This document shows positions 1 to 64,000 of a stretch of 64,000 nucleotides of DNA, one piece after another; positions within the stretch are counted from its first letter, which is position 1; each line of letters starts with the position of its first letter. The stretch is from assembly GCF_002873135.1 (NCBI RefSeq), contig NZ_MCVI01000010.1:21260-85259 (forward strand), read 5' to 3'. The translations under genes and the position numbers were made by a program. The notes beneath the pieces were generated by a model, which was not told where the DNA came from, did no database searches, and was given only the letters and a program-made list of their open reading frames with translations. The DNA is from Shewanella sp. 10N.286.48.A6. GTDB lineage: Bacteria > Pseudomonadota > Gammaproteobacteria > Enterobacterales > Shewanellaceae.

Positions 1-1182
1 TGAGCTTAAGTTACCCGGGATTAAAAACTGGGTATTTTCGTCATTAGCCGCCAACACAGCTAAAGTGTGATCATCAGTTTTACTGGTAAGCTTTACCCCA
101 TAGTCGGGTGAGGCAATATTACGAGTGTGTAATAGGCTTAATTGGGTATCGAAATAATCTTTATTATCTAAAAAGAAAGCACGTTTTTCAGGGTAAAATA
201 ACGCAAAAGTATTGTTAACATCTAGCTGACCAGAATCGGCTTCTACTTGGGAAAAGTCAGGATTAATGGTGGCATTTAATAACGTTGTAGGGGTGATGCC
301 CCAACGTAAATCGAGCCCAGCTTCAACATGATTATCATCTTCCCAAGGCTGGTTAGGATTAAGATTACGTTGATTATTACTGGTTGCCACCACTGATGGC
401 GTAATTTGAATATCTTTACCTTGCTTAGCGCCTTCAAGGCCTGTTGCGGTGCCGAGTTGGCATAATTGACATGACACATTACGATCAATTTTATGGCTTG
501 ATATACGATGGGTTTCATTTCTTGGGTAAAAGCGAATTAATTCAATGCCCCAAGTTTGCAGGTCTTTATTGTCATCAAAGTTAAATAGTCTTAATGGTAG
601 CTCTAGTTCAACTTGATAACCTTGGGCTGTGATCTGACCACTAGCATACCAAATACCGTCCCAGGCATCACTTTCTTCACCTGTTAACTCATTTTCAATA
701 GAGTCATTTTGAACCCCATAAGGGTTGATAAAAAACTGATAGGCAAGGCGGGCATTATTAAAGGTGTCGAGCTTAATACCCACTTGATCATCACCCCATG
801 AGCTATCGCGGTCACGTAAATTACTGCGGATCTGTTCAGGGTTTGGGTCATTAGCCAAAAAGGCAACAAACAAACTGGTTTCTGTGGCAAATATTTTCGC
901 TTCAGTGCTAACGGGGGCGGCAATGTTTTCCCCCGGTGAGGTTTCATATTTAAGCTGCATAGTGGCAGCTTGTTGCCACTGTGGCTCATTCAACTCGCCA
1001 TCGATTTCTACAGCCTCGGATAAGGTTGGAATGGCGATATTAAATTGACTTGCATCACCAGCGATAACAGAAGCAGGGAGCAGAAAAGTGCTAAAAAACA
1101 CGCTTAAAATAGCTGCGCTTCTAATGGTGGAATTTGATAGAAACAAAGGTGTTGTCAGGTATTTTTTCACAATACTTCTCAT
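1..1182 (-). CDS. Secreted DUF5916/CBM9-like protein, partial (C-terminus off the left edge)
   Basis: The minus strand is open without a stop from an ATG at 1182 to the window edge, giving 394 codons in frame. The start shows a basic N-terminus, a hydrophobic stretch and a likely signal cleavage near codon 45 (SVIAGDAS). Next comes a CBM9-like N-terminal domain beginning 'AVEIDGELNEPQWQQAA', with the 'FVAFLANDPNPEQIRSNLRD' region typical of proteins that pair this domain with a DUF5916 beta-barrel-like region. A later segment reads 'NATINPDFSQVEADSGQLD' and 'FYPEKRAFFLDN', the usual signature of the DUF5916 part. Function is unknown; a surface or outer-membrane role is inferred from the signal peptide and family. 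No strong Shine-Dalgarno precedes the ATG, so the exact start is uncertain. The family call rests on recognised motifs only. Confidence 0.75.
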   Translation of the reverse strand, partial: MRSIVKKYLTTPLFLSNSTIRSAAILSVFFSTFLLPASVIAGDASQFNIAIPTLSEAVEIDGELNEPQWQQAATMQLKYETSPGENIAAPVSTEAKIFATETSLFVAFLANDPNPEQIRSNLRDRDSSWGDDQVGIKLDTFNNARLAYQFFINPYGVQNDSIENELTGEESDAWDGIWYASGQITAQGYQVELELPLRLFNFDDNKDLQTWGIELIRFYPRNETHRISSHKIDRNVSCQLCQLGTATGLEGAKQGKDIQITPSVVATSNNQRNLNPNQPWEDDNHVEAGLDLRWGITPTTLLNATINPDFSQVEADSGQLDVNNTFALFYPEKRAFFLDNKDYFDTQLSLLHTRNIASPDYGVKLTSKTDDHTLAVLAANDENTQFLIPGNLSS

Positions 1183-1524
1183 GATGAATCTGTAACTTAT
1201 TGTTAGTTTGCGAGATTGTCGCAGAAAGTCATACTAAAGTCGTTAATTTTATGTGATTAAAATGTTTTTAGTTGTTACTTGCGTTTGAGGGCTTGGAATT
1301 AACAATTGATAAATATTTACTTGTTAAAAACTAGGATGACGCATGCTCAATAGGCCGCTTCCTAACGTTAGCCTCATATGCATACTTAAAGGCAACAGCA
1401 AATAATCAAAGTATTAGTCACAAACCTCAGTAAGAGACAGATATGCAATAAAAAGCCTCAACAAAATGTCGAGGCCTCTTGATATCAATACCGCAGAATC
1501 AACAACGATATTCTCATTGCGAAA
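1183..1524. other. Intergenic region between the DUF5916-like gene and cysZ
   Basis: Apart from the cysZ terminator at 1448-1475, this AT-rich stretch holds no gene that I can support. It must contain the promoter of the minus-strand gene that starts at 1182, but no clear -35/-10 pair stands out. Confidence 0.5.
1448..1475 (-). terminator. Rho-independent terminator of cysZ
   Basis: Read on the minus strand, GCCTC (1475-1471) pairs with GAGGC (1459-1455) across an 11-nt loop and is followed by a T-rich tail (TTTTTATT). It lies about 50 nt past the cysZ stop. Confidence 0.7.
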
Positions 1525-2289
1525 CTATTCAGGTGCTATTTCTGGATGCTTATAAGCATCACGGTATTTATCAACCCACATGGCGGTGGCGCCGCAAATA
1601 GCTACTGGCATGACGATAAAGTTCACTATCGGGATCATTGAAAACAGCGTTACTGTGGCGCCAAAGGTGTAGCTGGTGCCTTTAGTTTGATTGAGGGCAA
1701 ACTTCATATCCTCAAACGGCACTTTATGGTTATCGAATGGGAAGTCGCAATACTGAATTGCCATCATCCATGCACTGAATAAAAACCATAAAACGGGCGC
1801 GGCGGTTTGGCCAACAACAGGCACGATAAATAACACTAGAAACAGTAATGCTCTAGGCAGGTAGTATTTTAATTTAGTCCACTCTCGACCCATTATTCGC
1901 GGTAAATCTTTAATTAAATCTACCGTTGTGCCAGAGTTAAGTGACTTACCGGTTAAGTGCATCTCAACTTTTTCAGCCAGCAGGCCATTAAAGGGCGCAG
2001 CTATCCAGTTCATCACTGAGCTAAAGATAAAAGACATCACCACTAATAAGCTAACAACCGCCAGTGGCCACAGGAAAAAATTTAACCATGTGAGGTATTC
2101 GGGGATTTGGCCGTTCATCCAAGCAAACATTTCATCTAATTTACCAATGGCAAAATAAATGACCGTTGAGAATAAAACTAAGTTAACCATTAATGGAATG
2201 AAGACAAAGGTTCGTAGCCCCGGTTGTTTTATGAGCTTAAACCCATCCATAAAATAATTAACACCACTTTTCATTGGTTTAATTGGCAT
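1525..2289 (-). CDS. cysZ: Sulfate transporter CysZ
   Basis: Inner-membrane protein of 254 residues, the usual CysZ length, that brings sulfate into the cell for assimilation to cysteine. The N-terminus (SGVNYFMDGFKLIKQPGLRTFVFIP) and the central 'WIAAPFNGLLAEKVE' segment are characteristic of the family. Hydrophobic segments lie near residues 27-48, 70-95, 145-170 and 205-235, with 'QYCDFPFDNHKVPFEDMK' between the last two, another conserved CysZ stretch. It is transcribed divergently from smc. A terminator follows on its own strand. cysE lies elsewhere in this window, in the same pathway. Confident call. Confidence 0.93.
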   Translation of the reverse strand: MPIKPMKSGVNYFMDGFKLIKQPGLRTFVFIPLMVNLVLFSTVIYFAIGKLDEMFAWMNGQIPEYLTWLNFFLWPLAVVSLLVVMSFIFSSVMNWIAAPFNGLLAEKVEMHLTGKSLNSGTTVDLIKDLPRIMGREWTKLKYYLPRALLFLVLFIVPVVGQTAAPVLWFLFSAWMMAIQYCDFPFDNHKVPFEDMKFALNQTKGTSYTFGATVTLFSMIPIVNFIVMPVAICGATAMWVDKYRDAYKHPEIAPE

Positions 2290-2493
2290 CGATTACATCC
2301 TTGAAAAAACTAGTTATGATGATTGTGGTGATGCATTGAGCGGAAAACAAGCCTTAAAGTGTGTTTAAGTCATAAAAATCGTTACAAAATGCAGCGCGAT
2401 TGGTAAAGTTGTACTTTATCCGTCTTACGCAGACGAGATGATTATTCATCGACGCTTCTTAATCAATCTCACTGGAACAACTTCACAAGCACA

Positions 2494-5400
2494 ATGCGAT
2501 TAAAACAAATAAAACTTGCTGGCTTTAAGTCGTTCGTTGACTCCACCAAAATTCCCTTCAACCAACCTTTAACGGCCATTATAGGCCCCAATGGATGTGG
2601 TAAATCCAATGTCATTGATGCCGTGCGCTGGGTGCTAGGCGAAAGCTCTGCTAAGCATTTGCGTGGCGACTCGATGATGGATGTGATTTTTAATGGCTCT
2701 AGCGCCAGAAAACCCGTGTCAGTTGCCAGCATTGAGTTGAGCTTTGAAAATCTCGATGGTCGATTAGCAGGCCAATATGCCAGTTATCAAGAAATATCGG
2801 TAAAAAGACAAGTCAGTCGCGATGGTGACTCAAATTACTTTTTGAATGGTCAAAAGTGTCGCCGTAAAGATATTACCGATTTATTTATGGGCACAGGTTT
2901 GGGCCCACGAAGTTATGCCATTATCGAGCAGGGGACGATTTCGCGTCTTATTGAATCTAAACCCCAAGAACTGCGGGTTTTTATTGAAGAAGCAGCAGGC
3001 ATTTCCCGTTATAAAGAACGCCGCCGTGAAACTGAAAACCGTATTCGTCATACGCGTGAAAACTTGGAGCGATTGGGCGATATTCGCTTAGAGCTCGGTA
3101 GCCAAATCGACAAGCTTGAACAACAAGCGCAGGCCGCCAAGCAATATCGTGAGTTTAAGCAACAAGAACGTGACTTACATGCGCAATTGTTGGTGATGCG
3201 CTATCAAGAGCTTAAAAACCAAAGCGACAATATTGCTCAAGAGATTTTACAACTTGAAGTTAATTTAGCTGCTGCCAATGCAGATGGTGAAACCACTGAA
3301 TTAACCCTTACTCAGCTTAAAACCCAAATTGCAGAATTAACCGCTGCTGAGCAACAGCTGGTGGCCGAGTATTATCAAGCAGGCACAGAAATCGCTAAGC
3401 TTGAACAACAGCTTAAACATCAACAGCTACAAGATAATCAGCTGGAAAAACAATTAGCAGATCTCATTTCGCAGCAGCAAGTTGCTAGTAATGCGTTGCA
3501 AACCTTGATGCTGCAAGAGCAACAATTAACGGCGCAGTTAGCTGAGGGCAAACCTGAACTTGTTGCAGCAGAACAAGCACTGGGCGTTATTGATGCTCAG
3601 CTGCAAGATGTTGAGCAAAAAGCGGCAGACTTACAGCAGCATTTATCGGTGTTATCTGATGGCGCGGCGAATGCCAAAATGGCAGCGGCACTAACCCAGA
3701 GCAAATTGCAGCATCAACAACAAATGCTGTCGCAGCAACAAAAGCAGTTAATCGAACTTAGTGCTGAGCAGCAGCGAAATACTGAGTCTGACTCACAAGC
3801 TGAATTAACCGCACTTGACCTCAAGTTAACCGCCCTTAAAGAGCAACTTGAATTAGAAGATGAAATCAAACATCAACTCACTGATGAACTTGAAGATAAG
3901 CAACAACAGCTAGCTCAGGCAAGTGAAGATTATCAGCAGCAAAAACAGCAGTTATCGTCACTAAGCGCCAGAAGTGAGCTGATTGAGCAATGGCTAACCA
4001 GCAATGACGATGATCAGCAAGCTTTATGGCAAACCATTGAGGTAACGCCAGGCTGGGAAAAGGCTGTTGATGTATTACTGCAAGGCATTTTAGCCACCAA
4101 AGTGATTGATGCTGGTGGTGCAATTGGCCCATCAGTGAGTGGTTTTATTGCCACAGGTGAGGTGAGCGCGCTGAATCACCAAATTAGCGCTGCGGTTAAT
4201 TTATCCCCTTGGCTTCACCATGTAAGCTGGTGTGCCAGTGTTGATGAGGCAAAAGCGCAGCTTAAGCAGTTAAGCTCAGATGGCATTTTTGCCACCCAAG
4301 ATGGTTATTTAGTGGGTCATGGCTTTGTCTTTAAAAAAGCCGACTCTAAGCAATCACAGCTGGCACTTAAAAATGAGTACCAGCAATTACAAATACAAAT
4401 TAGCCAATTAAATGAGCAATTGTTGCAGTTGCAGCAGCAAGTGAGCTTACAAACTCAGCAAGTTGGCGATTCTCACGCGCAATTGAGTCAATCTCAACTT
4501 AAACATCACCAGTTGCAATTAGATTGCAGTAAGCTTGATGCTCAGAGCCACAGTTTGGTGCTGCAGCAACAAGACAGATTACGCCGACAAAAAAGCCTTG
4601 ATGAACAAGTGGCTCAGCTGCAAGGACAAATTGGCGCAGGTCAACAAGCGATAGAGCGATTAACTGCCGAGCTTGAGTTATCCCAGCAAACGCATCAACA
4701 GCAGTTGGCAACCCAGCAGCAAGTAAATCAAGATTGGCAAACTGCCAGTCAGCAGCTACGAGATTATAAAGCTAACCGCAGTCAGCAAGAGCGTGATAGC
4801 AATAGTTGCCGGCAAAAAATGCAACAATTGCACACTCAAGTAGCAGTATTACAAGCCAATATTAGCCAGCAAACCCAGCAGAGCGAGTCCACCACAGCGC
4901 AAATCAAGCAGCTGCGGGAATCTTCGCAGCAAACTAATGCCAGTTTAGGTGAGCAGCAATTACAACAGCTGCAAACACAATTAAACGCGCAACTCGACAT
5001 TCAGCAAGCTAAACAACAATTACTGAATTCAAATCGTACACAGCAGGCAGAGTTACAAACTCGGCTCGATAGTGCGGTATTGATTCAAAAACAACAGCTT
5101 GGTGCACTGCAAAACTTGACTCAGTCTCTCAGCGGGTTAAAGTTACGTCGTGAAGGATTAAAAGGTCAGGCCGATGGCCAATTTCAGTTACTTGAAGAAC
5201 AACAGATAAAGATTCAAGATGTGATAGCGCATATTCCTGAAACAGCTAAAGTCATTGTATGGCAGCGAAACCTTGATAAAGTAAGAGCTCAAATCAGTCA
5301 TTTAGGGGCCATTAACCTCGCGGCAATCGAAGAGTTTGAGCAGCAAAGTGAACGTAAGGCTTATTTAGATAATCAAGATAATGATTTAAATAAAGGCTTA

Positions 5401-5919
5401 GCCACACTTGAAGAGGCCATTCGTAAAATCGATAAGGAAACTCGCACTCGATTTAAAACCACTTATGATGCGGTCAATGCGGACTTATCAAAGTTATTCC
5501 CTAAGGTTTTTGGCGGTGGTAAAGCCTATTTAGCCTTAACGGATGATGATTTACTTGAAACGGGTGTGACCATTATGGCGCAACCACCCGGCAAGAAGAA
5601 TAGTACTATTCACCTTCTTAGTGGTGGAGAAAAAGCCTTAACCGCTTTATCATTAGTATTTGCCATATTTAGACTAAATCCAGCACCATTTTGTATGCTT
5701 GATGAAGTTGATGCACCCTTAGATGATGCCAACGTTGAGCGTTTTTGCCGCTTATTAAAAGAGATGTCACAGAGTGTGCAGTTTGTTTATATTAGCCATA
5801 ATAAAATCACCATGGAAATGGCTGATCAATTAATAGGTGTCACTATGCATGAACCGGGCGTTTCACGTATAGTCGCAGTCGATATCGAAGAAGCGGTGGC
5901 ACTTGCCGACGCTGAATAA
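2494..5919 (+). CDS. smc: Chromosome segregation protein SMC
   Basis: A 1141-residue SMC ATPase that organises and segregates the chromosome. Head parts lie at both ends: Walker A GPNGCGKS at 31-38; the ABC signature LSGGE at 1042-1046; Walker B ending MLDEVD with D1070/E1071. Between them are two long coiled coils separated by a hinge at about residues 519-620 (from GWEKAVDVLLQG). The coiled coils are strikingly rich in glutamine, unlike the Lys/Glu-rich arms of most SMC proteins. Partner kleisin ScpA/ScpB genes are not in this window. The start is the ATG giving MRLKQIKLAGFKSF, the canonical N-terminus. zipA follows after 29 nt and is probably co-transcribed. The smc-zipA-ligA order is conserved in several gammaproteobacteria. 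Confidence 0.96.
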   Translation: MRLKQIKLAGFKSFVDSTKIPFNQPLTAIIGPNGCGKSNVIDAVRWVLGESSAKHLRGDSMMDVIFNGSSARKPVSVASIELSFENLDGRLAGQYASYQEISVKRQVSRDGDSNYFLNGQKCRRKDITDLFMGTGLGPRSYAIIEQGTISRLIESKPQELRVFIEEAAGISRYKERRRETENRIRHTRENLERLGDIRLELGSQIDKLEQQAQAAKQYREFKQQERDLHAQLLVMRYQELKNQSDNIAQEILQLEVNLAAANADGETTELTLTQLKTQIAELTAAEQQLVAEYYQAGTEIAKLEQQLKHQQLQDNQLEKQLADLISQQQVASNALQTLMLQEQQLTAQLAEGKPELVAAEQALGVIDAQLQDVEQKAADLQQHLSVLSDGAANAKMAAALTQSKLQHQQQMLSQQQKQLIELSAEQQRNTESDSQAELTALDLKLTALKEQLELEDEIKHQLTDELEDKQQQLAQASEDYQQQKQQLSSLSARSELIEQWLTSNDDDQQALWQTIEVTPGWEKAVDVLLQGILATKVIDAGGAIGPSVSGFIATGEVSALNHQISAAVNLSPWLHHVSWCASVDEAKAQLKQLSSDGIFATQDGYLVGHGFVFKKADSKQSQLALKNEYQQLQIQISQLNEQLLQLQQQVSLQTQQVGDSHAQLSQSQLKHHQLQLDCSKLDAQSHSLVLQQQDRLRRQKSLDEQVAQLQGQIGAGQQAIERLTAELELSQQTHQQQLATQQQVNQDWQTASQQLRDYKANRSQQERDSNSCRQKMQQLHTQVAVLQANISQQTQQSESTTAQIKQLRESSQQTNASLGEQQLQQLQTQLNAQLDIQQAKQQLLNSNRTQQAELQTRLDSAVLIQKQQLGALQNLTQSLSGLKLRREGLKGQADGQFQLLEEQQIKIQDVIAHIPETAKVIVWQRNLDKVRAQISHLGAINLAAIEEFEQQSERKAYLDNQDNDLNKGLATLEEAIRKIDKETRTRFKTTYDAVNADLSKLFPKVFGGGKAYLALTDDDLLETGVTIMAQPPGKKNSTIHLLSGGEKALTALSLVFAIFRLNPAPFCMLDEVDAPLDDANVERFCRLLKEMSQSVQFVYISHNKITMEMADQLIGVTMHEPGVSRIVAVDIEEAVALADAE

Positions 5920-5948
5920 ATAGAATAAATAGGATTACAGGGTCACCA

Positions 5949-7013
5949 ATGGAAGATTTTCAACTGGTTTTGTCAATACTAGGCGCAATAGCGATTATCG
6001 CAGTATTGGTACATGGGTTTTGGTCTATTCGTAAACAACAACCTAAAACGTTAAAAGACAACCCAATGACGGGGTTTTATAAAGGCCAAGCAGAGCAGCG
6101 TGACTCACAGGGGTTTGACGCTGATGGTATTGGTGAAGTGAGACGGGTTAAAGCTGACGAGGTCTCAGTTGAGCCTGTTATGAGACAGTCGAAGGTTAGC
6201 CCACATTTAAAGCCTAATGTAAGCAGCAGTCAACTTGATAGTGCAGAGCTAGAAATTACTGCAGCGGGTTCAAAAAAGGGCATTGGCCTACAAAACCAAT
6301 CAGCAGTGAATGTGCAAGCGCCAAGTTACCATCCGGGTAGAAAAGATCCCGTAATGACTACCGCTGCCAAAGAACCAGAGCATATACCAACCCAGCAAGC
6401 GCTGTTTGGTGAAGAGTTTAATGATGACTCTAATGAACCGTTTATTGACGACCCTATTGAAAAAGCCTCAGTAACCAAAGCTGAATCTAATGTGAGCTCT
6501 GCGAGTGTTCATTCGCCAGAACATCAAACCTTAGCACAAGAGCCGCTCACTCCTGTTGTCGAAACTGCGCCAAAGGCTGAGCCAGTAGAAGAGCCACTTG
6601 GCGAGCCGCAAGATGTATTAGTACTGCATGTGGTTGCCCGTGACGGTGAACAATTACAAGGCGCCGAGCTTTTACCTTGTTTGTTATCGCTTAACTTTAA
6701 ATTCGGCGATATGGATATTTTCCATCGTCATCAAGATAATGCCGGTAATGGAAAAGTGCTATTCTCCATGGCTAACATGTTAAAGCCTGGGGTATTTGAC
6801 CCTGACAATATGGAACAGTTTGCCACTCAAGGTGTGGTGTTATTTATGACATTGCCTTGCCATGGCGATGCGTTAAGAAATTTCTCAATTATGCTTAATT
6901 CAGCCCAGCAACTGGCTGATGACTTAGGCGCTGAAGTGTTAGACGACAAGCGTAACGCCTGGACTGATACTAATAAACAAGCATACTTAAGCCGAATTCG
7001 AGCCGTTTCTTAA
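5949..7013 (+). CDS. zipA: Cell division protein ZipA
   Basis: Inner-membrane protein of 354 residues that anchors FtsZ to the membrane at midcell. Residues 1-27 (MEDFQLVLSILGAIAIIAVLVHGFW side) form the single N-terminal membrane anchor, followed by a short basic patch (RKQQ). Residues 35-220 form a long acidic, Pro/Ser-rich linker without clear fold. Residues about 222-354 are the ZipA C-terminal FtsZ-binding domain (VLVLHVVARDGEQLQGAELLP through LGAEVLDDKRNAWT). Length and order fit the family. It sits 29 nt after smc and is followed by a hairpin terminator before ligA. Confidence 0.95.
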   Translation: MEDFQLVLSILGAIAIIAVLVHGFWSIRKQQPKTLKDNPMTGFYKGQAEQRDSQGFDADGIGEVRRVKADEVSVEPVMRQSKVSPHLKPNVSSSQLDSAELEITAAGSKKGIGLQNQSAVNVQAPSYHPGRKDPVMTTAAKEPEHIPTQQALFGEEFNDDSNEPFIDDPIEKASVTKAESNVSSASVHSPEHQTLAQEPLTPVVETAPKAEPVEEPLGEPQDVLVLHVVARDGEQLQGAELLPCLLSLNFKFGDMDIFHRHQDNAGNGKVLFSMANMLKPGVFDPDNMEQFATQGVVLFMTLPCHGDALRNFSIMLNSAQQLADDLGAEVLDDKRNAWTDTNKQAYLSRIRAVS

Positions 7014-7034
7014 ATTTTATTATATTTTACAATG

Positions 7035-7064
7035 AGGCCGCACTTGCGGCCTTGTTTGCTTTTT
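7035..7064 (+). terminator. Terminator or attenuator between zipA and ligA
   Basis: AGGCCGC (7035-7041), an ACTT loop, GCGGCCT (7046-7052), then a T-rich tail (TGTTTGCTTTTT). It ends only 2 nt before the ligA start, so read-through or a promoter inside zipA would be needed for ligA expression. Confidence 0.7.
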
Positions 7065-7066
7065 AG

Positions 7067-9085
<2,019 letters not shown>

Positions 9086-9175
9086 TTATTAATTAATAAA
9101 CACTAATCACTAACAATTAGTCGCTTTAAATAATCTTAAAAAGTAGCTACTGGCAATTTATTAATAGCATAAGTT

Positions 9176-9218
9176 AAGGCTTACCTAGCTTCGAACTAAG
9201 CAAGTAAGCCTTTACCTA
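9176..9218 (+). terminator. Possible terminator after ligA
   Basis: AAGGCTTAC (9176-9184) pairs with GTAAGCCTT (9204-9212) across a 19-nt loop, followed by a short T stretch (TTTACCT). The loop is long and the T tract weak, so this is a tentative call. Confidence 0.4.
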
Positions 9219-9234
9219 ATAAACTGGATACCCT

Positions 9235-9891
9235 GTGAATTTTAGCAATATCACTTGGCTTGATGACAAGGGCCATATAAAACCGCCGATATTTTTGTAT
9301 TTAATGCTGATCTTTCTCGCCCGTGGTTGGTGTGTCTTTATTGCATCGTTAACCCAATTTAACGATCGCACTGGGCTCGTGAGACTATTTTATCCTGAAA
9401 AAAGCGATTTTTTACTGGCATTAGCGAGCGGGGTTGGTGCGGTAATTATTTATGGATTAGTGATTGCGGAGCGAAAACGCAGCCCACAGGTATTAAGGCC
9501 GCTATTTAATCAGATTAAGTACATTCTATGGCTACTACTGATTGTTGATGCTTTATTACTTAGCCAACGCCTGGTTCACGATCATTTTGTTTTCAAAGTC
9601 AGCTTTGCACTTGATGCATTATTTATCTTTTGGTCAGCTATTTATTTATTAAAATCAAAACGATTGCAGCATTATTTTAAAGATTGGCAAAATGAAGCCG
9701 ATTATATGGCAGTAGAAGCTGAACTTGCCATGGCGAAAGAACAACAAGATGCTCAACTTTATGAGCCAGATGAACAGTCACAAGCCGCGCAGCATACTCA
9801 AAAGATTGTCGAGTCAGCCAAACATAATCGAGGCGTGTCTAATAAAGTTATTGCAACAGAAATAACCGACTCGATAAAGGTGAATAAGTAA
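9235..9891 (+). CDS. DUF2919 family inner-membrane protein (YfeZ-like)
   Basis: A 218-residue membrane protein starting at GTG. The N-terminus (WLDDKGHIKPPIFLYLMLIFLARGW) matches the DUF2919/YfeZ pattern of a short 'DDKGxxxPP' lead followed by a hydrophobic segment. Further membrane segments lie near residues 55-75, 92-110 and 120-140. The last 75 residues are polar and acidic with several glutamines and look cytoplasmic. Function is unknown. It follows ligA by 150 nt and precedes the HD-GYP gene by 54 nt. GTG is chosen because no upstream ATG is in frame close by; there is no strong ribosome site. Confidence 0.75.
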   Translation: MNFSNITWLDDKGHIKPPIFLYLMLIFLARGWCVFIASLTQFNDRTGLVRLFYPEKSDFLLALASGVGAVIIYGLVIAERKRSPQVLRPLFNQIKYILWLLLIVDALLLSQRLVHDHFVFKVSFALDALFIFWSAIYLLKSKRLQHYFKDWQNEADYMAVEAELAMAKEQQDAQLYEPDEQSQAAQHTQKIVESAKHNRGVSNKVIATEITDSIKVNK

Positions 9892-9945
9892 AACATGTTA
9901 AGTCATAGTAGCTGACAGAAATAAAAACCAATACCAGCGGCTGCT

Positions 9946-11175
9946 ATGGCGGTTAAAAAGGATCTTATCTTGGCTAAAGTAGTGGCTAAAACTGAGCCTA
10001 TCAATATACCGTTATCACAACTGGTGGTCGGTATGACGGTAAAACTGCCGTTATCGTGGTTTAATAATCCGTTTTTTCGTAATAAAGTACTGATTAGCTC
10101 CCAAGCAGAAATTGAACTGATTAATAGCTTAGGCATTAACTATGTGACTGTGATTGACGGTCAGCATTTATTTGTTGAGCCCGTTATCAGTCAACCTGTG
10201 GTTGCTGCGGAAGTGGCCCCCGCGTTTGATATTAACGCCATAATCAAAAAGTCAGTAAATACAAGTCGAGTTCGCTTCAGTAAAGCCTGCAGTAATCTTC
10301 GCCCCGCATATAGTAAAGTCATTAGTGATCCGCCGGTATCACATCGAGAAGCAGTGACAGTCGTGGAGTTACTATTAACCCATTTACATGAAACCAAACA
10401 GCCACAAATTGGATTAGTTAACTGTGCTGATAAAGAAATAAACATGGCTCAGCATGGGATCTCGGTTGCTGTGTTATCCATTTTAATGGGGCACAGCCTT
10501 GAGTTAGCCCCTGCGCAAATGCGAGATCTTGCGTTAGGCTGTGTGTTTCATGATATTGGCAAATTAAAAATACCTGATGCCATACGTCGCAAACGCATTG
10601 ATTTAACTAGTCACGAGCGAAACTATATAAAGACCCATCCCAATATCGGCTATGAAATGCTAGATAGAAGTGGTTTATTCCCTAAAGCCATGTTGGATAT
10701 TGTGCTACATCATCATGAGTATATCGATGGTAGTGGTTACCCCAATAAACTCACCAAAAATCACATTCCTTTATTGACCCAAATCGTGATTCTAGCGAAT
10801 GACTATACGGTATTGTTAGAAAGCACAGGCTCAGCACAATTGGCATTAGGCACCTTATTTAAAAGCCGTGCTGATAAACATGATAAAGCCTTGATTAGCA
10901 TACTAGTGAAAACGTTAGGCGTTTTTCCTCCGGGCTCCATTGTTAAATTGTCCGATGGTAGTATCGCCAAGGTAATGATGACATCAACCGCATCTAAGCA
11001 GCCCCATGTAGTTAGTTGTTCAGCTCATGGTACTCAGGCCAGTTTTAGATGCTTAATTGATGAAGGGGTAACGATTGTTGAGACGGTAAAACTAGAAGAT
11101 TTATCAAAAAAACTAGCTAACTTGCTAGAAGTTCACGCCCCTGTATGTTTTTATGTTTGCCATATTAATGATTAA
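9946..11175 (+). CDS. HD-GYP domain cyclic-di-GMP phosphodiesterase with DUF3391 N-terminus
   Basis: A 409-residue protein expected to hydrolyse the second messenger c-di-GMP in the cytoplasm. Residues about 22-120 match DUF3391 (LSQLVVGMTVKLPLSWFNNPFF ... ELINSLGINYVTVIDG), a domain often found before HD-GYP. The catalytic part shows HDIGK, the downstream 'IKTHPNIGYEMLD' and 'HHHEYIDGSGYP', so both the HD metal site and the GYP signature are intact. No membrane segment is seen. Neighbours give no obvious target. The ribosome site before the ATG is weak, so the start could be a few codons off. A PilZ-type protein, a possible c-di-GMP receptor class, is encoded 30 kb away. Confidence 0.9.
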   Translation: MAVKKDLILAKVVAKTEPINIPLSQLVVGMTVKLPLSWFNNPFFRNKVLISSQAEIELINSLGINYVTVIDGQHLFVEPVISQPVVAAEVAPAFDINAIIKKSVNTSRVRFSKACSNLRPAYSKVISDPPVSHREAVTVVELLLTHLHETKQPQIGLVNCADKEINMAQHGISVAVLSILMGHSLELAPAQMRDLALGCVFHDIGKLKIPDAIRRKRIDLTSHERNYIKTHPNIGYEMLDRSGLFPKAMLDIVLHHHEYIDGSGYPNKLTKNHIPLLTQIVILANDYTVLLESTGSAQLALGTLFKSRADKHDKALISILVKTLGVFPPGSIVKLSDGSIAKVMMTSTASKQPHVVSCSAHGTQASFRCLIDEGVTIVETVKLEDLSKKLANLLEVHAPVCFYVCHIND

Positions 11176-11205
11176 TTTTAGCGTTTTTTAACCCGTGGGA
11201 TTTTC

Positions 11206-12027
11206 ATGAACTGTATTGCAATTATCGGCTGTGGTTGGTTTGGCCTGCCATTAGCGACAAGATTAGTTAAACAAGGTTATCAGGTTAGCGGCACTAAGCG
11301 AACCCAAGCCGGTTGTGAGCAGTTATCCTCACTGGGTATTGATGCTTATAAGCTAGATTTAAGTGAGCAAAATATTGAAGCAACACAGCTTGAAGGCTTA
11401 CTTGAAGCCGATGCGTTAATCATTAATATTCCGCCGGGCCTGCGCCGAGGTGAAAGTCATTATCTTGAGCATATTCAAACCTTGGTCAACTTGATTGCAC
11501 CGCGCCAATATCAGCGGGTGATTTTTATCAGTACCACAGGGGTTTATCCTGCTAAAAATCGCATAATGACCGAAGCGGATGCTGCGGCATATGATGATAA
11601 AAGTGCAATATTATTGGCTGCGGAGTCGTTAATTGCTGCAATGGATAATGCTTGTATCGTGCGCTTTGCAGGCTTAATTGGCCCTAAGCGCCATCCGGGT
11701 AAGTTTTTTGCTGGTAAAACCGATGTTAGCGGCGCAAATGTCGCGGTTAATTTGGTTCATCTTGATGATTGCATTCAGGCAATAGAGGCCATATTGGCGG
11801 CGACGAGCTCAGGAAAAAATGTGTCGAGCTATTACAATTTAACTGCGCCGAGTCATCCTACTCGCGTTGAGTTTTACCAAGCAGCGACTGCTGACTTGGG
11901 CTTAGCAGCGCCGCAATTTAATCAAACCCAATTAGCCAGTAAAGTAATAAATGGTAATTTGATTTGCCAACAGCTTAATTTCAACTATATTCATCCCGAT
12001 CCGCTAAAAATGCTAGCAGCTTGTTAA
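11206..12027 (+). CDS. YeeZ-like NAD(P)-binding oxidoreductase/epimerase
   Basis: A 273-residue protein of the extended SDR type. The N-terminus (IAIIGCGWFGLPLATRLVKQGYQVSGTKR) is a Rossmann nucleotide-binding fold with a GxGxxG-like GCGWFG. The segment 'VIFISTTGVYP' corresponds to strand beta-5 with the catalytic Ser/Thr region, and 'HLDDCIQAIEAIL' is the common C-terminal SDR helix. It resembles E. coli YeeZ, whose substrate is not established. It follows the HD-GYP gene by 30 nt and may be co-transcribed. The reaction cannot be stated from sequence. Confidence 0.75.
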   Translation: MNCIAIIGCGWFGLPLATRLVKQGYQVSGTKRTQAGCEQLSSLGIDAYKLDLSEQNIEATQLEGLLEADALIINIPPGLRRGESHYLEHIQTLVNLIAPRQYQRVIFISTTGVYPAKNRIMTEADAAAYDDKSAILLAAESLIAAMDNACIVRFAGLIGPKRHPGKFFAGKTDVSGANVAVNLVHLDDCIQAIEAILAATSSGKNVSSYYNLTAPSHPTRVEFYQAATADLGLAAPQFNQTQLASKVINGNLICQQLNFNYIHPDPLKMLAAC

Positions 12028-12053
12028 TTGATAACTCGTTAGCGGCGAGATGG

Positions 12054-12081
12054 TTGGTATTAAGCAGTGATCAGGTATAAT
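12054..12081 (+). promoter_or_regulatory. Candidate sigma-70 promoter for the S4/rraB pair
   Basis: TTGGTA at 12054-12059 and TATAAT at 12076-12081 are separated by 16 nt and lie 35 nt before the start of the S4-domain gene. Confidence 0.45.
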
Positions 12082-12115
12082 GCAACCCATATTTATGATT
12101 AAAGGCCAAAATTGA

Positions 12116-12349
12116 ATGAGCAGCCAAGTTGCACAATTCGCACTTTTGAGTGGCGATGAGTTTGTTGAGTTATATAAAGTATTAAAAGTACAAGGTTTAG
12201 TCGATGGTGGCGGTGCAGCTAAGCATGTCATCTCTGAAGGCTTAGTCACAGTAAACAACGAAGTTGACACACGTAAGCGTAAAAAGTGTGTCGTTGGTGA
12301 TGTCATTGAATTTAATGGCGATAAAATTCAAATTGTTGCCACAGCATAA
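12116..12349 (+). CDS. S4-type RNA-binding protein, YbcJ family
   Basis: A 77-residue protein made almost entirely of one S4 RNA-binding domain. It shows the usual pattern 'ELYKVLKVQGLVDGGGAAKHVISEGLVTVNNEVDTRKRKKCVVGDVIEF', close to E. coli YbcJ in length and motif order. It probably binds structured RNA; the target is unknown. A TATAAT-type promoter lies just upstream and rraB follows after 10 nt, so the two are likely one transcript. Both products concern RNA, which fits the pairing. Confidence 0.88.
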   Translation: MSSQVAQFALLSGDEFVELYKVLKVQGLVDGGGAAKHVISEGLVTVNNEVDTRKRKKCVVGDVIEFNGDKIQIVATA

Positions 12350-12359
12350 GGATACAAGC

Positions 12360-12752
12360 ATGCAATTCCCTGATGATGACAATGGTAAAATGTTAGCCGC
12401 AATGGCTGAGTCTGGTATTGACTTAACTGTAGCACTTGATGTTGATTTCTTTTTGATTTTTGATGATCAACGCGATGCAGAATCAGCATTAGAAGCACTC
12501 GCAGCAATGGGCTCAAATGGTGAGTTAGAGCTTAACTTTAGCGAAGAAATCGAAAAGTGGGAGCTGATTGTTTGTTTAAACATGGTGCCAACTTATGATG
12601 ACTTGGTGGCTAAAGAACTTGAGTTAAACACCTTTGCCCAAGAGTTTGACGGCATGACAGATGGATGGGGCGTAATGCAACATCAAGAAGGTGATGACGA
12701 GTTTGCTGATGATGAGCATCAATGTGACGACAACTGCTCACACACCCACTAG
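12360..12752 (+). CDS. rraB: Ribonuclease E inhibitor RraB
   Basis: A 130-residue acidic protein of the RraB family, which binds RNase E and alters its activity on selected mRNAs. The conserved core is visible: FPDDDNGKMLAAMAESGIDL, VDFFLIFDDQRDAESAL, then YDDLVAKELELNTFAQEFDGMTDGWGVMQ. The tail is rich in Asp, Glu, His and Cys (DDEHQCDDNCSHTH). The open frame reaches back to 12264, but that part overlaps the S4 gene. The ATG at 12360 gives the family N-terminus and sits 10 nt after the S4 stop behind a short AAGGA. A strong terminator follows. Confidence 0.9.
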   Translation: MQFPDDDNGKMLAAMAESGIDLTVALDVDFFLIFDDQRDAESALEALAAMGSNGELELNFSEEIEKWELIVCLNMVPTYDDLVAKELELNTFAQEFDGMTDGWGVMQHQEGDDEFADDEHQCDDNCSHTH

Positions 12753-12774
12753 TTAGCCTGTTAAAATATTGAAA

Positions 12775-12803
12775 ACAAAAACCACCAATTAGGTGGTTTT
12801 TTT
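12775..12803 (+). terminator. Rho-independent terminator after rraB
   Basis: AAAAACCACC, a 5-nt loop (AATTA), then GGTGGTTTTTTT. The stem is 6 GC-rich pairs extended by A:T pairs, with a strong T tract at 12797-12803. Confidence 0.9.
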
Positions 12804-12831
12804 GTGTCTTTATATTATAGGATGGAGCCAT

Positions 12832-12900
12832 ATGCAGTTAAGGGAAGTTAATATCCCGCAGTATTTATGGAGTCGCATTTTAAATGGCAAGACACATTAG
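12832..12900 (+). CDS. 22-codon upstream reading frame overlapping the NERD/pseudokinase start
   Basis: ATG at 12832 preceded by GGAG (12824-12827, 4-nt spacing) opens 22 codons (MQLREVNIPQYLWSRILNGKTH) and stops at 12898-12900, 17 nt inside the next gene. The large gene at 12884 has no ribosome site of its own and a TAA sits immediately before its ATG. A leader frame used for translational coupling is one reading; chance is the other. Confidence 0.35.
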   Translation: MQLREVNIPQYLWSRILNGKTH

Positions 12901-14869
12901 CTTTGGTACCCCAGTCAATGATGCCGAACGTTGGGCATTTTCTCTTTTATCTGACGAACTTCCTGAAGATTATCTCCTTTTAACCAATGTAGAAATTCCT
13001 ACTCATACTGGCCAAGCAATGGAGGTTGACGCCTTAGTTGTCGGTGAGTTTGGTGTGTATGTGGTTGACGTAAAAGGCTACATTGGTCGCTTAAACGCTG
13101 GTTTACATGCTTGGTCACTGGATGGTCGTCATGTGGACAATAGTTTATCAAAAGCCAATTATGTCGCCCGAGTATTAGCGGGTAAATTAAAGAACAAAAT
13201 TCCTGTGGGCGTTTATGCTCCTTGGTGTCAGGGCATGGTGTTTGTTACAGGGCGTAAAGGCGAAGAAATTCTGGTTGAAAAAGATACCGGTAAACTGAGT
13301 ATTTATACCCCTGCAAAAATCATCGCCGCGTTAACCAAAGAGTGGGGCTTAACGGCGCCGCATATTCATCCTGTGACCGACACTCAAAAAGAAATGGTAT
13401 TAGACACCATAGGCCAGGTGGCACTGGTTGAGCAACGTAACAACAAAATTCAAGATTTCATTAAGCTCAAATGTTTATTCCTGCAGCAAGGCTTGGAAGT
13501 TTGGCAATCAGAATATAATCCGGGTGGCTGGACCGCGCCATGGCTGTTGAAAATACTGGTGACCAGTGAGTTTGACGACAGTATTGATGCCAATTATCAC
13601 GAGCAAAAATTGCGTGATGAATTTAAACGGATTCAGTCACTTTCAGGTTGTAGCTGCGTGCCTTTTTGCGCGCCACTTATTCAAGATGGTGAACAGGTGG
13701 TCTTGCCCATCAGAATGCCCCGTGGTGTGCCACTGAATATTTTTGATATTGGACAGCAAACCACTTATCAGCTGTTAGAAATTCTGCGCCGCAGTGTCAC
13801 CGGCTTACAGCAAATCCATCGCCGCGGTTACACCATAGGTGGCTGGGAAGATAATTGTATATTTATCTCAGATGACGCTGACGTTGAATTTATTGATATT
13901 AAAGATTCACTTAATACCAGTGAAGATATACAAGCTTATGCCACGGCCTTTTTAGAATTAGCTGAAAAAACCGTACAACCACGTATTTACCAATGGTATC
14001 GCGCTGCAGCCAAAGGCAGCACCATTGACCTTGACGCGATTCGTTGTGATTTATCTGCAGTTATCGATTTAGGAGTGTGTGACACTTTACCGCACAAAAT
14101 CGTTATCGAGCAGGGCGCGGTGGTTGATCATCATTACCGCCTCGATCACTTTATTTCAGCAACGCCTCGCAGCCAGCTATGGCGGGCATTGCATTTACAA
14201 GGGAACTTCCCATGCTGCGTCAGTGTTTATCAAGATGTGGATAACCAATGGCACACCCTGAGTAACATGTATCGCAGCCTGGCTAAAATTTATCATCCAC
14301 ATGTTGAGCGTGTGCTGGCATTTGGGCAATTGCCACAGTCGGATGATTTATTCATTGCTAGAGATTGGGTACAAGGGGTCGCGCTAGATGAAGTGGCCAC
14401 AATACAAGTGGGTCAACCCAGGTTGTGGTTTATTCAACTATTAACAGCACTACAATACTTGCACAGTTTAGATATTCACCATGGGGCCATTTGTCCTAAA
14501 AATATCATTTGCCGAGACGGTAAGGCTACCTTAGTAAACTTTGGTATAGGTTCTGATATAGCTGCCAGCCATTACGCTGCGCAATATGCCGATCCGACTA
14601 TGTGGTCTGTAGAAGGCGATGCTGAAAAAGATTTATATGGCTTGGTCGCAAGTGTTGTCGATGCGATTTCTCCAGAGTCGATTAAACAAGGCAGTGGCGC
14701 AGATGCCATGATTAACGCCTTAATGAGCTTTGATAAGCAGTGGCTTGGCGAAGGCTTTTTTGAGGCTTGCTTAAGTATTTTGAAATTTGAATTTCGTATC
14801 GTTCCTAACCGCAGTTATGCCGAGCAGTTAGGGCTCGATGAAGTTGAGTATCAAAACTCTGGCTTGTAG
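12884..14869 (+). CDS. NERD nuclease-like domain fused to two degenerate protein-kinase domains
   Basis: A 661-residue protein with three parts. Residues 1-130 are a NERD domain; it keeps a PD-(D/E)xK-like pattern, with D49 in MEVDALV and D62-x-K64 in VVDVKGY. Residues about 205-400 resemble a kinase fold, but the HRD position reads I318-G319-G320 and the DFG position D338-I-K. Residues about 405-640 resemble a second kinase fold: the HRD position reads H533-G534-A535, the catalytic-loop lysine is C537, N540 is kept, and DFG is N552-F-G. Both kinase units therefore appear catalytically dead. NERD-kinase fusions are known in other contexts, such as PglW of phage-defence systems, but no defence partner is near. 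The role is unknown. It stands alone between a terminator and a GNAT gene. Confidence 0.78.
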   Translation: MARHISFGTPVNDAERWAFSLLSDELPEDYLLLTNVEIPTHTGQAMEVDALVVGEFGVYVVDVKGYIGRLNAGLHAWSLDGRHVDNSLSKANYVARVLAGKLKNKIPVGVYAPWCQGMVFVTGRKGEEILVEKDTGKLSIYTPAKIIAALTKEWGLTAPHIHPVTDTQKEMVLDTIGQVALVEQRNNKIQDFIKLKCLFLQQGLEVWQSEYNPGGWTAPWLLKILVTSEFDDSIDANYHEQKLRDEFKRIQSLSGCSCVPFCAPLIQDGEQVVLPIRMPRGVPLNIFDIGQQTTYQLLEILRRSVTGLQQIHRRGYTIGGWEDNCIFISDDADVEFIDIKDSLNTSEDIQAYATAFLELAEKTVQPRIYQWYRAAAKGSTIDLDAIRCDLSAVIDLGVCDTLPHKIVIEQGAVVDHHYRLDHFISATPRSQLWRALHLQGNFPCCVSVYQDVDNQWHTLSNMYRSLAKIYHPHVERVLAFGQLPQSDDLFIARDWVQGVALDEVATIQVGQPRLWFIQLLTALQYLHSLDIHHGAICPKNIICRDGKATLVNFGIGSDIAASHYAAQYADPTMWSVEGDAEKDLYGLVASVVDAISPESIKQGSGADAMINALMSFDKQWLGEGFFEACLSILKFEFRIVPNRSYAEQLGLDEVEYQNSGL

Positions 14870-14976
14870 TTATCTTGATTTATAGCCCTTCAGGCTTATG
14901 TGAAGGATGTTTGCCCCAAAAGCCGGTACAAGCCGTATTGGCTTATATGATTCGAGGATAATGTAAGAGGGATCCC

Positions 14977-15420
14977 ATGATTATTAAACGCATTACTGCT
15001 GAACGACTTGATGATGTTTTGCCTCTGTTTAGCCAATATATGCATTTTTACGGGGTTGAGCAAGCCGTGACTGAGTATGCTACCTATTTGCTGGAACGGT
15101 TAAATAATCAAGAAGCGTTTATTTTTGGGGCTTACACTGAAGCGGATAAAGCGATTGGTTTCGTGCTTAATTATCAAAGTTTTTCATCCACAGAGCTAGG
15201 TAAAGTATTAGTGTTAAATGATCTATTTGTTGAGCCAGACTATCGAAATCAAGGCGCCGCTAATTTACTTATCCGATGCTCTATTGAATTGGCTCGCGGT
15301 ATTCAAGCCGTTAGGGTTGATTTATGCACTGCTAAGGTGAATTTTCCGGCCCAATCAGTTTATGAAAAAATGGGCTTTGTAAAAGATAGCCGCTTCTTTT
15401 CTTATAGCTTATCGATATAA
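14977..15420 (+). CDS. GNAT family N-acetyltransferase
   Basis: A 147-residue single-domain acetyltransferase expected to move an acetyl group from acetyl-CoA to an amine. The core strand and acetyl-CoA loop read 'VLNDLFVEPDYRNQGAANLLIRCSIELA', with R-N-Q-G-A in place of the usual Q/R-x-x-G-x-G/A. The C-terminal 'PAQSVYEKMGFVKDSRF' is the standard final GNAT motif. The substrate cannot be predicted. AGAGGGAT lies 7 nt before the ATG. It is the last intact gene before the decayed segment that follows. Confidence 0.87.
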   Translation: MIIKRITAERLDDVLPLFSQYMHFYGVEQAVTEYATYLLERLNNQEAFIFGAYTEADKAIGFVLNYQSFSSTELGKVLVLNDLFVEPDYRNQGAANLLIRCSIELARGIQAVRVDLCTAKVNFPAQSVYEKMGFVKDSRFFSYSLSI

Positions 15421-15506
15421 GATTATCCTCCACTAGGTTAGTATCCCCTTTAAGAGTAATAACTAAATCAAAGGTGCTACATGCAAACGGACGAAATTTA
15501 TTTTAC

Positions 15507-15653
15507 TTACTTATACTGTGCGCAGGGATAAGCCCTAGATTTGCATACGCCAGCACTCGCATCATGGTCGTTAATTATTTTCTCTACTGCATCAAATATT
15601 TTATGGGTACCAATATCTACATTATCTGAATATTTGATTTCGACATGAGGCAT
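15507..15653 (-). pseudogene. Truncated CHMI-like (tautomerase superfamily) gene
   Basis: The minus strand from ATG at 15653 encodes 48 residues (start MPHVEIKYSDNVDIG, end GVCKSRAYPCAQYK) and then stops. It begins with Pro after Met, the catalytic proline of tautomerases, and the N-terminal layout plus 'KSRAYPCxxY' resembles 5-carboxymethyl-2-hydroxymuconate isomerase-family proteins of about 110-125 residues. Less than half of that length is present. A GGAG ribosome site lies 9 nt upstream, so it may still be translated. No continuation is evident in any frame. The family call is from recall of the motif and is moderate. Confidence 0.5.
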
Positions 15654-15676
15654 GCAATTAAGCTCCGGAAAATGTG

Positions 15677-15697
15677 AACGCCTCAATATGAGGCGTT
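15677..15697. repeat. Perfect hairpin between the CHMI remnant and the OMP remnant
   Basis: AACGCCTCA (15677-15685), ATA loop, TGAGGCGTT (15689-15697). The 9-bp stem is perfect but neither strand has a strong T tract, so it may be a weak terminator or a leftover of one. Confidence 0.5.
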
Positions 15698-15785
15698 GTC
15701 TATGGAGTACATGTTACATGAGTTTATTGGCTTTATATCTTTGTGTTTAGTTACGTGCTCACTGATCTGTTCATTTCTAAGAACT

Positions 15786-16040
15786 TTAAAACTTATAGCC
15801 AAAATTTAATGTAGTAGAGGTTGATGTTTCAATGTCACCTTTATCTGCAAATAAGCCATCTTCACTTTGTAATTCCTCTCTACCTACAACAATTCCGTAA
15901 GCATGCTTTGAGTTTTCACTAAAAGTGGTTTGCAAGCCAGCAGCAAAGCTGACTAAGCCAATAGTAGGTTCAAACTCTCCTGCTGAACTTAATCCTGGAG
16001 CACTAAATAACGTAACAAACGATAGAGCAAGTAAAGATGT
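15786..16040 (-). pseudogene. Remnant of a small secreted outer-membrane protein
   Basis: On the minus strand 84 codons read as a signal-peptide core (TSLLALSFVTLFSAPGLSSAG), a short body and a barrel-like end (TLNFGYKF then stop, with terminal Phe as in outer-membrane proteins). The frame has no start. A TAA lies directly before it, and the sequence just upstream would give KIFIK only in another frame, as if one base had been lost after the start region. The body of about 60 residues is too short for a barrel, so an internal deletion is also likely. Function is lost or unknown. Confidence 0.5.
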
Positions 16041-16681
16041 TTAATGAAAATCTTTTCTCGGGTTGAACAAGAGGTAGTTGTTAGAGGCAACAAGGTCTTT
16101 TGAAGAATATTATTAATAAAATAAGTTACAACGGAAATAACTTAACAGAAAGTTATCTTAACGAACATAGTGAGCTTTAATTGGTAAAATATTCAGTTGT
16201 TTGCGATTATTAAGTTACTTGGTCAGATGTGATGATAAGCATTTCCTTATCAAATAATATTGATTAACCATGTCATCAACAGAATATTAAGAATGATATT
16301 ATAAGCTTCGTTTTCAACTCATTAATTGGTCAATTTGTGATGCAAACTGTTTCAAAGTAATCACTGTTTTAACTTGTGTTTTATATCCTACTGGTAATGG
16401 CTGATATAATGTATTTTTATGCTTTTTATTTATTTTACACTAACGTTAACAGTGGTTTGTGAGGGGGTTGTTTATCTAGAATATACTATTTTTGTTTTGG
16501 TTTACTTTGAATTTAATGCGTTATTTGGCTTTTTATATCGTATTTGAGCTGTAGTCACTACTTATGGTCATTTAGCAAGTAATTAACACCCTTCTTGAGT
16601 ATAATTAACTTCTATAACGAGGTTGAATAAACTCGTTTTCTTTTGATTCTATTACGTTATTTCGTGATAAAAGGAAAATTT
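16041..16681. other. AT-rich intergenic region before the subtilase
   Basis: About 640 nt of AT-rich sequence with no supportable gene on either strand. It presumably carries the subtilase promoter. An AAAGGA ribosome site lies just before the ATG at 16682. Confidence 0.5.
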
Positions 16682-18448
16682 ATGGAAAAGCTTTTTACTA
16701 TATCTCTTATTACCACGGCATTACTTGCAACATCAGCGCAAGCAGACACCATTCGAGTTGTATTATCTGATTCAGATATTGGACAATCTCGACAAATGGC
16801 AGCAACCATGGCGCAATCTAAAAGCCTTAAAACATGCCTAACTGCCCAAGAATCAGGTGAAGTTATTTGTTTCACAAAACCTCACTCAAAGGCGGCTCAA
16901 TTCAGCACAAGCCAAATCGCTTCAACGGCTACTGCGAATGCAAGCAATCATTACCTTGTTGAAATTAATTCTGAAATAACCACCGCAGAAGATTTACTAA
17001 GCTCACTTCAACACACCAACCAATTTAAAACCGTTGAATTAGACTCGCTTGCGACCTCGCAGAGTGACACCGATGTATTGCCACCTAATGACAGCTTTCA
17101 CGATCTACAAAGCTACTTACATGGCAACACTGTTGATAATATTCAAGGTCTAGGGTTTGAACTCGCAAATCATCTTGTTTCAGATATTGAAGACAAAGTA
17201 TCTGTGATGATTATCGACACCAGCTTCGCCAACAGCAACGATATGGTTTATAGCGGAGGATATAGCTTTACCGATAATGATTTTGCTGAGATCGGAAAAG
17301 ATTTCATCATCCCTGACAATGTAGCCAGCGATTTTCATGGTACGGGAGTAGCATCAATTGTAGGTGCGCTACGCAACAATGAAACTGGTATTGCAGGGGC
17401 AGTTGACAACGTAAGCCTTTTCGCTGCAAGAGTTGGAACAGGCGGTCAAGCTTGGGAGTACACAATAGCGCAAGCCATTTTATATGCAGCTCAAGAGCTA
17501 GATACTACAAACTATCCTGACTTAGAGCCACTAGACAAGCCGATGGATGTAGTGAATATCAGCATGGGTTCAATTGATGATGCATGTAGCTTTTATATGA
17601 CTGACGCCATTAGGCTTGCACAAGCTAAAGGGGTGCTAATCGTGGCAAGTGCAGGTAACGAAAATACAAATGGCAAACTCTACCCTGCTTCGTGTAGTGG
17701 TATTGTGAATGCAGGTGCATTATCAAGTACAAATGAAAAATCAAACTACAGCAACTATGGCGATACTCTGTCCATAAGCGCCCAAGGCGATAATATTTAT
17801 GTACTTTCAAGAGGTGACGCAACCAATGCTGTCACAATGTCTGGCACAAGCGCAAGTTCTCCCCTTGTTGCGGCAGCAGCTGCTATTGCGAAACGTGCTG
17901 ACAACAATATCCAATCATCAGTGTTGTCATTTTTAATTGAATCTACATCACGAACTCACATGACAGCTTCATGTATATCATTCGGTTGCGGTGCAGGTCA
18001 GCTTGATGCGTCAGCGCTTACACAAGCAGTAATTGACCTAAAAAACGGCAACAAGCCTCAAATTAATCATGCTTTATCTGATGAATCAGCAAGTGAACAA
18101 GAGTGGTACGTAAAGCATTTTGGTGACAAAGTTCCACTATGTACGACCAACCAAGTTAACTTTTTAAACGGAAACAGCGCCAAATTAAACACGTTTAAAT
18201 TGAGCAGAATTAGCAAAGGCACTTCATTCACAGATCACCTTGATAATGAAACAGCCGAAACCCCTGTAGAAGTGCTACAAACACAGGACGGTATTTTGTA
18301 CTTTGATGAAGCTACCCAAATTGACAACGAATCATTTGATTACGCTTATCAATTCTGTAAAGAAATCGGCGGCAATCAGATTTGTGATGAAGATTTTGTT
18401 CAAATACACGAGTTTTCATTTGAATCACCAGAGGCTTGCTCTATTTAA
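16682..18448 (+). CDS. Secreted S8 family (subtilisin-like) serine peptidase
   Basis: A 588-residue exported peptidase. Residues 1-21 form a signal peptide (cleavage after ATSAQA). Residues 22-140 look like a propeptide-type region. The catalytic domain runs from about 165 to 455 and has all expected residues: D179 in MIIDTSF, H219 in DFHGTGV, the oxyanion N326 in SAGNEN, and S390 in SGTSASSP. About 130 residues follow the catalytic domain without a recognised fold and contain three cysteines near the end. The frame is open upstream to 16643, but the ATG at 16682 gives the signal peptide and has AAAGGA before it. A lipoprotein gene follows by 70 nt. Base use is more AT- and Asn-rich than the neighbours, and remnants lie on both sides, which suggests an acquired segment. 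Confidence 0.9.
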   Translation: MEKLFTISLITTALLATSAQADTIRVVLSDSDIGQSRQMAATMAQSKSLKTCLTAQESGEVICFTKPHSKAAQFSTSQIASTATANASNHYLVEINSEITTAEDLLSSLQHTNQFKTVELDSLATSQSDTDVLPPNDSFHDLQSYLHGNTVDNIQGLGFELANHLVSDIEDKVSVMIIDTSFANSNDMVYSGGYSFTDNDFAEIGKDFIIPDNVASDFHGTGVASIVGALRNNETGIAGAVDNVSLFAARVGTGGQAWEYTIAQAILYAAQELDTTNYPDLEPLDKPMDVVNISMGSIDDACSFYMTDAIRLAQAKGVLIVASAGNENTNGKLYPASCSGIVNAGALSSTNEKSNYSNYGDTLSISAQGDNIYVLSRGDATNAVTMSGTSASSPLVAAAAAIAKRADNNIQSSVLSFLIESTSRTHMTASCISFGCGAGQLDASALTQAVIDLKNGNKPQINHALSDESASEQEWYVKHFGDKVPLCTTNQVNFLNGNSAKLNTFKLSRISKGTSFTDHLDNETAETPVEVLQTQDGILYFDEATQIDNESFDYAYQFCKEIGGNQICDEDFVQIHEFSFESPEACSI

Positions 18449-18518
18449 GTTCAAACTCGATCATCCTAACTATTCGTTATATGAGCTCAAATAAAAAATA
18501 ATACATCAAGGAATTCGT

Positions 18519-19383
18519 ATGAAAATTCTTAAAACAAGTGCTGTCATTTTATCGTTAACGCTTATTACTGCATGTGGCGGTGGTGATAGTGAACCTTCAA
18601 CCCCTAAGCCTGTACTCTCTATGTCCACTCAAAATAGCAGCAACACAGTATTAGAAGACGCAACAACTGATGTTGTCATTGACTACAGCAACCCAACAGG
18701 GTAGCGTTACATTGACGGTAACTGGACTTGAAGCCGTTGAAGGTTTTGCACAAGTAGATTACTCGATTAAAAACAACATTGTTTCATTTACGTTTTCAAA
18801 TTTGACTGAGAACATCAACACAGTCATTACTATCAACGGCACTGACTCAGCAAATAACACTGACTCCGTAAATGTTGGCTTTGTTGTTGAAAATACAACT
18901 ATCAAGCCCAAGATTGCTGCATTTAACCGCCTCAAAGAGTCTGTCGAAACTGACTTGATGCTACCCCAAGAAATGAAAACTCTAGCAGTTCATGGAAAGT
19001 TGGCCAGAATCTCAAACCGCCTTACGCACCTAGATCTAAAAGAAATGCTTTTAATTGCACAACCACGCATTGACAACAATTCAGCATTAGCGATTATTGA
19101 AGCGTTAAGTGTTGAAGCTCCAACAAACGAACAAGAATTAGACACTCTACTAGCCAATGTTATTACCCTTTACGGTGAACACGCACACAACGCTAATGCA
19201 ATGCTTACAAGTATTCAGGAAAACCTTGATGGCATCATTACACCTATAAGTGTCGGCCAATTTTTTCTTACTGCAGATGGCCAATTAAGCCAGTTCTACG
19301 GTAACCCTAATATGGGTACAGGGGAACAATTTGAATTTGATGAAAATTTTTCTTACTTCAATGAAATTGTTTCTCTACAGTAA
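18519..19383 (+). pseudogene. Lipoprotein gene interrupted by a single-base frameshift
   Basis: The first part (18519-18704) encodes a lipoprotein signal peptide with lipobox LITAC (Cys19) followed by GGGDSEPSTPKP. It stops at 18702-18704. The second part continues in the +1 frame to 19383 as an Ig-like or cadherin-like segment (GSVTLTVTGLEAVEG), then an alpha-helical region. Removing one G from the GGG at about 18699-18701 joins both parts into a smooth 'YSNPTGSVTLTVTG' and gives about 287 residues. It follows the subtilase by 70 nt in the same direction and ends in a terminator, so the pair looks like an operon. A sequencing error in the G run cannot be excluded. Confidence 0.72.
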
Positions 19384-19428
19384 TGAGTTAGTATTTCGGT
19401 ATTGTGCACGCTATGTGTTGTAAAAAGT

Positions 19429-19453
19429 AAAGCCACCGATAGGGTGGCTTTTT
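19429..19453 (+). terminator. Terminator after the subtilase/lipoprotein pair
   Basis: AAAGCCACC (19429-19437), a 5-nt loop, GGTGGCTTT (19443-19451) followed by TT. Nine paired bases, good T tract. Confidence 0.8.
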
Positions 19454-19593
19454 AATGGGATAAAGCGTTTTCATGGGTCGAAAATTTTATCGCGTCTAAG
19501 TAAACTAAATTCACTATGGATAAAGTATAAGACTTGTTCTGGTTCACATAAAATGTACAAACTTTGCCCTGCAAAAATGTTATTTACACTTAA

Positions 19594-19609
19594 TCAGATC
19601 TATCTCACA
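19594..19609 (+). promoter_or_regulatory. CRP-like site upstream of the decayed transporter copy
   Basis: TCAGA, 6 nt, TCACA. The same arrangement (TTAGA-N6-TCACA) lies upstream of the intact transporter at 21238-21253, with surrounding bases also similar, so the promoter was duplicated along with the gene. Confidence 0.4.
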
Positions 19610-19845
19610 TTATTGCGTGCTAATAAATATTCACTTAAAGCGCTTTAGGTGAATAAATTTGCATTTTTGATGCTTAATAACCAGATTTTTTTACTCATGT
19701 TATTGTGCGATCGAATTGCAAACTGTTTGTTTTTTGCAGCGAGCATCACGAAGGTGGTGTTTCTCCATGTAATAAAACAGTGATTTATCTTACTCGTGGG
19801 TATGTTTTATATTGTTCTCAATAGAAAATAGGGGAGGGCGCTTTA

Positions 19846-20160
19846 ATGGAAAAAATCCAAATCATTCGATGGCAGAAAAACAAACAAAAGGCACTTCAGT
19901 ATATTAATCGGCAACATTGTGTTGTTAGCTCTGCTCTATAATTTTTCCCTTTTGAGCAAGGCATAAACACGGGTTTGTCGATATTAATCTTCTCGACTGT
20001 TTTATGGTTAACAGAAGCTATTTACATCAGTGTTACCGCAATATTATTCCCAATTCTAGCGGTATTCTTTGGGGGGGTGATACCTCTACAGGAATGGGCA
20101 ATTTTGCTAATCCGATTATCTACTTATTCTTTGGTGGATTGGCAGTAGCAGTTCTTCAAG
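19846..20160 (+). pseudogene. Decayed 5' fragment of a DASS (SLC13) transporter gene
   Basis: This stretch matches the start of the intact transporter at 21498. The start context (GGGCGCTTTAATGGAAAA against GAACGCTTTAATGGAAAA), the later 'PFEQGINTGLSILIF', 'LWLTEAIYISVTAILFPILAVFFG' and 'DTSTGMGNFANPIIYLFFGG' segments all correspond. They lie in different frames: a stop follows about 31 codons from the ATG, and a run of seven G at about 20070-20076 shifts the frame again. Similarity ends near 20160, so roughly the last 75% of the 459-codon gene is missing. The upstream 250 nt is also similar to that of the intact copy. It is clearly non-functional. Confidence 0.8.
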
Positions 20161-20193
20161 GGCGGTTGCTCTTTCGAGATGAATTTTGCCGCA

Positions 20194-20279
20194 GTTTGTC
20201 GCCATTTTCTAGCAGGCGGAGCTGGTGACATCTTGTTCTACTTGAACAAGCGATAACGCAGTAGAAAGCGGCGACAAAC
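20194..20279. repeat. Imperfect inverted repeat with nested palindrome at the end of the pseudogene
   Basis: Left arm GTTTGTCGCCATTTTCTA (20194-20211) matches the reverse complement of 20262-20279 at 16 of 18 positions. Inside lies a second perfect inverted repeat CTTGTTC-TACTT-GAACAAG (20232-20250). It sits where similarity to the transporter stops. It could be a small non-autonomous mobile element or a REP-like unit; no transposase or target duplication was recognised. Confidence 0.5.
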
Positions 20280-20280
20280 C

Positions 20281-20592
20281 TTGCCCACCAAAGATCATCA
20301 GCCCCTAGGCTAGATCAAATTTATCATTGAATTAAAACTTATACTGGTGAATTGTAATGATTAGATGTTGAAGTAGGCCCTAATTTATATCGCAGTGCAG
20401 AATAGCTATTAATAACCTATATTCATATTAATAATGGTCTTTTGTTCGCTGTTTTCCTCCGGTAATGCAGACAGTTTTAATCACTCGTCCGTGGATGAGT
20501 TTACAAGAGGGTCACATCCTTCATATGTGATTCATCCTATTAAGGTTAGTTGTTTAAAATAGTAATAACTTACGATATTGAGGTAACACCTG
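20281..20592. other. Intergenic region before the small secreted protein
   Basis: About 310 nt without a gene or clear structure. GAGGT lies 9 nt before the ATG at 20593. Confidence 0.45.
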
Positions 20593-20946
20593 ATGAGCTC
20601 TTTTAAAAAAACACTACTCGTTTCAACTTTGAGCATCGCCGCGCTGACAGGTATGGCGCATGCAAGTGATCTATCATGCACTGTTGCTGGTGGTGATGAT
20701 ATCACCATGGCTAATATTGATATTTTACGTTCAAATGAACCTGTGGTTAACATTGATGGCTATAAATCGCCGATCTTAAGTAATATTTATCGCATCGATG
20801 CAGTTGATGGCCAGGACATCAGCGAAACACCCACTTACCTTTTATACAATCATTACCCGCTAGCTGATCATAAGTTATATGCCAAGGTTCAAGTGCACGG
20901 TGAAGAGGCCGTTACTGGTTACTGCATTGTGACGGGTGAAATCTAA
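20593..20946 (+). CDS. Small secreted protein of unknown function
   Basis: A 117-residue protein with a clear signal peptide (KK near the start, hydrophobic core, cleavage after GMAHA at residue 24). The mature part of 93 residues has two cysteines, one near the start (DLSC) and one near the end (TGYC), which could form a disulfide in the periplasm. No family is recognised. A strong terminator follows, so it is a single-gene unit. It lies between the decayed and the intact DASS transporter copies, but there is no evidence that it serves transport. Confidence 0.75.
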   Translation: MSSFKKTLLVSTLSIAALTGMAHASDLSCTVAGGDDITMANIDILRSNEPVVNIDGYKSPILSNIYRIDAVDGQDISETPTYLLYNHYPLADHKLYAKVQVHGEEAVTGYCIVTGEI

Positions 20947-20985
20947 GCTCGCGTTATTGCATCGTATAATCGCATAACGACTAAT

Positions 20986-21024
20986 ACTCAGTAAGGCGGA
21001 TGTGCCTTACTGAGTTTTTATTTT
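20986..21024 (+). terminator. Strong terminator after the small secreted protein
   Basis: ACTCAGTAAGGC (20986-20997), 6-nt loop, GCCTTACTGAGT (21004-21015), then TTTTATTTT. Twelve perfect pairs. Confidence 0.92.
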
Positions 21025-21102
21025 ACTTTTTTAACGCCCCTATTGAGCATTCCTGCTGCTAAAGGATCTTTTTTGCTAAGCTAGTTTTACTATTAATAGC
21101 CC

Positions 21103-21135
21103 GTCACCCATCACCCATCACCCATCACCCATCAC
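21103..21135. repeat. Tandem 7-bp repeat (ATCACCC)
   Basis: About 4.7 copies of a 7-bp unit: GTCACCC once, ATCACCC three times, then ATCAC. It lies in the intergenic region before the DASS transporter promoter. The copy number could vary between strains. Confidence 0.85.
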
Positions 21136-21237
21136 TATTTTATCATTTCTCTAAACGGCATTTAAAACCACTTATGCTTATTACAGATCACGAAACGCTA
21201 ATTAACTTTGTCTTATTACAAGTTTATCCTGGGCCAG

Positions 21238-21253
21238 TTAGATCTATGTCACA
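21238..21253 (+). promoter_or_regulatory. CRP-like site upstream of the DASS transporter
   Basis: TTAGA-N6-TCACA, one good and one weak half-site for CRP (consensus TGTGA-N6-TCACA), 245 nt before the start codon. It is conserved in the duplicated upstream region at 19594-19609. Confidence 0.4.
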
Positions 21254-21497
21254 TTATTTAAACGCTAATAAACATTCAGTTTGAGAGTACTAAATGGCGA
21301 ATTCCGTCAATTTGAAACTTAATAACCACAATACATCTAGTGTTACTATTGTTGCGCGTCACAACAGTGGCTGGTAATGGGATTCATCTCACGCCGCGCA
21401 GGCTTGACTATGTAATCAAGCAACCAAAAACAATGCTTTATCTTACCTATTACTCTGTTTACATTGTTGTCATTAAAAAATAAGGGAGAACGCTTTA

Positions 21498-22877
21498 ATG
21501 GAAAACTGCCCAACAAAGTCGACGACAACCAAAAATAATAAAACTGACTTCATCATCTTGTTTGGCAACATTGCCTTGTTTGCCTTGCTATATCATTTAT
21601 TACCCTTTGAACAAGGGGTCAATACCGGTCTATCGCTACTTATTTTTGCAGCTATTCTATGGTTAACCGAAGCGATTCATATCAGTATTACCGCCATTTT
21701 AATTCCGATATTAGCGGTGTTTTTGGGGGTGTTTGATACTTCCACCGCCATGAGTAATTTTGCTAACCCGATTATCTTCTTATTCTTTGGTGGTTTTGTG
21801 TTGGCGGCGGCGCTAAATCATCAGGGCATTGACCGCTTAATTGCGCAAAAGGTGTTGCTGCTGTCTCAAGGTAAGTTGAGTATTGCTTGTATGTTACTGT
21901 TTTTAGTGACCGCAGTGCTGTCGATGTGGATCAGTAATACGGCAACAGCCGCAATGATGCTGCCACTAGCCTTGGGTATTTTGCATCAACTGGATTTTAA
22001 ACAGTACCGTAAAACCTATTTGTTCGTGCTACTGGGAATCGCGTATTCTGCCAACATTGGTGGAATTGGTACCCTAGTGGGCAGTCCGCCTAATGCCATT
22101 GCTGCGGCACAAGTGGGCTTAAGCTTTAGTGATTGGCTCGAGTTTGGTTTAATCACTGTGGCTATTATGTTACCAAGCATGTTAATCGCGCTTTATCTAT
22201 TTTTAAAACCTGATTTATCGACTGTGTGTGAGATAAAAACAGAAAATGTAAAAATGACCGTTAGTGCAAAATTAACCCTGATTATATTTTTAGCTACAGT
22301 TTGTGGTTGGATATTCAGTAAACCATTAGCCCAAGCACTTGGTGGGATCAGTAAGTTTGATACCATTGTTGCTTTAGGTGCGGTAGTTGTGCTTGCCAGC
22401 CTTAAATTAGTGGACTGGAAAAAAATCGAATCGACCACGGACTGGGGAGTACTTATCCTGTTCGGCGGTGGCCTCACGTTAAGTGCAGTGTTAAAAGCCA
22501 CAGGCACCAGTGTGTTTCTAGCCCACTTTGTGACAGATATTTTTGGCGATGCCCACATGGCGCTATTTATGATTGCAGTGATTACCTTTGTGGTGTTATT
22601 AACTGAGTTTGCCAGTAACACGGCTAGTGCAGCATTGCTGGTGCCAGTTTTTGCTGCAATTGCTGAGCCCTTAGGTTTATCGCCAGTGATGATTTCAGTA
22701 GTGATTGGTATTGCAGCTTCTTGCGCCTTTATGTTGCCTGTCGCCACCCCGCCTAATGCCATTGTCTTTGGCTCAGGTTATATCAAGCAATCTGAAATGA
22801 TGCGTGCAGGTATGATTATTAACTTCATAAGTATGTTGGTGCTGTTTTTAATCACCAACTTGTTCTGGGGCTTTTAA
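21498..22877 (+). CDS. DASS/SLC13 family sodium-coupled anion transporter
   Basis: A 459-residue inner-membrane transporter of the divalent anion:Na+ symporter family, expected to import dicarboxylates or a similar anion. It shows the two inverted repeats of the family. Each contains an SNT motif ([15 protein letters not shown] and [16 protein letters not shown]) and a later PPN motif ([13 protein letters not shown] and [15 protein letters not shown]), which form the sodium and substrate sites. About 11 membrane segments or hairpins are apparent. The final '[16 protein letters not shown]' is typical. The substrate cannot be fixed from sequence. A decayed partial duplicate lies 1.6 kb upstream. 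A CRP-like site suggests catabolite control. It ends in a strong terminator. Confidence 0.93.
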
Positions 22878-22925
22878 TTGCACTGTTAATCACAGTTAAA
22901 AAGCGCAATCACTTTACTCACTAAT

Positions 22926-22955
22926 AAAAAGGTAACTTAGGTTACCTTTTTGCGT
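22926..22955 (+). terminator. Terminator after the DASS transporter
   Basis: AAAAAGGTAAC (22926-22936), TTAG loop, GTTACCTTTTT (22941-22951). Eleven perfect pairs with T runs on either strand. Confidence 0.9.
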
Positions 22956-23126
22956 TTTTTAGCCGATATCTGTCAACAATTATTAAATGTTCACAGGCTC
23001 AGTGTTATTAAAAATAGCGACGTAAACGTTTGGATAAACTAAGGCACAATCTAATGCAGATAGCTTTTGAATTTTGCCATTAAAGCAGGTCTAATAGCGT
23101 ATTATTTTGATTTATAGACCTATCTA

Positions 23127-23888
23127 ATGTTCGAGTTAACCCTACAAATTGCTGTTATATTATTTTTCGTCGCCATATTGGCGGGTTTTATTGATGCCAT
23201 TGCCGGTGGTGGCGGTTTACTCACTATTCCTGCATTGATGTGGGCGGGTTTACCGCCAGCTGCGGCTTTAGGTACTAATAAGCTGCAAGCTTGTGGCGGC
23301 AGCTTTTTTGCTAGTTTGTACTTTATTCGCAAAGGCATGGTTGACTTAAAACAAGCACGCTTATCCATTGTGTGCGCGTTTATTGGCGCTGCAGTGGGCA
23401 CCATTATTGTACAAATGATTGATGTCACCGTATTAGAACTGGTATTACCATTTCTTATCCTCGCCATTGGCTGTTATTTTTTGTTTTCTAAAAAAATCTC
23501 AGAAGAAGATAAACAACAAGTGCTGACACCTGCCATGTTTGCTTTTACTGCCGCTCTTGGGGTGGGGTTTTATGATGGATTTTTTGGACCCGGAACCGGC
23601 AGTTTCTTTGCTTTAGCCTTTGTGTCACTGGCAGGTTACGGACTGGCTAAAGCCACCGCCCATGCCAAAGTGCTTAACTTTGCTACTAATGTGTCATCGT
23701 TAATCTTTTTTATGATTGGCGGCCAAGTGGCGGTTTTATTAGGGCTTATTATGTTAGTCGGGCAAGCTATCGGCGCAACTTTTGGCTCACGCTTAGTGAT
23801 GACCAAAGGGGTAAAAATTATTAAACCGCTGGTGATCACCATGGCATTTTTAATGAGCTTTAAATTATTGTGGGCGCAGTACGGGTAA
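23127..23888 (+). CDS. TSUP (TauE/SafE) family membrane exporter
   Basis: A 253-residue inner-membrane protein with about eight membrane segments. The TSUP signature is duplicated: 'GFIDAIAGGGGLLTIPALMWAGLPPAAALGTNKLQ' in the first half and 'GFYDGFFGPGTGSFFALAFVSLAGYGLAKATAHAKVLNFATN' in the second. Family members move sulfite, sulfonates or related anions; this one resembles YfcA-type proteins whose substrate is uncertain. No sulfur gene is adjacent. It lies between the DASS gene and sbcD, with its own spacing of 250 nt after a terminator, so it probably has its own promoter. Confidence 0.9.
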   Translation: MFELTLQIAVILFFVAILAGFIDAIAGGGGLLTIPALMWAGLPPAAALGTNKLQACGGSFFASLYFIRKGMVDLKQARLSIVCAFIGAAVGTIIVQMIDVTVLELVLPFLILAIGCYFLFSKKISEEDKQQVLTPAMFAFTAALGVGFYDGFFGPGTGSFFALAFVSLAGYGLAKATAHAKVLNFATNVSSLIFFMIGGQVAVLLGLIMLVGQAIGATFGSRLVMTKGVKIIKPLVITMAFLMSFKLLWAQYG

Positions 23889-23964
23889 GTGACTTATATC
23901 TCCAGACTAATTAAGCGTTTTATGACAGATTTCAATAACAACACATCGAACAGAAAAGGTTTTC

Positions 23965-25224
23965 ATGCGCATTATTCACACATCTGATTGGCACCTTGGT
24001 CAAAACTTTTACGGTAAAAGTCGCGCTGTTGAGCACAAGGCATTTTTGCAGTGGTTGTTAGCACAAATTAGCCAGCATCAGGTTGATGCACTGATTGTCG
24101 CGGGCGATATTTTTGATACTGGCACGCCGCCAAGTTATGCCCGCAGTTTGTACAATCAATTTATTGTCGATATTCAAGCAACAAATTGTAAGCTTATCGT
24201 TCTTGGTGGTAATCACGACTCTGTTGCTACCTTAGGTGAGTCAAAGCAGTTGCTGGCGTGCTTAAATGCCACGGTTATCCCAGGTGCGCTTGATAACGCA
24301 GCTGAGCATGTGTTGTTAGTGGCTGATAGTCATGATCACCCCTGCGCGATTGTATGTGCGCTGCCGTATTTACGCCCTAGAGATATAGTATTAAGTGAGT
24401 CGGGTGAGTCCAGTGAAGATAAACAGCGCAAGTTAGCTAATGAAATCGCCGATTTATATCAGCGCTGTTTTGCTCATGCCCAAGCAATTAATAACCAGCA
24501 AACTACGCCATTACCCATTATTGCCACAGGGCATTTAACCACAGTGGGTGCCAGCACCAGTGAGTCGGTGCGAGACATTTATATTGGTAGCCTTGATGCA
24601 TTTAATGCCAACTTGTTTCCTGCAGCGGATTACATTGCACTAGGCCACATTCATCGACCGCAAAAAATCGCCAAAACAGAGCATATTCGCTATAGCGGCT
24701 CGCCAATCAGTTTAAGTTTTGATGAACTTAACAGTCAAAAAAGTGTGTATTTTGTTGAGTTTGATAAGGCTAAATTAGCCGAGGTCAGTGCCCTTGAAGT
24801 GCCCAAGTTTCAAGCCATGGCAAGTGTTAAAGGCAGCTTGGCCGAAATCGCATCCCAGCTTGAAACCTTAGTTGAGCAAGGCAGCGATCAAGTCACTTGG
24901 CTGAGTATCGAAGTGGCCGAGCAAGACTTTTTAACCGACTTACAAAGCCGAATAGCCGAATTGACCGACGCCTTACCTGTAGAAGTACTGCAACTTAAGC
25001 GTGCTCGTAGCCAGCGCCAACAGCAAATTCAGCAAATGGATAATGAAACCTTAACTGAATTAAGCGTCACAGAAGTGTTTGAGCGCCGTTTAGCCCAAGA
25101 AGACTTTTCAGAACCCGAGGAGCAACAGCGACTTGAACGGGTAAAACAACAGTTTGATATTATCCTTGATGAAATGAATGAGCAGCTTAATGGCACAGCG
25201 CAACATGTTGAGGAGGCAAAATAA
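23965..25224 (+). CDS. sbcD: Exonuclease SbcD (Mre11-type nuclease subunit)
   Basis: The 419-residue nuclease subunit of the SbcCD complex, which opens DNA hairpins and processes double-strand ends in the cytoplasm. Metallophosphoesterase motifs appear in order: HTSDWHLG, GDIFDTG, GGNHDS, GHLTT and GHIHRP. The C-terminal part is the capping and SbcC-binding region. The stop TAA overlaps the sbcC start by one base (ATAATG), so the two are translationally coupled. Confidence 0.96.
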   Translation: MRIIHTSDWHLGQNFYGKSRAVEHKAFLQWLLAQISQHQVDALIVAGDIFDTGTPPSYARSLYNQFIVDIQATNCKLIVLGGNHDSVATLGESKQLLACLNATVIPGALDNAAEHVLLVADSHDHPCAIVCALPYLRPRDIVLSESGESSEDKQRKLANEIADLYQRCFAHAQAINNQQTTPLPIIATGHLTTVGASTSESVRDIYIGSLDAFNANLFPAADYIALGHIHRPQKIAKTEHIRYSGSPISLSFDELNSQKSVYFVEFDKAKLAEVSALEVPKFQAMASVKGSLAEIASQLETLVEQGSDQVTWLSIEVAEQDFLTDLQSRIAELTDALPVEVLQLKRARSQRQQQIQQMDNETLTELSVTEVFERRLAQEDFSEPEEQQRLERVKQQFDIILDEMNEQLNGTAQHVEEAK

Positions 25225-28200
25225 TGAAAATCCTTAGCCTGCGTTTTAAAAATATTAACTCATTAAAAAATGAGTGGAAAATTGATTTTACCCAGTCGCC
25301 ATTTAAAGAAAACGGCCTGTTTGCCATTATTGGCCCTACAGGCTCGGGTAAAACAACCATTTTAGATGCTATCTGCTTAGCGCTGTATCATCAGACCCCG
25401 CGCTTAGGGGTAATTTCAAAAACCACCAATGAGCTCATGACTCGTGGCACCAGCGATTGTCTGGCCGAGGTTGAGTTTGAAGTGAAAGGTAAGGCGTATC
25501 GCGCCTTTTGGAGCCAACGACGCTCCCGTGGTCAAGTTGATGGCAATTTACAAGATGCCCAAGTTGAGTTAGCGCAACTTGAAGATGGTAAAATTCTTGC
25601 CAGCCAAATTAAGCATAAAACCGAATTAACCGAAGCCATTACCGGATTAGATTTCGCGCGATTTACTAAATCGATGATGTTATCCCAAGGTCAGTTTGCC
25701 GCCTTTTTAAATGCCAAAGCTAATGAACGGGCTGAGTTACTTGAAGAGCTTACCGGCACAGAAATATACGGGCTTATCTCGGAGCAAGTACATCAAAAAT
25801 TTAGCCAATCAAAGCAGGAGCTTGCCTTGCTTGAAGCTAAATCAAACAGCGTTGAATTACTAGATGATGACAGTATTAGCCTTAAACAAATAGAGCAAAC
25901 TCAGTTAATTGAGCAAGCCGATTTATGCCAGCAACAACTGCAGCAACTGCAGCTGCAAGTCACGTGGGCTAAGCAGCTTGAGCAAGCAACTGAGCGACAT
26001 CTTGCCAGTGAGCAACAATTACAACTAGCGCAGACTCAACTTAAAGCCCAGCAAGCCAGTTTAGCTAAGTTAGCTGCCAGTGAGCCAGCTGAAAGCTTAA
26101 TTCCGTTATTTGAAGGCATGAGCAAACTTGAAAACAGCCATGCACAGTTGCAAAAGCAGTTACAACAGCGCAATACTGAGCTTGAACAGGCCAGCGCACA
26201 ATTAAGTCAAATCGCCACTGAGCAACAGTTGCAGTCTCAGCACTTTAGTTTAGCTAAGCAGCAACATACGGATTTAGTGACGCTAATTGATACTCAGGTG
26301 CAGCCACTTGATAATCAAATTGAGCAAGTGAGCTTTAAACATGCTCAGCAGTTACAGTCTCTGCAGCAACAAACCCAGCTGCTAGAGCAATTACAGCAAA
26401 AGCAGCAGGCCATCGGCGGACAAATTCAAACCGTTACGGCATTACAAGCCCAGCAGCAGCAAGTCATCAATCAATATCCCCAGGGCAAGTTGATCCAAAC
26501 TCGCCTTGGTGTGTGGCAGCAGCAATATGCTAACTACGCCGAGCAAGTGACTCAGCAAACTAAGTTGACGCAACAAATTGCCCGTTTTCAGCAACAGCAA
26601 ATTCAGCTCCAACAGCAGCAAAGCACACTGACAGCGCAAGTAACCAGTGAGCAACAGTTACTTGGACAATATCAACTCAGCCGCCAACAAGCCCAGCTGC
26701 AATTACAGACCTTGTTAGCCGGTGATGAAGAAGCACTCATTGAGCAGCAATATAATGACATAGTGACTCAGCAGCCAAAGCGCAGTCAGCTTGAACACTT
26801 GTCGACCCGTTACAGTGAATTGCAATTAGATCTTAATCAACATCGCCAGCAAAACGCGCAAACCCAACACGATATTGAGTTAAAGCAAGCTGAGTTAACC
26901 CAAATACGAGTCTTGTGGACAGATAAAAATCAGCAGTTAAAAGACTTAACAAGCTTGCTAAAACAAGAGCAACATATTGCTGATTTAACCCAGCATCGGG
27001 CTAAGTTAGTAGAAGGTGAGCCATGCGCCTTATGTGGCTCGTTGGATCACCCTTTAGTGAGTGAATATCAAGCGGTTGATTTGTCGCAAACAGAGCTGCG
27101 CCATCAACAAACTAGCGCGCAATTAGATAAGATTAAAACCCAAGGCGAGCAAGCTAAATTGGCATTGCAAACCTTGCAGTTACAATATGAGTCAGCCTCA
27201 CAAGCGGTGGCTAAGCTAACGGCGCAGAGTCAGCAATTACAACAGGACTGGCAGCAAACTTGTCAGCAACTTGGAATTGCATTGGCTATTGATGATAGCC
27301 AGCTGAGTGATTATGTAGCGCAAATGGCGCAGTTGCAGCAAAACTTATCCCAGCGATTAGCCGATATCAGGCAGGCTAAAACTCACCTGCAACAACAAAA
27401 CGATCAGTACCAGCAAGCGAATAACGCCGCTGAGCAACAACAGCACCAATTAAGCTTATTAGCCCAAGAGCATACAAGCTGCAACAATGGCTTACAGGAC
27501 GCTGAGCTGCAGCTTATTGAGGTGAATAAAACCCTTAATAACCTAGTGACTGAATTAAGCGATTCAATTGCGCAAACCGCAGAGTCTATGCCAGATATGG
27601 CTGGGTTTAAAGCGTGGTTAAGCGCCCTTGAACAACAAATAATGCAGTGGCAGCAAGCAAGCGATCAGCAACTTGAAGCACAGCAGCAATTACAATTATT
27701 GCAGCAGCAACAGCAAACCCAGGCGAGTCAACTAGAAGAGGCGTTGCAGCAATCACAGTCGCAGCAAGCGCAATTAACTGAAGTTGCAGCTGAGTTAGCC
27801 AAGTTGACGAGCCAAAGGCAGCAGCTATTTGCCGATAAGCAAACATTAACTGAAAAGCAGGCTAGCCAAGCCATGCTTGAGCAAGCAGAAAGCCAGTTAA
27901 CAGCGCTACAAAGCCAATTGAATCAATATCAGCAGCAGCAAGATAATGTTAAGGCGCATATTGAAGCCGTTAATAAACAAATTGCAGTGGCATTGACTGA
28001 GTTAACCGCGGCAACCGAGCAGTGGCAGCAGCAATTAAGCCAAAGCCCATTTGCCAGCCAAGCGGAATTTGAGCAAGCCATTATTCCTCAGGCTGAGCGT
28101 GAGCAGTTAATTAACTTGCAGCAGCAACTTAATGAGCAGCAGTTAAAAGCGCGCACCTTGGTAGAACAAGCCAAGCAGCAATTAACAGCGTTAATGACCC

Positions 28201-29021
28201 AAGCAGAGCAATTTGGTTATGAGCAGCTAACGACTGAAAAGCAGCAACAAGGCTCAGACAAAGTCTTACTTCAAGGGGCTGATCTAGATTCAGAGCTAAA
28301 GTCAGAGCAAGAATCTGCACAAGGCTATTTAGCACAGGTCAGTTTGCAGCATCAACAAGTCGAGACCCAGTTAGGTGAGATAAAACAAACCTTATGGCAA
28401 GTGAACCATTTACTGGATGACGATAAACAAAAGCGCCTAAGTCAGCAGCAAATGCTGTTAGAGCTTAACCAAGCCAAACAAGCTTATGATGATATCGCCT
28501 ATTTACACTCACTCATCGGTTCGCAAAAAGGCGATAAATTCAGAAAGTTTGCCCAAGGGCTGACATTAGATCATCTGGTTACTTTGGCTAATCGGCAGCT
28601 GGATAGGCTTCAAGGACGCTATTTGCTTGAGCGCAAACAATCGGTAGATCTAGAGCTGCAAGTATTGGATACCTGGCAAGGCGATGCAATTCGAGATACT
28701 CGCACCTTATCAGGTGGTGAAAGCTTTTTAGTCAGTTTGGCATTAGCGTTAGCGTTATCGGATTTAGTCAGTCATAAAACCAGTATCGACTCGTTATTTT
28801 TGGATGAGGGCTTTGGCACCTTAGACAGTCAAACCTTAGATACCGCCCTTGATGCGCTAGATAACCTTAATGCTTCAGGCAAAATGATTGGTGTGATCAG
28901 CCACATTGAAGCGATGAAAGAGCGCATTGGGGTGCAAATTAAAGTGCATAAAATGAATGGACTTGGAGTCAGTAAGTTGCAGAGTGAATATAAAGTTAAT
29001 AGCGATGTCGAATTGGCTTAA
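25224..29021 (+). CDS. sbcC: Exonuclease SbcC (Rad50-type ATPase subunit)
   Basis: The 1265-residue ATPase partner of SbcD. The N-terminal head has Walker A GPTGSGKT (residues 37-44), and a Q-loop region follows (MLSQGQFAAFLNAKANERAELLEELTGTEIYG). Long coiled-coil arms, exceptionally rich in glutamine, flank a zinc hook CALCG near residue 600. The C-terminal head has the signature LSGGESFLVSLALALALSD and Walker B SLFLDEGFGTLD. The glutamine content is striking, with long stretches of CAG/CAA codons, and parallels that of SMC in this window. It is followed by a hairpin terminator. Confidence 0.96.
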   Translation: MKILSLRFKNINSLKNEWKIDFTQSPFKENGLFAIIGPTGSGKTTILDAICLALYHQTPRLGVISKTTNELMTRGTSDCLAEVEFEVKGKAYRAFWSQRRSRGQVDGNLQDAQVELAQLEDGKILASQIKHKTELTEAITGLDFARFTKSMMLSQGQFAAFLNAKANERAELLEELTGTEIYGLISEQVHQKFSQSKQELALLEAKSNSVELLDDDSISLKQIEQTQLIEQADLCQQQLQQLQLQVTWAKQLEQATERHLASEQQLQLAQTQLKAQQASLAKLAASEPAESLIPLFEGMSKLENSHAQLQKQLQQRNTELEQASAQLSQIATEQQLQSQHFSLAKQQHTDLVTLIDTQVQPLDNQIEQVSFKHAQQLQSLQQQTQLLEQLQQKQQAIGGQIQTVTALQAQQQQVINQYPQGKLIQTRLGVWQQQYANYAEQVTQQTKLTQQIARFQQQQIQLQQQQSTLTAQVTSEQQLLGQYQLSRQQAQLQLQTLLAGDEEALIEQQYNDIVTQQPKRSQLEHLSTRYSELQLDLNQHRQQNAQTQHDIELKQAELTQIRVLWTDKNQQLKDLTSLLKQEQHIADLTQHRAKLVEGEPCALCGSLDHPLVSEYQAVDLSQTELRHQQTSAQLDKIKTQGEQAKLALQTLQLQYESASQAVAKLTAQSQQLQQDWQQTCQQLGIALAIDDSQLSDYVAQMAQLQQNLSQRLADIRQAKTHLQQQNDQYQQANNAAEQQQHQLSLLAQEHTSCNNGLQDAELQLIEVNKTLNNLVTELSDSIAQTAESMPDMAGFKAWLSALEQQIMQWQQASDQQLEAQQQLQLLQQQQQTQASQLEEALQQSQSQQAQLTEVAAELAKLTSQRQQLFADKQTLTEKQASQAMLEQAESQLTALQSQLNQYQQQQDNVKAHIEAVNKQIAVALTELTAATEQWQQQLSQSPFASQAEFEQAIIPQAEREQLINLQQQLNEQQLKARTLVEQAKQQLTALMTQAEQFGYEQLTTEKQQQGSDKVLLQGADLDSELKSEQESAQGYLAQVSLQHQQVETQLGEIKQTLWQVNHLLDDDKQKRLSQQQMLLELNQAKQAYDDIAYLHSLIGSQKGDKFRKFAQGLTLDHLVTLANRQLDRLQGRYLLERKQSVDLELQVLDTWQGDAIRDTRTLSGGESFLVSLALALALSDLVSHKTSIDSLFLDEGFGTLDSQTLDTALDALDNLNASGKMIGVISHIEAMKERIGVQIKVHKMNGLGVSKLQSEYKVNSDVELA

Positions 29022-29081
29022 GTTTGTCTCTAAAGCTTATCGCTCAGACTCGCGGCTAGGCTAACAACTAAACCGTCACTT

Positions 29082-29114
29082 GAGGTTAATGCAGCCGCAT
29101 TAGCCTCATTATTT
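29082..29114 (+). terminator. Terminator after sbcC
   Basis: GAGGTTAATGC (29082-29092), AGCC loop, GCATTAGCCTC (29097-29107) with one T-G pair, then ATTATTT. Confidence 0.65.
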
Positions 29115-29467
29115 GCTTTGGGGTAGGGTTATTTTTAGGTCAATAAATTCTAATGATAAATCAACCATGCTGAGTAAAAAGCTGCCATTGTTGCAGCGCT
29201 TTTAGGTTAATTAAGCGAGTAATAGATGTAAATTAAAAACATCATGACTGATAACAGTCTTTTCCCATCTCAGTTACTTTCAATTGCCTAGTTCAAAGTT
29301 ATGCAGGCGTGGTGAGTTTTTATATTTGTATTTGCAGTCTTTTTTGATATAACTCCCCCTTGGTATATAGTACTTAAGCACTCATTAAACTAGTGCTTAA
29401 GTATACATTCTTTTATACGTATATTAATACGTGCAGTAGGGCGGACACGAGATTGCTTTCAGCTCAA
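29115..29467. other. Intergenic region before mepM
   Basis: AT-rich, without a supportable gene. A second, weaker hairpin (AAAAAGCTGC ... GCAGCGCTTTT, about 29177-29203) and the large inverted repeat at 29371-29403 are the only structures seen. Confidence 0.5.
29371..29403. promoter_or_regulatory. 12-bp perfect inverted repeat in the mepM upstream region
   Basis: TACTTAAGCACT (29371-29382), 9-nt loop, AGTGCTTAAGTA (29392-29403), 64 nt before the mepM start. There is no T tract, so an operator or 5'-UTR hairpin is more likely than a terminator. Its presence argues against a translation start at 29393. Confidence 0.5.
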
Positions 29468-30742
29468 ATGGATAAGCTACAAACGCTGGTTGGTAAAGCG
29501 CAAAACTTACCCACATTACATCGAAAATTATTGCTAGCAAGCGTGTTTATTGTCGCGGCGGCATTACTGTGGCCAACCCCGCAAGAATTTGCCTCACAGC
29601 GGATCCCTGTTGCCCTTGATATCGAAGCCTTGATCCCACAGGTAGCCAATCATACTCCGGTTGAAATTAGTGAGCCGGTTGCGCCGACATTTGAACGTAT
29701 TATTGAGCAAGGTGACACCTTAAGTCAGTTATTTGAAATAGCTGGTATTGGTCAACAGACCATGTACAAAGTGCTTGAAGCTGATTTAAATGTACTGGCA
29801 TTAGATACATTATCGCCGGGTAATCGTATTCGATTTTGGCAAGACGAACAGCAAAAACTAACCAAACTAGAGTTGTATTTTAATCCAGCTTACCAAGTGG
29901 TATTTAGCCGTTTTGACGATGGCAGTTACGAGGTTAATGAGGTCAATATAGAAGGCATTTGGCAAAACCGCATTATTAGTGGGGATATCAATGGCTCATT
30001 TTATTTATCGGCCCAGCGCTCAGGTTTAACTGCAGCGCAAATACAAACCATAGAAACGCTACTTTCAAGCAAGCTAAATTTCTCCCGTGATTTGCGTGCA
30101 GGTGATCAATTTTCAGTATTAATGAATGATCAATTTATTGAAGGCGTATCCACCGGAGCCAGTAAATTAGAAGCGGTGCGTATTGAAACCAGAGGTAGAA
30201 ATATTAGCGCCTTTCAAAATGTGGATGGTAATTTTTATGATGACAAAGGCCAAGGTCTAGCCAGTGCCTTTCAGCGAATACCGCTGGAAAGGCAGTATCG
30301 CTTATCTTCACATTTCAATCCGACCCGTAAGCACCCTGTTACTGGTAGAACCTCGCCACATAACGGTACTGACTTTGCCACTCCTACTGGCACCAGAGTG
30401 GTAGCGCCGGGGGATGGTGTGGTGTCAATGGTCACTAATCATCGCTTTGCAGGCAAGTATATTGTGATTGAACACGACAATAATGTTAGAACCCGCTATT
30501 TGCATATGTCGAAGTTCTTGGTCAGAAAAGGCCAGCGGGTTAAACGCGGGCAGGTGATTGGCTTATCAGGCAGCACAGGTCGGGTGACGGGACCACATTT
30601 ACATTATGAGTTTCATGTTAATGGTCGCCCAGTTAACCCAATGAAGGTGAGTATCATTGAAGCCTCGGTATTGCCTAAAAAGCAAATGAACGCCTTTAAG
30701 CAACTGGTGAAAACCAAACAAATGATGATGGATTTAGGTTAA
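29468..30742 (+). CDS. mepM: M23 family murein DD-endopeptidase (MepM-like)
   Basis: A 424-residue peptidoglycan hydrolase that cuts peptide cross-links to allow cell-wall growth. From ATG 29468 the protein starts MDKLQTLVGKAQNLPTLHRK, then has one membrane segment near residues 20-37, matching the layout of E. coli MepM (short cytoplasmic lead, LPxxHR, membrane anchor). Residues about 80-130 are a LysM/OapA-like region (IIEQGDTLSQLFEIAGI). The peptidase domain near 290-390 has the zinc ligands in HNGTDFATP and HLHYEFH. The frame is open back to 29393, but that start would lie inside the inverted repeat and break the homology. A terminator follows. Confidence 0.9.
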   Translation: MDKLQTLVGKAQNLPTLHRKLLLASVFIVAAALLWPTPQEFASQRIPVALDIEALIPQVANHTPVEISEPVAPTFERIIEQGDTLSQLFEIAGIGQQTMYKVLEADLNVLALDTLSPGNRIRFWQDEQQKLTKLELYFNPAYQVVFSRFDDGSYEVNEVNIEGIWQNRIISGDINGSFYLSAQRSGLTAAQIQTIETLLSSKLNFSRDLRAGDQFSVLMNDQFIEGVSTGASKLEAVRIETRGRNISAFQNVDGNFYDDKGQGLASAFQRIPLERQYRLSSHFNPTRKHPVTGRTSPHNGTDFATPTGTRVVAPGDGVVSMVTNHRFAGKYIVIEHDNNVRTRYLHMSKFLVRKGQRVKRGQVIGLSGSTGRVTGPHLHYEFHVNGRPVNPMKVSIIEASVLPKKQMNAFKQLVKTKQMMMDLG

Positions 30743-30770
30743 CCCATTTAATCTTTTTATCGTTAAATTA

Positions 30771-30806
30771 AAACCACTTTTAATTCGTTTGAAAGTGGTT
30801 TTTTAT
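30771..30806 (+). terminator. Terminator between mepM and the convergent HNH gene
   Basis: AAACCACTTT (30771-30780), loop, AAAGTGGTTT (30792-30801) followed by TTTT. It overlaps the stop of the minus-strand HNH gene by a few bases. Confidence 0.85.
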
Positions 30807-31237
30807 TTGCGCCATTTGGTTTCTGAGTGATTTGATTTACCAAGGTTACATTGATCGCATAGCACTTGTAGGTTATCGATATCGAGCGCAAGTTCAGGAT
30901 ATTTGGAGCGAGGTTTGATGTGGTCAACGTGCATGACTGCGCCATGTTGTGGGCTAGTGCCGCAGCACTGACAAACTGAGCCGTACTTTTCAAAAGCGTT
31001 TAGACGCAGGCTTAACCATTTTTGAGATGAATAAAAAGATACCGATTTGGGTTCTTCAAATGGGATTAACTCCCAATCATTAAATTCGCATGGCGCCAGA
31101 TCGGGTCCCATCAAACCCACCGAAAACCCTTTAAGTTGATTATTCTTAAGCCAATTACGAATGGCTTTCATGGCTGCTTTTTCGGTTTTGTATTTTCGAG
31201 TGCGACGATTGTCGCCCCTAAAGCTTGCTACATACAT
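30803..31237 (-). CDS. HNH endonuclease family protein
   Basis: A 144-residue protein. The C-terminal half is an HNH domain: CQCCG, then HVDHIKPRSKYPELALDIDNLQVLCDQCNLGKSNH, with the His-Asn-His metal site and two CxxC pairs for zinc. The N-terminal half (MYVASFRGDNRRTRKYKTEKAAMKAIRNWL) is basic and resembles a small DNA-binding segment. It cuts or nicks DNA by family inference, but its natural role is unknown; no methylase or phage genes are nearby, so it is not evidently a restriction enzyme. It lies on the minus strand downstream of the YgjP-like gene with a 41-nt gap. Confidence 0.82.
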   Translation of the reverse strand: MYVASFRGDNRRTRKYKTEKAAMKAIRNWLKNNQLKGFSVGLMGPDLAPCEFNDWELIPFEEPKSVSFYSSQKWLSLRLNAFEKYGSVCQCCGTSPQHGAVMHVDHIKPRSKYPELALDIDNLQVLCDQCNLGKSNHSETKWRK

Positions 31238-31278
31238 TAATACCCTCCTAAGAAAATAGGTTTATGAATATCTTAAGC

Positions 31279-31962
31279 TTAATAAGGGGCTTTTCCTAGC
31301 TCAATACAGGTCAGTAATAAGCGTAAGTCGAATTCCAGCTGGTGGTAATCGCTGGTCATATATTCGCACAGTTGATAAAAAGCTTTGTTGTGATCTTTTT
31401 CTTTAAGGTGGGCTAATTCGTGCACCACCACCATTCTCAGTAATGGCTCAGGCACATGGCGTAGTCGTGATGAAATTCGAATTTCATTCTTAGCTTTGAC
31501 CTTACTGCCTTGTACGCGATTGGCGTAGGTATGTAGGCCTAAGGCTTGATGACTGAGGGTGATTTTGTCGTCAAAAACCACTTTAGAAAGCGGCGCAGAC
31601 TGTTTTAAGAATTGCTGTTTAAACACCATGGTGTAGTCATAAAGCGCTTTATCAGTGCGTATATCGTGCACACTTGGGTAACGCTTTAATAGCACGGCAG
31701 CTAAGCTGTCATTGGCAATATAGCCTTTTACCTGTTCAATGGTTTGGGCTGAATAACCGGCAATGTATTTAAGCTGGGCTGTTTGCTGTTTTTTGGCCTT
31801 TACCTCATCACTGGTTACCAGGCTTGCTAGGGCTTGCTTAGCCGCCAGTTTAGTCGCTGTAGCTTGATTAACCGCTTTTACCGTCATTTGCGGCGGCGCA
31901 CTTGGTCTGACTTTTTTTGATGTAACAGGAGTGGAAAATGAGGCGGATTTTCTTGAATTCAT
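31279..31962 (-). CDS. YgjP-like (DUF45) zinc metallopeptidase
   Basis: A 227-residue protein with the metal site HELAHLKEKDHNKAFY near residue 190, that is HExxH followed by a third His, as in YgjP/WLM-type metallopeptidases. The preceding 'SRLRHVPEPLLRMVVVHELAHL' and the C-terminal 'MTSDYHQLEFDLRLLL' fit this family. The first 60 residues are basic, low-complexity and variable. No signal peptide is seen, so it is probably cytoplasmic. The substrate is unknown. It may be co-transcribed with the HNH gene that follows on the same strand. Confidence 0.82.
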   Translation of the reverse strand: MNSRKSASFSTPVTSKKVRPSAPPQMTVKAVNQATATKLAAKQALASLVTSDEVKAKKQQTAQLKYIAGYSAQTIEQVKGYIANDSLAAVLLKRYPSVHDIRTDKALYDYTMVFKQQFLKQSAPLSKVVFDDKITLSHQALGLHTYANRVQGSKVKAKNEIRISSRLRHVPEPLLRMVVVHELAHLKEKDHNKAFYQLCEYMTSDYHQLEFDLRLLLTCIELGKAPY

Positions 31963-31993
31963 AGGGATATTTATTGCTTACTTTAAGCTTATC

Positions 31994-32037
31994 AGTAAGC
32001 TGCTTTTACCCACAAACAGGCCATAAAGCAGCTTACT
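31994..32037. repeat. 13-bp inverted repeat between the DUF3010 and YgjP-like genes
   Basis: AGTAAGCTGCTTT (31994-32006) and AAAGCAGCTTACT (32025-32037), 18-nt loop. No T run follows on the minus strand, so it is not a standard terminator. Confidence 0.6.
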
Positions 32038-32063
32038 CACAAGAACATCTAATTCAAACTGAG

Positions 32064-32501
32064 TTAGATTTTGCCATACATGTGGCGGTTTTGCTGAGCG
32101 TATGCGGCTTCAAAAGCAGGTAATTGCACACGTTTAAGCTCAAGGGTATCAAGATCGGCTTGTGGCGGATTACGCTTTAGCTCTTCTTTGATAGTCACTG
32201 GGCTAATAATCGCTACTGGTAATTCAGTAATTTGAATTGCTGCTTCAAGTTTAAAGCTAGTAGCAGAGCCGGAGAACTTGCCTTTTTGTTCACGTTCAAT
32301 AATCACGATTTCATCAACTTTGTAATCTTCCATTAATTTATGGAAAGCAAAATGAAATTCACGAATTGATTCTGTTTCAACAGATTTTGAAATGCTGAAC
32401 GAGATTTGACGACATTCCGGTACGTTGAATGACTCTTTCTCATAATTTAATAAGCTGATGATGGCTTCGCCACCTTTTAATTCTACACCACAAATCTTCA
32501 T
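32064..32501 (-). CDS. DUF3010 family protein
   Basis: A 145-residue cytoplasmic protein whose start (MKICGVELKGGEAIISLLNY) and the segments 'CRQISFSISKSVETESIREFHFAFHKLMEDY' and 'IEREQKGKFSGSATSFKLEAAIQ' match DUF3010 proteins of gammaproteobacteria. The fold pattern of short strands with 'GVELKG' and 'EIVIIEREQKGKF' is reminiscent of an RNase-H-like nuclease fold, but this is inference and no function is established. It is on the minus strand, downstream of the DEAD-box helicase gene. Confidence 0.82.
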   Translation of the reverse strand: MKICGVELKGGEAIISLLNYEKESFNVPECRQISFSISKSVETESIREFHFAFHKLMEDYKVDEIVIIEREQKGKFSGSATSFKLEAAIQITELPVAIISPVTIKEELKRNPPQADLDTLELKRVQLPAFEAAYAQQNRHMYGKI

Positions 32502-32580
32502 GTTATACCTTACTTAGAGCGAGTTTATTTGGCATGTTGTTGAGCTGTGCTCAAATATGTTCATGCTGTCAAAATTACGG

Positions 32581-33948
32581 TTATTCTTCGTCACTGACAA
32601 TTGAATCATCAGTTTCGATAATTTTTGCTGGTTTTGCTTTACGGCGCATTGGTGCGTCACCAATATCAATACCGGTGGCAAAGCGCTTGTCGCGTTTAGG
32701 CGCTACTTTTGGCTTCTTGCTAGCGACACGCTTGGCATTACCTGTATTGGTATCAGCTGATTTTGCATTGGCGCTTGATGCCTTAGGATTGTCTCTTAAG
32801 CCTTTAAATTTAGCTTCAAGGCCTGCGATAGTTGAGAAGTCAAAGTTCTTACGTAAGAACACCTGTACTTTCTTAAAGCTATCCCAGTCTTTCGGGCCTA
32901 CTAATGAAATAGCATCGCCTTTAGCGCCTGCGCGGCCAGTACGGCCAATACGGTGAACATATTCTTCGGCAAACTTTGGCATGTCAAAGTTAATTACTAA
33001 TGACACATTTAATAAGTCTAACCCGCGAGAAGCAACATCTGTGGTGACTAAAATCTTTTGTTGGCCACGGCTGAATTTGTCCATAATTTGATTACGTGCT
33101 GACTGACTTAAGTCACCACTGAGCGCAGCGGTTTCTAGCCCTTCAGCAGACAATAGTTTGGCGAGTCTGTCAGTGTCTGAGCGAGTTGCAGTAAAAATGA
33201 TCACTTGCTTGTGTTGCTCATGTTTTAAAATATGCTGCAGCAGGGCTTGTTTGTGATCAAGGTGGTCAACTAAAAAGATGCGCTGAACAATATCTTTATG
33301 CTCTGCATGCGATGCGCCAATAGCCACATGGCTAGGGGTCTTTAATAATGTTGCGGCGATATCATTGATGTCATCGTGATCTAATGTCGCTGAAAACATC
33401 AAGGTTTGTCTGCGCTTATGATCTGCAGCGTCATTAATGGCTTTAAGTTGTGGCGCAAAACCAAGATCTAACATGCGATCGGCTTCATCAAGTACCAGTA
33501 ACTCTAAGCCATTTAGGTATAAGTGGCGCTGTTGAAGATGATCGGCAATACGCCCAGGTGTTGCCACAATAAAGTGTGGGTCACGAGATAGCGATTTTGC
33601 TTGATCGTTAAAGTTCTCGCCACCTAAAATACTAATGGCTTTATATTGGGTATTGGCAACCAGTAAACGTAATTGACCATAGACTTGCTGAGCAAGTTCA
33701 CGGGTTGGCAATAAAATCAGAACGCGAGGGTCTTTTTTAGAGAGGGCCCTAGTCGATATTACCCGCTGCAAAGCAGGTAATAAAAACGCCAGGGTTTTAC
33801 CTGAACCGGTTTTAGATGATGCCATTAAATCTTTACCCGCTAGGGCAATTGGCAGGGCTTGCTGCTGAATTTCTGTTGGCTCAGAAATGCCCATATGCTT
33901 TAGACTGTCTAGTAAGCGTTTATCTAAAGAAAAATCGGTAAATAACAA
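32581..33948 (-). CDS. DEAD-box ATP-dependent RNA helicase
   Basis: A 455-residue RNA helicase acting in ribosome assembly or RNA turnover. It has the Q motif (F-x17-GISEPTEIQ), motif I SSKTGSGKT (residues 44-52), PTREL, TPGR, DEAD in VLDEADRMLDLGFA, SAT, then the second RecA domain with VTTDVASRGLDL and YVHRIGRTGRAG. The last 75 residues are basic and low complexity (many Lys, Ala, Asn), typical of an RNA-binding tail. The paralogue type (RhlE, SrmB or another) cannot be fixed from sequence alone. It is transcribed divergently from the rssA-like gene. Confidence 0.93.
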   Translation of the reverse strand: MLFTDFSLDKRLLDSLKHMGISEPTEIQQQALPIALAGKDLMASSKTGSGKTLAFLLPALQRVISTRALSKKDPRVLILLPTRELAQQVYGQLRLLVANTQYKAISILGGENFNDQAKSLSRDPHFIVATPGRIADHLQQRHLYLNGLELLVLDEADRMLDLGFAPQLKAINDAADHKRRQTLMFSATLDHDDINDIAATLLKTPSHVAIGASHAEHKDIVQRIFLVDHLDHKQALLQHILKHEQHKQVIIFTATRSDTDRLAKLLSAEGLETAALSGDLSQSARNQIMDKFSRGQQKILVTTDVASRGLDLLNVSLVINFDMPKFAEEYVHRIGRTGRAGAKGDAISLVGPKDWDSFKKVQVFLRKNFDFSTIAGLEAKFKGLRDNPKASSANAKSADTNTGNAKRVASKKPKVAPKRDKRFATGIDIGDAPMRRKAKPAKIIETDDSIVSDEE

Positions 33949-34066
33949 AGGTAAATCCCCTAAAAAATGATAGCCAGATATTATAACGTGTAAGCGACTT
34001 GATAGCCAACAGCTTAAGCGTAAGATAAGCTACTTAGGTGTGCAAAAATGGTTAAGGGTTTGGTAA

Positions 34067-35041
34067 ATGTCTAAGGCTTCAAAAGAAAATAAATCATCAC
34101 TTCGTGTTGGGATCGCCCTCGGTAGTGGCGCGGCTAAGGGCTGGGCTCATATTGGGGTGATAAAAGAGCTGGCCGCCATGGGGATCCACCCTGAAAAGAT
34201 TGCTGGCTGCTCTGTTGGGGCTCTGGTGGGCGCAGCTTATGCTAATGATCATTTAGAAGAGTTACATGAGTGGGTGAGTGGGTTTTCTAGTTGGGATGTT
34301 TTAGGCTTAATGGATTTAAGCTGGCGCAAAGGTGGCTTAATCAGTGGTGAAAAAGTATTTGATGTTTTAGCTGGTCGAATAGGCGATCTAAAAATAGAGC
34401 AATTGCAAAAGCCGTTTGCGGCAGTGGCGACCGATTTATATTCTGGCCAAGAAATTTGGTTCAAAGAAGGCGATTTACGTCATGCGGTAAGAGCCTCGTG
34501 TTCAATGCCGGGCTTTTTACCCCCAGTACAATTGCATGATCGCTGGTTAGTGGATGGCGCAGTGGTAAACCCTGTGCCAGTGTCAATGTGCCGCACCATG
34601 GACGTTGATGTAGTGATTGCAGTGGACTTAAATGGTCACCGCCGTAATAGTATGCATATGTTGCCTCAACAAATGACCAGCTGTGCGCCCACTGAAATTG
34701 AAAAGCAATTAGTGGCCAAAGAGCCAGAGTCGGCGTTTATGGATCTGCTAGGTAAAGGTAAAGAGTATATAAATAGTTTTTCAGAAAAGTTTTCCACAAG
34801 CACGAAATCTCACCCTGGGATGATTGCGGTGATGTCGCAATCAATGGATATTTTAGAGCAGCGCCATAAACGCGCCAGATTAATGGGCGATCCACCGGAT
34901 GTGTGTTTAGTGCCACAGCTTGCTGATATCGGTACCATGGAGTTTCATCGTGCTGATGAAGCCATAGAAGCAGGCCGTCAATCTGTGCGCCAATCTGCGC
35001 ATTTAATTTATGCAGCCCTTGGTATTAGCCCAAATGATTAA
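34067..35041 (+). CDS. rssA: RssA-type patatin-like phospholipase
   Basis: A 324-residue patatin-like protein. The oxyanion loop GSGAAKG lies at 19-25, the nucleophile S49 in GCSVG at 47-51, and the dyad aspartate D163 in VDGAVVNPVP. These fit the bacterial RssA group, whose exact lipid substrate is not known. The C-terminal 100 residues contain a helical region rich in charged residues. No signal peptide or membrane segment is seen. It stands alone between the helicase and the nrdDG upstream region. Confidence 0.85.
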   Translation: MSKASKENKSSLRVGIALGSGAAKGWAHIGVIKELAAMGIHPEKIAGCSVGALVGAAYANDHLEELHEWVSGFSSWDVLGLMDLSWRKGGLISGEKVFDVLAGRIGDLKIEQLQKPFAAVATDLYSGQEIWFKEGDLRHAVRASCSMPGFLPPVQLHDRWLVDGAVVNPVPVSMCRTMDVDVVIAVDLNGHRRNSMHMLPQQMTSCAPTEIEKQLVAKEPESAFMDLLGKGKEYINSFSEKFSTSTKSHPGMIAVMSQSMDILEQRHKRARLMGDPPDVCLVPQLADIGTMEFHRADEAIEAGRQSVRQSAHLIYAALGISPND

Positions 35042-35117
35042 CGCCAATTAAAGCGCTTTGCTTTAATCATACTGATTTTTAACGGTTGAAATGACCTGTT
35101 TAAGCATCAATATACCA

Positions 35118-35204
35118 GTATAAATCTGTGATAACTATTTGTATAAATCTGCGATAACTATTCGTATAAGCCTGCAATTACCAGTTTAAATCTGTAATAA
35201 ATAG
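35118..35204. repeat. Four imperfect tandem copies of a 23-bp unit
   Basis: Copies begin at 35118, 35141, 35164 and 35184. The first two share GTATAAATCTG-GATAACTATT and are 23 bp each with two differences; the third and fourth are shorter and more degraded (GTATAAGCCTGCAATTACCA; GTTTAAATCTGTAATAAATAG). They lie between rssA and the nrdD promoter. Confidence 0.75.
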
Positions 35205-35326
35205 CAATCTATTTATAGGCGTTTCAGCACTCAGTAGCTGCTTTTTATAACCTGGTCAAGTTCAACTTTTCTAAATAGTGTTGAGCTTGGCAGTAATTTT
35301 TTTCATTTTGTTCCCCTTCATCAAAA

Positions 35327-35342
35327 CATGATCTAGATCATG
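35327..35342. promoter_or_regulatory. FNR/EtrA- or CRP-type palindrome upstream of nrdD
   Basis: CATGATCTAGATCATG is a perfect 16-bp palindrome containing TGAT-N4-ATCA, close to the FNR consensus TTGAT-N4-ATCAA. It lies 106 nt before the nrdD start. Oxygen control of the anaerobic reductase makes biological sense. Two of 14 positions differ from the FNR consensus; CRP is an alternative. Confidence 0.65.
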
Positions 35343-35369
35343 GATTTTTAGTGCCTATTATTGCCTAAT

Positions 35370-35416
35370 GCACCATATATTGTGTTTGTTGATAATTATG
35401 TGTGGATATATAGTGT
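35370..35416 (+). promoter_or_regulatory. Pair of NrdR boxes in the nrdD promoter
   Basis: GCACCATATATTGTGT (35370-35385) and TGTGGATATATAGTGT (35401-35416) both match the NrdR box pattern (roughly ACACNATATATNGTGT). Their starts are 31 bp apart, three helical turns, the usual arrangement for cooperative binding of the repressor NrdR, which senses dATP/ATP. They lie 32-78 nt before the nrdD ATG. Confidence 0.85.
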
Positions 35417-35447
35417 TTATATCCTGTGCATAAAAGGAGTAAAAGTA

Positions 35448-37568
35448 ATGCCTGTAGTAATTAAAAGGGACGGTTGTCGTACTCTATTTGATGAGTCGCG
35501 GATCAAGGATGCCATTGTTGCAGCAATGGAAACTGCTACAGGTAGTGCTGATGAAGACTATGCTTCAACAGTCGCTTGTGTGATTAGAGATCAAGTTGCT
35601 AACGATGAAGAAGTTGAGATCCATCATTTACAAGCTTTAGTTGAAAACTTATTAATGGAAGGTCCTCATAAAGAGGTTGCGCGTCATTATATTGAGTATC
35701 GTCACGACCGTGATATTTGCCGTGAAGCCAAAAGTAAATTGAACTGCGAAATTCGTGGTTTGGTTGAACAAAGCGACGCGTCAATTTTGAATGAAAATGC
35801 CAATAAAGACGCTAAAGTTATTCCAACTCAACGTGATTTACTTGCAGGTATTGTGGCAAAGCATTACGCCAAGTCGCATTTACTGCCAAAAGATATTGTT
35901 GCTGCACATGAGTCAGGTCAACTGCATTATCACGACTTAGACTATGCACCATTCTTCCCAATGTTTAACTGCATGCTAATTGATTTAGCTGGCATGTTAA
36001 CCCATGGTTTTAAAATGGGTAACGCTGAAATTGACACCCCTAAATCAATTTCAACTGCGACTGCTGTAACTGCGCAAATTATTGCCCAGGTGGCGAGCCA
36101 TATCTATGGCGGCACCACCATTAACCGCATTGATGAAGTATTAGCTGAGTTTGTTCAAAAGAGCTATCAAAAGCAGTTGGTCATCGGTAAAGAGTGGGGC
36201 GTAGCAGATGTTGAAGCATTCGCGATGGCGCAAACTGAAAAAGAGTGTTACGACGCATTTCAGTCTTTAGAATATGAAGTCAACACCCTACATACTGCCA
36301 ATGGTCAAACGCCTTTTGTGACCTTTGGTTTTGGCTTAGGTTCGTGCTGGGAAGCGCGTTTAATTCAAAAATCGATTCTTAAAGTACGTATGGCGGGTCT
36401 TGGTAAAAACCGTAAAACAGCGGTATTCCCTAAACTGGTTTTTGCTATTCGTGATGGACTAAATCATAAAGCCGCAGATGCTAACTATGATGTTAAGAAG
36501 CTGGCGTTAGAGTGTGCCACCATGCGCATGTATCCAGATATTCTTAACTATGAGCAAGTTGAACGAGTTACCGGTTCATTTAAAACGCCTATGGGTTGTC
36601 GTTCATTCTTAGGGACTTATGAAGAAAATGGCGAGTTAATCCATGAAGGGCGTAACAACTTAGGTGTTGTTAGCTTGAACTTACCTAGAATTGCCATTGA
36701 AGCCAAAGGCGACGAAACTGCATTCTTTGCCTTATTAGAACAGAGAATGATACTAGCCCGTAAAGCTCTCGATACCCGTATTGCTCGTTTAGTGGGTGTA
36801 AAAGCGCGCGTTGCCCCCATCCTTTATATGGAAGGTGCTTGTGGTGTGCGCTTGAATGCGGATGATGATGTTTCTGAAATCTTTAAAAATGGCCGCGCAT
36901 CAATTTCGCTAGGTTACATTGGTTTGCACGAAACCATTAACGCGCTTTACGGCACTGGTGAGCATGTATTTGATAGTGAGTTATTACGCACTAAAGCCAT
37001 TGAAATTATCTCAGTGATGAAGCGTGCAACTGAAGCTTGGAAAGAAGAAACAGGCTATGGCTTTAGTTTATACAGCACCCCAAGTGAAAACTTATGTAGC
37101 CGCTTTTGCCAGTTAGATGCGAAAGAATTCGGTGTGGTTGAAGGGGTTACTGACAAAGGTTACTACACCAATAGCTTTCATTTAGATGTAGAAAAGAAAG
37201 TTAACCCATACGACAAAATTGATTTTGAATTACCGTACCCAGAAATCACCAATGGTGGCTTTATTTGTTACGGCGAATTCCCGAACATGCAGCACAACAT
37301 TGAAGCATTAGAAAACGTATGGGATTACAGTTACACCAGAGTGCCTTATTACGGTACCAATACCCCAATCGATGAATGTTATGACTGCGGTTACGTTGGT
37401 GAGTTTAACTGTACCAGTAAAGGTTTTGTGTGCCCTAAATGTGGCAACCATGAACCCAGCCGAGTATCAGTAACACGTCGTGTATGTGGATACTTAGGTA
37501 GCCCAGATGCAAGACCGTTTAACTATGGTAAGCAAGAAGAAGTTAAGCGCCGGGTTAAGCATCTATAA
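35448..37568 (+). CDS. nrdD: Anaerobic ribonucleoside-triphosphate reductase NrdD
   Basis: A 706-residue glycyl-radical enzyme that reduces ribonucleoside triphosphates to deoxy forms without oxygen. An ATP-cone lies at the N-terminus (MPVVIKRDGCRTLFDESRIKDAI), then the catalytic barrel. Near the C-terminus come two CxxC pairs for zinc (YDCGYVGEFNC ... CPKCG) and the glycyl-radical loop RVCGYLGSPDARPFN. The frame is open back to 35361, but that part runs over both NrdR boxes. ATG 35448 has AGGAG at 35435-35439 and gives the family start. nrdG follows after a terminator-like hairpin. Confidence 0.97.
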   Translation: MPVVIKRDGCRTLFDESRIKDAIVAAMETATGSADEDYASTVACVIRDQVANDEEVEIHHLQALVENLLMEGPHKEVARHYIEYRHDRDICREAKSKLNCEIRGLVEQSDASILNENANKDAKVIPTQRDLLAGIVAKHYAKSHLLPKDIVAAHESGQLHYHDLDYAPFFPMFNCMLIDLAGMLTHGFKMGNAEIDTPKSISTATAVTAQIIAQVASHIYGGTTINRIDEVLAEFVQKSYQKQLVIGKEWGVADVEAFAMAQTEKECYDAFQSLEYEVNTLHTANGQTPFVTFGFGLGSCWEARLIQKSILKVRMAGLGKNRKTAVFPKLVFAIRDGLNHKAADANYDVKKLALECATMRMYPDILNYEQVERVTGSFKTPMGCRSFLGTYEENGELIHEGRNNLGVVSLNLPRIAIEAKGDETAFFALLEQRMILARKALDTRIARLVGVKARVAPILYMEGACGVRLNADDDVSEIFKNGRASISLGYIGLHETINALYGTGEHVFDSELLRTKAIEIISVMKRATEAWKEETGYGFSLYSTPSENLCSRFCQLDAKEFGVVEGVTDKGYYTNSFHLDVEKKVNPYDKIDFELPYPEITNGGFICYGEFPNMQHNIEALENVWDYSYTRVPYYGTNTPIDECYDCGYVGEFNCTSKGFVCPKCGNHEPSRVSVTRRVCGYLGSPDARPFNYGKQEEVKRRVKHL

Positions 37569-37615
37569 TAAATAGCTTATTCATGAAGTTAGTAGAACTA
37601 ATTCCATGACTAAAT

Positions 37616-37644
37616 AAACAAGGCGCATTAAGCGCCTTGTTTTG
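37616..37644 (+). terminator. Terminator or attenuator between nrdD and nrdG
   Basis: AAACAAGGCGC (37616-37626), 5-nt loop, GCGCCTTGTTT (37632-37642), then TT. Eleven perfect pairs. It may reduce nrdG expression relative to nrdD. Confidence 0.85.
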
Positions 37645-37732
37645 GTTTGTTTTGGTTAGCTTTTGGTCCTAGTTAGACAAACATGTTTACGACGTTTGTG
37701 TTGGCGCTAAATTAGCAGTAAGAGAAGTGATT

Positions 37733-38206
37733 ATGAATTATCATCAGTATTACCCTATCGATGTGATTAATGGCCCTGGTACCCGCGTGACCTTGTTTGT
37801 TTCAGGTTGTGAGCATCAATGCCGGGGTTGTTATAATCAGTCCACTTGGGATCCACGTTCAGGCCATGAATTTAGCCAAATGATGGAAGATCAAATTATT
37901 GCCGACTTGAACGATACCCGCGTCAAGCGCCGCGGTTTATCACTCTCTGGTGGTGATCCATTATTCCCGGCTAATATCGACAGCATCTTGTCTCTGGTTA
38001 GGCGCGTAAAACAACAATGTCCAGATAAAGACATTTGGTTATGGAGTGGCTACAAGCTGGACCAAATGTCCCTTAAGCAACTACAGGTATTAGACTATGT
38101 GGATGTGTTAGTAGATGGTAAATTTGAGCAAGACTTAGCCGATCCAAGTTTGAAGTGGCGCGGTAGTGGTAATCAAATCATTCATGATTTAGTTCAAATA
38201 GATTAG
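37733..38206 (+). CDS. nrdG: Anaerobic ribonucleotide reductase activating enzyme NrdG
   Basis: A 157-residue radical-SAM enzyme that makes the glycyl radical on NrdD. The [4Fe-4S] site is C-x3-C-x2-C in SGCEHQCRGCYN, and 'SLSGGDPLFP' is the SAM-binding GGDP loop. Length and sequence track E. coli NrdG closely from MNYHQYYPIDVINGPGTR. A GTG at 37727 could also start the frame but would add only two residues; AGAGAAG lies 6 nt before 37733. It acts only together with NrdD. Confidence 0.95.
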   Translation: MNYHQYYPIDVINGPGTRVTLFVSGCEHQCRGCYNQSTWDPRSGHEFSQMMEDQIIADLNDTRVKRRGLSLSGGDPLFPANIDSILSLVRRVKQQCPDKDIWLWSGYKLDQMSLKQLQVLDYVDVLVDGKFEQDLADPSLKWRGSGNQIIHDLVQID

Positions 38207-38345
38207 TCATAAGGTGTTGAGGATAATGTGTTTCCTCTAACGAACTGTTATACTTCGCCTCCGTAAACGTGTTGGATTGATACAAGTGCTGTGTTTGAGC
38301 ATGTCATTGTGTCAGTGGCACAATGTTCAAATTTAAGGTAACACA

Positions 38346-38702
38346 ATGAATTTAAAAGAAGAACTGCAAGCACTAAACGATAAAGCAGAAAAGTTTCGCC
38401 GTAAACTTGCTGCTGCACAAGCCCGCGAAGATAAAGCGGTTATCATGCAGTTTAAAAAAGAGATTGCGACAGTAACAAAACGTATTGCAAGTTTAAAAAA
38501 TCAGCAATCACGTCAATTAAACAAAGCCGGTAAAGATGTAAAAGAGCTAAAGTTTAGTCGTGCGCTGACCAAAGCGGAACAAGCAGACATGGGTAAATTA
38601 AAGAAATCAGTTAAAGGATTAGTGGTAGTACATCCAATGACTGCGCTTGGCCGCGAAATGAACATTAAATCTGTAACAGGTTTTGCAGAAGCAAAATTCT
38701 AA
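38346..38702 (+). CDS. yibL: YibL-family ribosome-associated protein
   Basis: A 118-residue basic, helical protein. The N-terminal half is a coiled coil (LKEELQALNDKAEKFRRKLAAAQARED). The C-terminal 'TKAEQADMGKLKKSVKGLVVVHPMTALGREMNIKSVTGF' is almost the same as in E. coli YibL, a protein reported with ribosomes. Precise function is unknown. Followed by ribA after 86 nt. Confidence 0.88.
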   Translation: MNLKEELQALNDKAEKFRRKLAAAQAREDKAVIMQFKKEIATVTKRIASLKNQQSRQLNKAGKDVKELKFSRALTKAEQADMGKLKKSVKGLVVVHPMTALGREMNIKSVTGFAEAKF

Positions 38703-38788
38703 TCCAGTTTATCCCTATTAGTTATGACGTAAGTCAGTTGCATGGATGATGAGACTCAAGGATTGAGCGTTGTCTGAAAGGTTGGTCA

Positions 38789-39403
38789 ATGTCGATTAAA
38801 TATATCGCCACTTCTAAGTTACCTACGCCTTGGGGCGTATTTGCAATGCATGGTTTTGAAGATACCGAAACCGGTAAAGAACATGTTGCGCTAACGTTTG
38901 GTGAGCTAAATGCTAATGAGCCAATGTTAGGTCGTATTCACTCTGAATGTTTAACCGGTGATGCCTTGTTTAGTTTGCGTTGTGATTGTGGTTTTCAGCT
39001 GCAAACTGCAATGCAAAATATTGCTGAATTAGGCCAAGGTTTTATTCTTTATTTAAGACAAGAAGGCCGTGGCATTGGTTTACTGAATAAAATCCGAGCC
39101 TACGAACTGCAAGATCAAGGTGCCAATACTGTTGAAGCTAACGAACGTTTAGGTTTTGAAGCTGATATGCGTAAGTACGATATGATTGAACCTATGTTGG
39201 CTCAAATTGGTGTTAGCAAAGTGAAGTTAATGACCAATAATCCACGTAAAGTGAAGGCCATGCAGGCAGTTGGCATTGAAGTGAGCGAAAGAGTTCCATT
39301 GCAAGTGGGCAAAAACCGTTACAATGAAGCATATTTAAAAACCAAATCAACCGAGTTAGGTCATATGATGACAGAACACCATTTTATTGATGACAATAAA
39401 TAA
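38789..39403 (+). CDS. ribA: GTP cyclohydrolase II (RibA)
   Basis: A 204-residue enzyme that opens GTP in the first step of riboflavin synthesis. The zinc ligands appear as C-x10-C-x-C in [17 protein letters not shown]. The catalytic stretch '[22 protein letters not shown]' and the GTP-binding 'LMTNNPRKV' are present. It is a stand-alone GCH II domain, not a fusion with DHBP synthase. No FMN riboswitch is apparent in the 86 nt before it. Confidence 0.96.
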
Positions 39404-39431
39404 CAGTTGACGAAATAGCGTAGATTAAATC

Positions 39432-40298
39432 ATGTTACTGAGTTGGTTTACTGGTTTTAAAGCAAATCAATTTCCATTATATAAAAGCGCTGTAATAGCT
39501 ATTGCAGCGCTTTTTGTTGTTCAACCTTGTCAGGCTCAATTTGATGCTGACAACCCCGATCTTTCCCATTATGCTTTTGCAAATTATATTGGCAGCGGGA
39601 TTTATCGCGCTTCTGGCCAGAGCGCTGCAGTGGCCAATATTCCTTTCGCATTTGATATTGAACAGGCCGATGATCACCTGCTGACCCTAAGGTTGCCAGT
39701 TTCATTGGGCTTTTTTAATTACTCTTTTAGTGACTTGCCAGAAGGTGAACTACCCGATGGTGTCGGCACTATGACCATAACCCCAGGGATTGAGTACAAA
39801 TGGTTTTATGACGAGCAGCTCACCCTAGAAACCTATTTAGATTTGGGCTACGGGCATAACTTTTCAAATTCCAGTAATGTGGGGATTTTCTCTACTGGTT
39901 TTTCAGCGTTATATGAATTGGCACAACCCAAATATAATCCGGTGTGGGTTAACCGAATTTATTATGCTGGCTATAAAAGCAGTATCAATGACAGCTCTGA
40001 TGGCTATTCTGTATTGCAATCTGGCATTGATTTTGGCTTAAATCAACGCTGGGATTGGGGTGAGTATACCGTTGAGCCACGCTTGTTTGTAGCGGGGCGC
40101 TGGTATTTCGATAAACTTAAGTTTGTTACCCCAGTGCAAGAAAATGTGCTTACGCAATATTCCTATGAAGTGGGAGTGACATTAGCCTTGTCTAAGCCGT
40201 TAGGTTGGGGATGGTTCAGTACAGACCGATTTGGTATGAGTTATCAAACTGATGGGGAGTTACAGGTGTGGCGATTAATTTTTGAATTCCCTATGTAG
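39432..40298 (+). CDS. Predicted outer-membrane beta-barrel protein
   Basis: A 288-residue exported protein. Residues 1-35 form a signal peptide with cleavage after QPCQAQ, preceded by a longer than usual N-terminal part (MLLSWFTGFKANQFPLYK). The rest alternates polar and aromatic residues as in beta strands (LTLRLPVSLGFFNYSF, YTVEPRLFVAGRWYF, YSYEVGVTLAL) and ends with a hydrophobic strand (VWRLIFEFPM). It may belong to the solitary outer-membrane autotransporter-barrel (Omp_AT) group, but this is recall without a check. No passenger domain is present. It starts 28 nt after ribA and ends in a terminator. Confidence 0.68.
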   Translation: MLLSWFTGFKANQFPLYKSAVIAIAALFVVQPCQAQFDADNPDLSHYAFANYIGSGIYRASGQSAAVANIPFAFDIEQADDHLLTLRLPVSLGFFNYSFSDLPEGELPDGVGTMTITPGIEYKWFYDEQLTLETYLDLGYGHNFSNSSNVGIFSTGFSALYELAQPKYNPVWVNRIYYAGYKSSINDSSDGYSVLQSGIDFGLNQRWDWGEYTVEPRLFVAGRWYFDKLKFVTPVQENVLTQYSYEVGVTLALSKPLGWGWFSTDRFGMSYQTDGELQVWRLIFEFPM

Positions 40299-40311
40299 TT
40301 TCATCGGTTAC

Positions 40312-40351
40312 AAAAAAGCCTGATGGTTTAATTAAACTATCAGGCTTTTTT
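40312..40351 (+). terminator. Terminator after the beta-barrel gene
   Basis: AAAAAAGCCTGAT ... ATCAGGCTTTTTT with an inner GTTTAATTAAAC stem. Long, nearly perfect, with T runs on both strands. Confidence 0.93.
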
Positions 40352-40416
40352 GTACTATTTACCGAATAAACAGGTAGTTAGAGGTTTGTTTCAGACCGCT
40401 TGTTTATCAATGGTGT

Positions 40417-40767
40417 TTATTTGCCCCAAATATCAGCATTAACACCTGCAGTGCATTTATTATTTTGCGCTTTGGACACAGGTTTGGCACCCGAGCCTTG
40501 ATGAGCCTTTGTCGTTGATTTTGCTGCATCATAAACTTTAGGAGCAGGCAAAGGCAGCTTGTTGGTTTTTAGCCATAAGTATTCAACTTTATCACGGGCC
40601 CATTCGGTTTTTCTTAAAAACTTGAGGCTGGATTTAACACTTGGATTATCTTGAAAACAGCGAATATTAATGCGGCTGCCTAATTCTTCCCAGCCATACT
40701 TTTCCACTAATTCAGTGACAATAGTTTCTAATTTAATTCCATGAAGAGGATTGTTTGCTTGAGTCAT
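40417..40767 (-). CDS. VF530 (DUF2132) family DNA-binding protein
   Basis: A 116-residue protein. Residues 5-72 are the VF530 domain ([58 protein letters not shown]), a small helical fold described from Vibrio with suggested DNA binding. The remaining 45 residues are basic and low complexity. Function is otherwise unknown. It is on the minus strand downstream of the orphan ParA gene. Confidence 0.85.
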
Positions 40768-40881
40768 GTACGCAGCTTAATTTACCAATTTGCCGACATT
40801 ATAACATTGGCTTGCTGATGACGTTAGTGCTGAAATGTTTCAGTGCTAAGTTAACCACACTGAAACTTCAGCATATCAGAC

Positions 40882-41547
40882 CTAAAACTCGAAGCTATTA
40901 TCTGGTGGAATGGCAAAAAGCTCTTCGGCTATGGCGCGAATTTCTACTGCTGCTTTACCTTCAGGGTCAATCTCAAGCACTGACGAGCCACTTTCTTCGC
41001 TGTCATCATAAATATTACGATTGAAGGTAATGGCATTTAGCGCTTTTAAGCCAAATGATTGCACTACTTCCTTGGCCTCTAAAATACGCTTAAATTGCGA
41101 TGGCAGAGCAGGGCATTGACTGACGACTATTGCAGCCACCATTTTTGGGTTGACCATTTTACAGGTGCTTAGCATGTCCTCCATGTGTGGAAGCGTTTTT
41201 AAATCACGTCTTTTGGGCCTAAGCGGAATGAGTACGTAAGTGGCGACTGACATCGCTGCGCGCATGGCAAGGTTATCTTGACCACCGCAATCGACAATAA
41301 CGTATTCAAAGCGCTCATTAAGACTAAGTAAGTCATTACGGATTTTGCCGTATAATTGAATGCAATTAATGGGTTTTAAACTGGGGTGTTCATTTCTGGC
41401 TTGGATCCAATCTGAGGTGGTTTTTTGCGGGTCACAATCAACCATCAATACACTGGCATTGAAGGTTTCGGTTACATATACAGCGAGGTTTTGCGCTAAA
41501 CAACTTTTGCCACTACCACCTTTTTCGCCGCCGACTAATATAATCAT
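40882..41547 (-). CDS. Orphan ParA/MinD-type ATPase
   Basis: A 221-residue P-loop ATPase of the ParA family, which position cargo such as DNA, chemoreceptor arrays or flagella. The deviant Walker A KGGSGKS (in GGEKGGSGKSCLAQN), the switch region DCDPQKTTSDW and Walker B VIVDCGG are present. There is no N-terminal helix-turn-helix, so it resembles small orphan ParA proteins rather than plasmid ParA. No ParB or centromere-like repeats are nearby. The upstream gene on the same strand, 42 nt away, encodes a PilZ-type protein, which may be its partner. Confidence 0.87.
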   Translation of the reverse strand: MIILVGGEKGGSGKSCLAQNLAVYVTETFNASVLMVDCDPQKTTSDWIQARNEHPSLKPINCIQLYGKIRNDLLSLNERFEYVIVDCGGQDNLAMRAAMSVATYVLIPLRPKRRDLKTLPHMEDMLSTCKMVNPKMVAAIVVSQCPALPSQFKRILEAKEVVQSFGLKALNAITFNRNIYDDSEESGSSVLEIDPEGKAAVEIRAIAEELFAIPPDNSFEF

Positions 41548-41589
41548 AGTATCACCTTAATGTTAAAGATATTGCACTGCTTTAAGCGT

Positions 41590-41892
41590 TTAAAGCAACT
41601 GCATGGCAATATGATAACTCTGTGGATTTGACTCAAGGCAACGACATACTTGGCCTTTGATGGTATTTTGTTTGTCAGTGTTATGGTTGAAGGTGACTGC
41701 GATTAAGTCGCCTAAGGCAAACGGCGCTTTATAGTCGATTAAAATTCCTTTACGGGCTAAATCGATACAAATGCCAGCATCTTCCTGGGGCTGGCCATTA
41801 GCGTCAATCCAATGCAATAAAACTCGCTCGGCTTCCATATCGACTCTTAAAGAAGCTCTTTTTTCTTCAAACCCTATAGGCTCATTTGACAT
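41590..41892 (-). CDS. PilZ domain protein
   Basis: A 100-residue single-domain protein. It keeps the N-terminal arginine motif RASLR (part of RxxxR) used to bind c-di-GMP, then 'CIDLARKGILIDYKAPFALGDLIAV', where the usual D/N-x-S-x-x-G has Ala in place of Ser (D-L-A-R-K-G). It may therefore bind c-di-GMP weakly or not at all. It is followed by the ParA-type gene on the same strand. Confidence 0.78.
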   Translation of the reverse strand: MSNEPIGFEEKRASLRVDMEAERVLLHWIDANGQPQEDAGICIDLARKGILIDYKAPFALGDLIAVTFNHNTDKQNTIKGQVCRCLESNPQSYHIAMQLL

Positions 41893-41963
41893 AACCTTAT
41901 CGCTCCCTGTTTGCTTAATCCATCATAAGTATTAGTCATTATTAGTGATAGTAATCAACATCG

Positions 41964-41998
41964 TTAAAAAAAGCGATAAGTAAGTCACTTATCGCTTT
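41964..41998 (-). terminator. Rho-independent terminator of psiE
   Basis: Minus-strand stem of 12 perfect pairs (41987-41998 with 41970-41981; 5-nt loop), then seven T (complement of 41964-41970). It lies about 40 nt past the psiE stop. Confidence 0.9.
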
Positions 41999-42039
41999 AT
42001 TTGTTGATATAAATTAACAAAGGTGTCTACTCTGTGAGC

Positions 42040-42447
42040 TTAGTCGAAATCTTTGCTTTTAGGGTAGGGCAGTTTCAGTTGTCCCCAGCGAATGACAATG
42101 ACCGTGGCTGCTAGCACAATCGTTGAAACAGAAATCGCCAGTATGCGCCAGTCATCCATATCTTTCATATCAAGAATTAAGTAACGGGCCAGTGCCACAA
42201 TAGCAATATATAGTGGCATGCGGATAGGTAGCTTACCTGACTCGAGGTAATTGACCACCATGGCTAAGACTTCAAGATAAATGAAGAGTAGTAGCAAATC
42301 GGCAAGTTCTACGGTTCTAATATCGAACATATGCATCACCTCTTCGCCAATGGCAAAGACGGTCGCAAGAGAAATAATGAAAAGGACGATATGTTCGACG
42401 CCTTTAAGGCTTTTAACACCTATTTGGCGGAGTATAGGGAGTGGCAT
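42040..42447 (-). CDS. psiE: PsiE family inner-membrane protein
   Basis: A 135-residue protein with four hydrophobic segments (near 17-35, 45-65, 77-95 and 103-122). The pattern 'VEHIVLFIISLATVFAIGEEVMHMF', 'LLLLFIYLEVLAMVVNYLESGKLPIRMPLYIAIVALARYLIL' matches PsiE, phosphate-starvation-inducible in E. coli. Its function is not known. No clear Pho box is visible upstream. It is monocistronic with its own terminator. Confidence 0.88.
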   Translation of the reverse strand: MPLPILRQIGVKSLKGVEHIVLFIISLATVFAIGEEVMHMFDIRTVELADLLLLFIYLEVLAMVVNYLESGKLPIRMPLYIAIVALARYLILDMKDMDDWRILAISVSTIVLAATVIVIRWGQLKLPYPKSKDFD

Positions 42448-42597
42448 GATTATTACATCTCTTATTATAAATTTGATTGATAATTCAGTATATTCTGCTA
42501 AATGGAATAATACTGAGTGATCTAGTTCAAATAATATAAATTTATCCCAATATCATCACTATTTAGCAGTGCCATTGAAGGCTAAAGAACTGCAGAT

Positions 42598-42629
42598 ACA
42601 AAAAAGCCGCCATAAAAGGCGGCTTTTGG
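42598..42629 (-). terminator. Rho-independent terminator of suhB
   Basis: Minus strand: GCCGCC (42623-42618), 6-nt loop, GGCGGC (42611-42606), flanked by A/T pairs and a TTTTTT tail. Confidence 0.9.
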
Positions 42630-42641
42630 CGTTAATTGAAA

Positions 42642-43445
42642 TTAGCGTTTTAAGCCTTCATTTAATAAAGGACGCATAATTTTAACTAACTCGGAAGTCA
42701 CTTTAGGAGAACCTGCAACAATATTACCTGAAGTCATATAGTTATGGTTTCCGGTAAAGTCAGCTACAGTACCGCCAGCTTCACGACAGATTAAGTCGCC
42801 TGCTGCGATGTCCCAAGGCTTAAGACCGATTTCAAAGAAACCGTCAAAACGACCCGCGGCAACATAGGCTAAATCAAGTGCTGCTGAACCGGTGCGACGA
42901 ATGTCTGCACATACAGGGAATACTTCACCTAAGATGTTTAGGTAAGATTCAGTGTGTTGGCGAGCTTTGAACGGGAAACCAGTACCAATAATGGTGCCAT
43001 CAAGTGTTTTAACATTAGTTACACGTAGACGGAAGTCATTAACTTTAGCGCCTTTACCACGAACGGCAGAGAACAGTTCTTCGCGTACAGGATCGTAAAC
43101 AACGGCAACTTCAATTTTGCCTTTGTATTGAACAGCGATAGAAACTGCGAAATGAGGGATACCACGAACGAAGTTGTTGGTACCATCCAAAGGATCAACT
43201 ATCCACACATAATCTTTATTGGTGCCACGGTTTTCACCGTTTTCTTCGCCAACAATCGTATGATCTGGGTAAGATTTACGAATTTGGTATGTAATGGTAG
43301 ATTCAGCTTCCTTGTCTACACTCGTAACAAAGTCATTTAGACCTTTTGAATCAATCTCAACATTGTCGAGTTCAGTGTAGGCGCGCATAATAGTTTGGCC
43401 CGCAGCGCGTGCAGCGCGCGTGGCAATAGTCAGCATCGGATGCAT
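42642..43445 (-). CDS. suhB: Inositol-1-monophosphatase SuhB
   Basis: A 267-residue metal-dependent phosphatase. The motifs GEENGE, DPLDGTNNF and 'GLKPWDIAAGDLICREAGG' give the metal and substrate site. The protein follows E. coli SuhB from MHPMLTIATRAARAAG, which also takes part in rRNA antitermination. The frame extends to 43487, but ATG 43445 has AGGGGA before it and gives the family start. It is transcribed divergently from trmJ. Confidence 0.95.
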   Translation of the reverse strand: MHPMLTIATRAARAAGQTIMRAYTELDNVEIDSKGLNDFVTSVDKEAESTITYQIRKSYPDHTIVGEENGENRGTNKDYVWIVDPLDGTNNFVRGIPHFAVSIAVQYKGKIEVAVVYDPVREELFSAVRGKGAKVNDFRLRVTNVKTLDGTIIGTGFPFKARQHTESYLNILGEVFPVCADIRRTGSAALDLAYVAAGRFDGFFEIGLKPWDIAAGDLICREAGGTVADFTGNHNYMTSGNIVAGSPKVTSELVKIMRPLLNEGLKR

Positions 43446-43594
43446 AGCAATCCCCTGGATGTTAAAGAACGAATAAATCAGCGGCATATTATACGCTTTT
43501 TGACAGTTATATCAAATGCAGATTTTCATATAACGAATTAATTGCTGCTTGTGTTACTATTCCAAAATAGTTTTTTAAAGAATAAAGTAGTTTC

Positions 43595-44332
43595 ATGCTG
43601 AGTAATATACGCGTTGTTTTAGTGGGTACATCACACCCTGGTAATATTGGTTCTACAGCAAGAGCCATGAAAACCATGGGGTTATCAAATTTATATTTGG
43701 CTGAACCAAGAGTTGAGCCTGATGGGCAATCTATTGCACTTGCTGCTGGCGCAGCAGATTTAATCCGAGATATCACTATTGTTGATTCTTTAACGGATGC
43801 AATCAAAGACTGTAGCTTAGTCATTGCAACCAGTGCCAGAAGTCGTACTTTAGATTGGCCAATGCTAGTGCCAAAAGAAGCAGGTGAAAAACTTGCTCTT
43901 GAAGGGATAAAAGGGCCTGTAGCGATTGTCTTTGGTCGTGAGAACCACGGGTTAAGCAATGAGGAATTACAAGAGTGTCATTATCATGTAGCCATACCTG
44001 CAAATCCAGAATATAGCTCATTGAACTTGGCGCAAGCGGTACAAATCATTTGTTATGAAACCCGTATGGCCCACCTTGCGTTAGATGAAAAAGCAACGGT
44101 TGAAGAAGAATACCCGTTAGCAGAAGACTTACAGCGTTTTTATGTACACCTTGAGTCAACACTAACAAAAACTAACTTCATTATTAAGAATCATCCAGGG
44201 CAGATTATGACCAAACTTAAACGTTTATTTGCCCGTGCAAGGGTTGAAACTGCGGAGATGAATATTCTGCGCGGTATATTGACTTCAATCGATAAAAAAG
44301 TCGCGAAATCAGACGAGAACAAAGATTCATAA
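43595..44332 (+). CDS. trmJ: tRNA (cytidine/uridine-32-2'-O-)-methyltransferase TrmJ
   Basis: A 245-residue SPOUT-class enzyme that methylates the ribose at tRNA position 32 with SAM. N-terminal '[25 protein letters not shown]', the knot segment '[15 protein letters not shown]' and '[22 protein letters not shown]' are the family signature. The C-terminal extension 'FVHLE-like YVHLESTL' helps dimer and tRNA binding. It precedes cysE by 24 nt, a common order in gammaproteobacteria. Confidence 0.95.
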
Positions 44333-44356
44333 CGTTAACGTATTAAGGATTGTTAT

Positions 44357-45178
44357 ATGGGCGTGATTGCGCGACTAAAAGAAGATATTGAATCTATATA
44401 TCACCGCGATCCCGCGGCGAACAGTAGTTTCGAAATATTAATGAACTACCCTGGTATGCAGGCAATTTGGATCCATCGCATCAGTAACAAGCTTTGGAAT
44501 GCAAATTGGCGTCTGCTATCTCGATGTTTGTCTACTTTTTCGCGTTGGTTAACAGGGGTCGAAATTCATCCTGGTGCGACTATTGGCCGTCGATTCTTTA
44601 TCGATCATGGTATGGGCGTTGTGATTGGTGAAACAGCCGAAATTGGTGATGATTGTACGCTTTATCATGGCGTTACCTTAGGTGGCACAACATGGCAAGC
44701 GGGAAAACGTCACCCAACACTGCAAAATAATGTGGTGGTTGGTGCTGGGGCACAAATTCTGGGGCCTATTACGATGCATGATGGCGCTAGAGTTGGCTCA
44801 AATTCAGTAGTGGTTAAAGATGTTGCTAAAGACACTACTGTAGTGGGTATACCTGGCCGCGTGGTATCAAGTCCTTCAGCGCAATCGAAAGAACAAACTG
44901 AGCGTAGAAGCGCCATGGCGAAAAAATACGGCTTTGATGCCTATGCAGTGTCGCCAGACAACCCAGATCCTGTTGCCAGTGCCATTGGGCAAATGCTTGA
45001 TCATATGCATTTAATGGACTCTAAAGTACAAGAGATTTGCCAAGCGGTGCAAACCATGGGCGGTGAAGTCTGTACTGAAAAGCTACCAGAGTTGAATGTT
45101 GACGACTTTACTGAAGCTGAACAAGAAGCGGCTGAAAAACGTACTCAAGAAATTGATAAGTTTGACCCGATTATATAA
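44357..45178 (+). CDS. cysE: Serine O-acetyltransferase CysE
   Basis: A 273-residue enzyme that acetylates serine for cysteine synthesis. The left-handed beta-helix hexapeptide repeats run from about 65 to 170 ([48 protein letters not shown]). The catalytic DHG and HGVTLGG are intact. The C-terminal 100 residues after the helix (from [14 protein letters not shown]) are acidic and longer than usual for the short EpsC-type enzymes. Cysteine made here is the sulfur donor for IscS in the operon that follows. Confidence 0.95.
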
Positions 45179-45200
45179 TCAGTAGACTTGAAAATGACAC

Positions 45201-45237
45201 AATCGACACCCACTTATCTGGGTGTCGATTTTTTATT
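45201..45237 (+). terminator. Terminator after cysE
   Basis: AATCGACACCCA (45201-45212), 6-nt loop, TGGGTGTCGATT (45219-45230), TTTTATTT tail. It separates cysE from the isc operon. Confidence 0.94.
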
Positions 45238-45402
45238 TCTGTACTGCAAATTTTAACAACTGAAGCATTTTTGTAAAAGTAGGACGAATTTATCACAAAT
45301 TAGGGCTTTTAATGGCTCGCTGGCATTGAATCTTGCACTATAAAAAGGTTAAATAGCCCTGCAAATTTTAAGACCTAAATTGTTAGATGTGAACGAGAGA
45401 TA

Positions 45403-45452
45403 ATACTTGAGTAAATTACTTGGTTAAATACTTGACTAAAATACTCGGGTAT
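45403..45452 (+). promoter_or_regulatory. Two adjacent IscR type-1 binding sites
   Basis: Two 25-bp elements lie back to back (45403-45427 and 45428-45452). Each begins ATACTTGA(G/C)TAAA and continues with TACT(T/C)GG-. The second closely matches the E. coli IscR type-1 motif from the iscR promoter (TTGAC ... ACTCGGGTAT). They lie 40-90 nt before the iscR ATG. Binding of [2Fe-2S] IscR here would give feedback repression of the operon. Confidence 0.75.
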
Positions 45453-45491
45453 GGTGAAATTGCTCTATGGTTTATGGGAGCAAATAACGTT

Positions 45492-45953
45492 ATGAAACTG
45501 ACATCAAAAGGTCGCTACGCAGTGACAGCTATGCTGGACGTTGCAATTCACTCAGCTACCGGGCCAGTTCCCTTAGCGGATATTTCTGAGAGACAGGGGA
45601 TATCGCTTTCCTATCTTGAGCAACTTTTCGCCAAGCTTCGTAAACATGGTCTTGTATCAAGCGTGCGTGGTCCTGGTGGCGGTTATCGCCTCGGCCAAGA
45701 AGCCAATGATATCTCTGTAGGCATGGTTGTCCATGCTGTTGACGAGTCTGTCGATGCGACTCGTTGTCAGGGAAAAGGGAACTGCCAAAGTGGCACCCGC
45801 TGTCTAACCCATTCGCTATGGGGTGACTTAAGTAAACAAATTTCAGATTTCTTAGATGGCATTACACTTGCTGGATTGATGCACAAACGAGATGTTCAAT
45901 TTATCTCACTAAAGCAAGATGAAATGCAGAATGAACATAGAGTTAGTTTATAA
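45492..45953 (+). CDS. iscR: Fe-S cluster-sensing repressor IscR
   Basis: A 153-residue Rrf2-family regulator that carries a [2Fe-2S] cluster and represses isc when clusters are abundant. The winged helix reads [21 protein letters not shown] through '[10 protein letters not shown]'. The cluster ligands are in [17 protein letters not shown] (three Cys and the His). The frame continues upstream to 45420, but that region is the IscR operator. ATG 45492 gives the family start, with GGGAG at 45476-45480. Confidence 0.95.
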
Positions 45954-46032
45954 TTTCCTGTTCATATATTGATAACTATTTATATGTACGTTGTTAGTAG
46001 CCTCCTTTGGGCTACTCAGTACGGAGTGTATG

Positions 46033-47247
46033 ATGAAGCTTCCTATCTATTTAGACTATGCCGCAACAACCCCTGTCGACAAACGCGTTGCCGACAAGAT
46101 GGTGCAATTTATGACAATGGACGGTGTGTTTGGTAACCCTGCATCTCGTTCTCATCGTTATGGTTGGCAAGCCGAAGAAGCAGTTGATATTGCTCGCAAC
46201 CAAGTAGCAGATTTAATCAACGCTGATCACCGTGAAATTGTATTTACATCTGGTGCGACTGAATCAAGTAACCTTGCCATTAAAGGTATTGCGCATTTCT
46301 ATCACAAGAAAGGCAAGCACATCATCACTAGCAAGACAGAACATAAAGCAACGTTAGATGTATGTCGTCAGCTTGAACGTGAAGGCTTTGAGGTCACTTA
46401 CCTTGAACCAAGTGCAAACGGTTTAATTGCATTGTCAGTGATTGAAGCTGCCATGCGTGAAGACACTATTTTAGTGAGCATCATGCATGTAAACAATGAA
46501 ATTGGTGTGATTCAAGACATCGAAGCCATTGGCGAATTATGTCGCTCAAAAGGTATTTTCTTCCATATGGATGCAGCACAAAGTGCTGGTAAATTACCGA
46601 TTGATGTCCAAGCAATTAAAGTTGATTTGATTTCAATTTCTGGCCATAAAATGTATGGGCCTAAAGGCGTAGGTGCATTATATGTGCGCCGTAAGCCTCG
46701 TATCCGTTTAGAGTCACAAATGCATGGTGGCGGACATGAACGTGGTATGCGTAGTGGTACATTAGCGACACATCAACTTGTTGGTTTAGGCGAAGCAGCC
46801 GCGATTGCTAAGCAAGATATGATTGAAGACAGTGCCCGTATCCTTCGTCTACGTGACAAGTTATGGAATGGCATCAAACATATTGAAGAAACTTATATTA
46901 ATGGTGACATGCAGCAACGTTATTGCGGCATTTTCAACGTCAGCTTCAACTTTGTTGAAGGCGAGTCATTAATGATGGCGCTTAAAGATTTAGCGGTTTC
47001 ATCAGGGTCTGCATGTACTTCAGCAAGCCTAGAACCAAGTTACGTATTACGTGCACTAGGCTTAAATGATGAAATGGCACATAGCTCAATTCGCTTCTCA
47101 ATCGGTCGTTTTACCACTGATGAAGAAATCGAGCATGCAATTAAAGTAATTGATGAATCTATCGGTAAATTACGTGAAATGTCTCCATTATGGGAGATGT
47201 TCAAAGATGGTATCGACCTTGATCAAGTTCAATGGGCACATCACTAA
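46033..47247 (+). CDS. iscS: Cysteine desulfurase IscS
   Basis: A 404-residue PLP enzyme that removes sulfur from cysteine and passes it to IscU and tRNA-modifying enzymes. The PLP lysine is K206 in [10 protein letters not shown]. The sulfur-carrying cysteine is in [14 protein letters not shown]. Length equals that of E. coli IscS. Two ATG codons lie at 46030 and 46033; ACGGAG at 46021 fits 46033 and gives [10 protein letters not shown]. Confidence 0.97.
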
Positions 47248-47286
47248 TACATTATTATCGATAGCGATAAACGGAGCAGAATTGTT

Positions 47287-47670
47287 ATGGCTTACAGCGA
47301 AAAAGTAATCGAACATTATGAAAATCCACGTAACGTTGGTTCATTTGATAAAAATGATCCATCAGTGGTAACCGGAATGGTAGGTGCACCCGCATGTGGT
47401 GATGTAATGAAATTACAACTTAAAATAGGCGAGAATGGCATCATTGAAGATGCTAAATTCAAAACTTATGGTTGTGGTAGTGCCATTGCATCAAGCTCAT
47501 TAGTAACAGAATGGGTTAAAGGCAAAACTGTTGAAGAAGCCGCTACGATTAAAAATGCAGACATTGCAGAAGAGTTAGCGCTTCCACCAGTTAAAATCCA
47601 TTGCTCAATTTTAGCTGAAGATGCTATTAAAGCAGCGTTGGATGAGTACAAATCAAAGCAAGATAAGTAA
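47287..47670 (+). CDS. iscU: Fe-S scaffold protein IscU
   Basis: A 127-residue scaffold on which clusters are built. The three ligand cysteines are C37 (GAPACGD), C63 (YGCGSAIA) and C106 (KIHCSILAE), and the HscA recognition motif LPPVK is present ([10 protein letters not shown]). It begins 39 nt after iscS. Confidence 0.97.
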
Positions 47671-47684
47671 TACCTGGAGTTAAG

Positions 47685-48008
47685 ATGGCAATTACAATGA
47701 CCCCAGCTGCGGCTGATAGAGTTAAATCTTTTCTAGTAAATCGTGGGAAAGGTTTAGGTTTACGCCTTGGGTTAAGAACATCTGGTTGTTCAGGTATGGC
47801 TTATGTCATCGAGTTTGTCGATGAAATTAATGACGACGATGAAGTTTATGACATCGAAGGCGTAAATATCATCATAGATGCCAAAAGCTTTATTTATCTG
47901 CAAGGTATAGAGTTAGATTTTGTTAAAGAAGGCCTAAACGAAGGTTTTCAATTTAACAACCCTAATGCCAAAGGTGAATGTGGTTGTGGTGAAAGTTTCA
48001 CTGTTTAG
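47685..48008 (+). CDS. iscA: Fe-S assembly protein IscA
   Basis: A 107-residue A-type carrier that transfers iron or [4Fe-4S] clusters. The conserved Cys residues are in [11 protein letters not shown] and GECGCGESF at the C-terminus. It lies 14 nt after iscU with a GGAG ribosome site. Confidence 0.96.
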
Positions 48009-48068
48009 TTAATCTATACTATGAAGCTTGTATCGCAAATCACCAATCAAAGAGCATGATATCTGCCA

Positions 48069-48593
48069 ATGAATTATTTTGAGTTATTTCAATTTTCACC
48101 TTCCTTTGATATCGATATCGCCCAACTTGCAGAACGCTACCGCGAACTGCAACGGGCGGTTCATCCCGATAAATTCGCTAATGGATCTGAGCAACAAAAA
48201 TTATTATCCGTGCAGCGTACTGCACAAGTTAATGATGGTTATCAGACTCTCAAGAATCCGCTCAGACGTGCCGAACACATATTGAGCCTTCGTGGTATTG
48301 ATATAAGCCATGAAACCACCACAGTTAAAGACACTGCATTTTTAATGCAGCAGATGGAATGGCGTGAAGCATTAGAAGATATCGAGCACAGCCAGCAACC
48401 CGACGACTTAATCAGTGACTTATTTGACTCTTTTGCTGATTTTGAAAAGTCACTCTCGCAAAGCCTTGCTATTTTACTGGTTAAAGACACCGATAATGAT
48501 AATTTATTAGCGGCAGATCAGATCAGAAAGCTAAAATTTATGGCAAAATTGCAAGATGAACTCGCTAAAATTGAAGATTCATTACTAGACTAA
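48069..48593 (+). CDS. hscB: Fe-S cochaperone HscB
   Basis: A 174-residue J-type cochaperone that brings IscU to HscA. The J domain has the HPD motif in [16 protein letters not shown]; the C-terminal helical part binds IscU. It follows iscA by 60 nt. A hairpin attenuator lies after it. Confidence 0.95.
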
Positions 48594-48608
48594 TGGATTG
48601 GTAAACTT

Positions 48609-48640
48609 AATGCTCTGTTTTTAACAGAGCATTTTGTTTT
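48609..48640 (+). terminator. Intra-operon hairpin between hscB and hscA
   Basis: AATGCTCTGTT (48609-48619), TTT loop, AACAGAGCATT (48623-48633), followed by TTGTTTT. Eleven pairs and a T-rich tail make it look like a terminator inside the isc operon. Confidence 0.75.
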
Positions 48641-48682
48641 GACTTAATCGATGAATGTTCACTAATAAACTATTGGATTACT

Positions 48683-50545
48683 ATGGCCCTTTTTCAAATC
48701 GCTGAGCCCGGTCAAAGCGCCGCGCCCCATCAGCATCGTCTCGCTGTTGGTATCGACTTAGGTACCACAAACTCTTTAGTAGCGGCTGTTAGAAGTGGCG
48801 AAGCATCAACATTAGTTGATGATAACGGACAGCATTCTCTTCCTTCTGTGGTCCATTATAATGCCGAATCTATTGATGTTGGTGTTAATGCGCAAGCACA
48901 ATCTGCCCAAGATCCTAAAAATACCATTGTTTCAGTAAAACGTTTTATGGGTAGAAGCCTTGCTGATATTCAAGCAAAAGAGCAACAGTTACCCTACAAC
49001 TTTAGCTCAAGTGACAATGGCTTACCGATTTTTAATACTGCTTTTGGCGCTGTTAACCCCGTGCAAGTCTCGGCTGAAATTTTAAAGCCTCTTATTGCTC
49101 GCGCCGAGTTGACATTAGGTGGCAATCTTGAAGGTGTGGTGATTACCGTACCGGCTTATTTTGATGATGCCCAGCGTCAAGGCACTAAAGATGCAGCAGA
49201 GCTATTAGGTGTTAAAGTATTACGTTTACTCAATGAGCCAACGGCAGCAGCAATTGCCTATGGTTTAGATTCAAAACAAGAAGGTGTGATTGCCATTTAC
49301 GACTTAGGTGGCGGCACATTTGATATTTCAATACTGCGCCTAAATCGCGGCGTGTTTGAAGTATTAGCCACTGGTGGTGACTCTGCGTTAGGTGGTGATG
49401 ACTTTGACCATTTATTGCAAGCACATCTACAGCAAGCTTTTGGTTTAACTGATTTGTCTGCCACGCTTTCACGTCAATTATTGATTGAATCGAGAAGAGT
49501 TAAAGAGCACTTAACCACATCTGAGAGCTGCATAGCATCGATTACGTTAGATAATGCTGAGCGCGTAGAAACACAAGTGACTAAAGCTGATTTTGAAACA
49601 TTGATCAGTTCACTGGTGAAAAAAACCATTGCCAGTTGTCGCCGCACGTTACGTGATGCCGATGTCAGTACTGATGAGATTATCGAAACTGTAATGGTTG
49701 GTGGTTCAACTCGCGTGCCTTTAGTACGTGAACAAGTTGAAAATTTCTTTAAGAAAACCCCGTTAACCTCAATCGATCCTGATCGCGTGGTTGCCATTGG
49801 CGCTGCGATCCAGGCTGACATTTTGGTGGGTAACAAACCAGAATCTGACTTATTATTACTTGATGTTATTCCATTGTCTTTGGGTATCGAAACTATGGGT
49901 GGACTGATCGAAAAAGTCGTCACCCGTAACACCACCATTCCAGTGGCGCGAGCTCAAGAGTTTACCACCTTTAAAGATGGTCAAACGGCGATGGCATTTC
50001 ATGTGGTGCAGGGCGAGCGTGAAATGGTTGACGATTGTCGCTCATTAGCGCGCTTTACCTTAAATGGTATTCCAGCACTTGCAGCCGGCGCTGCGCATAT
50101 TCGCGTGACCTTCCAAGTGGATGCAGATGGTTTACTTAGCGTAACCGCTATGGAAAAATCAACCGAAGTGAAGACCACGATTCAGGTTAAACCTTCATTT
50201 GGTTTATCTGACTCTGAAATAGCGACTATGCTGAAAGATTCAATGAAGCATGCTAAAGATGACATTAGCCGTCGTATGCTAGCTGAGCAGCAAGTTGAAG
50301 CGTCTCGAGTAGTGGAAACACTAACCGCAGCATTAGCAAAAGATGCGGACTTATTAAATGAGCAAGAGCGCAGTGCTATTTATAGCGCCATTGAACAGTT
50401 ACAAGTGACCGCTCAAAGCGATGATACTGACGCGATTGAAAAAGCGATTGAAGCGTTAGATGCACAAACCCAAGAGTTTGCTAATCGTCGTATGGATAAT
50501 TCAATTCGAACAGCACTGAAAGGCCAGTCTGTCGATAATATATAG
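48683..50545 (+). CDS. hscA: Fe-S chaperone HscA
   Basis: A 620-residue Hsp70-type ATPase specialised for cluster transfer from IscU. The nucleotide-binding domain has [22 protein letters not shown] and VGGSTRVP. The substrate domain follows from about 390. The C-terminus lacks the DnaK EEVD-type tail, as expected for HscA. fdx follows 8 nt after the stop. Confidence 0.96.
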
Positions 50546-50553
50546 GTGAACAA

Positions 50554-50889
50554 ATGCCGCAGTTAGTATTTTTACCCCATGAAGAGCTGTGTCCTGATGG
50601 AGCAGTTCTTGAAGCAGAAATAGGCGAAACGATTTTAGACGTTGCTTTAAAAAATGGCATTCATATTGAACATGCTTGTGAAAAGTCATGTGCCTGTACC
50701 ACTTGTCATTGTATCGTCCGTGAAGGCTTTGATGAGCTAGAAGAAAGTGATGAATTGGAAGATGACATGCTAGATAAAGCTTGGGGTTTAGAGCCTGAAA
50801 GTCGTCTAGCTTGTCAGGCTAAAGTGGTTGATACTGATATGGTTATCGAGATACCAAAGTATACCGTTAATATGGTCAGTGAAGGCTAG
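50554..50889 (+). CDS. fdx: [2Fe-2S] ferredoxin Fdx (isc type)
   Basis: A 111-residue adrenodoxin-type ferredoxin that supplies electrons for cluster assembly. The cluster ligands are C-x5-C-x2-C in CEKSCACTTC and the later Cys in SRLACQAKV. It closes the operon, followed by a terminator. No iscX frame was found after it. Confidence 0.96.
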   Translation: MPQLVFLPHEELCPDGAVLEAEIGETILDVALKNGIHIEHACEKSCACTTCHCIVREGFDELEESDELEDDMLDKAWGLEPESRLACQAKVVDTDMVIEIPKYTVNMVSEG

Positions 50890-50924
50890 AATCTTCAAAT
50901 ACAGTTAACGGGTGTAATAAATTG

Positions 50925-50959
50925 AGCAACGTCTATATCTATAGAGGTTGCTTTTTTTT
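50925..50959 (+). terminator. Terminator of the isc operon
   Basis: AGCAAC-G-TCTATA, TC loop, TATAGA-G-GTTGCT, then eight T at 50952-50959. Confidence 0.93.
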
Positions 50960-51121
50960 GGAGAATTTTTAGAAACAGTTAACTTTTCTTTGCGTCATTA
51001 TTCATATCCCCCTTCGCTCGATATTCTTTATGTTCGTTATGCTAATTATCTCTAAAGCAATTTACTTCTTTACTCATTGACACGATTTTAAGTTGCAATG
51101 TTGAATTAATGTAACTATCTT

Positions 51122-51145
51122 GTTTGTGAATTTGCATTCGCAAAC
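51122..51145. promoter_or_regulatory. Inverted repeat upstream of the GFA gene
   Basis: GTTTGTGAAT (51122-51131), TTGC, ATTCGCAAAC (51136-51145); one mismatch in 10 bp arms. It lies 32 nt before the GFA start, in a position fit for an operator. Confidence 0.5.
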
Positions 51146-51176
51146 TAAGTTGGCATCATTTTATCTAGAGGACTAT

Positions 51177-51584
51177 ATGAACATCACCGGACATTGCCAT
51201 TGTGGTGAGTTAGTTTTTACTGCCAAGGTTTTACCAGAAAAAGTTGTCATCTGTCATTGCACTGATTGCCAATTACTATCGGCTAGCGCCTTTAGGACGG
51301 TAGTGATGTCAGAAGTTGACGGTATGAATTTTATCAAAGGCACGCCAAAGGAATACATCAAAGTTGCCGAAAGTGGTAATCAACGAGCCCAAGGTTTTTG
51401 TCAGCAATGTGGCTCAGCAATGTACGCCACTTCCGTTGGTGATAAGTCTAGGGTGTATGGAATTCGTTTAGGGGTTGTGGATCAAAGAAATGAATTAACG
51501 CCGGTTATGCAAATCTGGCATCGTTCAGCACAACCTTGGTTGAATACTTTAAATGACATAAGCACATTTTCAACAACACCATAA
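51177..51584 (+). CDS. GFA family (glutathione-dependent formaldehyde-activating type) protein
   Basis: A 135-residue zinc protein of the GFA/Mss4-like fold. Zinc ligands appear as GHCHCGEL, CHCTDCQ and FCQQCGSAMY. Family members include glutathione-formaldehyde adduct enzymes and many of unknown role, so the reaction is unsettled. The frame opens upstream to 51120, but ATG 51177 has AGAGGA before it and starts with the family MNITGHCHCG. RidA follows 15 nt later. Confidence 0.83.
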   Translation: MNITGHCHCGELVFTAKVLPEKVVICHCTDCQLLSASAFRTVVMSEVDGMNFIKGTPKEYIKVAESGNQRAQGFCQQCGSAMYATSVGDKSRVYGIRLGVVDQRNELTPVMQIWHRSAQPWLNTLNDISTFSTTP

Positions 51585-51599
51585 TATTAAGGGATGACA

Positions 51600-52082
51600 A
51601 TGAAATTGATCGTCAGTTTATCTATTTTAGCGAGTTTTTATGTTAATGCTGTGCAGAGTTCTGAACAGAAAGTGCTGCCAGTAAATCTTGGTAGCTATTC
51701 AGAGGTTGAAGTTAGTTTTTTAAATACCCAGCAAGGTGACATGACCTTGCCATTTTCTGAAGGGGTGAAAGTCGGCGGGACTGTCTATTTATCTGGTCAA
51801 ATAGGATTTAACCCTGAGACTAAGACCTTAGTTAAAGGTGGCATCGTTGCGGAAGCTCAATCGACATTATTAGGCATTAAAGGGTCTTTAGATCGAATGG
51901 GTTATGAAATGAAAGATGTGGTTAAGTGCACTGTGATGCTTACGGATATTGAAGATTTCTCAGCATTTAATCAGGTATATAAGCAGCATTTTAGTTCCCC
52001 ATATCCCGCAAGAAGTACTATGGCAGTCAAAGGTCTCGCTCTTGGTGCCAGCATTGAAATTGAATGTATTGCTGCAAAATAA
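51600..52082 (+). CDS. Secreted RidA/YjgF family protein
   Basis: A 160-residue protein. Residues 1-20 form a signal peptide (MKLIVSLSILASFYVNAVQS), followed by a RidA domain with 'VYLSGQIGFNPETKTLVKGGI', 'VVKCTVMLTDIEDFSAFNQVYKQHF' and the final 'PYPARSTMAVKGLALGASIEIECIA' that carries the catalytic-site Arg. Cytoplasmic RidA proteins destroy reactive imines; an exported version is less common. An ATG at 51594 is too close to the AAGGG site, so 51600 is preferred. Confidence 0.85.
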   Translation: MKLIVSLSILASFYVNAVQSSEQKVLPVNLGSYSEVEVSFLNTQQGDMTLPFSEGVKVGGTVYLSGQIGFNPETKTLVKGGIVAEAQSTLLGIKGSLDRMGYEMKDVVKCTVMLTDIEDFSAFNQVYKQHFSSPYPARSTMAVKGLALGASIEIECIAAK

Positions 52083-52100
52083 CAATAAAAACCGCCCCTA

Positions 52101-52120
52101 ATGTGAATCTAGATTTACAT
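52101..52120. promoter_or_regulatory. 20-bp near-perfect palindrome before the amidohydrolase
   Basis: ATGTGAATCTAGATTTACAT has only one mismatched pair in 20 bp. It lies 55-74 nt before the amidohydrolase start and is a candidate operator for the TetR protein encoded downstream. Confidence 0.6.
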
Positions 52121-52174
52121 AAATCTGTTTGCACGATATCATCTTGTTCAAAATAAATTTGAATAAGGTTAAGG

Positions 52175-53578
52175 ATGAATCAATCTAAATTGTTTTGCAC
52201 ATTAGGTATGCTGCTTTACAGTATTTCTTTAAGTGCTGTGGCGAGTGGTTATGTATCATATGATCAACCTAAAATTGCAATTACCAATGTCAATATCATC
52301 GATGGCACTGGCAGTAAAATTAAGGAAGCGCAAACTGTTGTTATTGAGGCTGGGAAAATTAAAACGATAATGGCTTCTGCTTCGACAACGATTGCAGAGG
52401 ACGTCACTATCATCGATGGTAAGGGAAAAACCTTAATTCCTGGCCTGATCATGATGCATGAGCATATGTTTTATCCCACCGGAAATGCCCATTACACCGA
52501 AATGCTCCACAGCTTTCCCAAACTTTACCTAGCTGGCGGTGCAACCACGGTAAGGACTGCTGGCACCACTTCACCTTACGGGGATTTAAATGTAAGAGAT
52601 GCCATTAACTCAGGTGACACTATTGGGCCTGCTATGGATGTTACTGCGCCGTATTTAAATGGTCCTGGGCTGCCAATTCTAAAACTCAAAGCGCTGCGGG
52701 ATGCAGAAAATGCTAAGGCAATGATAGATTACTGGGTTTCTGAAGGGGTAACGTCATATAAAGCCTATATTAATATTCGTACAAAAGAGCTTGAAACAGT
52801 CATAGAGCAAGCGCATTTGCGGGATCATAAAGTGACAGCACATCTTTGCTCTATTACTTACCGAGAAGCCGCTGAGATGGGAATTGATAACCTTGAACAT
52901 GGTTTCTTTGCCGCAACTGATTTTGTTAAAGACAAACAGAAAGATATGTGCCCAGAAGGGGCACATCAGTCATTAGTTGATTTAGATATTGATTCACCTG
53001 AGGTCAATGATCTCATTGCCTATTTAGTCGAAAAGAAAGTCGCTATTACTTCTACGCTAACTATTTATGAAACGTTCACAAAAGGGCGACCACAAGCCTA
53101 CCCATTAGCATTAGAAGCGCTTATTCCACAAGTTAAGGAGCAGTATCAAAATCGTTGGCTCACTATCTCTCAGCAAGAAGATGCTACTTGGCCTGTCGTG
53201 TTTAATAAAATGATGCAATTAGAAAAGAAGTTTGTTGCAGCTGGCGGCTTGTTGATGGCCGGAACGGATCCTACCGGTTATGGCGGGGTCGTCGCTGGAT
53301 TTTCAAATCAACGTATGATTGAGCTACTTTATGAAGCAGGCTTTAGTGTCGAAGAAGTGATTAAAATCGCCACCTTGAATGCAGCAAACTATCTTAATAA
53401 GCAGCAAACTATTGGCTCAGTTGAGGTCGGTAAAAATGCTGATCTAGTATTAATAAATGGCGATTTGAGTGTTGATATTAGTCGTATTCAAGACATGCCA
53501 GTAGTATTTAAAAATGGCATTGGCTATGACACTAAAAAAATCGTTGCTGATAATAAAGCGATAGTAGGGTTACATTAA
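52175..53578 (+). CDS. Secreted metal-dependent amidohydrolase
   Basis: A 467-residue enzyme with a signal peptide (residues 1-24). It has the family layout: a small beta domain (IAITNVNIIDGTGSKIKEAQTVVIEAGKI), then a barrel with the metal ligands HEH in IMMHEHMF, later His residues in 'VTAHLCSITYREAAEMGIDNLEHGF', and the catalytic Asp in MAGTDPTGYGG. The imidazolonepropionase-like C-terminus 'GFSVEEVIKIATLNAANYL...IGSVEVGKNADLVLING' is clear. The substrate is unknown; location would be periplasmic. Confidence 0.9.
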   Translation: MNQSKLFCTLGMLLYSISLSAVASGYVSYDQPKIAITNVNIIDGTGSKIKEAQTVVIEAGKIKTIMASASTTIAEDVTIIDGKGKTLIPGLIMMHEHMFYPTGNAHYTEMLHSFPKLYLAGGATTVRTAGTTSPYGDLNVRDAINSGDTIGPAMDVTAPYLNGPGLPILKLKALRDAENAKAMIDYWVSEGVTSYKAYINIRTKELETVIEQAHLRDHKVTAHLCSITYREAAEMGIDNLEHGFFAATDFVKDKQKDMCPEGAHQSLVDLDIDSPEVNDLIAYLVEKKVAITSTLTIYETFTKGRPQAYPLALEALIPQVKEQYQNRWLTISQQEDATWPVVFNKMMQLEKKFVAAGGLLMAGTDPTGYGGVVAGFSNQRMIELLYEAGFSVEEVIKIATLNAANYLNKQQTIGSVEVGKNADLVLINGDLSVDISRIQDMPVVFKNGIGYDTKKIVADNKAIVGLH

Positions 53579-53704
53579 CTTAACAGCGCAGTAAATGACC
53601 TGTTGAATTAGAGTTTAGCCAGTAGAAATTGTATGATGCTTAAGGTAACAATACACTGGGATTGTTACCTTGGTTTCCTCCCTGATTTCGAACTGGAAAA
53701 ATGC

Positions 53705-54352
53705 ATGTCAGCCATAGATTTACGCCCAAAACAAAAACGTAGCCAAGTGACTCATGATAAATTTCTGCAGTCTTTACAAGATGCATTAAAGGTTAAGTAC
53801 TTTGAACATATCAGTATTAAAGAATTAGCTGAAGGTGCAGGGGTGTCTGTAGGGACGTTTTATCGTCGATTTGAGAACAAAGAAGCCTTGTTGCCTTTGT
53901 TATACGATGACTTTGGGCGCGAATTATCTCAATGGGTTGATGAATTAGAATTGATAGAGTGTGAAACCTTAGAACAGCAAGTTTTGTTGATGTGTCAGCA
54001 AACATTTGATTTTCTTGATAGCAGACGCAGTGTTTTTAGAACTATTCATCTTAATGCGCGATTGCATCCGGACACTATTTTTTCTAATCCTACCTTAAGC
54101 AGGAATGAAACCTATAATCGACTTTCTAAGCTGTTGTTGAAGTTCACTGTGACCATAGCGCCATCAAACGTTGAGCAACAAGCAGCCGATATGGTTATTT
54201 ATATGCTGATAAATAGTTTGCTGGATAAGATCTTATATCCTACATTGACCCCAGCAATTGCATGTTCGATGTCTAGTGCTAAATTTGTGGAGCAGTTACC
54301 TAAAATGCTATTGGGCTATCTTAATCAATCTTTCCAACAGCATTCGTTGTAA
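53705..54352 (+). CDS. TetR/AcrR family regulator
   Basis: A 215-residue DNA-binding protein. The helix-turn-helix lies near residues 35-60 (ISIKELAEGAGVSVGTFYRRFENKEALLPLLYDDF). The C-terminal ligand part has no recognised subfamily. It lies 126 nt after the amidohydrolase and may control that gene and its neighbours. The frame is open back to 53633; ATG 53705 gives a typical N-terminus (MSAIDLRPKQKRSQ) but the ribosome site is weak, so the start is uncertain. Confidence 0.88.
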   Translation: MSAIDLRPKQKRSQVTHDKFLQSLQDALKVKYFEHISIKELAEGAGVSVGTFYRRFENKEALLPLLYDDFGRELSQWVDELELIECETLEQQVLLMCQQTFDFLDSRRSVFRTIHLNARLHPDTIFSNPTLSRNETYNRLSKLLLKFTVTIAPSNVEQQAADMVIYMLINSLLDKILYPTLTPAIACSMSSAKFVEQLPKMLLGYLNQSFQQHSL

Positions 54353-54426
54353 GTATGAGTTTAATCACAATTTTTGTATAACCTAGCTCACATGATTACA
54401 ATTTGGTTATGTGACGCCGATAACAC

Positions 54427-54455
54427 TATGCATTACAGGCTAAATTACGTATAAT
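54427..54455 (+). promoter_or_regulatory. Candidate ndk promoter
   Basis: A consensus TATAAT -10 box at 54450-54455 lies 45 nt before the ndk start. The -35 region around 54427 is weak. Confidence 0.45.
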
Positions 54456-54500
54456 CCGCGCGAATTTTAAAATATATTTGTTATTTAAAGGAAGCTCACA

Positions 54501-54932
54501 ATGGCGATCGAACGCACTTTTTCAATTATTAAACCAGATGCAGTTGCTAAAAACCACATCGGTGCTATCTACAACCGTTTTGAAACTGCTGGTCTTAAGA
54601 TCATCGCTTCTAAAATGGTGCACCTTACTAAAGAGCAAGCAGAAGGTTTCTACGCTGAGCATAGCGAGCGTCCTTTTTTCGGTGCTTTAGTTGCATTCAT
54701 GACTTCTGGTCCTATCATGGTTCAAACGCTTGAAGGTGAAAACGCTGTTCTAGCTCACCGTGAAATCTTAGGTGCGACTAACCCAGCTGAAGCTGCTGAA
54801 GGCACTATCCGTGCTGATTTCGCAGAAAGCATCGATGAGAACGCTGCTCACGGTTCTGATTCTGTAGCATCTGCTGAACGTGAAGTTGCTTACTTCTTCA
54901 GTGCAGAAGAGTTGTGTGCACGCACACGCTAA
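54501..54932 (+). CDS. ndk: Nucleoside diphosphate kinase
   Basis: A 143-residue enzyme that balances nucleoside triphosphate pools by ping-pong transfer of phosphate. The phosphohistidine is H117 in [13 protein letters not shown] and '[15 protein letters not shown]' are the other family motifs. AAAGGAAG lies 9 nt before the ATG. A strong terminator follows. Codon use is that of a highly expressed gene. Confidence 0.97.
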
Positions 54933-54948
54933 ATTCTACATTGATTTT

Positions 54949-54977
54949 AAAAAGGAGCCTTATGGCTCCTTTTTTTA
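54949..54977 (+). terminator. Terminator after ndk
   Basis: AAAAAGGAGCC (54949-54959), TTAT, GGCTCCTTTTTTT (54964-54976). Confidence 0.94.
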
Positions 54978-55717
54978 TTCCTAAAAAATATGTTTAACAA
55001 AAGGTTTTGATGAAAAATAGACTAGCTTACTTACTTCCCTACATAAGCTAGCTTTAGTTATGCCTCTCTTGTCATTTAAATTGCTCGGTTACATCTAATA
55101 CTCTCAGTGTTCATTTTTACACGAAAAAAACTCTACCAACTCTCATCTTTACCGCCGAGACTCAACGCAATTGATTTCCGAGAACATATACTAAAGAGAT
55201 AAAACAATATTTAGAATTCATTTAGATCATACAATTAACATTGCTTGAAATTTATTATGTATTTACTGTCATTATTTATACGTTTATTAAATATTATTTG
55301 AACTTTACAAAGTTATTTTTTGATACTTAGGTTGTCAAATTGTTAATAAAGTTAAATTCTTTGCGTTATATTGTTTATTAATTATTTAAACTTTTATCTA
55401 TATTTAACTCGATAGGTTGATTTTTGATCTAATTTAATGTTGCGCGCAACAAAAGTGCAAACTTTATATTTATATTTGGTAACAACTGTCCATCGTGTAT
55501 TTGTAAGTGGTTGTTTTTATGTGATTAACTTAACTTGTAACACGATCTCATTTTATGTTGTATCTTACGCAACCCTATTGGTTATTTATTTGTGAAATTT
55601 GTTGACTAAGGTCGCCTTATTTAACAATAATGACTTTAGTTGACTAAATTAGTTAACCTAAAAATTATAAATATAACGTTGTGGGTTTATTTGAAACATG
55701 ACGAAGGGAGTATAATA
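54978..55717. other. Long AT-rich leader region before the first TonB receptor
   Basis: About 740 nt, strongly AT-rich, with no gene that I can support on either strand. The 14-bp palindrome at 55438-55451 and an AAGGGAG ribosome site at 55704-55710 are the only clear signals. Confidence 0.55.
55438..55451. promoter_or_regulatory. 14-bp palindrome upstream of the first TonB-dependent receptor
   Basis: TGTTGCGCGCAACA is perfectly symmetric and GC-centred within an AT-rich region, 267 nt before the receptor start. The central CG and its length fit LacI-family operators, but the regulator is not in this window. Confidence 0.5.
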
Positions 55718-58480
55718 ATGAGTTCATTATCTTTAACTGCTAAGGCTATTCGCCGTGGCTTATTTACTGTAGCTGCAACAGCGGTCGCAACAACTTCATC
55801 TTTTTCTGTTAGCGCTGCTGAAGAAGCTCAAGTTGAAAAAGTAGAGCGTATTGCCGTTACTGGTTCACGCATTAAACGTACAGATATGGAATCGGCTAGC
55901 CCGTTAACCGTTATTGACGCATCAGCAATTATTGCTTCTGGTGCCACTTCTATTGATGACGTATTACAGAAGATGACCTCTTCTGGCGGCGCGATGACTA
56001 ACGCTGCCGTAAACAACGGTTCTGGCGGTAATGCTCGTGTAAACCTTCGTGGTTTAGGTTCTAACCGTACCTTAGTTCTTGTTAACGGCCGTCGTATGAT
56101 TGCATCAGGTACTGGCGCAGCGTCTTCAGTTGATTTAAACACAATCCCAGTTTCTATGATCCAACGTGTTGAAGTACTAAAAGACGGCGCATCAGCAGTT
56201 TATGGTACTGATGCTATCGCTGGTGTAGTTAACGTAATCTTAAAACGTGATTTTGATGGTTTTGAGCTAAATGTTCAAACGGGTATTTCAGGTCAAGGTG
56301 ATGCAGATGAATCAAGCATTGACTTCACTATGGGTAATACCTTCGATAAAGGTAACGTTGTAATCAACGCTCAGTACACTAAGCGTGGCGATGCAAGTCA
56401 AGCAGATCGTGATTTCTCTGATTGTCCTATCGCAGAAGGTGCTGACGGCCTATATTGTGCTGGTAGTTCATATTCTGAAGGCGGTCACATTTGGGGTGAT
56501 TACCTACATAACATGACCAAAAGTGGTACAGATGAAGATGGCAACGCTATCAGCATTATTGGTGATGCAGGCAAATATGGTCAGTATGTTGCTAATGAAA
56601 AAGGCGAGGCTGAATTCGAATATTTTGAAGGCATATCTGAAGCCGACCTAAGTGGTTTAGGTGGTGAATACCACGAGTTCACAAATGATGATCGTTATAA
56701 CTACGCTAAAGATAGTTTCCTATCTACACCAATGGAGCGTTTAAACCTTAGTTTTGCTGGTACTTACGAGCTTTCAGATAACGTCATGTTCTTCTCTGAA
56801 GCGATGTATTCTAAGCGTTGGTCTGATCAACAAATGGCGCCACAGCCAATTTGGAACGGTTCTCCTTGGGAATACAAGCCAATGGCAGATGGCGGCTTTA
56901 TGACTGATGACTTGTTACCATGGGTAGAATCGGGTGAAAAGTTAAGCTATGGTCGCCGTATGGTTGAGTCAGGTTCTCGTGACTTTTCACAAGTTGTCGA
57001 TACTATTCGTTTAGTTGTTGGACTTGAAGGTGAGTTTGAAAACGGTTGGACTTGGGATGCGTCTTACAACAAAGGTAAGAATGACTCAGTTGATACACTC
57101 GCTAACTTACACAACATTGGTTCAATCAATGACGCTGTTTTAGAAGGAAGCTTTGATCCATTCCTACAGTCTTCTTGGATGGGCGAGAGCATTGCACCAT
57201 TTATTTACACTGAAGTTAACTCTGGTGGCAGTGAGTTAGATATCGCTGCAGCATCACTTGCTGGTGACATTGTCGATTTACCTGCCGGTACCATGGGCTT
57301 TGCTGCAGGTTACGAGTTCCGTAAAGAATCTGCTTACTACACGCCTGATTCACTCACTGCGCAAGGTTTAGCGAACGACCCACGTGTTGAAGCAACAGCC
57401 GGTTCATTTGATGTTAATGAGTTTTATGCTGAATTGGCTATCCCATTATTAAGTGGTTTACCTTTGGCTGAGCAAGTTGACTTAAGCGCTGCTATTCGTT
57501 ACTTCGATTACAGCACTTTTGGTTCTGATAATACTTGGAAGTTAGGTTTAACTTGGCGTTTGTTTGATGACTTAATGGTTCGTGGTGTGCAATCAACAGC
57601 ATTCCGTGCTCCAACTGTATCTGAGTTATACGGTGGTAAGTCTCCTTCATTTGACCAAATTGTTCACCCTGCAACAGAACAAACTCAAGCAGAAGTAACA
57701 GTTGGTGGTAACGAGCTATTAACCCCAGAAGAAGCTGATATCACCACTGTTGGTTTAGTTTACTCACCAAGCTTTGTTGAAGGTTTATCTTTAACTGTTG
57801 ATTACTACAACATTGAAATCAGCAACACGATTACATCCGTTGATTCTAACTATGTAGCGAATCAGTGTTTAGATGCAAATGGCAACACAATCAATACAGG
57901 TACTGCATTATGTCAGTCAGCTAATATCTCAATAGATGCTACTGGTCGTATCAAGTTTGACAATGGTTTACAAAACATTGGTGAAACTAACACTGCGGGT
58001 TATGACGTAAACATTGCTTATACTTTTGACGCACTAGGTTTAGATTGGAAAGCAGGTCTTGATACTTCTATCTTAGATACCTATGAAGAATTTGACCAAG
58101 ACGGCAATGCAGTTGATTACAAAGGCTTCATTACTGGTGGTGTTGGTGCTTATGCTGAATTTAAAACCAACTTCAACTTAACTGCAGCTGGTGATGATTG
58201 GTCAGCTACTTATGAAGCGCGTTACATTGATGGTATGGACTCATTTGCTTGTAAAGATGATCCAGCTGATTGTTATGCACCGTCTGTTGATTCAATCGTC
58301 TATCACGATATCTCAGCATCATACGATGTGACTAACAATGTAAGATTATCTGGTGGCGTGAACAACCTATTAGATGAAGAGCCACCTTACTACACTGGTA
58401 ACAATGACTCTAATACCGATCCATACACTTATGATGTACTAGGTCGTTACTTCTTCGTTAGAGCAAGCGTTAAGTTTTAA
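55718..58480 (+). CDS. TonB-dependent outer-membrane receptor (first of a tandem pair)
   Basis: A 920-residue receptor that imports a ligand across the outer membrane using TonB energy. It has a signal peptide ending near residue 33 (SFSVSAAEE), a TonB-box region (EKVERIAVTGSRIKR), and a plug domain (ASPLTVIDASAII ... NLRGLGSNRTLVLVNGRRM ... VEVLKDGASAVYGTDAIAGVVNVILKRDFDG). The 22-strand barrel follows and ends in a terminal strand finishing RASVKF. The ligand cannot be told from sequence. The frame opens upstream to 55640, but ATG 55718 with AAGGGAG gives the signal peptide. The second receptor downstream has a very similar N-terminus. Confidence 0.95.
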   Translation: MSSLSLTAKAIRRGLFTVAATAVATTSSFSVSAAEEAQVEKVERIAVTGSRIKRTDMESASPLTVIDASAIIASGATSIDDVLQKMTSSGGAMTNAAVNNGSGGNARVNLRGLGSNRTLVLVNGRRMIASGTGAASSVDLNTIPVSMIQRVEVLKDGASAVYGTDAIAGVVNVILKRDFDGFELNVQTGISGQGDADESSIDFTMGNTFDKGNVVINAQYTKRGDASQADRDFSDCPIAEGADGLYCAGSSYSEGGHIWGDYLHNMTKSGTDEDGNAISIIGDAGKYGQYVANEKGEAEFEYFEGISEADLSGLGGEYHEFTNDDRYNYAKDSFLSTPMERLNLSFAGTYELSDNVMFFSEAMYSKRWSDQQMAPQPIWNGSPWEYKPMADGGFMTDDLLPWVESGEKLSYGRRMVESGSRDFSQVVDTIRLVVGLEGEFENGWTWDASYNKGKNDSVDTLANLHNIGSINDAVLEGSFDPFLQSSWMGESIAPFIYTEVNSGGSELDIAAASLAGDIVDLPAGTMGFAAGYEFRKESAYYTPDSLTAQGLANDPRVEATAGSFDVNEFYAELAIPLLSGLPLAEQVDLSAAIRYFDYSTFGSDNTWKLGLTWRLFDDLMVRGVQSTAFRAPTVSELYGGKSPSFDQIVHPATEQTQAEVTVGGNELLTPEEADITTVGLVYSPSFVEGLSLTVDYYNIEISNTITSVDSNYVANQCLDANGNTINTGTALCQSANISIDATGRIKFDNGLQNIGETNTAGYDVNIAYTFDALGLDWKAGLDTSILDTYEEFDQDGNAVDYKGFITGGVGAYAEFKTNFNLTAAGDDWSATYEARYIDGMDSFACKDDPADCYAPSVDSIVYHDISASYDVTNNVRLSGGVNNLLDEEPPYYTGNNDSNTDPYTYDVLGRYFFVRASVKF

Positions 58481-58515
58481 GCTAACGTTTATAAGATAAT
58501 TTGTTTGTCTTAATG

Positions 58516-58552
58516 AAAACCCCAACCATTCATTTGGTTGGGGTTTTGTTTT
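58516..58552 (+). terminator. Terminator after the first receptor
   Basis: AAAACCCCAACC (58516-58527), 8-nt loop, GGTTGGGGTTTT (58536-58547). Twelve perfect pairs. Confidence 0.93.
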
Positions 58553-58906
58553 ATCTATAGAACAATCCCGTATCGTTTACTGATCTTTCTTTGCAGTGTT
58601 ACCAGTGGTTAATTTTTTAAACTCTTCTTTATCAATTGAAAGGAAGTGTATCAAGCGGTTGCTTGGAGGCTTTCTTTTTGATCGCTGGTCTCAAGTTGCT
58701 GTTTAATGGTGTTATTTTATATTTTGGTCGTTTGTTTGAGCGAGCATCTGTATCAATTTGTGCTCTGGCAGTTAAAAAGCTGTGACTAATGTTGAAGATT
58801 AAGCGTTGATTTAACAGTATCGAATCGAGGTTTTAACTTCAGTACAACTAAATAAAACAATAATAAGTCAATGCGTTAATGATATTTAACGTCCAGGGAG
58901 ATTTAC
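58553..58906. other. Intergenic region between the two receptors
   Basis: About 350 nt without a gene. No copy of the upstream palindrome was found here. CAGGGAG at 58894-58900 is the ribosome site of the second receptor. Confidence 0.5.
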
Positions 58907-61621
58907 ATGAGTACAATGACATTAACAGCAAGAGCGATCCGTCGCGGTTTGCTTGCAGCAGCTGCCACATCAGTTGCGTTTTCGGGGGTCGCTTTTGCAG
59001 AAGAAGTGGCTGAAAAAGTAGAGCGTATAGAAGTAACAGGTTCACGTATCAAGCAAGTTGATATGGAAACTTCTTCACCAGTTACCGTATTAAGTGCTGC
59101 TGATATTGCATTAACAGGTGAGAAAACAGTTGCTGATGTATTAAACAACTCTTCTATAAATGCATTTGGCTCATGGCGTGGTACGTCAGGGTACGGTTCA
59201 GGAGCTAGTGCAACGAGTTCTGTCAACATGCGCGGGCTGGGCGCTCAAGCAACGCTAGTACTACTTGATGGTCGTCGTATGCCTGGTACTAGTTCAAGTT
59301 CAGGTGCCACTGCTGATACCTCACAGATCCCATTAGCTATTGTAGAACGTATCGAAATCTTACGTGACGGCGCTTCTGCTGTTTATGGTTCTGATGCTGT
59401 TGCTGGCGTTATTAACATTATCACTAAAAAAGAATTTGATGGATTCCAATTAGATTTCAGTACCGAGCAACCTTCAGTTGAAGGTGGTGATGCTAACCGT
59501 TTCTCAATTGCCACAGGCTTTAATACTGATAAAGGCAATATCACTTTTACTTATGAGTACTATGATACTAAATCAGTCATGGACCGTGATATTTGGAACA
59601 TGGATGATCCATCTTATGGTGATTACAGTCCATTTAGCTCTGTACCAAATGGTTATTATAACACTGGTGTTCAAGACACTAATGAAGATGGTACTCCAGC
59701 CTTTGATGATGATGGTGAACCAATCTATGTTTACGATTTTTATTCAAACTCTGACATGTGTGACCAAACTGAGAATGTCTCAAATGGTATTGGTGAAGAC
59801 AATAGTGGCCGTTGTTACTACAGTTATGGTGAAGTAACCAAATTATTTGGTGATATGGAACGTAATTCGTTCATGACCAATTTTAATTATCAAATCACTG
59901 ATGACATTCAATTCCGTGGTCGTGGTTCAGCATCGCTAAGTGAAACAAATACTCGATATGCTGGTACGCCAGTCTCTACTAATTACCCTGTCTTAGCTGC
60001 GGATAACCAATACAATCCGACTGGTAAAGACATGAAGCTGTACATGCGTTCGGTACAAATCGGTGAACGTGATACGTTAACAGAAACCAACAACTTTGAT
60101 ATTTTAGGTGGATTTGTAGGTTTTGCTGATGTGGGTAATGGTATTGATTGGGAATTAAATGCCCAATACTCAGGTTCTACAACTAACTCGTTTAATTACA
60201 ATTTGATAAATGACAGCATTATTCAAAGAGAGTTAGATACAGGTAATTACGATATTTTCAATACTACCGGTATGAGCTATGAAGATTGGGATCAGCAAAT
60301 GACAGCGCTTTACAGTGCTGCGAATCATACTGGTGTTTATCAAGGTAAGTTCGACAGCACTCAAATTGACGGTTTAGCTTCAACATTATTAGTGGAAAAC
60401 GATACCATTTCTTTAGCAATGTTAGTTGGTGCTGAATATGAAATGATTAACTTCAAGCAAATGTCAGATCCTGAATCTGCTTCAGGTATTATTTCAGGCG
60501 GTTCAGGTGGTGATGATGTTGATGCTGAGCGTGATCGCACCGCAGCATATACTGAAATTCAATTAGGCCTACCAGCGAATATTGATGTATCTATGGCTGT
60601 TCGTTATGAAAGATACGAGCAATCAGGTACGTTAACTGGCGCGAGTGGTGAAATCGTTAATTCTTCAACATTTGATGCAGTAGTACCTAAGTTAGGCGTC
60701 AGTTGGAGACCGGTTGATTCATTACTTGTTCGTGCAAGTTATGGTGACTCCTTCCGTGCGCCAAATATGGGTGAGATGTTCTCTTCACAATCACTTAGCT
60801 TTGAAACCGCGTATGACTCAGTTTGGTGTGAGGCTAATAATGACTCTGACGCTAACTATTGTGCAACAGCTAATCAGCATAAAACCTGGTTTGGTGGTAA
60901 CCCAAATCTAGAAGCTGAAGAAGGTAACTCGCTAACTTTAGGTGCAGTTTGGAATGCGACTGATGCTTGGAGCATTGAGCTTTCTTACTATGACATTACC
61001 TACGACAATAAAATCGAAGCGGTTAGTGCAACAGATGTTATCCGTGATGAAAAAATTAACGGTAGTTCAGAGTTAGTTCACCGTGGAAGTGATGGAAAAA
61101 TTGAGTACCTAGAAAGTGGTTATATCAATATGTCATCAGTTAAAACCTCAGGTTTTGACTTTGCAACCACTTACAATGTTGAAACAGGTTTTGGTGACTT
61201 CAACTTTAAAGTTGATTTAACTCATATCCTAGAGTTTGAAGAGCAAGCGAATGCAGAGTCTGAAGCAATTGACCTAGCTGGTATTCAAGATTATCCAGAA
61301 TGGCGTGGTAACTTTGCCGCAGCTTGGTATTACAACGACTTTAATGCTGCTTGGACTACGGTTTATATCGGCAGTCAGTCTGGTGATTACTGGCGTGATC
61401 TTGGCTACAGCTATATCACAGATACTCCTGATTACTTTAAGCATAATTTCCAAGTCGGTTACACACATGACTGGGATGGCACTGTAACAGTAGGTGTTAA
61501 CAACCTGTTTGATGAAAAAGCGCCAACTTGGTATGACTTTGCGGGCTATCGTGATGTGAACACAGGTCTATATGATGTATTAGGTCGTACTTATTATGTT
61601 CGCTTAAGCCAAAAGTTCTAA
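58907..61621 (+). CDS. TonB-dependent outer-membrane receptor (second of a tandem pair)
   Basis: A 904-residue receptor. The start (MSTMTLTARAIRRGLLAAAATSVAFSGVAFAEE) closely resembles the first receptor's signal peptide. The TonB-box region is EKVERIEVTGSRIKQ; the plug has 'NMRGLGAQATLVLLDGRRMPG' and 'IEILRDGASAVYGSDAVAGVINIITKKEFDG'. The barrel ends in VRLSQKF. It differs from the first receptor through most of the barrel, so the two probably bind different ligands. It has its own spacing and both neighbours end in terminators, so it is likely transcribed alone. Confidence 0.95.
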   Translation: MSTMTLTARAIRRGLLAAAATSVAFSGVAFAEEVAEKVERIEVTGSRIKQVDMETSSPVTVLSAADIALTGEKTVADVLNNSSINAFGSWRGTSGYGSGASATSSVNMRGLGAQATLVLLDGRRMPGTSSSSGATADTSQIPLAIVERIEILRDGASAVYGSDAVAGVINIITKKEFDGFQLDFSTEQPSVEGGDANRFSIATGFNTDKGNITFTYEYYDTKSVMDRDIWNMDDPSYGDYSPFSSVPNGYYNTGVQDTNEDGTPAFDDDGEPIYVYDFYSNSDMCDQTENVSNGIGEDNSGRCYYSYGEVTKLFGDMERNSFMTNFNYQITDDIQFRGRGSASLSETNTRYAGTPVSTNYPVLAADNQYNPTGKDMKLYMRSVQIGERDTLTETNNFDILGGFVGFADVGNGIDWELNAQYSGSTTNSFNYNLINDSIIQRELDTGNYDIFNTTGMSYEDWDQQMTALYSAANHTGVYQGKFDSTQIDGLASTLLVENDTISLAMLVGAEYEMINFKQMSDPESASGIISGGSGGDDVDAERDRTAAYTEIQLGLPANIDVSMAVRYERYEQSGTLTGASGEIVNSSTFDAVVPKLGVSWRPVDSLLVRASYGDSFRAPNMGEMFSSQSLSFETAYDSVWCEANNDSDANYCATANQHKTWFGGNPNLEAEEGNSLTLGAVWNATDAWSIELSYYDITYDNKIEAVSATDVIRDEKINGSSELVHRGSDGKIEYLESGYINMSSVKTSGFDFATTYNVETGFGDFNFKVDLTHILEFEEQANAESEAIDLAGIQDYPEWRGNFAAAWYYNDFNAAWTTVYIGSQSGDYWRDLGYSYITDTPDYFKHNFQVGYTHDWDGTVTVGVNNLFDEKAPTWYDFAGYRDVNTGLYDVLGRTYYVRLSQKF

Positions 61622-61645
61622 AATAGTTTCTCCTCCCTGAAACCC

Positions 61646-61676
61646 AAAAACCTCCGCTTGCGGAGGTTTTTTTTAT
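61646..61676 (+). terminator. Terminator after the second receptor
   Basis: AAAAACCTCCG (61646-61656), CTTG, CGGAGGTTTTTTTT (61661-61674). Confidence 0.94.
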
Positions 61677-61785
61677 TTGCGAATAACAACTTTGTGGCTG
61701 GATTAGACTATAAATCTGGGTCGGACCATAAATGACGATGAATTGCTATCAAGAATAGAAAGCACTTTAAACCATTAATCAAGCT

Positions 61786-62148
61786 TTAATGACTTAGCTT
61801 AAGCTCATGACGATGTTGTTGGTTGTACTTTTCAGCGCAGTGAGCACAGCGCTGCTCTGTGGGATCGGCGGCCAAACGCTCCGCTTCAATGTCAGACTCA
61901 CAGTCAGAACATAAACCATAGAGGCCAAGTTCAAGCTGGCAAAGAGCGGCATCAAGACGGGTTAGTTGTCCAAATAGAGGGGTGTCAGTTAATCGCTGCT
62001 CACTCATGAGTTCAATCAACTCGGTCAAACTCATATTAAATTGAACTTGAGCAGAAGGCTGAGTTTGTTGGTTTAATTGATGTACAAGTTCATATTTTAA
62101 CTGTGCTTCTCGTTGCAATAATATTTGTTGTACGTCTTGAGTGTTCAC
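61786..62148 (-). CDS. DksA/TraR family C4 zinc-finger protein
   Basis: A 120-residue protein. The C-terminal zinc finger has C80, C83, C101 and C104 (LCSDCESD ... RCAHCAEKY), and the helical N-terminal half forms the arm that, in DksA/TraR proteins, enters the RNA polymerase secondary channel. It lacks the DxxDxA-type tip seen in DksA, and is shorter (DksA is about 150), so a TraR-like or unknown regulator is likely. The His-rich tail (QQHRHELKLSH) may also bind metal. Confidence 0.8.
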   Translation of the reverse strand: MNTQDVQQILLQREAQLKYELVHQLNQQTQPSAQVQFNMSLTELIELMSEQRLTDTPLFGQLTRLDAALCQLELGLYGLCSDCESDIEAERLAADPTEQRCAHCAEKYNQQHRHELKLSH

Positions 62149-62351
62149 AAGATCACCTAATTAGTTTGTTCATTTCACTGGTTATCCAGTCTACCGTTAA
62201 TCAATATGCTTACTATGATGGAGATCAATTGAGAGTTAATTTAGGATTTCAGTATTAGGCTTTATTTATATAGTGTGAACTAAGTAGGTAACTAAACGCG
62301 CAAAATCTTATATTTTGTGCTGTAAATTAAGCAAGATAGCGAAGGGGATAG
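62149..62351. other. Intergenic stretch upstream of the DksA/TraR-like gene
   Basis: About 200 nt with no gene recognised; it should hold the minus-strand promoter of the zinc-finger gene. Confidence 0.4.
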
Positions 62352-62480
62352 CTCAATGATGGTCTGTATCGGGGCAAATTGCTGACTCAAAAAGAATTAT
62401 GCAGTTTGTTTAACCGAAAACCCATCACAGAAATGAGTTCTCAGTTAATGAAAGCTGTTAATGCTAAAAAGACTGCTTAA
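62352..62480 (+). pseudogene. Open fragment of a possible protein C-terminus
   Basis: Forty-two sense codons without an ATG near the start (LNDGLYRGKLLTQKELCSLF ... MKAVNAKKTA) end in TAA at 62478-62480, one base from the stop of dusC on the opposite strand. The composition looks protein-like, but there is no start codon at its beginning and no family is recognised. It could be a remnant or chance. Confidence 0.25.
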
Positions 62481-62481
62481 G

Positions 62482-63438
62482 TTAGCCGTTAGTCGCTAAC
62501 TGTTGTTCATGGGCTTTTTCTAAAATGGCAATGATACCTTCAGCCGTTTTAAGCACTCTGAGCTCTCTGAATAACACATCAGCTTCAGGGTACTGTTTAT
62601 TCAAATAAGTAAACCATTGCTTTACTCGGGCAGGGTAATAATCAATTTTCTTGTTAACCAACTGCTTTTGGGTGTAGTTCAGTAACAAATTTAGCGTTTG
62701 TGACCAAGTGTAAGGCGCTTCAACGCCTTTTATGGTGGCAGCAAGGTTTGGCAGAGACATTGCCCCGCGCCCCAGCATTATGCTGTCACAGCCTGTAACT
62801 GCCATACAGCGCTTAGCATCATCACTGTTCCAGATTTCACCATTGGCAATAATAGGAATAGGTAAGCGCTCACGCACTTCGGTTATGTATTCCCAATAAG
62901 CTGGCGGTTTGTACCCGTCAGTTTTACTGCGAGCATGAATAGCAAGCTCGGTTGCACCCGCTTCATACACAGCGATGGCGTTTTCCATAAATAACGACTT
63001 ATCTTCGTAACCGAGACGGATTTTAGCAGTAACAGGTTGATCTGCTGGTACTGCATCACGCATTGCTTTGACTATATCGTGAATTTTATCCGGGTATTGC
63101 AGTAATACAGCGCCGCCATTACTGCGGTTAACCATTTTAGCAGGGCAGCCAAAGTTAGCATCAACACCGCGTGAGCCTAGCTCGACGGCGCGCTGGGCGT
63201 TTTCTGCCATCACTTGCGGATGTTGCCCTAATAATTGAATTCTTACCGGGGTGCCTGATGCGGTCAAGCCGCCATTACGCAGCTCAGGGCATAATTTATG
63301 ATAAACCTTCTCAGGAAGTAACTGATTAATCACCCGCACAAATTCGGTTACCACCAAATCATAAGGGTTGATTTCAGATAAAATTTCTCGCATCAAATCA
63401 TCAATGACGCCTTCCATCGGAGCTAAGACTACGTGCAC
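62482..63438 (-). CDS. dusC: tRNA-dihydrouridine(16) synthase DusC
   Basis: A 318-residue FMN enzyme that reduces uridine to dihydrouridine in tRNA. The catalytic cysteine is C98 in NFGCPAK. FMN-binding segments are LAPMEGV, 'IHARSKTDGYKPPAYW', IIANGEIW and MLGRGAM. The sequence follows E. coli DusC (YohI) rather than DusA or DusB, notably 'EFVRVINQLLPEKVYHKLCPEL'. The start is the ATG giving MHVVLAPMEG. Confidence 0.92.
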   Translation of the reverse strand: MHVVLAPMEGVIDDLMREILSEINPYDLVVTEFVRVINQLLPEKVYHKLCPELRNGGLTASGTPVRIQLLGQHPQVMAENAQRAVELGSRGVDANFGCPAKMVNRSNGGAVLLQYPDKIHDIVKAMRDAVPADQPVTAKIRLGYEDKSLFMENAIAVYEAGATELAIHARSKTDGYKPPAYWEYITEVRERLPIPIIANGEIWNSDDAKRCMAVTGCDSIMLGRGAMSLPNLAATIKGVEAPYTWSQTLNLLLNYTQKQLVNKKIDYYPARVKQWFTYLNKQYPEADVLFRELRVLKTAEGIIAILEKAHEQQLATNG

Positions 63439-63752
63439 AGTACTACCTGGTTAACTATAAAAGGAGCGCTATTCTAGCGAGTTTAATTTTTTATACAAAT
63501 TCATTTCAAGTATTTGAATTCACTGTTATCTGCTGCAACTGAATATTTAATCTTTTATATCAAGTTGATAGATGAATATTTTGTCCTATCCTTAATCATT
63601 AGAGAACTTCTCTAGCAATATTTTTAATAAAAAATGATGATTTAGATCAATTAATGTGAAATAAAAGTAACAGGTTGTAGGTCTATTCATCTGTAAGCCA
63701 GCACTGTTTGTTGTTGGTCATCATTATTAAGTTTGAATTTAAGGAAATTATT
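63439..63752. other. Intergenic region between dusC and the hvfA-like gene
   Basis: About 310 nt, AT-rich, with divergent promoters expected. It contains the 15-bp palindrome at 63600-63614. No gene is seen. Confidence 0.5.
63600..63614. promoter_or_regulatory. Palindrome upstream of the hvfA-like gene
   Basis: TAGAGAA-C-TTCTCTA, a perfect 7-1-7 palindrome, 139 nt before the ATG. No known regulator matches with confidence. Confidence 0.4.
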
Positions 63753-64000
63753 ATGAACTCAGTAAAGCAAACAACAGTCGCATTGGCATTAGGTGCAGTC
63801 GTATTAACCGCTGGCGTATCTACGTCTGTAGAGGCTAATCCATTTGGTTTTGAGCAAATGAATTCAGGTTATCAGTTAGATGGCGGCGATAAAAAAGCTA
63901 AAGAAGGCAAGTGTGGTGAAGGTAAATGCGGCGGCGATATGAAAAAAGCCAAAGAAGGCAAATGTGGCGAAGGCAAGTGTGGCGGTGACATGAAAAAAGC
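63753..64000 (+). CDS. hvfA: HvfA-like RiPP metallophore precursor, partial (cut by the right edge)
   Basis: Eighty-two codons are visible and the frame is open at the edge. Residues 1-29 form a signal peptide (MNSVKQTTVALALGAVVLTAGV, cleavage near VEANP). After a short lead (FGFEQMNSGYQLDGGDKKA) comes a 17-residue tandem repeat (KEGKCGEGKCGGDMKKA) at residues 50-66 and 67 onward, with Cys54, Cys59, Cys71 and Cys76 each in EGKCG. Such exported proteins with repeated EGKCG motifs are described as HvfA family precursors whose cysteines are turned into oxazolone/thioamide groups by a DUF692 (MNIO) enzyme with a DUF2063 partner, giving copper-binding products. The partner genes would be expected just downstream, outside the window. 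AAGGAAA lies 6 nt before the ATG. Confidence 0.82.
   Translation, partial: MNSVKQTTVALALGAVVLTAGVSTSVEANPFGFEQMNSGYQLDGGDKKAKEGKCGEGKCGGDMKKAKEGKCGEGKCGGDMKK

Follow-up and report, generated by a model that had tools for sequence, protein, structure and literature searches.

A gene cut by the right edge of the window, the 64,000-nt stretch of DNA analysed here (C10:21260-85259 of a 4.65-Mb Shewanella assembly), encodes an apparently exported protein built from cysteine repeats. It raises the question of whether this protein is the precursor of a copper-binding peptide and, if so, which partner genes it has and how these are expressed.

The precursor gene at the window edge

The following features were assigned to the gene:

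63753..64000, + strand: hvfA, EGKCG-repeat RiPP precursor, 5' part, continuing past the window end
63753..63836, + strand: probable Sec signal peptide, residues 1-28, assigned by eye
63903..63932, + strand: EGKCGEGKCG pair 1, from the sequence and NF050137
63954..63983, + strand: EGKCGEGKCG pair 2, 51 bp after pair 1, from the sequence and NF050137

The hvfA frame is open from the ATG at 63753 to the window end and comprises 82 codons with four cysteines, every one of them within an EGKCG motif. The tandem 17-residue repeats with two EGKCG each, which had been described in a first-pass annotation, were confirmed, the two pairs lying exactly 51 bp apart. The N-terminus, as read by eye, appears Sec-like, with one lysine, a hydrophobic stretch and V-E-A ahead of N29. 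With NCBIfam NF050137 (KCGExKCG_twice, HvfA family) the visible piece scored 51.2 bits in two stretches (cut-off 19.5, E 6.8e-14), so that the EGKCG resemblance exceeds chance; Pfam gave no match in the visible precursor. With NF050188, the model for the full-length HvfA equivalog (cut-off 95), the cut piece scored 44.7 and the complete precursor of a relative (L043) 87.9, both below cut-off, and the gene is therefore filed under the HvfA family (NF050137) and not as an HvfA equivalog.

Immediately past the window end the contig contains a run of 704 N, either an assembly gap or a mask. Beyond it the repeat resumes for 40 codons with four further EGKCG motifs, followed by a stop codon; an early end of the frame without EGKCG, against which the first-pass reading had been set, was thus not found. 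Eight EGKCG motifs are visible outside the N run, i.e. hvfA of this strain contains at least eight. A run of 704 would break the frame between the two parts of hvfA and is therefore not an exact length, and the run was dropped as a gauge of the length of the array. The relation 703 = 40 + 13 x 51 may be chance, the nearest relative having five pairs. This Shewanella gene belongs with the HvfA-type precursors (EGKCG, "captophorin"/oxazolin), an assignment already made in the first-pass annotation and borne out by the NF050137 score and by the adjoining hvfB and hvfC.

Neighbouring genes and modifying enzymes

Twelve kb around hvfA were examined (locus L002), and the best 80 of 229 candidate loci in named genomes of Shewanella, Parashewanella, Pseudoalteromonas and neighbours were used for comparison. 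Past hvfA the gene order is hvfB (277 aa), hvfC (249 aa), a 39-aa ORF, DUF454 and apt. The DUF692 and DUF2063 genes that had been expected next downstream were therefore present. The hvfB product matched PF05114 (DUF692/MNIO) with 359 bits and the NCBIfam HvfB family NF003818 with 448.6 bits (cut-off 360), and the hvfC product (DUF2063) matched NCBIfam HvfC NF050145 with 282 bits (cut-off 142) as well as PDB 3dee. For HvfB there was also a match to PDB 3bww, with weaker matches to two other MNIO groups, one of which is MbnB. The MNIO_BufB model gave 270.9 bits, below its cut-off of 310, and the combination of a DUF2282 precursor with a BufB-type MNIO was not found at this locus; the enzyme is HvfB rather than BufB, and the bufferin class was rejected. 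The first-pass label "HvfA/bufferin class" consequently stands in its first half only.

Residues R12, R13, D247 and F248 of HvfB were the same in all 81 loci compared, own locus included, and also aligned with PDB 3bww. By motif, in our own mapping, they correspond to Arg15, Arg16, Asp249 and Phe250 of FonB, which are discussed for EGKCG enzymes in PMC13097082; the selectivity residues of the Lys-Cys type of MNIO (Arg-Arg, Asp-Phe) are kept in HvfB. An unmodified, metallothionein-like cysteine repeat protein, with hvfBC acting on something else, is a very improbable reading of this locus. A protein with so many cysteines could bind Cu(I) through its thiols alone, but hvfB and hvfC were found together by tblastn in 80 of 80 named loci, the four catalytic or selectivity positions are kept in every HvfB compared, and all characterised MNIO-DUF2063 cases described in the consulted part of PMC13097082 install 5-thiooxazole.

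The other side of hvfA is occupied by a further conserved gene:

62482..63438, - strand: dusC-like gene (dihydrouridine synthase), conserved divergent neighbour, Pfam PF01207 with 256.6 bits

A dusC gene was found upstream of hvfB in 76 of the 80 related loci and in none of L075, L099, L107 and L108, which are short on that side. The dusC-like gene is not part of the pathway. DUF454 and/or apt lie downstream in most of the 80 loci. The 39-aa ORF (L002:4955-5074) in the interval between hvfC and DUF454/apt was found in 72 of the 80 at 60-97% identity; Pfam gave no match for it, and its association may be with apt/DUF454 and not with hvf. Farther to the left, the window contains two consecutive long ORFs (55640-58480 and 58907-61621) which, from a reading of the sequence, resemble TonB-dependent outer-membrane receptors.

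Variation of the repeat number

A complete precursor was present in 77 of the 80 related loci, the other three being cut by contig ends. Counting of the repeat units agreed with the earlier suggestion that their number varies between strains: the precursors contained 2 to 24 KCG motifs (median 12, n=77), and in 70 of the 77 all cysteines were within KCG. In L092 and L094 (97.4% identity over 12.7 kb) the arrays differ by a single 17-residue unit, indicating that whole repeat units come and go. The closest named relative at the locus, Shewanella sp. UCD-KL21 (L043, HvfB 98% identical), has five pairs, and P0001, whose N-terminus is equal to that of the frame in the window, has three. Two precursors deviated in their motifs. 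A Shewanella MAG that is near S. benthica (L083:5673-5870) encodes an HvfA with just two EGKCG, compared with 12 and 9 in relatives, and in L093 (5443-5931) one EGKCG is changed to EGKFG, leaving 13 motifs vs 14 in the near relatives L092 and L095.

Many Shewanella genomes contain a second MNIO locus; the genome of the window has one MNIO only. In 12 such second loci that were read (of L003-L032) the precursor frame has 12-14 cysteines, and an HCYG/HCYD motif was visible in 11 of the 12. These precursors look like Buf2 bufferins, a name chosen here from the 6/12-Cys description.

The DoxX partner is encoded elsewhere

The first-pass annotation had expected a complete locus with DUF692, DUF2063 and DoxX, and the DoxX component is not there. 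No match to DoxX/HvfX was found in the 12-kb locus nor in the 80 related loci (8 of the 80 being shorter than 12 kb), so that a DoxX gene adjoining hvfABC was ruled out and a four-gene hvf locus with HvfX in the same locus is not what this strain possesses. The sole DoxX match of the genome is on another contig (C20), away from hvfABC, and scored 234.4 bits with NF050144, the HvfX equivalog model (cut-off 80). HvfX orthologues or weaker relatives were found in 127 of 127 genus genomes, eight of which had weak matches only. Two of these eight (G025 and G030) are also without MNIO, and the other six (G036, G060, G061, G076, G103 and G106) keep MNIO, indicating that the coupling of HvfX to hvfABC is not a strict one. 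In G083, G085 and G127 the DoxX/HvfX match was split or contained stop codons.

A promoter-like element shared by hvfA and hvfX

When the regions ahead of hvfA were aligned, a two-block element, TGAAAT-N17-GGTCT, was first seen. It is present in the window, followed by a predicted hairpin:

63657..63662, + strand: TGAAAT, -35-like, conserved in related loci (own-genome match C10:84916-84943)
63680..63684, + strand: GGTCT, -10-like, 17 bases after TGAAAT, conserved in related loci
63697..63718, + strand: predicted leader RNA hairpin near the presumed transcript start, from per-sequence folding

For counting at hvfA, at most one mismatch and a spacer of exactly 17 were required within the 320 nt before the gene, and three loci cut before its start were omitted. 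The element was found in all 58 Shewanella-type loci (L033-L090, Parashewanella included), in 50 of them perfectly, and in 11 of 19 others; the rest of the same loci contained 13 matches in 1,891,276 nt, corresponding to 0.002 expected per 320-nt stretch. Seven of the eight misses have TGAAAG or TGAAAT with a spacer of 16, the spacer used by Pseudoalteromonas loci. The loci are related, yet their 17-base spacers differ widely and both blocks stay. GGTCT lies 64-82 nt ahead of the ATG in the Shewanella-type hvfA loci for which the distance was listed. The same element precedes hvfX in 30 of 30 loci (the best 30 of 127 genomes, own genome included), where it begins 62-239 nt ahead of the hvfX match (background 1 in 160,260 nt). 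The genome of the window has nine matches (reversed control two), one of them just before hvfX.

Its layout suggests that the element is an ECF-like promoter common to hvfA and hvfX. It could instead be bound by an activator or repressor common to the same genes, as might be thought from the finding that no sigma gene read carries the element. This we regard as unlikely, since the two blocks keep a fixed 17-base spacing over differing spacer sequences and lie at the distances from hvfA and hvfX given above, and GGTCT is similar to the -10 elements of other ECF promoters.

Folding of the leaders one by one gave, in 56 of 58, a stem beginning 11-13 nt past GGTCT. The folding z was modest (mean -1.61; below -1.5 in 31 of 58), and RNAalifold gave no pairs with the gappy leader alignment, so that the predicted hairpin rests on per-sequence folding. 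Such a hairpin may shield the 5' end of a transcript that is presumably needed in large amounts.

Candidate sigma factors

Ten sigma-70-type matches were found in the genome of the window. If the preferred reading of the element as a promoter is correct, the ordinary sigma-E (RpoE) or the RpoE2-ChrR system of Shewanella might be considered, given the similarity of GGTCT to the sigma-E -10, which reads GTCTA ahead of rpoE. The promoters given for S. oneidensis in the consulted part of PMC4336711, however, are GAACTT with a TCxA-like -10 for RpoE and TGATCC..CGTAAT for RpoE2. Both differ from the Shewanella element, and on these grounds the two sigma factors were rejected. RpoE is, moreover, also present in both genomes in which the element is at background (G025 and G030). 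Recognition by either of them is accordingly improbable.

In a survey of 148 genomes sampled across the order, 30 hvfB loci were fetched. The element was found at hvfA in 19 of 22 loci from genomes with an ECF_L130 match at E<1e-50 and in none of six without ECF_L130 (Fisher p 2.2e-4, uncorrected for ancestry), an association confounded by ancestry, with four families compared against two. From this count G184 (intermediate sigma match, no element) and G144 (precursor not found) were omitted. The ECF_L130-positive genomes without the element at this stringency were G022, G171 and G203; G134 and G159, which are without ECF_L130, have a one-mismatch match with a spacer of 16, 272 nt upstream, which was not counted. 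None of the sigma matches of G025 and G030 was closest to the ECFs L129 or L130 or to RpoE2 of the genome of the window. By co-occurrence, the best candidate reader of the element would be ECF_L130, whose gene is followed by a DUF3379 gene; we give this assignment about one chance in three.

The ECF_L130 gene itself had the element in none of 30 loci, and autoregulation of the candidate sigma factor was rejected. Some genomes, e.g. G138, have ECF_L130 but no close HvfB. In G105 the MNIO matches were weaker (best 2.6e-50), yet a strong HvfX orthologue and an L130-type sigma factor were present. ECF_L129 was rejected as the reader of the element: G096 and G099 have the element at hvfA but matched ECF_L129 only weakly, and better matches (1e-34 to 1e-38) occurred in the five f7 genomes read, in which hvfA is without the spacer-17 element.

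A wider putative regulon

Seven other Shewanella genomes contained 53 perfect matches to the element, vs 18 for the reversed pattern, and 30 of the 53 were read in context. In 21 of the 30, the match lay 27-92 nt before one of seven gene kinds: hvfA (3), hvfX (3), an exported AhpC/TSA redoxin (3), DUF2057 (3), thioredoxin (4), a response regulator (4) and a YHS lipoprotein (1). These family names are based on profiles for one member each and on visible likeness for the others. Among the remaining nine matches, two were inside long ORFs, two had no near ORF start, three were 131-217 nt away from one, and two (L169 and L181) lay near a start but were isolated cases. In the genome of the window, sites at the redoxin and DUF2057 genes were also found. 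The genomes without MNIO, G025 and G030, had zero and three matches (controls two and one), the three lying within open frames of 125-256 codons. At L191 a match was observed 170 nt ahead of a small ORF that looks like CutA, a protein named for metal tolerance.

Relation to described systems

The chemistry of EGKCG products has been revised to 5-thiooxazole with Cu binding (PMC13097082; PMC13419390). From the account in PMC13097082, a mass change of -4 Da per EGKCG would be expected, and not the oxazolone/thioamide pattern. Oxazolin (hvf) of H. influenzae, as described in the consulted parts of PMC13419390, PMC13097082 and PMC7907618, likewise has an EGKCG precursor, HvfB, HvfC and a DoxX-family partner; there the DoxX gene is inside the cluster, whereas HvfX is unlinked here. 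Oxazolin has six 5-thiooxazoles, compared with the eight motifs visible outside the N run here and the median of 12 in 77 relatives. Fontiphorin of Fontimonas thermophila (fonABC; PMC13097082) is encoded by a three-gene, DoxX-less locus with EGKCG repeats, and its product contains 5-thiooxazoles and binds Cu. The mmr loci, found across the marine genus Microbulbifer, also have EGKCG units and an MNIO/DUF2063 pair; with five to eight cysteines their array is shorter than that of Shewanella, and the words "DoxX" and "sigma" are absent from the main text of PMC12538549. Bufferins (DUF2282, Buf2) have a signal peptide, as is probable here, and share MNIO, DUF2063 and DoxX, but have other precursor families.

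With respect to the precursor itself, no difference was seen between Shewanella hvfA and the Buf_EGKCG/oxazolin type 1 family of PMC12452194, whose members have 31-506 residues, the longest with 58 cysteines. That paper already describes the double-EGKCG repeat of 17 residues and the variation in its number; in the part consulted no discussion of a promoter or of an unlinked DoxX was found for Buf_EGKCG, and its main text is without the word "Shewanella". ECF control of homologous clusters and DoxX-less EGKCG loci (fonABC, mmr) are likewise known: according to the accessible parts of the respective papers, RpoE2 of H. influenzae controls the homologous DoxX cluster together with msrAB (PMC7907618), and sigma-F of Caulobacter controls DUF2282-DUF692-DUF2063-DoxX, an example of ECF control of a bufferin (PMC3511200). 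One DUF692 cluster, labelled "RiPP like", is tabulated in a Shewanella genome paper and not studied further in the part consulted (PMC9138089). Nothing was found in the open-access literature on the function of the Shewanella locus, on its unlinked HvfX or on a TGAAAT-N17-GGTCT promoter.

Proposed pathway and its significance

The explanation that best accounts for the observations, and which we consider highly probable as a whole, is that HvfABC would make a 5-thiooxazole copper peptide with an unlinked HvfX under a shared ECF-type promoter. In this pathway the hvfA product would be a precursor exported through Sec, with its EGKCG motifs in tandem. HvfC, a DUF2063 protein described as bearing a precursor-recognition domain, would present the precursor to the iron enzyme HvfB, which would convert the Lys-Cys of each EGKCG to 5-thiooxazole, and the modified peptide would be exported and, in the envelope, chelate copper. 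For this precursor, the proposed chemistry, export and copper binding are drawn by analogy from published relatives. The fourth protein, HvfX (DoxX), would be made from its unlinked gene, and hvfABC and hvfX would be switched on together from the ECF-type promoter TGAAAT-N17-GGTCT, within an envelope thiol/metal stress regulon.

More tentatively, and at somewhat less than an even chance, the loci of Shewanella and related families may represent a split, co-regulated captophorin module with an undescribed ECF promoter class (TGAAA[T/G]-N17-GGTCT), a DUF3379-linked sigma factor and a regulon of redoxin, thioredoxin, YHS lipoprotein, DUF2057 and response regulator. The precursor is of a known kind, and it is the split, promoter-linked arrangement that deserves specialist attention. 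Studies confined to gene neighbourhoods would label such loci DoxX-less, though the partner is encoded elsewhere and is perhaps co-regulated. Should the shared promoter prove genuine, it would identify the genes that accompany the metallophore and allow a direct test of the signal (oxidised thiols, copper or hypochlorite) and of the role of HvfX. If the split-module reading is true, the metallophore would form part of a broader envelope response to thiol oxidation and metal.
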